Assembly: GCA_022969215.1 (NCBI GenBank) | Contig: JALJPA010000002.1 | Span: 21,476 to 66,522 of the forward strand | Length of the DNA: 45,047 nucleotides | Source: Colwellia sp. | GTDB taxonomy: Bacteria > Pseudomonadota > Gammaproteobacteria > Enterobacterales > Alteromonadaceae | Direction: 5' to 3' | Shown here: positions 1-45,047 of the stretch, one piece after another | Layout of the letters: each line of letters opens with the position of its first letter | How positions within the stretch are numbered: position 1 is the stretch's first letter | Notes under the pieces: model-generated | Told to the model about the DNA's origin: nothing | What the model saw: only the letters and a program-made list of their open reading frames with translations | Database searches by the model: none | Position numbers and translations under genes: made by a program

Positions 1-1344
1 GACTTTAAAGTTGTTTACGCTTCAGCAATCAACGGTTGGGCTTCTTTAGAAGAAGGCGTTATTGGTACTGATATGACTCCTTTATTTGATACTATTATCA
101 GTGAAGTACCTGCACCAGACGCCGATCCTGAAGGCGCATTCCAAATGCAAATTTCTCAACTTGATTACAGCTCATACTTAGGCGTAATCGGTGTTGGCCG
201 TATTAAACGTGGTAGTGTTAAACCTAACCAACAAGTTACTGTACAGCTTGCAAATGGCGGCATACATAACGGCAAAGTAGGTAAAGTATTTGGTTACTTA
301 GGTCTTGAACGTCATGATATTGAAGAAGGTTTTGCTGGCGATATCATTGCTATTACCGGTTTAGGTGAATTGAAAATTTCTGATACGGTTTGTTGTCCGA
401 AAGAAGTAGAAGGTCTACCTGCATTATCTATTGATGAACCAACCATCAACATGACTTTCCAAGTTAATACTTCACCATTTTGTGGTAAAGAAGGTAAGTA
501 TGTTACTTCACGTAACATTAAAGAACGTCTAGAAAAAGAATTAGTACATAACGTTGCATTGCGTGTTGAAGAGTTACCAGATCCAGATAAATTTAAAGTA
601 TCAGGCCGTGGTGAACTTCACTTAGGTATCTTAATTGAGAACATGCGTCGTGAAGGTTTTGAGCTAGCTGTTTCTCGTCCAGAAGTTATTGAACGTATGG
701 TTGATGGTGTATTACAAGAACCTTATGAAACAGTAACTATTGATGTTGAAGAGCAACATCAAGGTTCGATCATGGAAAAAATGGGTATCCGTAAAGCTGA
801 ATTAACTGACATGGCACCTGATGGTACTGGTCGTATTCGCATGGATTTCATTATGCCAAGTCGTGGTTTAATTGGTTTCCAAACTGAATTTATGACGTTA
901 ACGTCAGGCTCTGGTTTGATTTACCATTCATTCTTCGAATATGGTCCTCATAAAGGTGGTGAAATTGGTCAGCGTAAAAATGGTGTAATGGTCGCTAACG
1001 CAACTGGTAAAGCGCTTACTAACGCTATCTTCAACTTACAGTCACGTGGCCGTATGATGATTGGGCACGGTATTGATGTATATGAAGGTCAAGTTATTGG
1101 TATTCATAGCCGCGATAACGATTTAACTGTTAATGCACTTAAAGGCAAGCAGTTAACTAACGTTCGTTCTTCAGGTACTGATGAAGCACAAACATTAACT
1201 CCACCTATCTTAATGTCTTTAGAGCAAGCTTTAGAGTTTATTGATAATGATGAGTTGGTAGAAGTAACACCTCTGAATATTCGTATTCGTAAAAAATCCT
1301 TAAAAGAAAATGAACGTAAACGTGAAGGTAGAGGCAGTAAGTAA
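1..1344 (+). CDS. typA: TypA/BipA ribosome-associated GTPase, 3' part
   Basis: The reading frame is open from base 1, so the gene enters from outside the window; 447 codons are present. TypA/BipA is a translational GTPase related to EF-G that acts in 50S assembly and stress or cold adaptation (family knowledge). The N-terminal G domain is mostly missing. What remains starts at the DFKVVYASAINGW segment, followed by the beta-barrel domain II (QMQISQLDYSSYLGVIGVGRIKRG), the EF-G-like domains III and V (VSGRGELHLGILIENMRREG) and the family C-terminal domain (PSRGLIGFQTEFMT, SNDLTVNALKGKQLTN, IRIRKKSLKENERKREG). The alignment with the E. coli protein is collinear to the end, so only the window edge truncates it. 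An intrinsic terminator follows directly. Confidence 0.97.
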   Translation, partial: DFKVVYASAINGWASLEEGVIGTDMTPLFDTIISEVPAPDADPEGAFQMQISQLDYSSYLGVIGVGRIKRGSVKPNQQVTVQLANGGIHNGKVGKVFGYLGLERHDIEEGFAGDIIAITGLGELKISDTVCCPKEVEGLPALSIDEPTINMTFQVNTSPFCGKEGKYVTSRNIKERLEKELVHNVALRVEELPDPDKFKVSGRGELHLGILIENMRREGFELAVSRPEVIERMVDGVLQEPYETVTIDVEEQHQGSIMEKMGIRKAELTDMAPDGTGRIRMDFIMPSRGLIGFQTEFMTLTSGSGLIYHSFFEYGPHKGGEIGQRKNGVMVANATGKALTNAIFNLQSRGRMMIGHGIDVYEGQVIGIHSRDNDLTVNALKGKQLTNVRSSGTDEAQTLTPPILMSLEQALEFIDNDELVEVTPLNIRIRKKSLKENERKREGRGSK

Positions 1345-1370
1345 TTACTGACCACCTTTGTGAATATTAA

Positions 1371-1404
1371 AAAACGGCTATCACGAAAGTGATAGCCGTT
1401 TTTT
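1371..1404 (+). terminator. Intrinsic terminator of typA
   Basis: A 12-bp perfect stem (AACGGCTATCAC with GTGATAGCCGTT) closes a GAAA tetraloop and is followed by seven T. It begins 27 nt after the typA stop codon. The A-run on the left side could also let it work on the minus strand, but no minus-strand gene ends here. Confidence 0.93.
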
Positions 1405-1819
1405 TGTTATCTAATAAAGGGTATACAGGATGTACTGGGTCTAGCAGACAGGATATCAATGAATGAGCCAAGCTGTTAAGTGACTGGGATTTACGGATGT
1501 CACAAATAAAGGGGGGTAGGAGTGTGTCAATGACTTTAAGCTTTACCAAGCAAGCATATGAGAAAATACCTCCAGTAAACCCTCGCCGTCCTTGTAAGAC
1601 ATATCTGCAATTGTTGTGAGTTTTGTCGGCAAAGAGGCTAGCTTATTGTCATTAAGTTACTGTTTTATGACGCCAAACTGTTAAGGGGAAATAAGATATT
1701 AATATCTTGTTACTTCTACTTTAAAAATAAAGCAGCAGAGTTGTTTATTTGTAACTAGGCTTAATGTTATCAAGCAGTAGCAAATCATTGCTTTATTTCT
1801 AAACAAAAGGAATTGTCTT
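1405..1819. other. Non-coding stretch between typA and a small ORF
   Basis: About 415 bases hold no gene I can support. A 60-codon minus-strand frame here runs through the typA terminator and is not credible. The only structure seen is a perfect 16-bp palindrome, AAGATATTAATATCTT, at 1693-1708, about 112 nt before the next start codon. It could be an operator, but nothing ties it to a known regulator. No tRNA, repeat family or clear sigma70 promoter was recognised. Confidence 0.5.
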
Positions 1820-2002
1820 ATGTCCCCTGCACAATTAAAAGAACTTCAAGCGCTAAGCCAAATTTTCAGCCAAGGTAAAGCTAACCCAAAACAAATCCAA
1901 CAGCTTTCCGCTTTATTGGCGCAAATTAATCGTTATGATGAAAAAGAGCCTATAACGGAAAATGAGCATATTAGCTTTATTGCCGCGCCACGCTTTGGTT
2001 AA
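1820..2002 (+). CDS. Small hypothetical protein, 60 aa
   Basis: No family recognised. The protein is hydrophilic and Gln-rich. Its first 40 residues look helical (MSPAQLKELQALSQIFSQGK, then a second amphipathic segment KQIQQLSALLAQINRYD), and it ends in a short ISFIAAPRFG tail. There is no signal peptide or membrane segment. An AAAGGA ribosome binding site lies 8 nt before the ATG, which supports real translation. It stands alone between the typA terminator and a minus-strand gene. It may be a small regulatory or ribosome-associated protein, but nothing in the sequence proves that. Confidence 0.6.
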   Translation: MSPAQLKELQALSQIFSQGKANPKQIQQLSALLAQINRYDEKEPITENEHISFIAAPRFG

Positions 2003-2029
2003 TAAGCTGGGTATAAATGACTCAGCTCA

Positions 2030-2254
2030 TTAAGCGTTATTTTTATAGGTTGCAGCATCTATAATTGACCATAAATGAAATATTCCAGCAATAATTGCTG
2101 GAATCACCATCCACCACAGTGCATAACCACCAAAACAGACAATGGCAAAAATTATTGCCGCCATTAGTCTACCTTGTACCAGTTGCCCCAATCCAGGGAA
2201 AAACACATTACAAATAGCGGAAATCACATTACCCGCTGAACCTTGAATTGTCAT
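2030..2254 (-). CDS. Small membrane protein, TM2-domain-like
   Basis: 74 residues with two hydrophobic segments. The first carries an NVFFPGLGQLVQGRLMAAI motif followed by a membrane helix (IIFAIVCFGGYALWW); a second helix runs through MVIPAIIAGIFHLWSIIDA. The FPGLGQ-x-G motif and the closing W-x-I-x-D-A-A pattern are typical of TM2-type and YjfL-like small inner-membrane proteins (family knowledge). Function is unknown. The ATG at 2254 is preferred over the TTG three bases upstream, because GGAG at 2261-2264 gives a 6-nt spacing. It converges with the small ORF upstream. Confidence 0.78.
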   Translation of the reverse strand: MTIQGSAGNVISAICNVFFPGLGQLVQGRLMAAIIFAIVCFGGYALWWMVIPAIIAGIFHLWSIIDAATYKNNA

Positions 2255-2361
2255 CAATTACTCCGTTTTATCTTATCAATACCAGTATCATACTGGATAA
2301 TTCATTAACGCTATCTTAATATATGCAACAAATATGACAAATCAGTAAATTGTTAACAAAT

Positions 2362-3291
2362 ATGAGTGCATTCAAGCAAACAAGTATTGGCGAGTATTGG
2401 CATAAACATAAAGGGCTGCTATTTTATTTTAGCCGACGTGTTAAACGTGAACAAATTCAAGTGGTAGCTGGTTATCTATCTTATGTTTGTTTAATGTCAC
2501 TTGTTCCACTCATTGTAGTCATGCTATCGGTAATGACAGCTTTTCCACTGTTTGCCGAACTGCAACAGACCGTTGAAGGATTTGTTTATCAAAACTTTGT
2601 CCCTGCAGCAGGCGATGTGGTACAAGAATATTTAACCGGCTTTGTCGCCAATGCTTCAAAAATGTCCGCTGTCGCTATATCATTCTTGTTTGTCGCGGCG
2701 CTATTACTGATTTCTTCAATTGATAATACCTTTAATAAAATTTGGCGAGTAACCGATAAACGCCGGACGATAACCTCATTCGCCATGTATTGGATGGTAT
2801 TAACGTTAGGACCAATATTGGTTGGTGCTAGTATTGCCTTATCTTCTTATATAGTGTCGATAGTCGCGGTTGATCAGTATGATATCTTAGGCTTGTTTGA
2901 TATTTTTTTACGACTACTGCCATTATTATCTTCTATTATTGCCTTTGTTATTCTCTACATGGCTGTGCCTAATAAAGCGGTACCTTTTAAGTACGCAATA
3001 TCGGGCGCATTTGTGGCAGGGGTATTATTCGAATTTGCGAAAAAAGCTTTTGCCTTATATATTGCGGCATTTCCTTCTTACCAAGTAATTTATGGTGCAT
3101 TGGCTACCATTCCTATTATTTTTTTATGGGTCTATGTTTCTTGGCTTATTGTCTTGGTGGGAGCCATGATAACCGTATCTTTACAAGAGTACCCTTTGTT
3201 GAAAGAGCAAGGATTGAAAGATCAAGCGTTAAAAGAACAAATACCTAAAGAAGAAAACCTACCACCAACAAATGAAGAGCAAATGAAATGA
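2362..3291 (+). CDS. yihY: YihY/BrkB family inner-membrane protein
   Basis: 309 residues from the ATG at 2362. A TTG four codons upstream is possible, but neither has a good ribosome binding site. The protein matches the YihY (formerly BrkB or 'RNase BN') family: an N-terminal [24 protein letters not shown] helix, the conserved [11 protein letters not shown] segment, and about six membrane helices ending near residue 277. A charged Lys/Glu-rich tail ([20 protein letters not shown]) contains a degenerate repeat. The precise function is not established; the old tRNA-processing role was withdrawn. Its stop codon overlaps the dtd start in an ATGA junction, so the two are probably translationally coupled. 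The yihY-dtd pair also occurs in E. coli. Confidence 0.9.
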
Positions 3292-3725
3292 TAGCTTTGC
3301 TACAGCGTGTCAGTCAGGCAAGCGTTACTGTGGATAACCAAGTCATTGGCGAGATTAGTCATGGCTTATTAGTGTTTCTTGCTATTGAACCAGAAGATAA
3401 TGAAGCTAAGGCCAAACGTTTAGCACAGCGTATTGCCGGTTATCGCATATTTAGCGATGAAAATGACAAAATGAATTTAAATGTCAAACAAGCGGGTGGC
3501 GATATCCTAGTGGTCTCTCAGTTTACCTTAGCTGCAGACACTAATTCAGGGTTGCGACCTAGTTTTTCTACCGTAGCAAATCCAGAGTTGAGCAATATCT
3601 TGTACCAGTATTTTGTTGGGCAATTACGCCAACACGGCTTTAAAGTTCCTACAGGGGAGTTTGCCGCGGATATGAAAGTAGCACTGGTAAACGATGGCCC
3701 CGTGACTTTTACTCTGACAATCTGA
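3288..3725 (+). CDS. dtd: D-aminoacyl-tRNA deacylase
   Basis: 145 residues, the standard length. DTD hydrolyses D-Tyr and other D-amino acids (and Gly from tRNA-Ala) off mischarged tRNA in the cytoplasm. The two family signatures are present: the SQFTLAAD motif near residue 78 and the C-terminal NDGPVTFTL motif carrying the Gly-cisPro pair that makes the active-site screen. The N-terminus ([16 protein letters not shown]) also matches. It overlaps yihY by 4 nt. In most gammaproteobacteria the gene is not next to ribosomal protein genes; here it directly precedes the spc operon promoter. Confidence 0.97.
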
Positions 3726-3814
3726 ATATAGTAATTAACCTTTTATTCGATAAAGTGGTAAATGATGTACTGTTTGTTTTTTAGCTAATTAGGCTATCAC
3801 TTTTGAGTAAGTGG

Positions 3815-3830
3815 TGTTATAATCTCGCGC
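3815..3830 (+). promoter_or_regulatory. Spc operon promoter, extended -10 with GC-rich discriminator
   Basis: TGTTATAAT at 3815-3823 is a consensus -10 with the extended TGn element. No convincing -35 hexamer lies 16-18 nt upstream, which is common for extended -10 promoters. The next bases, CTCGCGCCC, form a GC-rich discriminator like those of stringently controlled rRNA and ribosomal protein promoters, so ppGpp/DksA repression is likely (inference). Transcription from about 3830 would give a leader of some 160 nt before rplN. A second TATAAT at 3925-3930 has only a poor -35. Confidence 0.7.
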
Positions 3831-3993
3831 CCGTTAAGTTTGAGTTATGACTTTTATGTCTAAATTCTAACCGAAACGGGGGTCTTTCAAAAGGCAGTGA
3901 CGGGTCAAATTTCTGGCCTTGAATTATAATTTATCTTTTGTTTTTATTGAGATTTATCTCAATTTAAAAAAGATGACAATGGAGCAAAAATCA

Positions 3994-4362
3994 ATGATCC
4001 AAATGCAATCACAGCTAAATGTTGCTGATAACAGTGGCGCTAAGCGTGTTCAATGTATAAAGGTTCTTGGTGGCTCGCACCGTCGCTATGCACGCATTGG
4101 TGATATCATCAAAGTTGCCGTAAAGGAAGCAAGTCCTCGCGGTAAAGTAAAAAAAGGTGATGTTGTTACTGCGGTAGTGGTGCGCACTAAGAAAGGTGTT
4201 CGTCGTACAGATGGTTCTGCTATCCGTTTTGACGAAAACGCGGCTGTAATTTTGAATGCAAACTTACAACCAATTGGTACTCGTATTTTCGGGCCTGTGA
4301 CACGTGAACTTCGTAATGAAAAATTTATGAAGATCGTATCATTAGCACCTGAAGTACTATAA
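3994..4362 (+). CDS. rplN: 50S ribosomal protein L14
   Basis: 122 residues from the ATG at 3994, which has GGAG nine bases upstream and gives the standard [18 protein letters not shown] start; upstream in-frame codons are ignored. L14 sits at the subunit interface, contacting 16S helix 14 and L19. The signatures [20 protein letters not shown] and [13 protein letters not shown] are intact. In E. coli rplN is the first gene of the spc operon and follows rpsQ. Here rpsQ is absent and rplN is the first ribosomal gene after dtd. Confidence 0.98.
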
Positions 4363-4374
4363 GGAGTCACGATA

Positions 4375-4689
4375 ATGGCATCTAAGATTCGTCGTGATGA
4401 TGAAGTAATTATACTTGCGGGCAAAGACAAGGGTAAGACTGGTAAAGTCACTAAAGTTCTTGTTGAAAGCGGCAAAGTATTCGTAGAAGGCGTTAACTTA
4501 ATCAAGAAACACACTAAGCCTGTACCTCAGTTACAGCAGCCTGGTGGAATTATTGAAAAAGAAGCACCTTTACAAGTTTCCAACGTAGCGATTGTTAACC
4601 CAGCAACGGGCAAAGCAGATCGTGTTGGTTTTAGAATTGAAAACGACAAAAAAGTTCGTTTTTTCAAGTCTAACAACGAAATAATATAA
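4375..4689 (+). CDS. rplX: 50S ribosomal protein L24
   Basis: 104 residues, the usual length. The KOW motif is clear ([22 protein letters not shown] near residues 8-29), followed by the typical [11 protein letters not shown] segment. L24 is an assembly initiator that binds the 5' end of 23S rRNA near the exit tunnel. AAGGAG precedes the ATG with good spacing. The gene is 12 nt after rplN and 12 nt before rplE, in standard spc order. Confidence 0.98.
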
Positions 4690-4701
4690 TTGGAGTAAAC
4701 G

Positions 4702-5247
4702 ATGGCGAAACTGCATGATTTATATAAAGATACAGTTGTAGCGGAATTGCAAAAGCAATTTGGTTATAAAAGTGTCATGCAAGTCCCTCGGATTGAAAAG
4801 ATCACCCTTAACATGGGTGTTGGTGAGGCTATTTCTGATAAAAAAGTTTTAGAACACGCCACAAATGATCTTACTGCAATCTCAGGGCAAAAGCCGCTAA
4901 CGACAGTAGCACGCAAATCAGTTGCGGGCTTCAAGATTCGTGAAGGCTACCCTATTGGTACAAAAGTAACTCTACGCGGCGAACGTATGTGGGAATTTTT
5001 AGAGCGTTTTATCTCTATTTCTATTCCTCGTATCCGTGACTTCCGTGGCTTAAATCCTAAGTCATTCGATGGTCGTGGTAACTACAGCATGGGCGTTCGT
5101 GAGCAGATCATCTTCCCTGAAATCGAATACGATAAAATCGATAAGATTCGTGGTTTAGATGTCACTATTACTACTAGCGCGAAAAATAATGAAGAAGGAC
5201 TAGCTTTATTGTCTGCCTTCAATTTCCCGTTCCAGAAGAAGGTGTAG
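4702..5247 (+). CDS. rplE: 50S ribosomal protein L5
   Basis: 181 residues, against 179 in E. coli. L5 binds 5S rRNA and forms intersubunit bridge B1b with S13. Clear signatures are [40 protein letters not shown] and [22 protein letters not shown] lies 7 nt before the ATG. The first codons are almost base-for-base those of E. coli rplE, where the start region forms the S8 repressor site for the spc operon; a comparable weak stem can be drawn just after the start codon. Confidence 0.98.
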
Positions 5248-5251
5248 AGTT

Positions 5252-5557
5252 ATGGCTAAAACGTCAATGAAAGCTCGTGAAGCTAAAAGAACCAAGTTAG
5301 TAGCACAATATGCTGAAAAGCGTGCTGCACTAAAAGCAATCATCTCTGGTACTGATTCTTCTGATGAAGAACGCTGGGATGCTGTATTGAAACTTCAAAG
5401 TTTACCTCGTGATTCGAGCAGTAGTCGTCAACGTAATCGTTGTGCTATTACTGGCCGTCCACATGGATTCTTACGCAAATTTGGTTTAAGCCGTATTAAA
5501 TTACGCGAAACTATGATGCGTGGTGAAGTTCCAGGTCTTAAGAAAGCTAGTTGGTAA
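5252..5557 (+). CDS. rpsN: 30S ribosomal protein S14, zinc-independent form
   Basis: 101 residues. This is the long, zinc-free (C-minus) form: there is no CxxC pair, and the middle segment ([33 protein letters not shown]) is of the E. coli type. The C-terminus [21 protein letters not shown]-like core is conserved. S14 binds the 3' major domain (head) of 16S rRNA. It starts 4 nt after rplE, in the normal operon position. Confidence 0.98.
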
Positions 5558-5576
5558 TTCACGGGAGTAAATGGTT

Positions 5577-5966
5577 ATGATGACTGATCCTATCGCGGAC
5601 ATGTTTACACGCATCCGCAACGGTCAATCTGCAGCAAAAGTTGCAGTTACAATGCCATCTTCAAAAGTTAAAGTTGCAATTGCTACTTTACTTAAAGAAG
5701 AAGGTTATATTTCAGAGTTTTCAGTATCAGGCGAAGTTAAACCTGAACTTGCTGTAACTTTAAAGTATTTTGAAGGTAAAGAAGTAATTGAAGTGATCAA
5801 ACGTGTTTCACGTCCTGGTCTTCGTATATACAAAAGCTGTGATGAACTTCCTAAAGTTCTTGCTGGCATGGGTATTGCGATCATTTCGACTTCTAAAGGT
5901 TTGATGACGGATCGTGCCGCTCGCTCTGCGGGTATCGGCGGTGAAGTTCTTGGTTTCGTAGAGTAA
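5577..5966 (+). CDS. rpsH: 30S ribosomal protein S8
   Basis: 129 residues from the ATG at 5577. GGGAG at 5563-5567 gives 9 nt spacing to that codon but only 3 nt to the in-frame ATG at 5571, so 5577 is chosen; another ATG follows at 5580. S8 binds helix 21 of 16S rRNA and in E. coli represses the spc operon by binding its mRNA at the rplE start. Signatures [23 protein letters not shown] and [18 protein letters not shown] are intact. Confidence 0.97.
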
Positions 5967-5976
5967 GGAGAATAAT

Positions 5977-6510
5977 ATGTCTCGTGTTGCTAAAGCACAT
6001 GTCGTTGTTCCTGCTGGCGTTACCATTACGTTATCAGGTCAAGACATTACAGTTAAAGGTCCAATAGGCGAATTATCTCGCACGATCCATAGTGACGTTG
6101 TTGTTTCTCAAGAAGAAAACAACATCATTACTAATATCGTTGCTGATGTTAAAGGCGCTTGGGCTCAAGCCGGTACTACACGTGCTTTAATCAATAATAT
6201 GGTTGAAGGTGTTAGTAAAGGTTTTGAAAAGAAATTAGTTTTACAAGGTGTTGGTTACCGTGCCAAAGCTGCTGGTAAGTCTTTAGACTTATCTTTAGGT
6301 TTTTCACACCCAATCAAACACACAATTCCTGAAGGAATTACTTGTGAAACTCCTAGCCAAACTGAAATCATACTGAAAGGTTGTGATAAGCATTTAGTTG
6401 GTCAAACCGCTGCGAACATTCGTGCATACCGTAAACCTGAGCCTTATAAAGGTAAAGGTGTTCGTTACGCTGATGAAAACGTTCGTCGTAAAGAAGCTAA
6501 GAAGAAGTAG
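5977..6510 (+). CDS. rplF: 50S ribosomal protein L6
   Basis: 177 residues, equal to E. coli. Two homologous RNA-binding halves are seen. The C-terminal half carries the family signature ([20 protein letters not shown]) near residues 150-170. L6 lies near the L7/L12 stalk base and sarcin-ricin loop. AAGGAG precedes the ATG. It is 10 nt after rpsH and 9 nt before rplR. Confidence 0.98.
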
Positions 6511-6519
6511 GGTAATACT

Positions 6520-6873
6520 ATGGATAAGAGAACATCTCGTTTGCGCCGCGCTAAACGCGCTCGTGCAAAAATTAGCGAGTTGGGTGCGAATCGTTTAGTT
6601 GTATTCCGTACTCCTCGTCACATTTACGCTCAATTGATCGCTCCTACGGGTTCTGAAGTAATCGCATCTGCGTCTACTTTAGACAAAGAAGTTGCAGCTT
6701 TAATTGAAAAAACAGGTAATGTTGCAGCAGCAACTGCAGTAGGTAAAGCAATCGCTGAACGTGCTGTAGCAAAAGGTATCTCTAAGATAGCTTTTGATCG
6801 CTCTGGTTTCCTTTACCATGGTCGCGTAAAAGCGTTAGCAGAAGCAGCTCGCGAAGCTGGTCTTCAATTCTAA
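6520..6873 (+). CDS. rplR: 50S ribosomal protein L18
   Basis: 117 residues. L18 binds 5S rRNA and brings it to the large subunit together with L5. The start [18 protein letters not shown] and the C-terminal [26 protein letters not shown] signature are typical. The ribosome binding site is weak (GGGTAATACT), which suggests coupling to rplF translation, whose stop is 9 nt upstream. Confidence 0.98.
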
Positions 6874-6882
6874 GGGTTTATA

Positions 6883-7392
6883 ATGGCTAATCATAAGCAA
6901 GAAAACTCACAACAAAGCGATATGGCTGAAAAGTTAATCGCCGTTAACCGCGTTTCAAAAGTGGTTAAAGGTGGTCGTATTTTCAGTTTTACTGCACTAA
7001 CAGTAGTTGGTGACGGTAATGGTCGTGTTGGTTTTGGTTACGGTAAAGCACGTGAAGTGCCTGCTGCAATCCAAAAAGCAATGGAAAAAGCACACCGTAA
7101 CATAGTAACTATTGACTTGAAGGGTACTACTCTTCAGCATGTTATTACTGGCAAGCATTCAGGCTCTAAAGTTTTCATGAAACCAGCCTCTGACGGTACA
7201 GGTATCATCGCCGGTGGCGCGATGCGTGCAGTACTTGAAGTTGCAGGCGTTCAGAACGTATTGTCAAAAGCATACGGTTCTACTAACCCAATTAACGTAG
7301 TTCGCGCTACTGTTTCAGCTTTAGTGAATATGCATTCACCAAAAGATATGGCAGCTAAACGTGGCAAAAGCGTTAAAGAAATTTTGGGGTAA
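6883..7392 (+). CDS. rpsE: 30S ribosomal protein S5
   Basis: 169 residues, against 167 in E. coli. The double-stranded RNA-binding S5 N-domain ([21 protein letters not shown]) and the C-domain ([19 protein letters not shown]) are both clear. S5 helps decoding fidelity and mRNA unwinding with S3 and S4. The first 13 residues ([12 protein letters not shown]) are longer and more polar than in E. coli. The stop codon is 6 nt before the rpmD start. Confidence 0.98.
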
Positions 7393-7398
7393 TTGAGC

Positions 7399-7578
7399 AT
7401 GTCTAAAACAGTTAAAGTAACTCAAATAAAAAGTTCTATCGGTCGTTTACCGAAGCATAGAGCTACATTAAAAGGCCTTGGTCTACGTCGTATCAATCAT
7501 ACAGTTGAGTTAGAAGATACTCCATCTGTACGTGGTATGATCAACAAGGTTTACTATATGGTTAAGGTGGAGGATTAA
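7399..7578 (+). CDS. rpmD: 50S ribosomal protein L30
   Basis: 59 residues from the ATG at 7399, equal in length to E. coli L30. The upstream in-frame TTG at 7393 is not needed. Signatures [18 protein letters not shown] and [19 protein letters not shown] are intact. The GGGG ribosome binding site lies inside the end of rpsE. L30 is a small 50S surface protein and is absent from some bacterial phyla. Confidence 0.97.
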
Positions 7579-7580
7579 TT

Positions 7581-8015
7581 ATGCATTTAAATACTTTATC
7601 CCCTGCACCGGGATCTCACAAAGCTAAAAAGCGCTGTGGTCGTGGTATTGGTTCAGGCATCGGTAAAACTGGTGGTCGTGGTCACAAAGGTCAGAAGTCT
7701 CGTTCTGGCGGTAGTGTTCGTCCAGGTTTTGAAGGTGGTCAAATGCCATTAAAACAACGTTTACCTAAATTTGGTTTTACTTCACGTAAATCTTTAGTTC
7801 GCGCTGAAGTTCGTTTACATGAATTAAACCTTATCAAAGGCGATGTTGTTGATATTCATGCACTTAAAGACGCTGGTCTAATTACACGTAATATCGTAGC
7901 TGTTAAAGTTATGTTATCTGGCGAAATTACTCGTCCAATTACATTACGTGGCATTGCAGTAACTAAAGGCGCACAAGCAGCTATTGAAGCTGCTGGTGGC
8001 AAAATCGAGGAATAA
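7581..8015 (+). CDS. rplO: 50S ribosomal protein L15
   Basis: 144 residues, as in E. coli. The Gly/Arg/Lys-rich N-terminal tail that threads into 23S rRNA ([20 protein letters not shown]) and the [18 protein letters not shown] signature are present. It starts 2 nt after rpmD (GGTGGAGG ribosome binding site at the end of rpmD) and precedes secY by 6 nt, so secY is expressed as part of the operon. Confidence 0.98.
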
Positions 8016-8021
8016 TACATA

Positions 8022-9359
8022 ATGGCTACACCAGGAATGGCTACTTCACAAGGTAGTAAAGGCGCAGGCGGTTTGTCTGAGTTGAAACAAAGATTATGGT
8101 TCGTATTCGTCGCCTTAGTTGTGCTACGTTTAGGGTCTTTTGTGCCAATCCCTGGTATTGACGCCGCTGTATTAGCTCAGTTCTTTGAACAACAAAAGGG
8201 CACCATTGTAGAGATGTTTAACATGTTCTCCGGTGGTGCACTTGAGCGAGCCTCAGTATTGGCACTTGGTATTATGCCGTACATCTCAGCTTCTATTATT
8301 ATGCAATTGCTTACTGTGGTTCATCCCGCAATGGCAGAGCTTAAGAAAGAAGGTGAAGCTGGACGTCGTAAAATCAGCCAATACACACGCTACGGCACTT
8401 TAGTTCTAGCAACAGTACAATCGATAGCGATTGCCAGAAGTTTACCGGATATGATGCAAGGGCTTGTTATAAACGCAGGTTTTGGTTTCTATTTCACCGC
8501 AGTAGTTAGTTTGATCACGGGTACCATGTTTCTAATGTGGTTAGGTGAGCAAATTACTGAACGTGGTATCGGTAATGGTATTTCGATTATTATTTTCGCT
8601 GGTATTGTTGCTGGCATGCCATCTGCAGTTGGTCAAACAGCTGAAATGGCGCGTCAAGGTGAATTGCACTTATTAGTATTATTGCTAATCGGCGTTGTGG
8701 TATTTGCAGTAACTTTCTTAGTAGTATTTGTTGAACGTGGTCAACGACGCATTGTTGTTAACTACGCTAAACGTCAGCAAGGCCGTAAGGTATTTGCTGC
8801 ACAAAGTACACATCTACCGTTGAAAGTGAATATGGCTGGTGTTATACCGCCAATCTTTGCCTCAAGTTTAATCTTGTTCCCAGGCACGCTTGCGAGCTGG
8901 TTTGGTCAAGGTGACGGCCCGGTAGCTGATTTCCTACAAGGTGTTTCAGGAGCTATGTCTCCAGGACAACCTTTGTATGTAATGATGTTAGCGGCAGCAA
9001 TTATATTTTTCTGTTTCTTTTACACGGCTCTTGTTTTCAATCCGCGTGAAACAGCAGATAACTTGAAAAAGTCAGGTGCGTTCATTCCAGGGATTCGTCC
9101 AGGTGAACAAACATCCAAATATATTGATAAAGTAATGACACGTTTAACCCTATGTGGTGCGGCGTATATTACCTTTGTCTGTTTGGTTCCACAGTTTATG
9201 ATCATGGCGTGGGACGTACAGTTCTACTTCGGCGGTACATCATTATTGATTATCGTGGTTGTGATTATGGACTTTATGGCACAAGTACAAACTCATATGA
9301 TGTCTCATCAATATGACAATGTACTTAAGAAAGCAAACTTAAAAGGTTACGGTCGTTAG
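8022..9359 (+). CDS. secY: SecY preprotein translocase channel subunit
   Basis: 445 residues, close to the 443 of E. coli. SecY forms the inner-membrane protein-conducting channel with SecE and SecG. Ten membrane helices can be traced. Visible signatures are [18 protein letters not shown] (helix 1 and plug region), [16 protein letters not shown], the cytoplasmic loop [17 protein letters not shown] that contacts SecA and the ribosome, and the C-terminal [13 protein letters not shown]. Its place between rplO and rpmJ is the standard spc arrangement. Confidence 0.98.
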
Positions 9360-9389
9360 ACCGAACTGATTTAGTTAACGGAGTATAAA

Positions 9390-9503
9390 ATGAAAGTACG
9401 TGCATCCGTAAAAAAGATTTGTCGTAATTGTAAAGTGGTAAAACGTAAAGGCGTAATTCGCGTTCTTTGCATTGAACCAAAGCACAAACAAAGACAAGGT
9501 TAA
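9390..9503 (+). CDS. rpmJ: 50S ribosomal protein L36
   Basis: 37 residues; too short for a usual ORF scan but unmistakable. It begins [20 protein letters not shown] and ends [12 protein letters not shown]. The zinc ligands CxxC, C and H are all present, so this is the zinc-binding (C-plus) form. It is one residue shorter than the E. coli spc-operon copy. An ACGGAG ribosome binding site is 7 nt before the ATG. It is the last gene of the spc operon. Confidence 0.96.
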
Positions 9504-9530
9504 GATTAGTTTTTAATCAAAAATCTTTTA

Positions 9531-9570
9531 GAAGTGGCATTATGTAGAATATTCTGTATAATGCCGCTTC
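9531..9570. repeat. 40-nt inverted repeat overlapping the rpsM promoter
   Basis: The whole 40-nt interval folds on itself. The left arm starts GAAGTGGCATTATG and the right arm ends ATAATGCCGCTTC. As RNA it gives an 18-bp stem including three G-U pairs, with a 4-nt loop near 9549-9552. As DNA the inner 30 bp (9536-9565) are a near-perfect palindrome. It contains a -35/-10 pair for the alpha operon, so it could be an operator; alternatively it marks the 3' end of the spc transcript. There is no T-run after it, so it is not a classical terminator. Confidence 0.7.
9534..9562 (+). promoter_or_regulatory. Probable sigma70 promoter of the alpha operon
   Basis: GTGGCA at 9534-9539 (4 of 6 to the -35 consensus) and a perfect TATAAT at 9557-9562 are separated by exactly 17 nt. 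Both hexamers lie within the inverted repeat at 9531-9570. A start near 9569 would give a leader of about 85 nt carrying the S4-type structure. Read-through from the spc promoter is also likely, because no strong terminator follows rpmJ. Confidence 0.65.
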
Positions 9571-9589
9571 GATTTGCAGAAAAATAGAA

Positions 9590-9665
9590 TGGTTGGGTAT
9601 CCTAACGGGCTTTCCAACCAAAGTAATTTTAATTAATAATAGGAGATGTGATTAGTGGCCCGTAT
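9590..9665 (+). ncRNA. Alpha-operon leader, S4-responsive pseudoknot type
   Basis: The leader contains a 7-bp stem (TGGTTGG at 9590-9596 with CCAACCA at 9614-9620) enclosing GTATCC and ACGGGCTTT elements. These match, in the same order, the GTATCCTG...ACGGGCTTTTC core of the E. coli alpha-operon leader as I remember it. It is followed by AATAATAGGAG and a GTG start, again as in E. coli. In E. coli, ribosomal protein S4 binds this pseudoknot and traps the ribosome, repressing rpsM-rpsK-rpsD-rplQ translation. The pseudoknot pairing itself was not computed here. Confidence 0.75.
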
Positions 9666-10011
9666 CGCTGGCATTAACATCCCTGATCGTAAGCATGCAG
9701 TAATCGCCATTACTGCGATTTACGGTATTGGAGCTACACGTGCGAAAGCAATTTGTGCAGCTACTGGTATCGCTGAATCAACAAAGATCAGTGAACTGGA
9801 CGAAGCAAAAATTGATTTGCTACGTGCAGAAGTGGATAAATTTACCGTTGAAGGTGATTTACGCCGTGAAGTTTCAATGAACATTAAACGTCTTATGGAT
9901 TTAGGTTGTTACCGTGGCATTCGCCATCGTCGCAGTCTTCCTCTACGTGGTCAACGCACTAAAACAAATGCGCGTACCCGTAAAGGTCCTCGTAAGCCAA
10001 TTAAGAAGTAA
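9655..10011 (+). CDS. rpsM: 30S ribosomal protein S13
   Basis: 118 residues, starting with GTG as in E. coli, where the weak start is part of S4 autoregulation. AGGAG lies 9 nt upstream. The S13 signatures are [25 protein letters not shown] and the C-terminal [27 protein letters not shown]13 forms intersubunit bridges with L5 and L31 and contacts the P-site tRNA. It is the first gene of the alpha operon. Confidence 0.98.
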
Positions 10012-10024
10012 GAGGAACTAGACA

Positions 10025-10414
10025 ATGGCTAAAACACCAGTTCGTACGCGTAAACGCGTAAAAAAACAAGTTGCTGATGGCATGGCTCATATCCATGCTT
10101 CTTTCAACAACACAATCGTGACTCTTACAGACCGTCAAGGTAATGCTTTATCTTGGGCGACTGCCGGTGGTTCAGGTTTCCGTGGTTCACGTAAATCAAC
10201 TCCGTTCGCTGCGCAAGTAGCTGCAGACCGCGCTGGCGCTGTTGCAAAAGAGTTTGGTTTGAAGAATATTGAAGTGTTCGTAAAAGGTCCAGGTCCAGGT
10301 CGTGAATCTGCTATCCGTGCCTTAAATGCTGCTGGTTTTAAAATCACCAACATTACTGACGTAACACCTATTCCTCATAATGGTTGTCGTCCTCCTAAGA
10401 AACGTCGCGTTTAA
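10025..10414 (+). CDS. rpsK: 30S ribosomal protein S11
   Basis: 129 residues, as in E. coli. S11 lies on the platform near the E site and mRNA. Signatures include [44 protein letters not shown] and the C-terminal [18 protein letters not shown] (parts shown, read from the sequence). AAGAGGA precedes the ATG. Gap to rpsM is 13 nt. Confidence 0.98.
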
Positions 10415-10445
10415 TCGCACTTTTTAGGATAGTTGGAGAAAGAAA

Positions 10446-11066
10446 ATGGCTAGATATTTAGGTCCTAAGTTAAAACTTTGTCGCCGCGAAGGAACAGATT
10501 TGTTCCTTAAAAGTGGTGTTAGAGCAATTGACACTAAATGTAAAATCGAAACAATACCAGGTCAACATGGCGCCCGTCGCGGTCGTTTATCAGACTATGG
10601 TGTTCAACTTCGTGAAAAACAAAAAGTTCGTCGCATTTTTGGCGTGCTTGAAAAACAATTCAGTAATTACTACAAAGAAGCGGCTCGTCAAAAAGGCAAT
10701 ACAGGTGAAAACTTGTTACAGCTTTTAGAGACTCGTTTAGATAACGTAGTTTACCGTATGGGTTATGCCAGCACTCGTGCTGAAGCCCGTCAATTAGTTA
10801 GCCATAAGGCTATCGTGGTAAACGGCGTAGTAGTTAATATTCCATCTTTCACTGTTAAAGCTGAAGATACTGTTTCTGTTCGTGAGAAGTCTAAAACTCA
10901 AGCGCGTATCATCGCTGCTTTAGAATTAGCTGATCAACGTGAGAAACCACTTTGGGTTGAAGTAGATACTAAGAAGCTTGAAGGCGTTTTCAAACGTGTT
11001 CCAGATCGTGCTGACTTATCTGCCGAAATTAATGAACAGTTGATTGTTGAACTTTACTCTAAGTAG
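10446..11066 (+). CDS. rpsD: 30S ribosomal protein S4
   Basis: 206 residues, as in E. coli. S4 nucleates 30S assembly on the 5' domain of 16S rRNA and is the autogenous repressor of this operon. The N-terminal [20 protein letters not shown] and the S4 RNA-binding domain ([20 protein letters not shown]) are clear. TTGGAG precedes the ATG. The match of this gene with an S4-type leader upstream of rpsM supports conserved feedback control. Confidence 0.98.
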
Positions 11067-11091
11067 AGTTGCACTTTAAGAGAGGACATAT

Positions 11092-12081
11092 ATGCAGGGT
11101 TCTGTAACCGAATTCCTTAGACCACGCATGGTTGGTATTGAAAATATCAACCCTCGTCGCGCTAAAGTAACTTTAGAGCCACTAGAACGTGGTTTTGGTC
11201 ACACTTTAGGTAATGCGTTACGTCGCATTCTTCTATCTTCAATGCCGGGTTGTGCCGTAACTGAAGTTGAGATTGATGGCGTTTTACATGAGTACAGTAG
11301 TAAAGAAGGTGTTCAAGAGGACATCATCGAAATATTGTTAAACCTTAAAGGGCTAGCTGTTATTTTAGAAGGCAAAGATGAAGCCGTTCTAACTTTAACA
11401 AAGTCTGGTGAAGGCCCTGTAACGGCAGCTGATATTCAACATGACGGTGATGTAACTATTACTAATCCGGAACATGTTATCTGTACCCTAACCGGTGAAG
11501 GTGCTATCAGTATGCGCATTAAAATTGAAATGGGTCGTGGTTACGTACCTGCTTCAGTTCGTCGCGATGCCGAGGAAGAAGATCGTGCTATAGGCCGTTT
11601 GTTGGTTGACGCCTCATTCAGCCCTGTAGTCAGAATTGCTTATGATGTTGAGTCTGCACGTGTTGAACAACGTACCGATTTAGATAAATTAGTTTTGGAT
11701 ATGGAAACCAATGGTACATTGGATCCAGAAGAAGCTATCCGTCGTGCTTCAACAATTCTTGCTGAACAGCTTGATGCGTTTGTAGAACTTCGTGATATCA
11801 AAGAAGTTGAACAAGTGGAAGAAAAACCATTATTCGACCCAATCTTGCTTCGTCCTGTTGATGATCTTGAATTAACTGTTCGTTCAGCTAACTGTTTAAA
11901 AGCAGAAGCAATTCAATACATTGGTGATTTAGTACAACGTGCTGAAGTTGAGCTTCTTAAAACGCCTAATTTAGGTAAGAAGTCTCTAACTGAAATCAAA
12001 GACGTGTTAGCGTCGCGTGGTTTGTCTCTAGGCATGCGCCTAGAAAACTGGCCACCTGAAAGCATTGTTGACAACGACTAG
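11092..12081 (+). CDS. rpoA: RNA polymerase alpha subunit
   Basis: 329 residues, the same as E. coli. The N-terminal assembly domain ([41 protein letters not shown]) dimerises and binds beta and beta'. The C-terminal domain ([43 protein letters not shown]) binds UP elements and activators such as CRP and FNR. AGAGGA precedes the ATG. It is the fourth gene of the alpha operon in standard order. Confidence 0.98.
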
Positions 12082-12124
12082 TTCGATCATCATTTTTTTA
12101 ATAGTTTGAGAGAAGGATTAACTT

Positions 12125-12529
12125 ATGCGTCATCGTCAAAGCGGTCGCCAGTTAAACCGTAATAGCAGTCATCGTAAAGCGATGTTCCGCAATATGGCAA
12201 GCTCTTTAGTTAAGCACGGCGTTATTAAAACGACTGTTGCTAAAGCTAAAGAACTACGTATGGTAGTAGAGCCATTGATTACATTGGCTAAGATCGACAG
12301 TGTTGCGAATCGCCGTTTGGCATTTGCTCGTACACAAGATAAAGAAGTAGTAGGTATTTTATTCAACGAACTTGGTGCTCGTTACCAAGAACGTCCAGGT
12401 GGTTACACTCGCATTTTAAAATGTGGTTTCCGTACTGGTGATAAAGCGCCTATGGCTTATATTGAATTAGTAGACCGCCCAGTAGTAGAAGATGCTCCTG
12501 AAGTAGTTGAAGAATCAGCAGAAGCATAA
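12125..12529 (+). CDS. rplQ: 50S ribosomal protein L17
   Basis: 134 residues. The start [21 protein letters not shown] is diagnostic. L17 is a 50S protein at the exit-tunnel side. The acidic tail ([15 protein letters not shown]) is longer than in E. coli, a common variation in marine gammaproteobacteria. AGAAGGA precedes the ATG. It is the last gene of the alpha operon and is followed by a strong terminator. Confidence 0.98.
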
Positions 12530-12553
12530 TTTAGTTTACTAAGTTATACTTAT

Positions 12554-12581
12554 AAAAACGGAGCTTAGGCTCCGTTTTTTA
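12554..12581 (+). terminator. Intrinsic terminator of the alpha operon
   Basis: ACGGAGC and GCTCCGT form a GC-rich stem extended by flanking A-T pairs around a TTAG loop, followed by TTTTTT. It lies 25 nt after the rplQ stop codon and closes the ribosomal region. Confidence 0.92.
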
Positions 12582-12667
12582 TTGCCTAAAAATAGATAAC
12601 TCATTAAAATGTCGGTAATTTCAGAAAAATTGTCGCTTTCCTCGTTAAACAGGTCGCCTTCTTTCTT

Positions 12668-12696
12668 GACCTAAACGTTAATTCACCGTATAAAAT
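12668..12696 (+). promoter_or_regulatory. Sigma70 promoter of prkB
   Basis: TTGACC at 12668-12673 (5 of 6) and TATAAA at 12691-12696 (5 of 6) are separated by 17 nt. A start site near 12703 would give a leader of about 25 nt before the prkB ATG at 12729. Confidence 0.72.
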
Positions 12697-12728
12697 ATCT
12701 ATTGTACTTTAGTTTACTCTGAGGCCTT

Positions 12729-13628
12729 ATGTCGTCACGAAATCCAATAATTGCCGTTACTGGCTCATCGGGAGCCGGTACTTCAACTACTACAGCTTCT
12801 TTTGAACATATTTTTAGAACACTTGGCATTACTTCGGTAAATGTTGAGGGCGATAGTTTTCATCGATTTTCCCGTCAAGAAATGGATATGGAAAAGCGTA
12901 AGGCCAAAGAAGCGCGTACTAACATCAGTTACTTTGGTGATCTTGCCAATGACTTTGGCGCCTTAGAAAAATTATTTCGTGACTATGGTGAAACAGGTAA
13001 AGGTCAAATAAGGCGTTACCTGCATACATTTGATGAGGCAGTACCCTTTAATCAAATGCCTGGCACTTTTACGCCATGGGAAGAATTGGGTGACGGTACT
13101 GATTTATTGTACTATGAGGGACTTCATGGTGGCGTGGTCACGAAAGATAACGACGTTGCTAAACATGTCGATCTGCTTATTGGTATGGTACCGATTGTTA
13201 ATTTAGAATGGATTCAAAAAATCATTCGCGATACTAATAAGCGTGGCCACAGTAGGGAAGCCGTTACAGCGAGTATAGTGCGTAGTATGGAAGATTACAT
13301 CTCCTTTATTACCCCGCAGTTTTCTCGTACTCATATTAACTTTCAGCGTGTGCCAACGGTTGATACTTCAAACCCTTTTAGTGCTAAAGCAATTCCAAGT
13401 TTGGATGAAAGTTTTGTTGTTATTCGTTTTCGTGAAGTGAAGAATGTTGACTTTCAATATTACCTTCGAATGATTGATGGTTCATTTATGTCACGGATTA
13501 ATACGCTGGTTGTACCAGGTGGCAAGATGGGTTTAGCGATGGAGCTTATACTTACGCCGTTAATACAAGATTTGATAGAGCGTAAAACTCAGGCTAATAA
13601 ACAGTTAGATTGGATGAGTGATCTTTAA
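12729..13628 (+). CDS. prkB: Phosphoribulokinase-like protein PrkB
   Basis: 299 residues. Closely matches the E. coli PrkB (YhfG-region) protein: IAVTGSSGAGTSTTT is the P-loop (residues 9-20), EGDSFHRF carries the catalytic Asp, and YEGLHGGVVT and NLEWIQKIIRDTNKRGHSREAV are phosphoribulokinase/uridine kinase family segments. A Calvin cycle is not implied, because this family is present in heterotrophs without Rubisco and its true substrate is uncertain. A TGAGG ribosome binding site precedes the ATG. In E. coli it lies near yhfA and crp; here yhfA is 2 kb downstream on the other strand and crp is not seen. Confidence 0.93.
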   Translation: MSSRNPIIAVTGSSGAGTSTTTASFEHIFRTLGITSVNVEGDSFHRFSRQEMDMEKRKAKEARTNISYFGDLANDFGALEKLFRDYGETGKGQIRRYLHTFDEAVPFNQMPGTFTPWEELGDGTDLLYYEGLHGGVVTKDNDVAKHVDLLIGMVPIVNLEWIQKIIRDTNKRGHSREAVTASIVRSMEDYISFITPQFSRTHINFQRVPTVDTSNPFSAKAIPSLDESFVVIRFREVKNVDFQYYLRMIDGSFMSRINTLVVPGGKMGLAMELILTPLIQDLIERKTQANKQLDWMSDL

Positions 13629-13740
13629 ATTACTCTTTTCCTTATATCAAGCTGATATTTGTGCCATTAACCAATAGTACTTTTTCTAAACTTGCTCCTA
13701 GTGGCCTGACTATGAGAATGATGCCATTAGTAAGTCGTGA

Positions 13741-14571
13741 CTAGGATTTGCTTTCTGTAGGTAAGTGATATGATGCCATTAATTTTTTAATGTAGTGCGT
13801 CTCATTTATGGCAGATAATTTACTATCGAAAACAGACATCATTACGGATGTTTTCTCCTGCTTGCTAGCTACTGGGGTGAAAGCCATATAAATGGGCGCC
13901 TTTGAAACACAGCCCACTACTTTAATCTCATCCAGTTTTCGTAACTCACGTAAAGCAAAAAGGGTACTGTTCTTGGTAAACAAAAAGCTGTCCATTCGAT
14001 CTTTCTCGAGTTTGGCTATACTTTGAGCCAGATATCGCTCGTGATATGGTTGAAATTGAAATTGCCAAGGGTGGCTTTCAACATAACGATTAAGCTCTTC
14101 AATAGAGGTATCTGCAGCAATACCAATTCGCAAGCCTTTAAGAGAACTGATGCCGTCGTAGTGCCAATTGGAATTTTTGAGTGTAAAAAAACACATTTGC
14201 TGATAACCAACAGGAAGCTTTGGGTAAAGTAAATTAGGTGCCTCACTTTTGGCCGGTGATAATAATGCATCTGCTTTACCTGAAGTGACATTTTTAATTG
14301 CACGTGACCATGGGTATATATGAATACTGAGTTGATATTGAGTATTTTCAAATATTTTTTTTACCAGTTCTATCACATAACCTGGACGGCTGGAATCTAG
14401 GCAAATTTGTGGACACCAGTCGATGGCGTCAATATGAATCACCTCTTTTTTTATTGTTCTATTTGTTTCTTCGGCTAAGGAGCTAGACATTAGACCAAAC
14501 GAAAGTACAGTAAGGAACACTTTTACTTTTGAGTTTAAATTCCTTATTGAAACAGGAAAACCTTTAAGCAT
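13741..14571 (-). CDS. Periplasmic solute-binding protein, SBP_bac_3 type
   Basis: 276 residues from the ATG at 14571, chosen because AAGGAAG lies 8-9 nt upstream and a signal peptide follows (MLKGF...KVKVFLTVLSFGLMSSSLA, cleavage before EETNRT). The mature part resembles family 3 amino-acid-binding proteins and their orphan relatives: GYVIELVKKIFENTQYQLSI, PWSRAIKNVTSGKADALLSP, then the second lobe LKGLRIGIAADTSIEEL. No ABC permease or ATPase genes adjoin it. It follows speD by 43 nt on the same strand, so it is probably co-transcribed with the polyamine gene. The ligand is unknown. Confidence 0.8.
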   Translation of the reverse strand: MLKGFPVSIRNLNSKVKVFLTVLSFGLMSSSLAEETNRTIKKEVIHIDAIDWCPQICLDSSRPGYVIELVKKIFENTQYQLSIHIYPWSRAIKNVTSGKADALLSPAKSEAPNLLYPKLPVGYQQMCFFTLKNSNWHYDGISSLKGLRIGIAADTSIEELNRYVESHPWQFQFQPYHERYLAQSIAKLEKDRMDSFLFTKNSTLFALRELRKLDEIKVVGCVSKAPIYMAFTPVASKQEKTSVMMSVFDSKLSAINETHYIKKLMASYHLPTESKS

Positions 14572-14614
14572 GTAGATTGCTTCCTTAAATATTGATTTAA
14601 AAATATTAGTCGGA

Positions 14615-15358
14615 TTACGCCAAAAAAAGCTCATCAAGTTGTAGCCTGAGTTGCTCAATAATAGCTATTTTCTCAAAACTTGATAAGTCAGGCTCGGTTA
14701 CCGTAAAGAGGTGATGATTCAAGTGAATTGAATGCCTTGATAATTTACAATGATATAAATTTTTATTAGGCAGTCCATTGTCTTCAATATTATAGTCTTG
14801 AAGTGTCTTTTTATCTAAGTAGGTGCTGATTTTTGAAATGTCGTGATCGTTAAAGCATTTATTACCCTGCTGATCGCGAGTCATACCGCGAACACGATAA
14901 TCTATATCAATAACATCAGCTGAGAAAGCCTCAATAACATAATCCAAGACGTTTAAGGGCGAAATGACACCACAGGTTGATAGCTCGATATCAGCTCTAA
15001 AAATGGCGATATTGTCTTGGGCTGTTTCTTCTGGGTAGGTGTGAATACATAAGTGGCTTTTATCTAAATGAGCGACTAAAGATTCTGGCTTTGCCTCTTC
15101 TGACATCATTAAAGTGACACTCGCTCCTTGAGGAGTGTAATCTTGACTGGCAATATTTAAAACATTTCCACCTATGGCATGACAAACCTTGGTTAATAAC
15201 TCTTCAAGGAGCTTGCTACTATAAGTTTTATTGATGTAAGTATGATAGTCTGCAGCAGTCTGATTAGAAGCTAAATAATGCACCCTGTATAACGAAAAGC
15301 TTAAACTTTTAGTTAAGTTGTTAAAGCCATACAGGGGGATTTTATTATCAGTTTTCAT
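14615..15358 (-). CDS. speD: S-adenosylmethionine decarboxylase proenzyme
   Basis: 247 residues; the E. coli-type (class 1A) enzyme is 264. It makes decarboxylated SAM, the aminopropyl donor for spermidine, using a pyruvoyl group formed by self-cleavage. The cleavage site is HLDKSH with Ser101 becoming pyruvoyl. Cys129 in STCGVISPL is the expected proton donor, and FRADIELSTCG, DYRVRGMTRD and LHGFNNLTKSLSF-like (here LYGFNNLTKSLSF) match closely. speE is not adjacent. It follows the yhfA gene by 14 nt in the same direction. Confidence 0.96.
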   Translation of the reverse strand: MKTDNKIPLYGFNNLTKSLSFSLYRVHYLASNQTAADYHTYINKTYSSKLLEELLTKVCHAIGGNVLNIASQDYTPQGASVTLMMSEEAKPESLVAHLDKSHLCIHTYPEETAQDNIAIFRADIELSTCGVISPLNVLDYVIEAFSADVIDIDYRVRGMTRDQQGNKCFNDHDISKISTYLDKKTLQDYNIEDNGLPNKNLYHCKLSRHSIHLNHHLFTVTEPDLSSFEKIAIIEQLRLQLDELFLA

Positions 15359-15372
15359 ATAGAAAAATTGGC

Positions 15373-15777
15373 TTAAGCAGCGATAATTTCAAAATCATGG
15401 GTAATTTCTACTTTCGCATTAAGCATTAACGCGACTGAACAATATTTGTCAGCAGATAAACTTACCGCTCGCTCTACATGTTTAGCCGCTACATCAGTAC
15501 CGGTAATAACAAAGTGAAGATGTATTTTTTCGAACAGTGCCGGCACGCTATCAACACGAGTGCCTTCAATTTCAACATGACAAGCACTAATTTTTTGACG
15601 CGATTTTTGTAATATGCTCACTACGTCTACAGAAGAACAACCTCCCAGGGAAATTAGCACGCCTTCCATAGGACTAGGGGCTAAGTTACCACCGTTAGCA
15701 TCTAAAACCATAGTGTGACCACTTTCTGAGGTACCCATGAACAACTCTTCGCCTAACCACTTTACTTGTGCTTTCAT
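15373..15777 (-). CDS. yhfA: OsmC family protein YhfA
   Basis: 134 residues, nearly collinear with E. coli YhfA. The OsmC-family core is visible: APSPMEGVLISLGGCSSVDVVSILQK with Cys47, and LSADKYCSVALML with Cys113; these two cysteines are the usual thiol pair of organic-hydroperoxide-reducing OsmC/Ohr proteins. In E. coli yhfA is divergent from crp and next to prkB. Here it heads a minus-strand yhfA-speD-binding-protein group, and no crp is present between it and the next gene. Confidence 0.92.
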   Translation of the reverse strand: MKAQVKWLGEELFMGTSESGHTMVLDANGGNLAPSPMEGVLISLGGCSSVDVVSILQKSRQKISACHVEIEGTRVDSVPALFEKIHLHFVITGTDVAAKHVERAVSLSADKYCSVALMLNAKVEITHDFEIIAA

Positions 15778-15933
15778 TGTTGACTCTATTTTTAATTAAT
15801 GACTATAAATACTATATGGGGATTCTATCTAAGTTGAAGCACTACCACCAGTTGTAATGTGTAATAGAGTTTATAGATAGGAGTAGTACGGTTAGCAAGG
15901 AAAAATAAAAATATGAGTTAACCCTTAATAGGG

Positions 15934-16278
15934 TTAATCTTTGTGGATAACGCTATCAAATAGATTTTTGATTAAACCAGCAAATTCACGAATAAAGACT
16001 AATTGCTCAGTATTAACTGGGTTGTTAATAACACCAGAGAGGATCTCTTCTAAATCATAGACAATGGCATCAACTTCACGAATAATGGCATTACGTTGAT
16101 TAAAAGTCAGGTCTTGATTTTGGCTACAAACGCTAATTATTTGCTCACAAAGCTCTACTTCAATGGCTGACATCACAGTTTCGCTAGCTTGTTCTGGTGC
16201 TTTGGCATTTTCAAATAAACTAAGATGTTCGGTAAGGTACTCAATAATTTGAATATAACCGTCAGTGTCTGTAACCAT
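15934..16278 (-). CDS. Small conserved cytoplasmic protein, DUF3802-like
   Basis: 114 residues, no signal peptide or membrane helix, predicted mainly alpha-helical and acidic. The start MVTDTDGYIQIIEYLTEHLSLF resembles the DUF3802 family of Vibrio and Shewanella as I remember it; this was not checked. The C-terminal half (YDLEEILSGVINNPVNTEQLVFIREFAGLIKNLFDSVI) is also helical. AAGGTAAG precedes the ATG. No function can be stated. It sits alone between yhfA and the ast genes, with gaps of about 150 nt on each side. Confidence 0.75.
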   Translation of the reverse strand: MVTDTDGYIQIIEYLTEHLSLFENAKAPEQASETVMSAIEVELCEQIISVCSQNQDLTFNQRNAIIREVDAIVYDLEEILSGVINNPVNTEQLVFIREFAGLIKNLFDSVIHKD

Positions 16279-16362
16279 AATTGCTTTACTTACCTTTGCT
16301 GATGAATCGTACTTTTGTTTGAGTATAGCAGTTAGTGTAGCGCTTTTAGCTAAGGAGAATCA

Positions 16363-16394
16363 ATAGCCCTCTTTGTTAATGATTAAAGGGCTAT
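16363..16394 (-). terminator. Hairpin after astE, possible terminator
   Basis: ATAGCCCT (16363-16370) pairs with AGGGCTAT (16387-16394) around a 16-nt loop, 28 nt beyond the astE stop. There is no U-run after it on the minus strand, so it may stabilise the ast mRNA 3' end or need Rho rather than act as an intrinsic terminator. Confidence 0.45.
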
Positions 16395-16421
16395 ATAGCA
16401 GAGAGCTTATAAGGCATGAGC

Positions 16422-17555
16422 TTATGAAAGACTCGTTGGTACCACCATTAATACTGCGCGCTGACCATTACCGACCTTAGCATTAGGAAAGACAATACTC
16501 TCACCAGGTTGTGTAGTTCGGTATTCTTCACCAGTGTCAGTTGATAATAATGTATCAACCGGATAATCGGTAAAGTTACTGGCTGCGTCATCAATAAATA
16601 ACTTGAAATTATCGCTAACTTTAGTGATATCACCAAGTGCGGTATATAAATTAAAGTCTTTATTATCAAAGCTATTTAATAACAGCTCTTCATCACAAAT
16701 AAGAGCGGTTAGCTTTTCTGTCATGGCCGAGAAGTTAGCCATATTATTTTCACCAAAAGGTCTTACCTTCCCTAACTCTACGGTAAACGCATGGGCTGAA
16801 AAATTAGCACTACTGTAATAGGAGAATGTGCCAGTAGGACCATGACCAAATAAAATAGTGTTAACGCCACAAGCAGCCATAAAGCTTAGTTGTTCCTTGT
16901 CCCAAGGTTTATCACCTTGGTAAGGGTAAATAGCAAACTTCTCATGTTTGGAGTTACGAATAGCAGTATGTAAATCATAGTGATAGTTTGTTACTTCGCT
17001 ATCTATGCTATTAGCACTAGTATCTTTAGTACAGCCAGCATTAAAGAAATCACTAACATAAGTTTCTAGTTTTTCTGCACGATCTTTTTCAAAACAAGGT
17101 GCAATACCTTTATGTTTACCACAAAACAAGCGGTTTAAATTTTCAGTTTGGAAGCGTTTAGCGATATTCATTGCCACAGGGTGACCCATAATAAATAAGG
17201 TACGGTGCTTTACTTGTGTTTTTTGCGCAACCATATCACTGATAAGCTGTTGGACAATTTCAATCGGGGCAGTTTCATTACCATGAATACCCGATGAAAT
17301 GACAATACTCTTACTAGGTTTAGCTGAGCTTATTGGCTCAACTAATAAAACACCAATATCAAGCAAGCTAACCTTGGCATTGTTTACGCTAAAGCTCAAT
17401 TGGTTGCTAGCACCTGTTTGGATAAGGCCCTGCTCAAATTGACGAGTTAACGAGATGAAATCGCCATGCTTGATAAACTGCTGATAAGCTTTTACAAAGC
17501 TATCATCATTAATATCGGTTAGCACTGGTGTAGTAAAAGTATTGTCGTTTTGCAT
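16422..17555 (-). CDS. astE: Succinylglutamate desuccinylase
   Basis: 377 residues; E. coli AstE is 322, and the extra length is mainly in loops (for example CTKDTSANSIDSEV). AstE does the last step of arginine succinyltransferase catabolism, splitting N-succinylglutamate to glutamate and succinate. Zinc ligands are His91 and Glu94 in SGIHGNETAP and His196 in YDLHTAIR; the catalytic Glu is in TVELGKVRPFG. The ATG directly abuts the astD stop (TAAATG), so it is almost surely translationally coupled. Confidence 0.94.
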   Translation of the reverse strand: MQNDNTFTTPVLTDINDDSFVKAYQQFIKHGDFISLTRQFEQGLIQTGASNQLSFSVNNAKVSLLDIGVLLVEPISSAKPSKSIVISSGIHGNETAPIEIVQQLISDMVAQKTQVKHRTLFIMGHPVAMNIAKRFQTENLNRLFCGKHKGIAPCFEKDRAEKLETYVSDFFNAGCTKDTSANSIDSEVTNYHYDLHTAIRNSKHEKFAIYPYQGDKPWDKEQLSFMAACGVNTILFGHGPTGTFSYYSSANFSAHAFTVELGKVRPFGENNMANFSAMTEKLTALICDEELLLNSFDNKDFNLYTALGDITKVSDNFKLFIDDAASNFTDYPVDTLLSTDTGEEYRTTQPGESIVFPNAKVGNGQRAVLMVVPTSLS

Positions 17556-19034
17556 TTAGAATTTTAAACCAGGTGTTAATGTTTCAGGTAAGCTTACTTT
17601 TGTCGCTTCTACTGAAGCGATTGGGTAGGCACAATAATCAGCGGCATAAAACGCGCTGGCTCTGTGGTTACCACTAGCGCCAATACCACCAAATGGTGCT
17701 GCGCTGCTAGCGCCAGTAATAGGCTTGTTCCAGTTAACAATACCAGCACGAATACGGGTAAAGAAGTGGTTGTATGACTCTTCGCTGTCAGATAACAAAC
17801 CAGCAGATAAACCAAAACCAGTGTTATTAGCTTCATCAATAGCTTTATCGAAATCAGTGTAACGATATACTTTCACTAGTGGACCAAAGTACTCTTCATC
17901 TGGAATATCAGCAATAATGTCACTTACATCGATAATGCCCGGTGAAACAAAACCAGTGCCAGCTTCTAAGTGTTTAAGTTCAACAATTGACGTTGCACCT
18001 AAGGCTAATAATTTATCTTGTGCAGCTACTAAGCTAAGTGCCGCTTTTTCAGAGATCATAGAGCCCATAAATGGCTGCTCTTTATCATCAAAATAACCAA
18101 TGGTTAAGTTTTTAGTTACTTCGATAAGGCGAGCTAATATTGCATCACCCTGTTCATTGGCTTCAATGAATAAACGACGTGCACAAGTACAACGTTGGCC
18201 GGTAGTAACAAAAGCAGATTGCACAATATCATGCACAACAGCATCAATATCACTTACACCTTTAACAATAAGTGGGTTATTACCACCCATTTCTAATGCA
18301 AGGATTTTACCTGGCTGACCAGCAAACTGTTCATGTAACAAATGACCAGTAGTTGAGCTACCCGTGAAAAACAAACCATCAATAAGTTTATGGCTCGCTA
18401 GGGCTTTACCTGTTTCTACTTCACCTTGAACTAGGTTAATTACACCGTTAGGTAAACCAGCCTTTTCCCAAAGCTTCAACATCTCTTCAGCTACACGCGG
18501 CGTTAATTCACTTGGCTTAAATACAATAGTATTACCGGCGATTAATGCTGGCACTATATGGCCATTAGGTAAATGACCTGGGAAGTTATAAGGGCCAAAA
18601 ATAGCAACAACACCATGAGGCTTATGACGTATAAATGCTTTAGCGCCAGGCATAGGGTTTTCAACCGTACCAGTACGTTCGTTGTAAGCTTTAAGTGAAA
18701 TAGCTATTTTAGCTACCATAGCACCGGCTTCACCCGTAGTTTCCCACTTTGGCTTACCTGTTTCTAAGGCAATTGTTGTTGCTAAGGCATCTTTGTTTTC
18801 AGCTAATAACTCAGCAAATTTAGTTACCACAGCTACACGTTCTTCTAAGCTAATATTTGCCCAGCTTTCAAATGCTTGACGAGCGCTTAATACCGCTTCG
18901 TTTACTTGCTCAGCACTGGCTGTTTTACCTTGCCAAATAACTTCATTACGAGCGGGGTTAGATGAACTAACATCATGACCTAAGCCTGCTTGCCATTGAC
19001 CATTAATAAATTGAACTGGATTTGTGTGAGACAT
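17556..19034 (-). CDS. astD: N-succinylglutamate 5-semialdehyde dehydrogenase
   Basis: 492 residues, the same as E. coli AstD. NAD-dependent aldehyde dehydrogenase for step four of the AST pathway. The NAD-binding FTGSSTTG loop (223-230), the general base Glu248 in [10 protein letters not shown] and the catalytic Cys282 in [12 protein letters not shown] are present. AGAAGGAA precedes the ATG. It is followed by astE without a gap and preceded by astA with a 156-nt spacer that holds two hairpins and short repeats. Confidence 0.96.
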
Positions 19035-19056
19035 GGTATTTCCTTCTCATTGATAG

Positions 19057-19116
19057 TGGTGACAGAGAGTGTCGCTGTCACCATTAGTAATTTGATCAGT
19101 GGCTAGTGCTAGCCAC
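19057..19116 (-). other. Two hairpins in the astA-astD spacer
   Basis: TGGTGACAG (19057-19065) pairs with CTGTCACCA (19075-19083) over a 9-nt loop, and GTGGCTAG (19099-19106) with CTAGCCAC (19109-19116). Next to them, at 19148-19186, short words TTAACTAGG and GGTATTA each occur twice. All lie in the 156-nt gap between astA and astD and would be in the operon mRNA. They could tune the astA to astD ratio by processing or partial termination, but no U-run is present. Confidence 0.5.
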
Positions 19117-19190
19117 GCTAAATCGTGAAGTTGTTTTGCTAAGCAAATAGCTAGGAGTTAACTAGGTATTAGCTGGGTATTAACTAGGAG

Positions 19191-20207
19191 CTAGTTCGCT
19201 ACTAAGCGTACCCAATCGCCTTCACCGATCATTAGTGCATCAGCCACTTCTTGGCTAATCACTACTTGATTAGCGGTGTCACGTAATGAAAGTGGTGCTT
19301 GTGTCGCTCTAAAATCATCAACTTTGCTATTACAGATAATGTAATTATCGGTAGATTGCACTTCGCCGATGATCACTTGGCAACGCTTACTGTGGTTTAC
19401 TGTTCTGATATTGTTAACATGAGATTCAACCGTTGGGCCGCCATCAAAAATATCAACATAACCACGTCGGGCAAAACCTTCCGCTTCTAATAAGCGCAGC
19501 GCTGGTACCGTTTTAGGGTGTACCTTGTCGATAACTGCTTGTGCTTCTTTACTGAGTAAATTAACGTAAATTGGATACTTAGGCATCAATTCCGCAATAA
19601 ATACTTTCTTACCTATACCGGTTAAGTAATCGGCGGTCGGAAAGTCCATTGAGAAAAAGTGCTCTTCAAGCCAATTCCAAAATGGTGAACTGCCGTTTTC
19701 ATCTGAAATACCACGCATTTCAGCAATGATGGTGTCAGAAAAACGCTCTTTGTGTTCAGCGATAAAAAGAAAACGGAAACGTGATAAAAATCGACCGTTA
19801 TTATTTTTACGATGGCTGTCACTTAAAAATAACGTACAAATTTCGCTGGCACCAGTGTAGTCATTACACAAAGACAGAGTTTCTACGGTATTGTATATAT
19901 TTAGTTCACGTGAACTGTGGACAACTTTACCTAGGTGATAATGATAAAAGGCATCATCTAAACCTACCGCTGCTTCAATGCCACTAGTACCGACTACTTC
20001 ACCGGTTTCGGTATCTTCCATTACAAAAAGATAGCCTTCGTTGCCAGCTTCTTTAACATCTTTGGCAAACGACTCTTCAGCGTGGTGGATACGTTGTTGC
20101 AGTAATTGTTCATTCACAGGGAGTGAAGTAAAGCCGTGACCTGAGTCAACCGCAATTTGGTATAGAGATTTCAGGTCACTTTTTTTAATCGGACGTACAA
20201 TGATCAT
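19191..20207 (-). CDS. astA: Arginine N-succinyltransferase
   Basis: 338 residues, the normal length for a single-subunit AstA. It transfers succinyl from succinyl-CoA to the alpha-amino group of arginine, the committed step of the AST pathway. The N-terminal GNAT-like part (MIIVRPIKKSDLKSLYQIA), the CTLFLSDSHRKNNNGRFLSRFRFLF segment and FIAELMPKYPIYVNLL, FDGGPTVES are AstA signatures. The ribosome binding site is only moderate (CGAGAGC). It lies between astC and astD on the minus strand. Confidence 0.96.
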   Translation of the reverse strand: MIIVRPIKKSDLKSLYQIAVDSGHGFTSLPVNEQLLQQRIHHAEESFAKDVKEAGNEGYLFVMEDTETGEVVGTSGIEAAVGLDDAFYHYHLGKVVHSSRELNIYNTVETLSLCNDYTGASEICTLFLSDSHRKNNNGRFLSRFRFLFIAEHKERFSDTIIAEMRGISDENGSSPFWNWLEEHFFSMDFPTADYLTGIGKKVFIAELMPKYPIYVNLLSKEAQAVIDKVHPKTVPALRLLEAEGFARRGYVDIFDGGPTVESHVNNIRTVNHSKRCQVIIGEVQSTDNYIICNSKVDDFRATQAPLSLRDTANQVVISQEVADALMIGEGDWVRLVAN

Positions 20208-20307
20208 AATTGCTCTCGATGAAAGGGGGAGGCTACTTGTTTAAATCAATGTGGCTCAAACAAGTAGCTATTAGCACTGACTAGGCTAGTCTAGATTTAG
20301 TTAAACC

Positions 20308-21534
<1,227 letters not shown>

Positions 21535-21871
21535 TCATTGTGGGTAATGTTTTTTTAATCTTACTGCATTATCTAAATATTGCTTAATGAATAGCTTAAT
21601 TTAGTGAAAAATATTAACAGCGCGTTAAAAACAGAGCGATAGTATGACAGAAAACAGTCGACTTGTCTTGTTGTGCTACTCTGCAGCCCAGACAAAACAA
21701 CGGTTTAGCTAATTTTATTCAGAAATTGTGAATATTTATAGGGTTGAATTGTTTTGTTGAAATAAGGGGGTAAGTGAGGAGGTAAGCGCTTGCACGTTGA
21801 AAAGCGCTTAAGGTGATTTTTTAATAATTAATCATAAAAAAATCACTCAAAAAGTAGAAAATAGCAGGATA
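21535..21871. other. Intergenic region between the HDOD gene and astC
   Basis: This 337-bp gap should hold the astC promoter and the 3' end of the HDOD gene transcript. A 10-bp AT-rich stem, GTGATTTTTT (21813-21822) with AAAAAATCAC (21837-21846), is a weak terminator candidate for the HDOD gene. Next to it AAGCGCTT occurs twice (21784-21791 and 21802-21809), each copy a palindrome. I looked for an ARG box and for a sigma54 element before astC and found neither convincingly. Confidence 0.5.
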
Positions 21872-23017
21872 TTAACTGAAGTTGAGCTTAATGTGGTCAA
21901 TATCGCTCTTTTTCAATAAGGTTATTTCAGCCGGCGTTAACTTAACTACGCTAAGTAATGCTTTACTCTCATCACTGTTTATTAACGCTTCTTTTGCTAG
22001 GGCACGAAAGGCAACATAAGCTTTGGCTTTAGCAACAACTTGAGCGATAGGATGCATTTTTTCTATGGTATCAGCGTAGGCTAGATCAAAAATCGGCTCG
22101 GTTATGCCCATGCGTCTAAAACTCATTATCTCAATTAAATCAGCAGATAATTGCGAACTGCGCATAGTCAGTTGTTCAAGGAGTAGCTCCTCACTGGCTT
22201 CAATTTTTGATAAAACAGTGTGTAAGCGTTTGTCTTTACTTTCAAATGCTTCACGTACTTCTTTTTTATACATCTCGCTAAACGTAGTTAAATAACAACG
22301 GGTAACGGCAAACCTACCTATATTTGACAGCATACCCGTAGTAAAGGCGGTGAACTCATCTAGGCCTTGTTCTTTGGCTAACGTGCGTGCGGCTAAGGCA
22401 ATAGATAAACTATCATTCCATAGTTTGCGCTTCATCAGACCATAGGGCGCGGTACTGGTTGGTAACCAATGTTTAAGGGTAAAGGTTGGCATCACCAATT
22501 TTAAATTGTCTAAGCCAATATAACTCAAGGCTAGCTTAGCATCGCTAACTTGCACATCAGCACGTTTACGATACTGTGGCTTATTCACTAAATTTATTAA
22601 ATCGGTAGCTAACCAAGATAAAGAGGCAGCAAGATCTTTGATTTGATTAACGGAAGCGGCACGGGCAGATAATATATCGAGAATAGCAGGGCAAGCATCT
22701 TCAATACCTAGTACGTGATGGTAAAGGTGCTCTTTATTGTCAAAGTCACTATTAATTTTTGTACGAACCCGGCTAAAAAAGCTTTGATTGGTTTGTTTAC
22801 GAAAATGCTCTTCACCATGCTTGGCAATAATTTTTTCTTGTTGCGCTTGTACTTCTACAGATAACAATTCTCGGCGACGATTCTCTTGTTCGCTACCTTG
22901 ATGGTCAACCATAGTGATTTTACCACTTTGCTTTTCTGCAAAATCTTTACAGATAGAGAGGCTAATCGCGCGTTGGTATATAGTGGCGACAGTTTGATTG
23001 TTTTCAAAAATTTGCAT
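21872..23017 (-). CDS. HDOD domain signalling protein
   Basis: 381 residues from the ATG at 23017; an in-frame TTG at 23053 would add 12 residues, and neither start has a good ribosome binding site. The first 100 residues are polar and partly helical. An HDOD-type helical domain spans about 120-310 (LSARAASVNQIKDLAASLSW, ALSYIGLDNLKLVMPTF, WNDSLSIALAARTLAKEQG, AFTTGMLSNIGRFAV). HDOD proteins are HD-fold relatives without hydrolase residues and often work downstream of two-component or c-di-GMP signals (family knowledge). It lies between pabA and astC, same strand; a role in arginine metabolism is not implied. Confidence 0.82.
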   Translation of the reverse strand: MQIFENNQTVATIYQRAISLSICKDFAEKQSGKITMVDHQGSEQENRRRELLSVEVQAQQEKIIAKHGEEHFRKQTNQSFFSRVRTKINSDFDNKEHLYHHVLGIEDACPAILDILSARAASVNQIKDLAASLSWLATDLINLVNKPQYRKRADVQVSDAKLALSYIGLDNLKLVMPTFTLKHWLPTSTAPYGLMKRKLWNDSLSIALAARTLAKEQGLDEFTAFTTGMLSNIGRFAVTRCYLTTFSEMYKKEVREAFESKDKRLHTVLSKIEASEELLLEQLTMRSSQLSADLIEIMSFRRMGITEPIFDLAYADTIEKMHPIAQVVAKAKAYVAFRALAKEALINSDESKALLSVVKLTPAEITLLKKSDIDHIKLNFS

Positions 23018-23142
23018 GGAGGTGTTATTGCTTACCTTTTTATTGCTACTCAAGAATAAGATTGAGCATTAAATGCGTTTAATCTGCGCCTAAACGAGTA
23101 AAACACTACTCTATCTGGCTTTAATCTAAATAGCTCCTGTTA

Positions 23143-23742
23143 TTAGCTTATCGGGTAATTTTTAAATTGTTTGATAAAATTTGCTAACAAAATTTGTCCC
23201 TGCTCAGTGAGTATTGATTCGGGATGAAATTGTACGCTGCTAATAGGAAGTGTTTTATGCTCCAGCGCCATAATCTCATCAATCTCGCCTTGCTCATTTA
23301 CGCTCCATGCCGTCATCGTCAGTTCGCTTGGTAAAAATTGCTTGCTAACTATTAATGAATGATAACGAGTGACTTGCAACGGCTGATTTAAGTCGCTAAA
23401 CAAACCTTGCTGATTATGGCGAATCTTTGAGGTTTTACCGTGCATCACTTGCTTGGCTTTTTCAACGTTAGCGCCAAAGTGTTGTGCAATACATTGATGA
23501 CCTAAGCAGACGCCTAGTAAGGGGGTTTTACCGGAGAACTCTTTAACGACAGCAAGAGAAATTCCGGCAGAGTCAGGATCACCAGGGCCAGGAGATATAA
23601 CAATATATTGAGGTTTTAATTGCTCAATTTCTTTCAGGCTAATTTCATCATTTCTATAAACAACCACCTCTTGACCTAGTGCTTGAAAATAATGCACTAA
23701 ATTAAAAGTAAATGAGTCGTAATTGTCGATCATTAATAACAA
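23143..23742 (-). CDS. pabA: Aminodeoxychorismate synthase glutamine amidotransferase
   Basis: 199 residues from a TTG start, chosen because MLLMIDNYDSFTFNL aligns from the first residue with E. coli PabA; the ATG three codons later (23733) would remove the first beta strand. An AGG about 10 nt upstream of the TTG is a weak ribosome binding site. Class I GATase: ISPGPGDPD, nucleophile Cys79 in LLGVCLGHQCIAQ, and the His-Glu of SVQFHPESIL. PabA supplies ammonia for p-aminobenzoate (folate); it could also serve TrpE. The pabA to argD/astC order resembles E. coli and Shewanella. Confidence 0.93.
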   Translation of the reverse strand: MLLMIDNYDSFTFNLVHYFQALGQEVVVYRNDEISLKEIEQLKPQYIVISPGPGDPDSAGISLAVVKEFSGKTPLLGVCLGHQCIAQHFGANVEKAKQVMHGKTSKIRHNQQGLFSDLNQPLQVTRYHSLIVSKQFLPSELTMTAWSVNEQGEIDEIMALEHKTLPISSVQFHPESILTEQGQILLANFIKQFKNYPIS

Positions 23743-23871
23743 AAAGTTTCGCCTAACCGCTGGGTAAATTTCGCGGCTATTCTAATGCTTTTATTAGGGT
23801 GGGGCAATGTAATGGCAGGATAAAGTGACAGGATAAGTGATGGGATAAAGCAGGAGTGTAAAATGGCTGGT

Positions 23872-23904
23872 TAAAAAATGAGAAACCAGCAGGTGCTGGT
23901 TTCT
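23872..23904 (-). terminator. Intrinsic terminator of the porin gene
   Basis: AGAAACCAGC (23881-23890) pairs with GCTGGTTTCT (23895-23904) across a 4-nt loop. Read on the minus strand the stem is followed by CATTTTTTAACC, giving a U-run, about 50 nt after the porin stop codon. A T-rich stretch on the other side means it may also work on the plus strand. Confidence 0.82.
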
Positions 23905-23953
23905 TGTTTTATTGAACTATATTATTAATTTATAACGTTTAAATTCTCAAGCA

Positions 23954-25150
23954 TTAGAACTTAGCCGTTAATTGTACCCATACTTTGTTAGTATCAGTTT
24001 TAGCTGCGACATCACCGTCGCTATAGTTAGCAGCTTTTACTAATACACCGTAGTTTTTATTGATTTGGTAGGTTGCTATTAAGTTAAGCTCGCTACCAAA
24101 ATCAATTCCATCTACATCTGAAGAGAAATCATGGTAAGTCGCTGCCCATTTCACTCCATATGCTTTACCTTTAACGGTTAAGTAAATATCTTCTAGACCT
24201 TCCCCAGGCGTGCCTAAAAACTTATCAGCCCAACCGTTAAATGCATGTTTAGTGGCAAGCGGCGTATTAAAACCAACGCCATTATCGCTACCTAATAACT
24301 CATAACCACCTAGTAAAGTTACTGGACCAAAGTTATATCCGGCTTCAGCATTAATATACATAGCGGAATAGTTATTTGTGTTGTCACCATTATCACTTTG
24401 ACTTGCTAAGCTAGCATTTACTAGGAACTTACCAAAGTTACCGTTATATAAAGCGCCTACTGTGCTGCTAGAGTTTTGAGCTTGTTCAACTGCGTCGTAG
24501 TCTAAAACGTAAGCAAAAGCTGAAATTTTATGGCTTTTGTTAATTGTGTAAATACCGTTAGCTAGGTGAAAGTCACCCTTTACATTGTTGGCGGTAATGT
24601 CATTGATATTTTGGATGTAGCTGTAATCTACTGAGAAAGCATCGGCTTTATATTGCGCACGTACGCCATCATAAGTTTGTTCATTTTGACGCCAGCCTAC
24701 ACCACCAACAAACCGTTGATTGTTATGTAAAACGCGTTGGCGACCAACCACGATACTAAAACCGTCGTTTGCGTACTTGATGTAAGCTTGGTTTACATCA
24801 GTACCTTGTGGATCAGCAACAACTGGGTATTGGGTATTACCGTTAGTTTTGCTGTTGTAATCATCTACCAGGGCATCTACTTTATCCACTTCTATCGCCA
24901 TAGAGAAATTGCTGTAGCTACCGGTTTTGACAGTGATACGACTTTTTAATGTTGCTGCAGACGCATCTTTATCTATGCCATCTTGATCAACGCCTTCATA
25001 ACGAGCACGTAATTCAACTTTCACAGTACTATCACTCAATGCTTCAGTAATGCTGTTGCCATGCTCAGTTTCACCGGCAAAGGCGGCAGGGGTCACTAAA
25101 ATTGCGGTAGTGATTAACGATAAGGTAAACCTGTTTACTGCTGTTTTCAT
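23954..25150 (-). CDS. Outer-membrane beta-barrel porin, alginate-export-like
   Basis: 398 residues with a signal peptide (MKTAVNRFTLSLITTAILVTPAAFA, cleavage before GETEHG) and a terminal Phe (WVQLTAKF) typical of outer-membrane barrels. Alternating-residue strands run through the whole chain; the segment VELRARYEGVDQDGIDKDASAATLKSR and GRQRVLHNNQRFVGGVGWRQNEQTYDGVR resembles the alginate-export/phosphate-selective porin superfamily. The substrate is unknown. Two perfect FNR boxes and a tetranucleotide repeat precede it, so it is probably induced under low oxygen. Confidence 0.88.
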   Translation of the reverse strand: MKTAVNRFTLSLITTAILVTPAAFAGETEHGNSITEALSDSTVKVELRARYEGVDQDGIDKDASAATLKSRITVKTGSYSNFSMAIEVDKVDALVDDYNSKTNGNTQYPVVADPQGTDVNQAYIKYANDGFSIVVGRQRVLHNNQRFVGGVGWRQNEQTYDGVRAQYKADAFSVDYSYIQNINDITANNVKGDFHLANGIYTINKSHKISAFAYVLDYDAVEQAQNSSSTVGALYNGNFGKFLVNASLASQSDNGDNTNNYSAMYINAEAGYNFGPVTLLGGYELLGSDNGVGFNTPLATKHAFNGWADKFLGTPGEGLEDIYLTVKGKAYGVKWAATYHDFSSDVDGIDFGSELNLIATYQINKNYGVLVKAANYSDGDVAAKTDTNKVWVQLTAKF

Positions 25151-25177
25151 AATAATATCCTAAGGTCATGTTTTTTA

Positions 25178-25207
25178 AGTTAGTTAGTTAGTTAGTTAGT
25201 TAGTTAG
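25178..25207. repeat. Tetranucleotide tandem repeat in the porin 5' region
   Basis: Seven and a half copies of AGTT (CTAA on the coding strand) run without error over 30 bp. They lie 28-57 nt before the porin start codon, between the likely transcription start and the ribosome binding region. Such simple repeats can change copy number by slippage; here that would change the length of the untranslated leader. Confidence 0.95.
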
Positions 25208-25249
25208 CTTTGCTATTATTATTGTGGGTCTTGATAACTGATGAGGTAA

Positions 25250-25255
25250 TTTTTA
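25250..25255 (-). promoter_or_regulatory. Candidate -10 of the porin promoter
   Basis: On the minus strand TAAAAA reads as a weak -10. A start about 7 nt further on, near 25243, puts the FNR box centre (25283.5) at about -40.5, close to the -41.5 of class II FNR-activated promoters. Confidence 0.45.
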
Positions 25256-25276
25256 CACCCCATTGAGCTAAATAGT

Positions 25277-25290
25277 TTGATTTAAATCAA
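25277..25290. promoter_or_regulatory. FNR/EtrA box, promoter-proximal
   Basis: TTGATTTAAATCAA is a perfect TTGAT-N4-ATCAA FNR site. It is 127 bp upstream of the porin start codon and fits the -41.5 activator position for the candidate -10 at 25250-25255. Confidence 0.8.
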
Positions 25291-25325
25291 ATTGTTAACA
25301 TATGGTTTTGAATTGGCTTACTAAC

Positions 25326-25339
25326 TTGATTTGCATCAA
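25326..25339. promoter_or_regulatory. FNR/EtrA box, promoter-distal
   Basis: TTGATTTGCATCAA is a second perfect TTGAT-N4-ATCAA site. Its centre is 49 bp from the proximal box. It could strengthen porin activation or act on the divergent glutaredoxin gene, whose start codon is 178 bp away. Confidence 0.75.
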
Positions 25340-25516
25340 GCTTTGCTACAACTTTAGTCTAGGTTAGTGTGCTTTGTAATTTATTGGCGTCATTATTGAT
25401 TAATATAAAAAAGCCAAGATAAAGTGTTACAGATAAAGCTTCAAGCGAGGGTAAAATAGCAATAAGTATCTTAGGTACGTCATGTTCAACAAGTAGTAAG
25501 TAATAAGGAATTAAAA

Positions 25517-25744
25517 ATGAAACGTGTAGTTTTGTACAGCACTGATAAGTGTCCGCATTGCCAAACGGCAAAACGTTATCTTGAACAACAAGGTATTGCT
25601 TTTAGGTTATGTAATATTAAAACTGCCAAGGGGCAGAAAGAGTTTGCTGCAACTGGCCTACGTGGTGTACCTGTGTTGAAGGTTGGTGACCAATTACTCA
25701 ATGGTTTTTCAGTGAAAGGTTTTACTGAACTGTATAATGGCTAA
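25517..25744 (+). CDS. Glutaredoxin family protein
   Basis: 75 residues, a minimal thioredoxin fold. VVLYSTDKCPHCQTAKRYLEQQGI carries the dithiol CPHC active site (Cys12, Cys15); the cis-Pro lies in TGLRGVPVLKVGDQLLNGFS. It would reduce disulfides in the cytoplasm with glutathione or a thioredoxin reductase. It is NrdH/GrxC-sized, but no ribonucleotide reductase genes adjoin it. TAAGGA precedes the ATG. It is divergent from the porin and shares the intergenic region with the two FNR boxes. Confidence 0.9.
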   Translation: MKRVVLYSTDKCPHCQTAKRYLEQQGIAFRLCNIKTAKGQKEFAATGLRGVPVLKVGDQLLNGFSVKGFTELYNG

Positions 25745-25852
25745 AAGTTAGCGCGCTACTTTTAATAAGCTCACCCTCGAAAAAACACTTCTTGCCAAAT
25801 GCCTCTCTTAGCTCTATTTATTGCACCAGATGAACTCAGTGGATGATTTTTC

Positions 25853-25869
25853 TGCACGCTCTTGGTGCG
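25853..25869. promoter_or_regulatory. NtrC binding site upstream of glnK
   Basis: TGCACG-CTCTT-GGTGCG matches the NtrC consensus TGCACC-N5-GGTGCA at 10 of 12 positions. It is about 97 bp upstream of the inferred start site, a normal enhancer distance. A half site TGCACC at 25832-25837 lies two helical turns further upstream. Confidence 0.72.
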
Positions 25870-25931
25870 ATAGCTTAACTAAAAGCATACTAATATAAGC
25901 TAAGTTACTAATAAATAATGTTAATTTATTG

Positions 25932-25947
25932 TGGCATGTGAATTGTA
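25932..25947 (+). promoter_or_regulatory. Sigma54 promoter of glnK-amtB
   Basis: TGGCATGTGAATTGTA matches TGGCACG-N4-TTGCA with GG and GT (for GC) 10 nt apart; two mismatches in the conserved positions. The inferred start near 25958 gives a leader of about 37 nt before the glnK ATG at 25995. With the NtrC site this is the classic nitrogen-limitation arrangement. Confidence 0.75.
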
Positions 25948-25982
25948 TTATCAGGTTATAAGTCATAAAAAAAGAACGATAA

Positions 25983-26333
<351 letters not shown>

Positions 26334-26345
26334 GGGAGAGTAATC

Positions 26346-27626
26346 ATGGAACAAAATATTTTTCAATTACAATACGCTTTAGATACCTTTTACTTTCTTA
26401 TGTGTGGTGCCTTGGTGATGTGGATGGCTGCAGGTTTCTCTATGTTAGAAGCTGGCTTAGTACGTGCTAAAAACACTACTGAAATCCTAACCAAAAACGT
26501 CGCGCTATATGCTATTGCCTGCATTATGTACCTTATTGTTGGTTACGATATTATGTATGGCGGTGGTGTGTTCTTAAATGGCATTGGTCTTGACGGTGCG
26601 AGTGATGCTGATGCATTGGTTAGTACTGTGCTAGCAGAGTCTGCCGAAGCGGGTTTTGATGGTGGCGCTGTTTATTCCAATGCGGCTGATTTCTTCTTCC
26701 AAGTAGTATTCGTGGCAACCGCCATGTCGATTGTCTCAGGTGCTGTTGCTGAGCGAATGAAACTGTGGGCTTTCTTAGCTTTTACTGTGGTATTAACCGG
26801 TTTTATTTACCCTATGCAAGGTAGCTGGACTTGGAATGGTGAAGCAGTGTTTGGTTTATATACTTTAGGTGATTTAGGTTTTTCTGACTTTGCTGGCTCT
26901 GGTATTGTTCATATGGCAGGCGCTTCTGCTGCATTAGCTGGTGTTTTATTACTTGGTGCTCGTAAGGGTAAATACGGTAAAGACGGTAAAGTGAATGCCA
27001 TTCCGGGTGCTAACTTGCCTATGGCAACCTTAGGTACCTTTATTTTATGGATGGGTTGGTTTGGTTTTAATGGTGGTTCAGTGTTGAAACTAGCAGACAT
27101 TAATAGTGCTAACTCAGTGGCTATGGTGTTTTTAAATACCAATGCCGCCGCAGCCGCTGGCGCAATTTCAGCCTTAGTATTTGCTAAAATCTTATTTAAG
27201 AAAGCCGATTTAACCATGACATTAAATGGAGCATTGGCTGGTTTGGTGGCTATCACTGCTGAGCCATCAACGCCATCACCATTACAAGCGACACTCTTTG
27301 GCGCCATTGCTGGTGTAATCGTTGTGCTTTCAATCTTAGCTTTAGATAAAATCAAAATTGATGATCCAGTCGGTGCTATTTCAGTACACGGTGTGGTTGG
27401 CTTCTTTGGTTTGTTGATTGTACCTATTACCAATTCATCAGCTAGCTTTAGCGGTCAGTTGATTGGTGCGGCAACCATTTTTGTTTGGGTCTTTGGTACT
27501 AGCTTTATTGTCTGGTTTGCCCTGAAGAAAATCATCGGTATTCGTGTTAGTGCTGAAGAAGAGTACGAAGGTGTTGATATCTCTGACTGTGGTATGGAAG
27601 CTTACCCAGAGTTTACAAGAGGTTAG
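26346..27626 (+). CDS. amtB: Ammonium transporter AmtB
   Basis: 426 residues with 11 membrane helices. The pore twin histidines are His189 (GSGIVHMAGASAALAGV) and His348 (GAISVHGVVGFFG). The ammonium transporter signature (DFAGSGIVHMAGASAALAG) is intact. There is no cleavable signal peptide as long as in E. coli; the N-terminus is MEQNIFQLQYALDTFYF. The C-terminal cytoplasmic tail (IGIRVSAEEEYEGVDISDCG) is the region that binds GlnK. GGGAGAG precedes the ATG. Confidence 0.97.
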   Translation: MEQNIFQLQYALDTFYFLMCGALVMWMAAGFSMLEAGLVRAKNTTEILTKNVALYAIACIMYLIVGYDIMYGGGVFLNGIGLDGASDADALVSTVLAESAEAGFDGGAVYSNAADFFFQVVFVATAMSIVSGAVAERMKLWAFLAFTVVLTGFIYPMQGSWTWNGEAVFGLYTLGDLGFSDFAGSGIVHMAGASAALAGVLLLGARKGKYGKDGKVNAIPGANLPMATLGTFILWMGWFGFNGGSVLKLADINSANSVAMVFLNTNAAAAAGAISALVFAKILFKKADLTMTLNGALAGLVAITAEPSTPSPLQATLFGAIAGVIVVLSILALDKIKIDDPVGAISVHGVVGFFGLLIVPITNSSASFSGQLIGAATIFVWVFGTSFIVWFALKKIIGIRVSAEEEYEGVDISDCGMEAYPEFTRG

Positions 27627-27681
27627 GGTACAATAGGTTAAGAGTGTTGTGAGTTGGAATATTTAAGGCTTAACCTAAAAG

Positions 27682-27718
27682 AAAAGCAGCGATATCGAGA
27701 ACGGTACGCTGCTTTTTT
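27682..27718 (+). terminator. Intrinsic terminator of glnK-amtB
   Basis: AAAGCAGCG pairs with CGCTGCTTT around a 15-nt loop and is followed by a T-run. It lies 56 nt after the amtB stop codon. The A-run on the left lets it also end the convergent cyclophilin transcript on the minus strand. Confidence 0.85.
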
Positions 27719-27748
27719 ATTCTTCTTTATTTAAACTGACAATGTAAT

Positions 27749-28621
27749 CTAGCTTTTGAAAAAGCGTTTTCTCATTGTTAGCAAGGTAAGCATGGCAAGA
27801 GCAAACCAGGTGATTGAACCACCACTATCTCCAGCATCAGCTTCAGGTAAATATTTATCCGGATCGCTTGGGAAAGCATCAGATATGTCTATCACTCCAT
27901 CACCATCACTATCAGGCTCTTTAGATTTCAATGGGATTAAATCACCATCCGTTACCTTAGTGTTATCAAAATAACCTACATACTCAATAACAACAAAGTT
28001 TTCCATACCTGGTGCGCTCATATCAGGACATGTCAGGCCTTCAGCCATCACCATAGGGATGCCTTCTAAATTACTATTGTTACATAACCTAAGTTGCGCT
28101 ATTTGTTCTACTATATCCATGCCTTCAATAACTTGGCCAAATACTGTAAAACCACCATTTTGTCTATCTAGGTTCTCGCTATTATCTTTTAAGTTAAAAA
28201 ACCACTGGTTAGTAGCACTATGAACATCGTTGCCTTTTTTAGCCATGGCAATGGTGCCTTTAACATTAGAATAAATAGGCTCGTTTTTCACAGGCGCGCT
28301 TGCTACTAGTGATGTTAATGGCCACTCACCGGTAAATTTATAACCGCCACCTTGCACGACAAAATCGGTAGCAACTCTATGTACAACTGAGTTGGTGTAA
28401 TGTCCACTATCAACATAATCGAGGAAGTTAGCTACTGTTGCAGGTGTAGTGGTATCAAATAAGTTAACTTTAATACTGTCTGGACTAAGTGATGTTTTAA
28501 TTTCAACAATAGTCGCGTTAGCAGTATTAGCAAGACTTAAGCTAGCAGTAGCTATGCTGATAAGGGCGAGTGCTTTTCTGGCGTTTATTTTTGTTACTTG
28601 TTTAGTTGCTTGTGAAAACAT
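27749..28621 (-). CDS. Secreted cyclophilin-type prolyl isomerase with GlyGly-CTERM tail
   Basis: 290 residues from the ATG at 28621 (AGG 7 nt upstream, followed by a signal peptide ending near NTANA). The domain at about 38-230 is a bacterial cyclophilin (VNLFDTTTPATVANFLDYVDSGHY, VVHRVATDFVVQGGGY, NQWFFNLKDNSENLD, GFTVFGQVIEGMDIVEQIA). Next comes a calcium-binding thrombospondin type 3-like motif (DSDGDGVIDISDAFPSDPD). The C-terminus GDSGGSITWFALAMLTLLTM followed by RKRFF is a GlyGly-CTERM sorting signal, expected to be processed by rhombosortase. So it is an exported foldase anchored or released at the envelope. Confidence 0.9.
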   Translation of the reverse strand: MFSQATKQVTKINARKALALISIATASLSLANTANATIVEIKTSLSPDSIKVNLFDTTTPATVANFLDYVDSGHYTNSVVHRVATDFVVQGGGYKFTGEWPLTSLVASAPVKNEPIYSNVKGTIAMAKKGNDVHSATNQWFFNLKDNSENLDRQNGGFTVFGQVIEGMDIVEQIAQLRLCNNSNLEGIPMVMAEGLTCPDMSAPGMENFVVIEYVGYFDNTKVTDGDLIPLKSKEPDSDGDGVIDISDAFPSDPDKYLPEADAGDSGGSITWFALAMLTLLTMRKRFFKS

Positions 28622-28840
28622 AGACAGCCTAATTATGCAGTTAAGGGTTATAAATCGTTTCTTATAGTAAAGGCTGTGATCGATGTTAACAAGTAGCTGT
28701 AGCACTTTAGTAACAATACCAAGTTATAAGTAAACTAAGCCATATTCGAAAAGTACTCGGCTTTTCCTTGTTTTGCACTAAAGAACGATTACAATAGCGC
28801 CAATTTTAATCACTACCTCTTCGATATCTTAGGAATCCCA

Positions 28841-29236
28841 ATGAAAAAATTGTTTTTAGTAAGTGTTTTATTACTTGCATTATCACTGTCTAGTTATGCT
28901 CAAGCTAATGTTAAAGTTGGTGTGGCGCTAGATATGGACTTAAGTCTTGTTGCACAGATAGATAGCTATAACATCGTTTTGGGTGATAGTGGTTTCGCCG
29001 TAGATTATTTAGTGAAAACCGGTGATTTTAATAATGAAACGCCATTATCTTGGTATCTTGCTGGCGGTGGTTGGGCTGGTTGGGACCATGGCTATGGTGT
29101 ACGTGTGCCGGTAGGTGTTTCTTGGTATTTTGCCAAAGGTTGGGATTTATACGGCCAAGTACAGCCGGTAGCAAACTTTGATGATAAATTTAAGTTTAGT
29201 GTTGACGGTGCTATTGGTGTGCGATTTTCATTTTAA
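28841..29236 (+). CDS. Small outer-membrane beta-barrel protein, hypothetical
   Basis: 131 residues with a signal peptide (MKKLFLVSVLLLALSLSSYA, cleavage before QANVKVGV). The mature 110 residues show alternating aromatic and polar residues, many Gly and Trp (WYLAGGGWAGWDHGYGVRVPVGVSWYF) and a terminal Phe (GAIGVRFSF), which points to a small 8-strand barrel of the OmpW/OmpA-like kind. No family could be named. AGGAATCCC precedes the ATG. It is monocistronic and ends in a strong terminator; it is divergent from the cyclophilin. Confidence 0.78.
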   Translation: MKKLFLVSVLLLALSLSSYAQANVKVGVALDMDLSLVAQIDSYNIVLGDSGFAVDYLVKTGDFNNETPLSWYLAGGGWAGWDHGYGVRVPVGVSWYFAKGWDLYGQVQPVANFDDKFKFSVDGAIGVRFSF

Positions 29237-29268
29237 CTAGCTAACTAATACATTAGTTTGATCAATTC

Positions 29269-29296
29269 AAAAAAAGAGCTTTAAAGCTCTTTTTTT
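29269..29296 (+). terminator. Intrinsic terminator after the small barrel protein
   Basis: A-run, AGAGC and GCTCT stem with a TTTAAA centre, then a T-run. The element is almost perfectly palindromic and so is likely bidirectional. It starts 33 nt after the stop codon of the small barrel gene. Confidence 0.85.
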
Positions 29297-29367
29297 ATGC
29301 CAAATCAATAATGCGTAATGTTATTTAAAATACACTAATGGCTTTTAAATGAAACATAGTTTTCGTT

Positions 29368-29763
29368 ATGTGTTGGCGTTATTTTATTATTTTATCGGTG
29401 ATTATCTTGTTAATTGTTGCAGGGCTTATTTATCAGCATCAAGATAAAGTCAGCTTAGTTAAAACTCCACCGATAGCGCAATGGTATAAACCTGAAAATA
29501 AACGGCAAGTTTGGCTGCATAATATGTTTAAACTCAGGCGAGAAATGCAGGCAGTAGAATTTTATGCGCAACAGCAAGAGGCAGAGCTTTTACATAAGTG
29601 GGTAGGGCAACTTAATGATCATTACCTTAAAGTGGCTGACATGGTGCCGGTTTGGCAAAAGAAACTATCACTGCAAACTATGGCTGAGTTAAAATTAGCC
29701 AGTGATAAAAAATATTTTTTCGCGGTGTTAGTTCAGCCAATAAAGTTGATGGGCTATGCCTAG
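29368..29763 (+). CDS. Single-pass membrane protein, hypothetical
   Basis: 131 residues: a short N-terminus, one membrane helix (FIILSVIILLIVAGLIYQ, about residues 6-23), then a 108-residue, probably periplasmic, basic and helical part (RQVWLHNMFKLRREMQAVEFYAQQQEAELLHKWVGQ). No family recognised. The start ATG at 29368 has no clear ribosome binding site, so the start is uncertain. It converges with the diguanylate cyclase gene: the CTAG at 29760-29763 supplies the TAG stop of both genes. Confidence 0.65.
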   Translation: MCWRYFIILSVIILLIVAGLIYQHQDKVSLVKTPPIAQWYKPENKRQVWLHNMFKLRREMQAVEFYAQQQEAELLHKWVGQLNDHYLKVADMVPVWQKKLSLQTMAELKLASDKKYFFAVLVQPIKLMGYA

Positions 29764-31688
29764 CTTGCCATCACCACTTGGTTTCTGCCTTGGTCTTTTG
29801 CTTGATATAAAGCCATATCGGCACTGTTAAATAGTTGATTAAAACTATCTTGTTGCTCCGTTAACTCGGCAATGCCAAAGCTGGCGGTAATTTGTAATGA
29901 TTGCCCTTGGATAGTCATCACTTTATTTTCAATAGCATGTCTAATACGTTCAGCTATTTCATATGCCTGAGTTGCAGACGCTTCGGGTAAAACCAGTAAG
30001 AATTCCTCTCCACCTATTCGACCTAGAATATCATGAGATCTAACGTATTCATTGGCTGTTGAGGCAAGCTCTTTTAATGCGATATCACCACCGGCATGAC
30101 CAAAGTTGTCATTAACTCGTTTGAAATGATCTACGTCGAATATGACGACAGAAAATGCTTGCTTGGTTTTTATCGCTTGCAGTAACATTTTCTCGGCATA
30201 AATAAAGCTATATCGACGGTTTGCTAGTTCAGTTAAGGTGTCAGTGTTAGCTATTTTTTGAAGAGCTTTACTGTTCAGTATTTGTCGATAAATAAAATAA
30301 AACAGTACCAGCACAAATAATAAAATAATTATGATGATCATATTTTGTAATTGCTGTTGTTGTACTGCATTCTCTAGAGCCGCTTTATTTAAAGCCTTAT
30401 CTTGCTCTAATAACTTGTTGGTCAAAATAGCTTGGTCAGTATCAAATATTACTTTATATTTTGAACGTATAGTTTCACGTTCAGCGTTGTAATAATCTTT
30501 TTGTAAGGCTCTTGCTTGTTTTTGCTTGAAATATGCAGTTTGAAAGTCTTTTTGGATAACCGCCACTTGTGCCTGTAAATCGAATAGCTGCACATACCAA
30601 CTAAGAGCATTCTGCATACCTAAAGGTTTAAGTATTGCTTCAACTCTAGCTAAAATATCAATTGCTGCTGTTAAATTGTTATCACTCAGTGCAAGTTTGG
30701 CTTCTAATACAATTGCGCCAAGTTCTGCCGACGGATTTTCATAAAGAGGATGTTGCTCTTGATATTTATGCCAAAATATACGGGCTTTATCGTGTTGTTG
30801 AGAGTAATGGTAAGTATTCGCTAAACCTAAATAAGCTAAGTAGATGTATTCTTTTTTATTGGTTTGTTTTGTTATTTCAATAACTTTTAGATAGGTTACT
30901 TCGGCTTTTTGGTAATCTTTTTTTCGTAGGTAAATTTTGGCTAATACATTTTGTACAAATAACTCATCAAAATAATATTGATGTTTATTAAAGTAGTCAC
31001 TTGCTTCTTTTGCTAGCTTAATTGCATTGATGTCGTCAAAGGTAAGTGAATAGGCGTTAGCCATTTCAGCTTTCAAATAAGCTAAGCCTAACTCATCCCC
31101 TATTTGTTCAAGTTGTAAGTAAGCTTGATGATAAAACTTTAGGGCTTGAGTATCTTTATGATTAATTGAATATGAGTAAGCCATGTAAGAATAGCTATCT
31201 GCAAGCTGCTTTGAATTTTCATTTACTTTGGCATACTTCGCTGCGAGTGAGTACCTTTCCATTGCCTGTTCTGAGTTACCAAGCTCATCCATGATACCGC
31301 CCTGGGTTAATAACAAAGAAATACCAACATCAGTTGTTAAGTCTACTTTCAAGGCATAAGCTCGGTCTAGATACCCCTGACTTATATTATAGTGCCCTAA
31401 GATATAGTTATGTTGAGCCATCTTACTAAACAATGAGGCTTTATCAACATCAGTCATTTTTTGCTTATGTTCATTCAGTATACTTTTAGAAAAGGCTAGT
31501 GCTAATGCCGGATCTTTCTTATTCAACTCATCAATTTTATTAAGGGGGACTTGCATCCAAGTAGAAGGGGAGTCAAGAGTGTAGCTATGGCTGTTTAAAC
31601 TAAAGCACATAAAAAAAACACTCATGATAATAGTAAAAACCAGCGTGTTTTTTTCTGCTATATTGCAAATATTAACCTTTTTTTTCAT
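29760..31688 (-). CDS. TPR-containing diguanylate cyclase
   Basis: 642 residues. An N-terminal signal anchor (VFTIIMSVFFMCFSLNSHSY) is followed by TPR-like helical repeats over about 60-400 (for example AMERYSLAAKYAKVNENSKQ, ALKFYHQAYLQLEQIGDELG), a coiled-coil, a membrane helix at about 448-466 and a C-terminal GGDEF domain. The active site GGEEF is at 559-563, with RSHD at 550-553 exactly five residues before it, so the product-inhibition I-site is intact. It should make c-di-GMP in response to a periplasmic signal read by the TPR domain (inference). Confidence 0.92.
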   Translation of the reverse strand: MKKKVNICNIAEKNTLVFTIIMSVFFMCFSLNSHSYTLDSPSTWMQVPLNKIDELNKKDPALALAFSKSILNEHKQKMTDVDKASLFSKMAQHNYILGHYNISQGYLDRAYALKVDLTTDVGISLLLTQGGIMDELGNSEQAMERYSLAAKYAKVNENSKQLADSYSYMAYSYSINHKDTQALKFYHQAYLQLEQIGDELGLAYLKAEMANAYSLTFDDINAIKLAKEASDYFNKHQYYFDELFVQNVLAKIYLRKKDYQKAEVTYLKVIEITKQTNKKEYIYLAYLGLANTYHYSQQHDKARIFWHKYQEQHPLYENPSAELGAIVLEAKLALSDNNLTAAIDILARVEAILKPLGMQNALSWYVQLFDLQAQVAVIQKDFQTAYFKQKQARALQKDYYNAERETIRSKYKVIFDTDQAILTNKLLEQDKALNKAALENAVQQQQLQNMIIIIILLFVLVLFYFIYRQILNSKALQKIANTDTLTELANRRYSFIYAEKMLLQAIKTKQAFSVVIFDVDHFKRVNDNFGHAGGDIALKELASTANEYVRSHDILGRIGGEEFLLVLPEASATQAYEIAERIRHAIENKVMTIQGQSLQITASFGIAELTEQQDSFNQLFNSADMALYQAKDQGRNQVVMAS

Positions 31689-31922
31689 ATAGCTAGCTCT
31701 CGGGTGGGTTTATTAACCATCATATTACTAAAAGTTTTTACATATAAACAGTGTACCTGTATTAATTGTAGTCACTTTTACCAAGGAATTCGTTTTAGCT
31801 GAAATCTATGTTTATAGCTAAGCTTGCATCGAGCTTAATAATAGTGAAAAAAGTAATGTAATGGTCATAAATTACTATAAGTAATGACATAGAAGTTTGA
31901 GTAGTTAATGAAACATTTTTGT

Positions 31923-31936
31923 TTGATCAAGGTCAA
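31923..31936. promoter_or_regulatory. FNR-like site upstream of feoAB
   Basis: TTGATCAAGGTCAA matches TTGAT-N4-ATCAA at 9 of 10 fixed positions (G for A in the second half). FNR activates feoAB in E. coli under low oxygen, when iron is ferrous; the site is 123 bp before the feoA start. Confidence 0.65.
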
Positions 31937-31991
31937 GGTTAGTTACATTGTTTTACTATTGATTTTTTCTGGCTAATGCTACCATCTAAAT

Positions 31992-32010
31992 AATAGTAAT
32001 TATCATTAAT
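31992..32010. promoter_or_regulatory. Fur box upstream of feoAB
   Basis: Read on the minus strand, the 19 bp include AATGATAAT and match the classical GATAATGATAATCATTATC at 14 of 19 positions. It is 49 bp before the feoA start codon, so it would block the promoter when iron is plentiful. Confidence 0.72.
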
Positions 32011-32058
32011 CCATAGATTAACATCTGTGGGTTAGTGAACTTTTTTTGGACTTATAGC

Positions 32059-32280
32059 ATGACTCTCGCTGACCTTCCCCTGAATAAACCGGCTAAAATT
32101 AGCGCTTTACCTAAAGATGAAGTAATCGCTGCGCAACTGATTGAACAAGGCTTTACTCTTCGTTCCCATGTGTCATTAGCGCATAAAGCGCCTTTTAATG
32201 GCCCGATGGCCTTTCGCTTACACAATACTAAAATTTGTATTCAGCGTTCCGTCGCAAAGCAAATTGGCGTTAGTCTTTAA
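32059..32280 (+). CDS. feoA: Ferrous iron transport protein A
   Basis: 73 residues from the ATG at 32059 (GGA 9 nt upstream); an upstream GTG at 32035 would add eight unlikely residues. The protein is an SH3-like FeoA domain: MTLADLPLNKPAKISALP, LIEQGFTLRSHVSLAHKAPFNGPMAFRLHNTKICIQRSVAKQI. FeoA acts in the cytoplasm with FeoB in Fe(II) uptake. It is 84 nt upstream of feoB. No feoC was found after feoB. Confidence 0.93.
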   Translation: MTLADLPLNKPAKISALPKDEVIAAQLIEQGFTLRSHVSLAHKAPFNGPMAFRLHNTKICIQRSVAKQIGVSL

Positions 32281-32364
32281 TTAGTAAAGTAATCGATAAG
32301 TTAAGCAAAAAACTGATTACAAAGATAATTCATTTATACCCAGTAACCTCAAAAGAATCTTACC

Positions 32365-34581
32365 GTGACACAATCAAAACATTTCGCCCTAGTTGGTTTT
32401 GCCAACTCAGGTAAAAGCACTTTATTTAACCTGTTATTATCCGCTAGCGAAAATAAAAACAAGCAAAGTAAGCAAAAAGTTGGCAATTGGTCAGGTGTTA
32501 CCGTAGCCGCTAAAAAAAACAGTTTTAGTTTAGGGCCTAAAAACGCTTATTTATCAGACTTACCCGGTTTAAGTTCGCTGGAAAAACATGCTGAGCAAGG
32601 TAAAGATCTGACTATCTCGCAATCCTTTTTACAAGGTAATGATATTGATTGTTTAGTCAACGTTGTTGATATTAACCAACTTAGCCGACAACTTTATTTA
32701 ACCAGCCAGCTACTCGAGTTGGGTGTGCCTATGATAGTGGTACTCAATAAAAGCGATCGAAAAAAACATTTACACATTGATATGGCGCAATTAGCGGCAG
32801 AATTAGGTTGTCCTGTTATTGCCATAAGTGCACAAAGTAAAAAGGCCTTAGCAGAAGTGCAGCAAGCACTGACTCAAATGACAACAGACATATCTGTAAG
32901 CCATCAAAAAATCGTTGATAGTGTTAGCTCTCAACAAGAGCGAAAAGAAAAGCAGCAGCAAAAGCAGCCACAGCAACAACAAAAGCAAAGCGTCAAGGCA
33001 ATGCAAGCGCGTTATGATTATATTACCGATATGCTGGCCCGTGTTAGCGGTGTTGAGGCGACCAATGCTGCCTTTGCCAATCCGGCATGTGCCAACAAGT
33101 CGATGTCAGATAAAATTGATAGCATAGTGTTACACCCATTACTGGGTATTCCGGTGTTTTTCGGGGTGATGTACCTACTCTTTATGTTTGCCATTAATGT
33201 TGGCAGTGCCTTTATCGACTTTTTCGATATTCTCAGTGGCACCTTATTTGTCGATTACCCATTACATTTTTTAGCGCCATTAGACTTACCGCAGTGGTTA
33301 CTCACTATTGTTGAGGGCTTTGGTAGTGGTTTACAGACAGTCGCGACCTTTATTCCCGTTATCGCCTGTTTGTTTATCGGCTTATCAATTTTAGAAAGCT
33401 CAGGTTATTTAGCGCGGGCTGCTTTCGTAGTGGACAGCGTGATGCAAAAAATTGGTTTGCCCGGTAAAGCTTTTGTACCTTTGATTGTTGGTTTCGGCTG
33501 TACGGTACCTGCGGTCATGTCAGCAAGAATTCTTGATAGTGAGCGAGAGCGCATTACCACGGTAATGATGTCTCCCTTTATGTCATGTGGGGCCAGATTA
33601 CCTGTTTATGCGCTATTTGCCGCGGCCTTTTTTCCTGATAATGGTCAAAATCTAGTGTTTTTGTTGTATTTAGTGGGTATTGCCGCTGCGATTTTTACCG
33701 GATTTTTATTAAAGAAAACTGTTTTATCAGGCACTAGTTCATTAAATATTATGGAATTACCTAATTATGAACTGCCCAAACTTGGCGATTTAAGTCAACG
33801 TGTCTGGCAGCGTACTAGAGGCTTTGTTACCGGTGCAGGTAAAACCATAGTTATTGTGGTGTGTTTATTAAACTTCTTTAACTCTATTGGTACTGATGGT
33901 CAATTTGGTAATCAAGACAGTGAAAACTCAATATTGAGCCAAGGGGCAAAGGTAGTGATGCCACTATTAGCACCTATGGGTGTACAAGAAGATAACTGGC
34001 AAGCAGGCGTCGGCATTATTACCGGAATATTTGCTAAAGAAGTGCTGGTGGCGACCTTTAATAATTTATATTCACCTCATGCTTCAGGGGAAGCAGCAGA
34101 ACCTTCATTAGTGCAAAGCTGGCAAGAGGCTACTGATAGCATAAAAGAAAATTTACTCGGTCTTTCCCCCGATGATCCTTTGGGGATTAGTGTAGGTGAA
34201 ATCAGCGACTTAAGTCTTGCCGCCGAAGAGCAAGGTGTTGAATTAACTACCTATCAGCGCATGCAATTAGCATTTGTTAGCCAATTAGGCGCTTTTAGTT
34301 ATTTACTATTTATCTTACTTTATACCCCTTGTGTTGCTGCAATGGGAGCAATAAAAAATGAAGTGGGTAGTCGTTGGGCAGGATTTGCCGGAATCTGGAG
34401 TTTTACTTTTGCCTATTTGGTAGCAACATTATGTTATCAAATTGGTAATTTCATGGTCGCGCCGTTAAGTGCCAGCATAACGATTTCGATTGCCTTATTA
34501 ACCTTTGTTATGATTTATTTTTGGCTTAAACATAAAGGTAAACAGGTATTAACTATCCCGATAAAAGTCAGTTATTCATAG
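32365..34581 (+). CDS. feoB: Ferrous iron permease FeoB
   Basis: 738 residues from a GTG start, with a weak ribosome binding site. The N-terminal G domain has G1 GFANSGKST (11-19; most FeoB have GNPNSGKTT), G3 DLPG (65-68) and G4 NKSD (128-131; usually NKMD). A Gln/Lys-rich linker (about 189-208) joins it to the membrane part. The membrane part keeps the family Cys motifs (VGFGCTVPAVMSARIL and SPFMSCGARLPVYALFA) and the Gate motif region. It takes up Fe(II) across the inner membrane. Control is by the upstream Fur and FNR-like sites. Confidence 0.96.
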   Translation: MTQSKHFALVGFANSGKSTLFNLLLSASENKNKQSKQKVGNWSGVTVAAKKNSFSLGPKNAYLSDLPGLSSLEKHAEQGKDLTISQSFLQGNDIDCLVNVVDINQLSRQLYLTSQLLELGVPMIVVLNKSDRKKHLHIDMAQLAAELGCPVIAISAQSKKALAEVQQALTQMTTDISVSHQKIVDSVSSQQERKEKQQQKQPQQQQKQSVKAMQARYDYITDMLARVSGVEATNAAFANPACANKSMSDKIDSIVLHPLLGIPVFFGVMYLLFMFAINVGSAFIDFFDILSGTLFVDYPLHFLAPLDLPQWLLTIVEGFGSGLQTVATFIPVIACLFIGLSILESSGYLARAAFVVDSVMQKIGLPGKAFVPLIVGFGCTVPAVMSARILDSERERITTVMMSPFMSCGARLPVYALFAAAFFPDNGQNLVFLLYLVGIAAAIFTGFLLKKTVLSGTSSLNIMELPNYELPKLGDLSQRVWQRTRGFVTGAGKTIVIVVCLLNFFNSIGTDGQFGNQDSENSILSQGAKVVMPLLAPMGVQEDNWQAGVGIITGIFAKEVLVATFNNLYSPHASGEAAEPSLVQSWQEATDSIKENLLGLSPDDPLGISVGEISDLSLAAEEQGVELTTYQRMQLAFVSQLGAFSYLLFILLYTPCVAAMGAIKNEVGSRWAGFAGIWSFTFAYLVATLCYQIGNFMVAPLSASITISIALLTFVMIYFWLKHKGKQVLTIPIKVSYS

Positions 34582-34699
34582 TAGCAGCCTTTATAACCAT
34601 TTTACTTTAGATTGTTAAAAACAAGATGGTTAACTGCTTGCTTAGCAATAAAAATACACGTATTTTAATCGCTAAATAGGGAAGGTTTAGGATTTAATT

Positions 34700-36310
34700 A
34701 TGGGATTTAGAAATAGATTTTTTCAATCGGATAAGCTAGCCAGCTTGGCGAGATCATGTTTGTTAGTATTAAGCGCATTGCTAAGTAGTTTAGTACTTGT
34801 CGGTTGTGAAGACGCCAGCTCAATCTCAACGGAAGGAATAGTTAATCAGCCAACCATAGCCGAGAGTGTTAACTTTACCGATAACAGTTATAAGCTAATT
34901 ACTTTAACAGGTTATGAGCAATCAGCACTGCAAGTCTACTGGCCAACTGATAGTGTTATGCCGGTAATATTGCAGGCAGATTTACAATTATTAATACCAC
35001 AAATAAATACCCTGTTCAGACAACAAAACTTTGCTTTCAGCCAACTAACAAAAGAGACTGTAGCTCTACGCTACAAAAAGCTTATCTTTAATCCAATCAC
35101 ACCGGCAAAAGGTGTTGGCAAACTAGATTTCTCTTTCGCCAGCGATGGCGAAATTATTGTTATGCTCGATGTTGATGCTCTGCTTGGGGATGATAATATC
35201 AAGGCTTTGTTATCCTCAGAATTAACCCAGATAATTTACCAAAGTGAGCGACTCAACTACCAAAGTGAAATTAGTGTATTCGATCATTTAGTTTCTCGTG
35301 GCTTAGCTTTACATTTTTTAAAGCAAAACTTACCCGCAAGTGAAATTACTTTCTCTGTAGATATCGAACAGTCTGAATTGTCTGCAGCTTTAGCGCAGGT
35401 AAAATTAGGGCTAGATGATGGCGTGCTGATAGAAAACTTGTTTGCTCAAAATCTATTGAGTGAACAGGGTAAAGCTAATGCTCTAGGCTACTATTTGGTG
35501 ACACAGCATTTTTCTTATTATAGCGGCAGCAATGCTGGTAATAGTTTTAGTCTTGCTAGCAGGCTGTTTTTTCCTTGGCTCGAGGGTGAAAATAGCGCAT
35601 CTAGAAAAACAGAACAATATGTTCGAACCGGCAATGTAGCCGAGCAAATTTCTGTGGAAGAGCTAGCTCGCCAAGCCAGTTTATATCTTGGTAGCTATTT
35701 CATTGAAGGCTTGAATAATGAAAAATTAATTGCTTTGTCTTTCGATGATGGCCCGTCACAGTACACCACACAAATTTTAGATGTACTTGCACAAGCACAA
35801 GTGCCAGCAAGTTTTTTTTGGCAGGGACAAAACTTAGCTAACTATCAGGAGGTTGTTGAACGTAGTATAGCGGCAGGTCATACAGTAGCCAACCATAGTT
35901 GGAATCATGCTAACGGCATGAGTTATAGCGGTGATGAGTTATGGCAGCAACAAGTCGCAAAAACCAATGATGAATTTCAGCAATTATTTAACATTAGCCC
36001 GCGTTTTTATCGACCACCTTATGGTGAAATATCAGATCAACAAATTGAATACTTAGCAAGTAAGGGTATGAAAGTAATGCTTTGGTCGGTGGATTCAAGA
36101 GATTGGAATCCAGAGTTAAACAGTATCGATAAAATAGAAAGTGAACTGATCAACAACCAGCATGAAGAAGTGATCACCTTAATGCATGATGCTGGCGGCA
36201 ATAGACAAAATACTGTCGATGCCTTACCGGCAATTATTGCCCATTATAAAAACCAAGGTTATCGCTTTGTTAATCTTGAAACCTTACTCGGTATAAGTGA
36301 TAAACATTAA
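34700..36310 (+). CDS. Lipoprotein polysaccharide deacetylase (NodB domain)
   Basis: 536 residues. Signal peptide with lipobox LVGC (Cys36), then a 300-residue N-terminal domain and a C-terminal NodB domain (about 340-530). The catalytic set is complete: SFDDGP (Asp349, Asp350), the metal His pair H399/H403 in HSWNH, RPPYG (438-442), DSRDW (465-469) and LMHD (His496). It should de-N-acetylate a GlcNAc polymer at the envelope. The N-terminal domain has segments LLSSELTQIIYQSERL and HLVSRGLALHF that resemble a DUF2268-type zinc peptidase in which HExxH is replaced by SELTQ; this is a weak inference. Confidence 0.88.
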   Translation: MGFRNRFFQSDKLASLARSCLLVLSALLSSLVLVGCEDASSISTEGIVNQPTIAESVNFTDNSYKLITLTGYEQSALQVYWPTDSVMPVILQADLQLLIPQINTLFRQQNFAFSQLTKETVALRYKKLIFNPITPAKGVGKLDFSFASDGEIIVMLDVDALLGDDNIKALLSSELTQIIYQSERLNYQSEISVFDHLVSRGLALHFLKQNLPASEITFSVDIEQSELSAALAQVKLGLDDGVLIENLFAQNLLSEQGKANALGYYLVTQHFSYYSGSNAGNSFSLASRLFFPWLEGENSASRKTEQYVRTGNVAEQISVEELARQASLYLGSYFIEGLNNEKLIALSFDDGPSQYTTQILDVLAQAQVPASFFWQGQNLANYQEVVERSIAAGHTVANHSWNHANGMSYSGDELWQQQVAKTNDEFQQLFNISPRFYRPPYGEISDQQIEYLASKGMKVMLWSVDSRDWNPELNSIDKIESELINNQHEEVITLMHDAGGNRQNTVDALPAIIAHYKNQGYRFVNLETLLGISDKH

Positions 36311-36422
36311 TTTAAGCATCAGGCTTTAAAAGTGAGTCAACGCTAAATAATGGTTGGAATGGTAATTTCAGTTAGATGAATCATACTTATTAAATGTGAT
36401 TTTCTCGATTGGAGACATTGTT

Positions 36423-36737
36423 ATGATGATTGCAAGATGGTGTATTGATGCAAAATTTGGCCACAAGCCAGAAGTAGTGGAGTCGCTGAGTAAATGGTTT
36501 GATGAAGTAGGCTCACAAATCGGTTGGACGAAAGAAAATTCACGTATCTTAGTTGGCTCAGTAGGGGCGTTAGAGTCGAGTATCATTTCCGAGGTAACCA
36601 TTAAAAACTTAACTGAGCTCAATGATGCTTGGCAAAAACTGGCTGAGATAGATGCCCATAGAGCTTGGAGTAAAAATCTTGAACCTCATGTGGTTTCAGG
36701 TACGCCCAAGTGGGAGATCTATCGTATTATTGATTAA
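36423..36737 (+). CDS. Small protein, dimeric alpha/beta-barrel (NIPSNAP-like)
   Basis: 104 residues from the ATG at 36423, with GGAG 8 nt upstream. The pattern (MMIARWCIDAKFGHKPEVVES, a helix, then GSVGALESSIISEVTIKNLTELNDAWQKL, IDAHRAWSKNLEPHVVSGTPKWEIYRII) is that of a single alpha+beta dimeric-barrel domain: four strands and two helices, typical of NIPSNAP, antibiotic biosynthesis monooxygenase and related families. No catalytic residues can be assigned. It stands alone between the deacetylase and the histidine kinase gene, which converges on it. Confidence 0.75.
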   Translation: MMIARWCIDAKFGHKPEVVESLSKWFDEVGSQIGWTKENSRILVGSVGALESSIISEVTIKNLTELNDAWQKLAEIDAHRAWSKNLEPHVVSGTPKWEIYRIID

Positions 36738-36789
36738 ATGGTCGAATGAATTTCCGAGTGAGTTTACCAGTGAATAACTGAGTAAAGCT

Positions 36790-36827
36790 ACCTGCTATTG
36801 ATAGGCCGAGTGTTATCAATAGCAGGT
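36790..36827. terminator. Hairpin between convergent genes
   Basis: A perfect 14-bp stem (ACCTGCTATTGATA with TATCAATAGCAGGT) closes a 10-nt loop. It lies 53 nt after the small alpha/beta gene and 61 nt after the histidine kinase gene. Neither strand has a good U-run, so it may be a processed 3' hairpin rather than an intrinsic terminator. Confidence 0.55.
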
Positions 36828-36887
36828 TAACCTAATAACTTAAAAGAGATGAATAACCACAGTTCAGTACTTACTAATTCGCAGGGT

Positions 36888-38375
36888 TTAGCCTGTAGGC
36901 AGAGACAATGAAAAGCTACTGCCATTGCCTAGTTCACTTTTAACCATCAGCTCAGAGTTGAGTACTTGAGATAATTTCTGACTAATCGCTAAACCTAAGC
37001 CAGTATGCTGGATATTATCTTCTATGGCGTTACTCGCTCTATATCTGGCATCAAATATATAGGCGATATCCTCTTTACTGATGCCACTACCATTATCGGT
37101 AACACTGACTTTAACTTGTGTACTTAGCTGTGCGACTGTCACCACTATTTCACCGCCAAGATCAGTATGTCTGATGGCATTTTCTAATAAGTTGGTCATG
37201 ATGCGCTCTAATTTAGCGATGTCAGAGTAAACAATATATTGGCAAGGTTGCGGTTTTAAAATTAATGAAATCTTTTTATCTGCGGCTTTTAGGGTAAATT
37301 TAGCCAAAATGTCATGTAAAAGCTCACCAATGGCAAAAGTTTCTAAATTAACCGTCACCTGACCATTTTCTAGATGAGCCAGTTCAAAAATTTGATCAAT
37401 CAGCCGCTTTAGTTGAGAGACATTGCGCTGCACTGTCGCTAAATAATCTTGTTTTTCTGCGCTAGATAAGTCATCGCCCTTTATCGCTAAAGTCTCAATA
37501 TAGCCTTGCATGGTCGCTAATGGTGTTCGCAGATCATGAGACAAGTGTGCTAATAATTCTCGACGGATTCGGTCGTTTTCTGTTAATAGAGAAAATTGCT
37601 GGTTAATTTGGATAACCATATCGTTAAAGGTTGCGCCGAGAAAGTGCACTTCATTATGGTCAATGCCATGGTTTTCCGCTGAACCCCATTGCTTGAGCTG
37701 AATTTTAGTTTGGTCAAATTGCACCGCTTTAAGCGCTTGCATTTGTTTGGCTAGTTCTTTGACCGGTTGAGTAAAATAGTGAAAGACCGCTAATAAAACC
37801 AGTAGTAGTAATAATAAGCTGGCGAGGACAAAGGCGCCGTATTTTTGTAAGTCTTTATCGGCTTGAACTTGGCTAAAAATTGAATCGTAAATTTCTCCGC
37901 CAATAATAATATATAAATAACCCTGTAACAGTTCACCTTGATAAACCGGCGAGACTGAAAATATTTTTTGCTTGTTGATGCCTCGAGGATCATCAGCAAA
38001 AACCGGCATTTTTTTCGGGTTGGCAATAAGCTGCTTTAAGGGGGCTAGGGCAACAGACTTGCGTTTTATTTTAGCTGCCTCGGCTGAATAAGTTAAAATA
38101 TTGCCTTGGGCATCAAGAAAGTAAAACTCAAAAGCAGGGCCGAGTAACATGAGGGTGTGAAACAGGTTTTTTAACGCGGGTTTATCATAAACACCGTCTT
38201 GTAATAGCGGGTTATCATGGGCTAAATGTTCAGCTAAGTGTAAGTGCAACTTTTGCTCAGCTTGATACTTGGACTGCTGAACTAGAGAGTTACTCCAATA
38301 AACCAGTAAGGATGCCATAATCATAAAAGACGCACAGAGTATTAATGCTAAGCGTTGATAAAGTGATATTTTCAT
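36888..38375 (-). CDS. Sensor histidine kinase of the spondin operon
   Basis: 495 residues. Membrane helix 1 at about 9-30, a periplasmic sensor of about 150 residues (FEFYFLDAQGNILTYSAEA), helix 2 at about 181-201, a HAMP-like linker (TQPVKELAKQM...), the H-box with His280 (HLSHDLRTPLATMQGY), N-box (NLLENAIRHT), G1 (DNGSGI) and G2 (HTGLGLAISQKL). So it is an orthodox, membrane-bound histidine kinase. It is the last gene of the spondin / response regulator / kinase operon, 42 nt after the regulator. The periplasmic signal is unknown. Confidence 0.95.
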   Translation of the reverse strand: MKISLYQRLALILCASFMIMASLLVYWSNSLVQQSKYQAEQKLHLHLAEHLAHDNPLLQDGVYDKPALKNLFHTLMLLGPAFEFYFLDAQGNILTYSAEAAKIKRKSVALAPLKQLIANPKKMPVFADDPRGINKQKIFSVSPVYQGELLQGYLYIIIGGEIYDSIFSQVQADKDLQKYGAFVLASLLLLLLVLLAVFHYFTQPVKELAKQMQALKAVQFDQTKIQLKQWGSAENHGIDHNEVHFLGATFNDMVIQINQQFSLLTENDRIRRELLAHLSHDLRTPLATMQGYIETLAIKGDDLSSAEKQDYLATVQRNVSQLKRLIDQIFELAHLENGQVTVNLETFAIGELLHDILAKFTLKAADKKISLILKPQPCQYIVYSDIAKLERIMTNLLENAIRHTDLGGEIVVTVAQLSTQVKVSVTDNGSGISKEDIAYIFDARYRASNAIEDNIQHTGLGLAISQKLSQVLNSELMVKSELGNGSSFSLSLPTG

Positions 38376-38417
38376 CTAAAGAAAGCTCCTGGTATTATTG
38401 CTAGCAATAATAATTTA

Positions 38418-39191
38418 TTAACACGCCATTGGTGGCATTACCCCGGCAGAATTAAGTTTATAACCAACTCCCCAGACGGTTTGAATTATTTGAGGCTCAT
38501 TACAGTTTTCCTCAAGCTTGCTTCTCAGGCGATTAATATGAGAATTCACCGTATGTTCATAGCCATTGTGATGATAGCCCCAGACACCATCGAGTAATTG
38601 CGCCCGTGAAAACACCTGATCAGGGTGCTGGCAGAAAAAATCTATTAACTCAAACTCGGTCGCGGTTAAGTTGATGGCTTTATTTTTATAAGTGACTTGG
38701 TGATATCTATGGTCAATATGAAGCTGGCCGATACTTACTCCTTGCTCTTGTTGAGTCGACGCTTGTTGTGCTGAATTTCCCTTAAACTTATCATTGTTTT
38801 GGTCAGTGTTTTTGGCGTTAATTGCATGTACCCGACGTAACTGACTCCTAACTCGGGCCTGTAACTCTCTAATGCTAAAAGGTTTAGTCATATAGTCATC
38901 AGCCCCTAGCTCAAGTCCCAACACCCTATCAATTTCAGAGGTTTTAGAGGTCAGCATAATAATTGACTGCAGCGGCTTTGCTTGCCTGACTTGCCGGCAA
39001 ATATCTAGCCCACTAATACCCGGTAACATCACATCAAGTAAAATAAGTTGGTATTCTTGTGTTAAGGCTTGCTCTAATGCAGCCTCTCCTTGGGTACAAA
39101 TATCACAGTGCAGGTCTAACTCGGATAAATGCACTTTAATAAGCTTGGCAATATCCATTTCGTCTTCAATGATTAAAATTTTATCTTTCAT
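38418..39191 (-). CDS. OmpR-family response regulator of the spondin operon
   Basis: 257 residues. Receiver domain with acidic pocket Glu9, Asp10 and phosphoacceptor Asp53 (LILLDVMLPGISG), then YMTKPFSIRE with the conserved Lys. A polar Asn/Gln linker (NAKNTDQNNDKFKGNSAQQA) leads to a winged-helix DNA-binding domain (LTATEFELIDFFCQHPDQVFSRAQLLDGVWGY, VNSHINRLRSKLEEN, IQTVWGVGYKL). OmpR-family regulators bind direct repeats spaced 10-11 bp. Such repeats lie upstream of this operon at 40809-40859. Confidence 0.96.
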   Translation of the reverse strand: MKDKILIIEDEMDIAKLIKVHLSELDLHCDICTQGEAALEQALTQEYQLILLDVMLPGISGLDICRQVRQAKPLQSIIMLTSKTSEIDRVLGLELGADDYMTKPFSIRELQARVRSQLRRVHAINAKNTDQNNDKFKGNSAQQASTQQEQGVSIGQLHIDHRYHQVTYKNKAINLTATEFELIDFFCQHPDQVFSRAQLLDGVWGYHHNGYEHTVNSHINRLRSKLEENCNEPQIIQTVWGVGYKLNSAGVMPPMAC

Positions 39192-39235
39192 ATATAGGCC
39201 AATGAGTGCGCCGAGCCACTCATTGGCTTAGCGCA

Positions 39236-39979
39236 CTACTTCGTTCGAGTAATGGTTAATTTAACTGCAGGGTTATCAAAACGATGCGCCTGAGTTAATA
39301 CTGAGCTAGATAAACCATCATCTTTGCTAACTACCCCAGAATGATAGCCGACTAGGTCGATATCATTGCGGGCGGCGTCATAACCTACGCCTCCGTCAGC
39401 AGGACCCGGAATGGTACCGACCGCTTCGTTGTTTAGCTCGGTACCTGAATCATAGACATTTAATCGCCATGACTTTTCCTGATTAACCGTTAATGTTGAT
39501 ATATCTACACCAGTAAGACCCGAGAAAGCATCATTTGTATTCACTAACATGGTGACAACCGTTAAATACTTTGCCGTAGCCTCAGTGGTACTGATCTCTA
39601 AAGTTACGCTAGTGCCCGGTGGTACTGGCCCGGCACTGCTCGTCGTTGCTAGATTATCCGCAAGGGCGATGAAGTCAGTATTATCTCCTCCTTCGGCCAG
39701 TTTTTCTAAGGCGACTGAAGCTGCTTGGCCAACTTGCCACATTTTAGTATCGCCATGCAGTGCTACCGCGATAGGTGATAAAGGTTGACCATAGGTTAAG
39801 TTCGTTAATGTTATTGAATAACTATATTCCATCGGCGGTTGAGCTGGGGGAGTATAACTATTATCACTGTCATTGTAGCTATCGCCACATGCAGCTAAAC
39901 CAAAGCTAAGTAAGCTAGCAATAACTAATTGAGTGGATAGTTTTTTAGTGATTTTAGGTTGAGCGTTAAAGGTTAACAT
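39236..39979 (-). CDS. Spondin_N-domain lipoprotein
   Basis: 247 residues. Lipobox LAAC (Cys31) after a helical signal sequence (STQLVIASLLSFGLAAC), then a Ser/Asn/Pro linker and a Spondin_N-like domain: YSYSITLTNLTYGQPLSPIAVALH, VGQAASVALEKLAEGGDNTDFIALAD. It should be anchored to a membrane by lipid. In animals the spondin N domain binds matrix proteins and divalent metals; the bacterial role is not known. It follows the other spondin gene by 9 nt and shares its ends (NPAVKLTITRTK and NPVAKLTITVL). Confidence 0.87.
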   Translation of the reverse strand: MLTFNAQPKITKKLSTQLVIASLLSFGLAACGDSYNDSDNSYTPPAQPPMEYSYSITLTNLTYGQPLSPIAVALHGDTKMWQVGQAASVALEKLAEGGDNTDFIALADNLATTSSAGPVPPGTSVTLEISTTEATAKYLTVVTMLVNTNDAFSGLTGVDISTLTVNQEKSWRLNVYDSGTELNNEAVGTIPGPADGGVGYDAARNDIDLVGYHSGVVSKDDGLSSSVLTQAHRFDNPAVKLTITRTK

Positions 39980-39988
39980 GATGTACCC

Positions 39989-40708
39989 CTATAGCACGGT
40001 AATGGTGAGTTTAGCGACAGGATTTAACCAACGTTGTACACTATTGTTGATATCACTTTTGCCAGCAGACATATCATCATCACCTAGGCTGCCGCGGTGT
40101 ATATGAACTTTGTCATTCGATTCCATATCGGTAACGCCAGTGCCGTTCATACCTATACTGGCATCAAGTGGTGGTGGTACGGGCATGCCCGCTTCCCCTA
40201 GAGCACCGCTGCCGCGAACTTCATCATTGGCTTCGGTGCCGGCGTCATAGGCATTTAAAAATACCGTATAAGTACCTGCTTCTGCAGGTATTTCCCAACT
40301 GTCTAAGCCAACAAAACCATCATTAGAAGGTAAAATCATTGCCGCAAGTGATAAGTGGGTATTGGCGCTATCAGTGGTTAAAGAGAAGCTTGCTGACATT
40401 GCCGGTGCTAATAATCCGCCTGCAGGGTTCTCATTAATATTCGCGTCGGCATTGGTTAGCATACTTACTAAGCCTGAAATATCACCACCTTCAGCCATTG
40501 TTTGCAGTTCAGCCGTGGCCATATCAGTTAGCATAAATATACGGTTTGTATTGCTATGGGCAGCAGTCACTACAGGGGTGAAATGCAAGCCCTGAGTTAA
40601 ATTGGTGACAGTAATGGATAATTCTTGGGCCATAATTGTTGAACTGGCAAAAGCGAGTGCTAATACGCTTAGTGCTGTTTTAATTGGCGATTTCTTGATT
40701 ACTTTCAT
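39989..40708 (-). CDS. Secreted Spondin_N-domain protein
   Basis: 239 residues from the ATG at 40708, which has AAGGA 6 nt upstream; the ATG at 40714 directly abuts that site and is unlikely. A signal peptide (MKVIKKSPIKTALSVLALAFASSTIMA, cleavage before QELSITV) leads to a Spondin_N-like domain (ITVTNLTQGLHFTPVVTAAHS, MATAELQTMAEGGDISGLVSML). No lipobox, so it is periplasmic or secreted, unlike its lipoprotein partner. First gene of the operon with the second spondin gene, response regulator and histidine kinase. Confidence 0.87.
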   Translation of the reverse strand: MKVIKKSPIKTALSVLALAFASSTIMAQELSITVTNLTQGLHFTPVVTAAHSNTNRIFMLTDMATAELQTMAEGGDISGLVSMLTNADANINENPAGGLLAPAMSASFSLTTDSANTHLSLAAMILPSNDGFVGLDSWEIPAEAGTYTVFLNAYDAGTEANDEVRGSGALGEAGMPVPPPLDASIGMNGTGVTDMESNDKVHIHRGSLGDDDMSAGKSDINNSVQRWLNPVAKLTITVL

Positions 40709-40781
40709 GATCATTCCTTGGTAGTTAGACTTATGTAGCTAAAACTAATGTCGTTAGAACAGACTTCGTTAGCGTAAGGAA

Positions 40782-40787
40782 AGTATG
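40782..40787 (-). promoter_or_regulatory. Candidate -10 of the spondin operon
   Basis: CATACT on the minus strand matches TATAAT at 4 of 6. It is 21 nt downstream of the nearest direct repeat. GATAAC at 40795-40800 is another option at 8 nt. Neither is strong, which is usual for promoters that depend on a response regulator. Confidence 0.35.
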
Positions 40788-40808
40788 TCGGTGAGTTATC
40801 GCTTGCAG

Positions 40809-40859
40809 ATCACGCTTTTATCACTTATTAAAGAAAAATTAATCACAGAAGTATCACAG
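40809..40859 (-). promoter_or_regulatory. Phased direct repeats, candidate response regulator site
   Basis: ATCAC occurs at 40809, 40820, 40842 and 40853, at offsets of 0, 11, 33 and 44 bp; the expected copy at offset 22 is missing. On the coding (minus) strand the two upstream copies form a perfect CTGTGAT-N4-CTGTGAT, and the two downstream copies AAGTGAT-N4-GCGTGAT. This is the layout of OmpR/PhoB-family operators (the PhoB box is CTGTCAT-N4-CTGTCAT). It lies 100-150 bp before the first spondin gene, in the operon that encodes an OmpR-family regulator. Confidence 0.7.
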
Positions 40860-40896
40860 CTATGTAATTGAAGGTTGGTGATTGATCGCTAGTTTA

Positions 40897-41159
40897 TACC
40901 AATTTGATTAAATTTTTTCCCTACTCAGAGCTATGCTCGATGTTCAATAACAAGGCGAATTCATTCCTGTTTAGTCACTCTAAATCAAATGAATTTAACA
41001 AAGTTAATGGACATCGAGTAAGCTCCCAAGGGCGAGTTTAAAAGGCTTACACACTACGTTATTGATTTTGAGAAGGGAATAACCATTCTCATCAATCAAT
41101 GCCTTGTCTTTAAGCCTTTTAATTCTCGCTGAGTGGGAAAGAACTTAATCAACTTGGTA
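40897..41159. mobile_element. Structured MITE-like element
   Basis: 263 bp with imperfect terminal inverted repeats: left 40897-40928 (TACCAATTTGATTAAATTTT...) and right 41129-41159, about 28 of 32 positions paired with one extra base. A TTA flanks each end (40894-40896 and 41160-41162), a plausible 3-bp target duplication. Inside are two further inverted repeats: arm 1 at 40936-41018 (CTCGATGT / ACATCGAG ends) and arm 2 at 41032-41129 (GCGAGTTTAAAAGGCTTA / TAAGCCTTTTAATTCTCGC). There is no ORF, so a transposase in trans would be needed. Confidence 0.75.
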
Positions 41160-41162
41160 TTA

Positions 41163-41290
41163 GTCTTGAGAGGGCTTTATTAATAGGGGTGCACTGTTAG
41201 GCGAATACTGATTTGTTTATTAGCTCATTACTTTGCTTGCCAGTTATTGATAGAGGGGCACTGGCAAGGAAAATAAATAGTGAAGTGGGA
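41163..41290. other. Gap after the MITE, before the kinase gene
   Basis: Non-coding; nothing recognised. It holds the 3' end of the minus-strand sugar-kinase-like gene (stop codon at 41291). No terminator was identified. Confidence 0.4.
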
Positions 41291-42370
41291 TTACTGAGCG
41301 AGTTTTACTAACTCAGGCTCAGCTTCACACACTAGGGTAAATAATTGTACTTGGCTGATAGCGCGATCTAAATTATGGTTTTCACGGCTTACTTGGAAAT
41401 AGTTATCGCCATTTAAATGATCGGTTAAAAAGCGTGTACCGATAATAAAAGGTAATAACTTGGCACCAACAATTAAGCTTTCTTTTTCAAGTGCTGTCAT
41501 CTTATCAGCAAAGGTATTCTGGTAATTGCTGATTAATGCTTCAAAGATATCAAGCTTAAGTACCATTTTTTCTGTGCTGGTATCATCTTCAGCAAGGTTA
41601 CTACAACAGGTTCTGACCATATCGCCAAAGTCATGCATTAATAAGCCAGGCATACAGGTATCAAGGTCAATGACTGCGCAGGGTTTGTCACCGGTAGTGA
41701 ATAAGAGGTTGTTTATCTTAGTATCATTGTGCGTAACATGCAGGGGTAACTTTTTACTGATGTCGACCACATGATCAATAAAACTTTGTTGAGCGAAGCA
41801 GAAATTAACTAAGGCTTGGCAGTCCGATAAACGGCCTTGAATATCATTAGCAACCGCTTCTTTAAGTTGGCGCATGCGAAAACTAATGTCATGGAAGTCT
41901 TCGATAATAACAGCAAGGTCTTTGGCGGGAAAATCACTTAAGGCGCAGCTAAATTCCGCAAAAGCACTAGCAACCAGTGCCGCTTGCTCTGGCGACTCAA
42001 CTTCTTCTAGAGTATAAGAATTATTAATAAATTCCATTAAACGCCAGTAATTACTACCAATTTTAATACAGGTCTCGCCGGTTTTACTTAGTACTTGCTG
42101 AGGAACGGCTAGTGGATAGTTGCCGCTATTTTTTTTCTGTAATAAATGCACATTTATTTTTTGCGCGTTACTGCTTAGCTCGACCGTTTTAGTGAAAATG
42201 TCATGATTGATTTGCTGTAAGACAAACTCAAAGTCAGGAGTAGTCAATTTATAAGTATTATTAATATGACCATTACCTAAAGAGGTTATTTCAACTTTAG
42301 AAAAGTCATAATCATAATTATTTAGCACCGTATCTATATCAGTCTTCAGTGATCTTGCTTTGTTATCCAT
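41291..42370 (-). CDS. APH-fold kinase, N-acetylhexosamine 1-kinase-like
   Basis: 359 residues. Aminoglycoside phosphotransferase fold: a Gly-rich start (LGNGHINNTYKL), the catalytic HNDTKINN (His214, Asp216) and the metal-binding DLDT (Asp235) in CAVIDLDTCMPGLLMHDFGD. The DLDTxMPGL-x6-FGD pattern is like that of NahK/LnpB sugar 1-kinases as I remember them, rather than antibiotic kinases. Next to a sugar nucleotidyltransferase gene, so sugar 1-phosphate production for a nucleotide sugar is a sensible guess. The substrate is not known. Confidence 0.82.
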   Translation of the reverse strand: MDNKARSLKTDIDTVLNNYDYDFSKVEITSLGNGHINNTYKLTTPDFEFVLQQINHDIFTKTVELSSNAQKINVHLLQKKNSGNYPLAVPQQVLSKTGETCIKIGSNYWRLMEFINNSYTLEEVESPEQAALVASAFAEFSCALSDFPAKDLAVIIEDFHDISFRMRQLKEAVANDIQGRLSDCQALVNFCFAQQSFIDHVVDISKKLPLHVTHNDTKINNLLFTTGDKPCAVIDLDTCMPGLLMHDFGDMVRTCCSNLAEDDTSTEKMVLKLDIFEALISNYQNTFADKMTALEKESLIVGAKLLPFIIGTRFLTDHLNGDNYFQVSRENHNLDRAISQVQLFTLVCEAEPELVKLAQ

Positions 42371-42518
42371 TGCTTTTAATACTTATATTTTAGTGACTAT
42401 TTTGTTAGCAATGTGATTATTCTAGTAAGTGCTTACTAGCCTGGTTTTGCTAATACTTTAATATCTGGCAAACCAAGCTTAGCTAAACTAAGGCGTGACA
42501 AATGAGCGCACGATTTTA

Positions 42519-43412
42519 CTATTTTTTGCCAAATAGTGCAGTAACTTTCTTATCGACTTGTCCGCTGTCTTGTGAGTAAGTTAAACCAAACCAACTGTCA
42601 CCAGTACTCAGTACTTTTACTCTCTTTTTTTGTTGATGGTGCTTTTGTTGAATTTGCTCCATTACCACGGCGGGTAAGTAACATTCTTGATTAATACCAA
42701 GTTGCTTAGCTTCTATTGCACAGAGTAAACGAGTCAGTGCTTGCTCTAGTGCCAAAAAAATATCAGGGGTGAAAAACCAGCAGTTCATTGAAATTAAACT
42801 CTTTGCTGTTAGCTCTATATCTCGCTGATTTTCGCTGAGAATACCCTTGATCGCTTGGCCATCGACTTGTATTTTCTCACATTCTTCAATAGCGGTTAAA
42901 TAGCTTTGTCCATCGAGCTGACATAAACCTCGATTAACACCACCAAAGTCTGACAAGGTATTGCGTAATTGATAAGCCACCATTAAATAGTCTTTAGGTG
43001 TTTTGTTTGCTTGTTGTAATAATAAACTAAAGGCTTGTTTGCCATAGAAGTCATCAGCGTTAATCACGGCAAAACTTTCTTTGATAAGATGGCGACAACA
43101 CCAAAGCGCATGTGCTGTGCCAAGTGGCTTGCTGCGCTGTGTTGGTAGAGTACATGCGGGTGGCAAGTCAGCAAAGCTCTGTACAGCAAAAGCATATTCA
43201 ATATTTTCTGGCAGTCGCGGGATAACTTGTCGACTTAATAGTGGCTCTAACTCTGGGCGGATGACAAAAACTACCCGTTTAAAGCCGGCATTAACGGCAT
43301 TGATTAAGTTGTACTCCATCAGCGTTAGTTGCTGGGGACCAAACTCAGCCAGTTGTTTATTACCACCAAAGCGAGAGCCTAATCCAGCGGCTAAAATAAC
43401 AAGACTAGTCAT
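42519..43412 (-). CDS. Sugar nucleotidyltransferase
   Basis: 297 residues. Rossmann-type NTP transferase: nucleotide-binding LAAGLGSRFGGNKQLAEFGP (7-26), the KPLGTAHAL segment (95-103) and the metal-binding NADDFYG (118-124). The rest resembles UDP-GlcNAc/glucose-1-phosphate pyrophosphorylases of the mobile-loop type, but the sugar cannot be told. It is 148 nt upstream of the kinase-like gene on the same strand. A 39-codon ORF ends directly before its ATG (TAAATG). Confidence 0.85.
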   Translation of the reverse strand: MTSLVILAAGLGSRFGGNKQLAEFGPQQLTLMEYNLINAVNAGFKRVVFVIRPELEPLLSRQVIPRLPENIEYAFAVQSFADLPPACTLPTQRSKPLGTAHALWCCRHLIKESFAVINADDFYGKQAFSLLLQQANKTPKDYLMVAYQLRNTLSDFGGVNRGLCQLDGQSYLTAIEECEKIQVDGQAIKGILSENQRDIELTAKSLISMNCWFFTPDIFLALEQALTRLLCAIEAKQLGINQECYLPAVVMEQIQQKHHQQKKRVKVLSTGDSWFGLTYSQDSGQVDKKVTALFGKK

Positions 43413-43532
43413 TTAACTAACAACCTTAAGTGGTTTAGCGTGTTGGCAGATAGAAGCAGCAAAATTTGTTATACCTTTGGGCGGACTCATTTGAAGAAGT
43501 GATTTTAGCAATGGGCGGCGATCTTGGTTCAT
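43413..43532 (-). CDS. Possible small ORF before the nucleotidyltransferase
   Basis: 39 codons (MNQDRRPLLKSLLQMSPPKG... ending KPLKVVS) on the minus strand. Its TAA stop is immediately followed by, and in frame with, the ATG of the nucleotidyltransferase. A weak AGAGA lies 8 nt before its ATG. The product is basic and shows no signal or membrane segment. It may be a leader peptide coupled to the next gene, or an N-terminal extension cut off by a stop codon. No homologue is recognised. Confidence 0.4.
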   Translation of the reverse strand: MNQDRRPLLKSLLQMSPPKGITNFAASICQHAKPLKVVS

Positions 43533-43644
43533 AGATTTATCTCTGACTTCATTGATACGGTGATTCTATACGATATATTGATGTGATAAGGAGTTAATGG
43601 CAAAGAAATTTATGGCAGGGAATGAACAGCAGCAATGTGTTTAG

Positions 43645-44937
43645 TTATTCAGCGTCTTTGTGGTGGATAGGAAATTCCAATATAAATTCTGTACCTTGTC
43701 CTAGTTCACTTTTGCAGGTGATTTTCCCTGCTAAGCTTTGGTTAACAAGGTTATAAACAATGTACATACCTAAGCCACTACCGCCAGAGCCACGCTGAGT
43801 GGTAAAGAATGGCTCGAAAATCATCTGACTAACGGATTCTTCCATGCCCAGACCATCATCAGCATAAGTAAGTAAAACATTGCTGTTATTTTCTTTGATG
43901 GTGATTTGAATTTTACCTTGTTCACCCTCTTGATAAGCATGGACAATTGAATTCATGATCATGTTAGTAATAATTTGTGAGATACCGCCCGCAATGGTAT
44001 GTAATTCTATCGTTTCATCACCCGTTACTTCTACCGTGTGATGAGCTTCATTGATTGCCGGAGATAAGCTATTAATAACTTTTTTAATATAACTGACTAA
44101 GTTGATATTGCGTTTTCTTTCACTGGTTTGATCAACGGCAACCAACTTAAAGTTGGTAATTTGTTCGGCGGCTCTATCTAAATTAGTTAAAATAATATCA
44201 ACAGATTGTGGTGCACAGTCAACAAAATCTGCTAGATCTCTTCGGCGAATTTCACCTCGCTCAAAATTATGTTTTAGCTGTTGCAGCTTTTCTTGTAAAA
44301 AAGAAGCACCGGTAATGCTAATACCTATTGGGGTGTTAAGTTCGTGGGCGACACCTGCCACTAAACGGCCCAAAGAAGCCATCTTTTCAGACTCGACCAA
44401 CTGATTCTGTGTTGCCATTAAACTTTCAATCGAATCTTGTAACTCTTGGGTACGCTCTTTCACTAGTTCTTCCAAGTGCTCTTTATGTACTCTCAACTCT
44501 GCTTCGGCTTTCGCGCGTACTTTACAAGCATGGTCTAATTGTTGTTTCTCTTTATGTAACGCCAAAAAAACAGCGACCTTGCTGCGCACGACATCTTCAT
44601 TAATCGGTTTTACTAAGTAATCTACCGCACCGCTGGCATAGCCTTTAAACTCAAACATTTCGTCACGAGCAAACGCGGTAATAAAGATCACCGGAATGTG
44701 ACTGGTTTTAGGATGATCAAGAATTAATGATGCGGTTTCAAAGCCATCCATACAAGGCATTTGTACATCCATTAATATCAGGGCAAAGTCATGTTTATGG
44801 GCAATAGCCAGTGCTTGTTGTCCAGAAAGAGCTTTAACAATATCAACATTTAGCGAAGCCAAGGTGCGCTCATAAACGCGCAAATTATTCGGCTCATCAT
44901 CGACAATGAGTATTTTTGGCAGTGTATCTAAGCCCAT
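43645..44937 (-). CDS. Receiver plus histidine kinase (hybrid) protein
   Basis: 430 residues, soluble. Receiver domain first (acidic pair Asp13, Asp14; phosphoacceptor Asp57 in LILMDVQMPCMDG; VDYLVKP with the Lys), then a coiled coil (about 122-185), a histidine kinase dimerisation helix with His198 (GRLVAGVAHELNTPIGI), N-box (NMIMNSIVHAYQ), G1 (DDGLGM) and G2 (GGSGLGMYIVYNLV). The receiver-to-kinase order is that of chemotaxis-linked or c-di-GMP/stress hybrids. Its ATG is one base after the cheB stop, so the two are an operon. AGGAGG and AAGGAA precede it. Confidence 0.94.
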   Translation of the reverse strand: MGLDTLPKILIVDDEPNNLRVYERTLASLNVDIVKALSGQQALAIAHKHDFALILMDVQMPCMDGFETASLILDHPKTSHIPVIFITAFARDEMFEFKGYASGAVDYLVKPINEDVVRSKVAVFLALHKEKQQLDHACKVRAKAEAELRVHKEHLEELVKERTQELQDSIESLMATQNQLVESEKMASLGRLVAGVAHELNTPIGISITGASFLQEKLQQLKHNFERGEIRRRDLADFVDCAPQSVDIILTNLDRAAEQITNFKLVAVDQTSERKRNINLVSYIKKVINSLSPAINEAHHTVEVTGDETIELHTIAGGISQIITNMIMNSIVHAYQEGEQGKIQITIKENNSNVLLTYADDGLGMEESVSQMIFEPFFTTQRGSGGSGLGMYIVYNLVNQSLAGKITCKSELGQGTEFILEFPIHHKDAE

Positions 44938-44938
44938 G

Positions 44939-45047
44939 TTATTCCTTGCCTCCTAGGATGAGTTGGCACAAAAATCCGGCAATATCATCTAAGGGTAATA
45001 TATGATCAACCGCATTTAAGCTAATGGCTGATTTTGGCATAAAATCT
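44939..45047 (-). CDS. cheB: Chemotaxis methylesterase CheB, C-terminal fragment
   Basis: Only the last 35 codons are in the window; the gene enters from the right edge. The fragment reads DFMPKSAISLNAVDHILPLD, then DIAGFLCQLILGGKE, and stop. The MPKSAIS-x-AVDHILPLDDIA pattern is the end of the CheB methylesterase domain, which removes glutamate methyl esters from chemoreceptors. It is one base upstream of the receiver/kinase gene, so a CheR-CheB-kinase group probably extends to the right. Confidence 0.75.
   Translation of the reverse strand, partial: DFMPKSAISLNAVDHILPLDDIAGFLCQLILGGKE

Follow-up and report, generated by a model that had tools for sequence, protein, structure and literature searches.

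The spondin/two-component operon and its upstream array

The window (the 45,047-nucleotide stretch of Colwellia sp. DNA analyzed here) derives from a 5.0-Mb assembly of 434 contigs that is 87% complete. Its minus strand carries an apparent operon encoding, in order, a 241-aa spondin-domain protein (spondin 1, 39989–40714; Spond_N 45.3 bits, cut-off 24; also NF038123), a second spondin-domain protein of 247 aa (spondin 2, 39236–39979; NF038123 177 bits, cut-off 40), a 257-aa OmpR/PhoB-family response regulator (38418–39191), and a 495-aa sensor histidine kinase (36888–38375; HisKA and HATPase_c domains). The assignment of the regulator to the OmpR family in the initial annotation is borne out by the presence of both the receiver (Response_reg) and winged-helix (Trans_reg_C) domains; this protein is the proposed binder of the array described below. 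Spondin 1 has an apparent signal peptide, judged by eye, with a possible start at the second ATG (40708), and is 95–96% identical to the corresponding proteins of two Colwellia sp. assemblies. Spondin 2 has a lipobox-like LAAC motif, also judged by eye, and its Pfam Spond_N score of 21.1 bits falls below the cut-off of 24. No function, whether of bacterial spondin-domain proteins or of this sensor–regulator pair, emerged from the literature searched. Upstream of the array, on the same strand, is an APH-family phosphotransferase-like gene (41291–42370; Pfam APH), adjoined by a nucleotidyltransferase-like gene identified by eye (42519–43412). A second spondin gene in the same genome (L061, G000:C294:934–1503) has no array, and there is no regulator on its short contig.

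Upstream of spondin 1, ATCAC words begin at plus-strand positions 40809, 40820, 40842, and 40853, that is, at offsets of 0, 11, 33, and 44 bp, exactly as first annotated. With up to three mismatches allowed, this four-word pattern has a single match in the window, at zero mismatches, and none in 100 dinucleotide shuffles. The original count of four words needs correction, as one word was overlooked: read on the coding (minus) strand, the array comprises six 11-bp units. Unit 1, farthest from the gene, is CTGTGAT (40853–40859); unit 2 repeats it (CTGTGAT, 40842–40848) as the second half of a perfect direct repeat with a 4-bp spacer. Unit 3 (40831–40837) is degenerate, unit 4 is AAGTGAT (40820–40826), unit 5 is GCGTGAT (40809–40815), and unit 6, the overlooked word, is AAGCGAT (40798–40804). 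The step at 22 bp, previously described as missing, is degenerate in the window, where unit 3 reads TTTTCTT, but can be recognized in sister Colwellia species as AAGTAAT-like or GTGAT. The perfect heptamer pair CTGTGAT-N4-CTGTGAT is present as reported (40842–40859, minus strand) and occurs with zero mismatches once in the window and once in the 87% complete assembly. With up to three mismatches allowed, the window contains 5 such pairs against a mean of 3.5 expected, which is not significant for the pair on its own, so the strength of the case lies in the four-word layout and its conservation.

A −10-like hexamer, CATACT, also overlooked in the initial annotation, lies in register with the end of the array (40782–40787, minus strand), 73 bp from the start of unit 1 and at phase 7 of 11. 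Among 16 close relatives, identity is 95–99% in the words except unit 3 (61%), 97% in the five bases that cover most of the −10, and 48% in the upstream flank; the aligned loci were picked for carrying GTGATACTT, which makes the conservation of unit 1 circular. A sigma-70 scan of 40650–41320 found no promoter on the operon strand and one on the other strand (1.7 expected in shuffles). The absence of a match on the operon strand would fit an activator-dependent promoter, though it proves nothing.

Conservation and promoter geometry

Relatives of spondin 1 are present in 61 of 99 related genomes. The named loci, 80 of which were kept from at least 552 named relatives, include members of Colwellia, Thalassotalea, Alteromonas, Pseudoalteromonas, Paraglaciecola, and Psychromonas. 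Arrays were called where two adjacent phased words scored at least 10 of 12. By this measure, an array occurs in 90 of 105 non-redundant spondin upstream regions, as compared with 41 of 2100 shuffles and, among regions upstream of other ORFs in the named loci, 12 of 545; the 105 regions remained from 138 after removal of similar ones, and L001, L061, L062, and near-identical regions had been dropped beforehand. Conservation upstream of orthologous operons, which the initial annotation had proposed as a check, was found in 71 of the 80 named loci (nine fall below the threshold) and in 49 of the 52 relative loci that have the regulator as a neighbor (three below).

Spacing within the 105 regions is strongly periodic: of the 248 GTGAY pairs that share a strand and lie within 70 bp, 233 are 11, 22, 33, or 44 bp apart, and the other-strand word (RTCAC) forms no pairs. 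The exact 0/11/33/44 layout belongs to the window's own clade, and the number of units differs elsewhere. The strict two-word site TGTGATANNTNTGTGATNA has 33 matches in the 99 genomes, whereas its reversed control has none; 28 of the matches lie upstream of spondin 1 at a distance of no more than 400 bp. A chance origin of the array was rejected on the combined shuffle, spacing, conservation, and reversed-control comparisons.

The relationship between array and promoter is likewise regular. A NATRCT hexamer lies 15–95 bp downstream of the array in 71 of 91 array-bearing regions, and 64 of 76 NATRCT occurrences share phase 7 of 11. The −10-like distance is mostly either 51 bp (30 cases, with four units) or 73 bp (24 cases, with six units, as in the window); a few −10-like hexamers are found at 29, 40, and 62 bp. 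The number of units thus changes by whole helical turns, entire 11-bp units being gained or lost while the helical phase to the −10 stays fixed. Across the 60 promoters scored, no TTGACA-like −35 at a spacing of 16–18 exceeded three of six matches. As judged from sequence only, the array appears to occupy the place of the −35, in phase with the −10, and this anatomy is apparently that of an activator-dependent promoter of the PhoB type, at which the array would mediate activation. Arrays of two to six units with a constant −10 phase constitute a natural experiment on the evolution of tandem OmpR-family operators.

The co-encoded regulator as candidate binder

These data make it most likely that 40798–40859 is a tandem operator of the co-encoded OmpR/PhoB-type regulator, placed in phase with an activator-dependent promoter; we infer that this regulator binds the array, activates from it, and autoregulates. 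Regulator dimers, presumably arranged head-to-tail, would each cover two 11-bp units with a consensus of approximately TGTGATAAY-TT, and would stack along one helix face as far as the −35 region, in a promoter with a −10 hexamer but none at −35. RNA polymerase would then be recruited by the stacked regulator in a manner resembling that of PhoB at a pho box.

The distribution of the site follows that of the regulator. Among related genomes, the strict site is present in 31 of the 55 that have an ortholog of the regulator (E ≤ 1e-55) and in 1 of the 44 that do not (Fisher p = 1.2e-9; counts read by hand). Eight relative spondin loci, listed by hand, have no neighboring regulator; five of these also have no array, and three (in G060, G047, and G024) retain one. 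In G060 and G047, the regulator is encoded elsewhere in the genome, in G060 together with the kinase. In G047, where the regulator and spondins are split, two phased words are present at each promoter, and a search next to the regulator gene found no kinase. In G024:C2 (L056, L190), spondin 1 runs into the end of the kinase, spondin 2 and the regulator are missing, and the adjacent array looks altered; the operon in this genome looks to be in decay.

A paralogous OmpR-family regulator that reads the same word could be the main binder, with the co-encoded regulator a bystander or partial competitor, but we consider this unlikely. Such a paralog would account for the Colwellia genome G018 (97% complete), in which no ortholog of the regulator, kinase, or spondin was found and the promoter of the methionine-sulfoxide repair gene msrAB (L255) nonetheless keeps phased words scoring 11 of 12; these words are either a relic or the site of another regulator that reads the same word. 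It would also account for G060 and G085, two genomes of one genus in which the regulator–kinase pair is encoded elsewhere and its own promoter has no array (scores of 8 and 7 of 12, respectively), an absence that argues against general autoregulation. However, the strong site–ortholog association described above, the lack of arrays at the spondin loci examined in ortholog-free genomes (L047, L048, L057, and L062, with the decaying operon of G024 as the exception), and the array at the split regulator gene of G047 all speak for the co-encoded regulator. Autoregulation of the window operon itself appears likely.

Of 134 regulators found, 93 could be parsed by the helix pattern (many of the remaining 41 are cut by the locus end, and some are variants), and 85 of these 93 share the recognition helix HTVNSHINRLR. 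By profile score, the closest named families are MtrA (227.3 bits, cut-off 300) and CreB (215.3 bits, cut-off 273), both of which recognize 11-bp repeats of the GTNAC or GTGAA type. The regulator scores below these cut-offs and below that of the PhoB profile as well (214.3 bits, cut-off 296.2), and is a separate member of the OmpR/PhoB family.

A close precedent is the pho box of Escherichia coli, described as two 11-nt direct-repeat units, each of seven conserved and four less conserved nucleotides, to which PhoB binds head-to-tail (PMC4415409). The initial annotation held that the layout copies the PhoB box. This stands for the geometry, as the 7+4+7 layout and 11-bp steps are the same and the DNA-binding domain of the regulator aligns with that of PhoB; it does not extend to the word, which is TGTGA here and TGTCA for PhoB, or to the regulator, which falls below the PhoB cut-off, and the arrays reach as many as six units. 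In the alignment, the PhoB recognition helix reads RTVDVHIRRLR, and some of its differences from the helix found here may explain TGTGA in place of TGTCA.

We consider it very unlikely that the array is a genuine PhoB box through which the cell's own PhoB controls the operon as part of the phosphate regulon. The shared 7+4+7 layout, the close relationship of the two regulators, and a best pair that is two mismatches from CTGTCAT-N4-CTGTCAT would be expected under this interpretation. Yet those same two mismatches separate the site from CTGTCAT, and the consensus word is TGTGA or TGTGAT; a perfect CTGTCAT pair exists elsewhere in the same genome, suggesting that PhoB keeps its own word; the sites track the spondin regulator across genomes; and the other targets are Msr and redox-type genes rather than phosphate genes. 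Control by PhoB was rejected as the main reading on the word, the profile cut-off, and the targets.

A near-identical site is known from a more distant member of the family. The crystal structure of Mycobacterium tuberculosis PhoP, an OmpR-family protein, places a tandem dimer on TCACAGC-N4-TCACAGC; the 4-bp spacer is described as strict, and binding as cooperative up to trimers or tetramers on proper repeats (PMC4832192). The window pair, read as TCACAGA-N4-TCACAGC, nearly matches this site in letters and spacing. In contrast, the PhoP contact residues named in PMC4832192 seem, by hand alignment, to differ in the window regulator. The two regulators are only distantly related; the DNA-binding domain aligns with the 3r0j/5ed4 chain at 46.8 bits.

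Almost no weight can be given to cAMP-CRP as the binder: TGTGA is the CRP half-site word and in that respect matches, but the words share one orientation and 11-bp steps, the palindrome TGTGA-N6-TCACA occurs in 0 of 105 regions and is absent from window positions 40715–40960, and among the same 105 regions TGTGA-N4..8-TCACA occurs in none and the looser GTGA-N6-TCAC in one.

Candidate regulon and signal

Phased sites recur at promoters other than those of the spondin operons. A one-mismatch search returned 72 matches in 39 Colwellia genomes against 17 in the reversed control (hand-counted), a ratio at which single matches mean little, and 45 against 3 in the 11 genomes of the genus of G060. 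When three exact words were required, a stringent condition, the 246 genomes of the family gave only 17 matches (three in the reversed control); these comprise 15 spondin 1 promoters and two msrAB promoters.

The msrAB gene, an MsrA-thioredoxin-MsrB fusion, is present in 13 of the 39 Colwellia genomes (L254–L266), and its product was judged periplasmic by eye from the N-terminus. Phased words precede it in 12 of these 13 genomes, the twelfth being G018; the remaining locus, in G026, has no array by score. A −10-like hexamer lies at 51 bp in 11 of 13, as in the four-unit spondin promoters, with L266 left out of the −10 scoring. A further recurrent site in Colwellia is at the gene for a lipoprotein-like DM13-domain protein. 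Of 29 DM13-type matches, 20 loci were examined, and 17 of the 20 have an array (three do not); a −10-like hexamer stands at the expected phase in only 8 of the 15 promoters scored, a set that left out L274, L278, L281, L285, and L286.

In the genus of G060, phased sites occur in 11 of 11 genomes both at msrPQ and at a gene pair encoding a YHS-domain protein and a DoxX-like protein. Both promoters have a −10-like hexamer at 40 bp and in the same phase, but it has competitors among other −10-like matches, and at msrP it abuts the first ATG of the longest frame. In this genus, a DinB-like and TANGO2/NRDE pair has sites in the four loci scored, with the −10 phase mostly off by one. Pfam supports the YHS, TANGO2, MsrP, and MsrQ domains; the DoxX and DinB names were assigned by eye and are unsupported by Pfam or NCBIfam. 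The YHS/DoxX-like and DinB-like/TANGO2 pairs lie approximately 5.6 kb apart (L234, L235–L237).

In the window's own genome, 87% complete, a one-mismatch search found no second site, and neither an msrAB nor a DM13 homolog was found. A one-mismatch candidate on G000:C380 was set aside, as it falls within a 585-aa ORF and one match was obtained with the reversed pattern as well. Among the recurrent one-mismatch matches, those in an hscB-like region (L194), at a gene end before a ccoG-like gene (L218), and inside an ORF (L253) were discounted on inspection by eye and probably reflect coding conservation or chance.

The msrAB, msrPQ, DM13, and YHS targets in relatives include two unrelated systems for the repair of methionine sulfoxide, found in two genera. 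They suggest a response to envelope oxidative damage, which we infer would be the signal. Two-component control of methionine-sulfoxide repair has a precedent in E. coli, where HprSR/CusSR is described as controlling msrPQ, a periplasmic repair system (PMC9302797). The likeness is one of function and not of operator architecture: the E. coli box CATTACAAAATTGTAATG is given there as an inverted repeat, whereas the array here is a phased direct repeat.

A similar gene set has been reported in Pseudoalteromonas luteoviolacea, where two Spondin_N genes and the genes for a kinase and an OmpR-family regulator stand beside an L-amino-acid oxidase gene (PMC6316408). The P. luteoviolacea locus examined here (L150) has this gene order, with an array just before spondin 1; its oxidase and decarboxylase names were assigned by eye. 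The L-amino-acid oxidase gene that precedes the operon may fit the oxidative-damage interpretation. In the literature searched, only PMC6316408 was found to name this gene set, its passages on the P. luteoviolacea cluster mention no regulatory motif or regulon, and no description of the motif was found. This kind of operator is already known; the word and regulon of this system are not described in the literature searched.

A broader proposal, which we regard as plausible but somewhat doubtful, is that these loci define a new envelope two-component system that is widespread in marine Gammaproteobacteria. Its regulon would combine the repair of methionine sulfoxide in the periplasm, by msrAB in Colwellia and by msrPQ in another genus, with secreted proteins of the spondin, DM13, and YHS-domain types, and control would act through operators that gain and lose whole helical turns at one fixed −10 phase. 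If this is correct, the secreted spondin proteins would either belong to a sensor of oxidative damage or feed back into it. The array would also serve as a readable word for the regulator, from which a regulon could be listed in any genome; the first such list, in which two genera contribute two unrelated repair systems for methionine sulfoxide, suggests a signal that can be tested.

Several further matches were observed. Recurrent one-mismatch matches are also found at L191 and L252. A strict-site match in G055 precedes a short ORF, and G039 carries a second site. In the genus of G060, on G102:C38 (L211), an exact two-word site lies upstream of a gene for a spondin-domain, lipoprotein-like protein (NF038123 102 bits, cut-off 40). 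Finally, in a 6.5-Mb relative, inspection by eye showed several phased TGTGAT-like words preceding an AMP-binding, NRPS-like gene (L096, G051:C1:3277000–3281500); with its site at 3279044–3279062, on the minus strand, this gene may be another target of the regulator.
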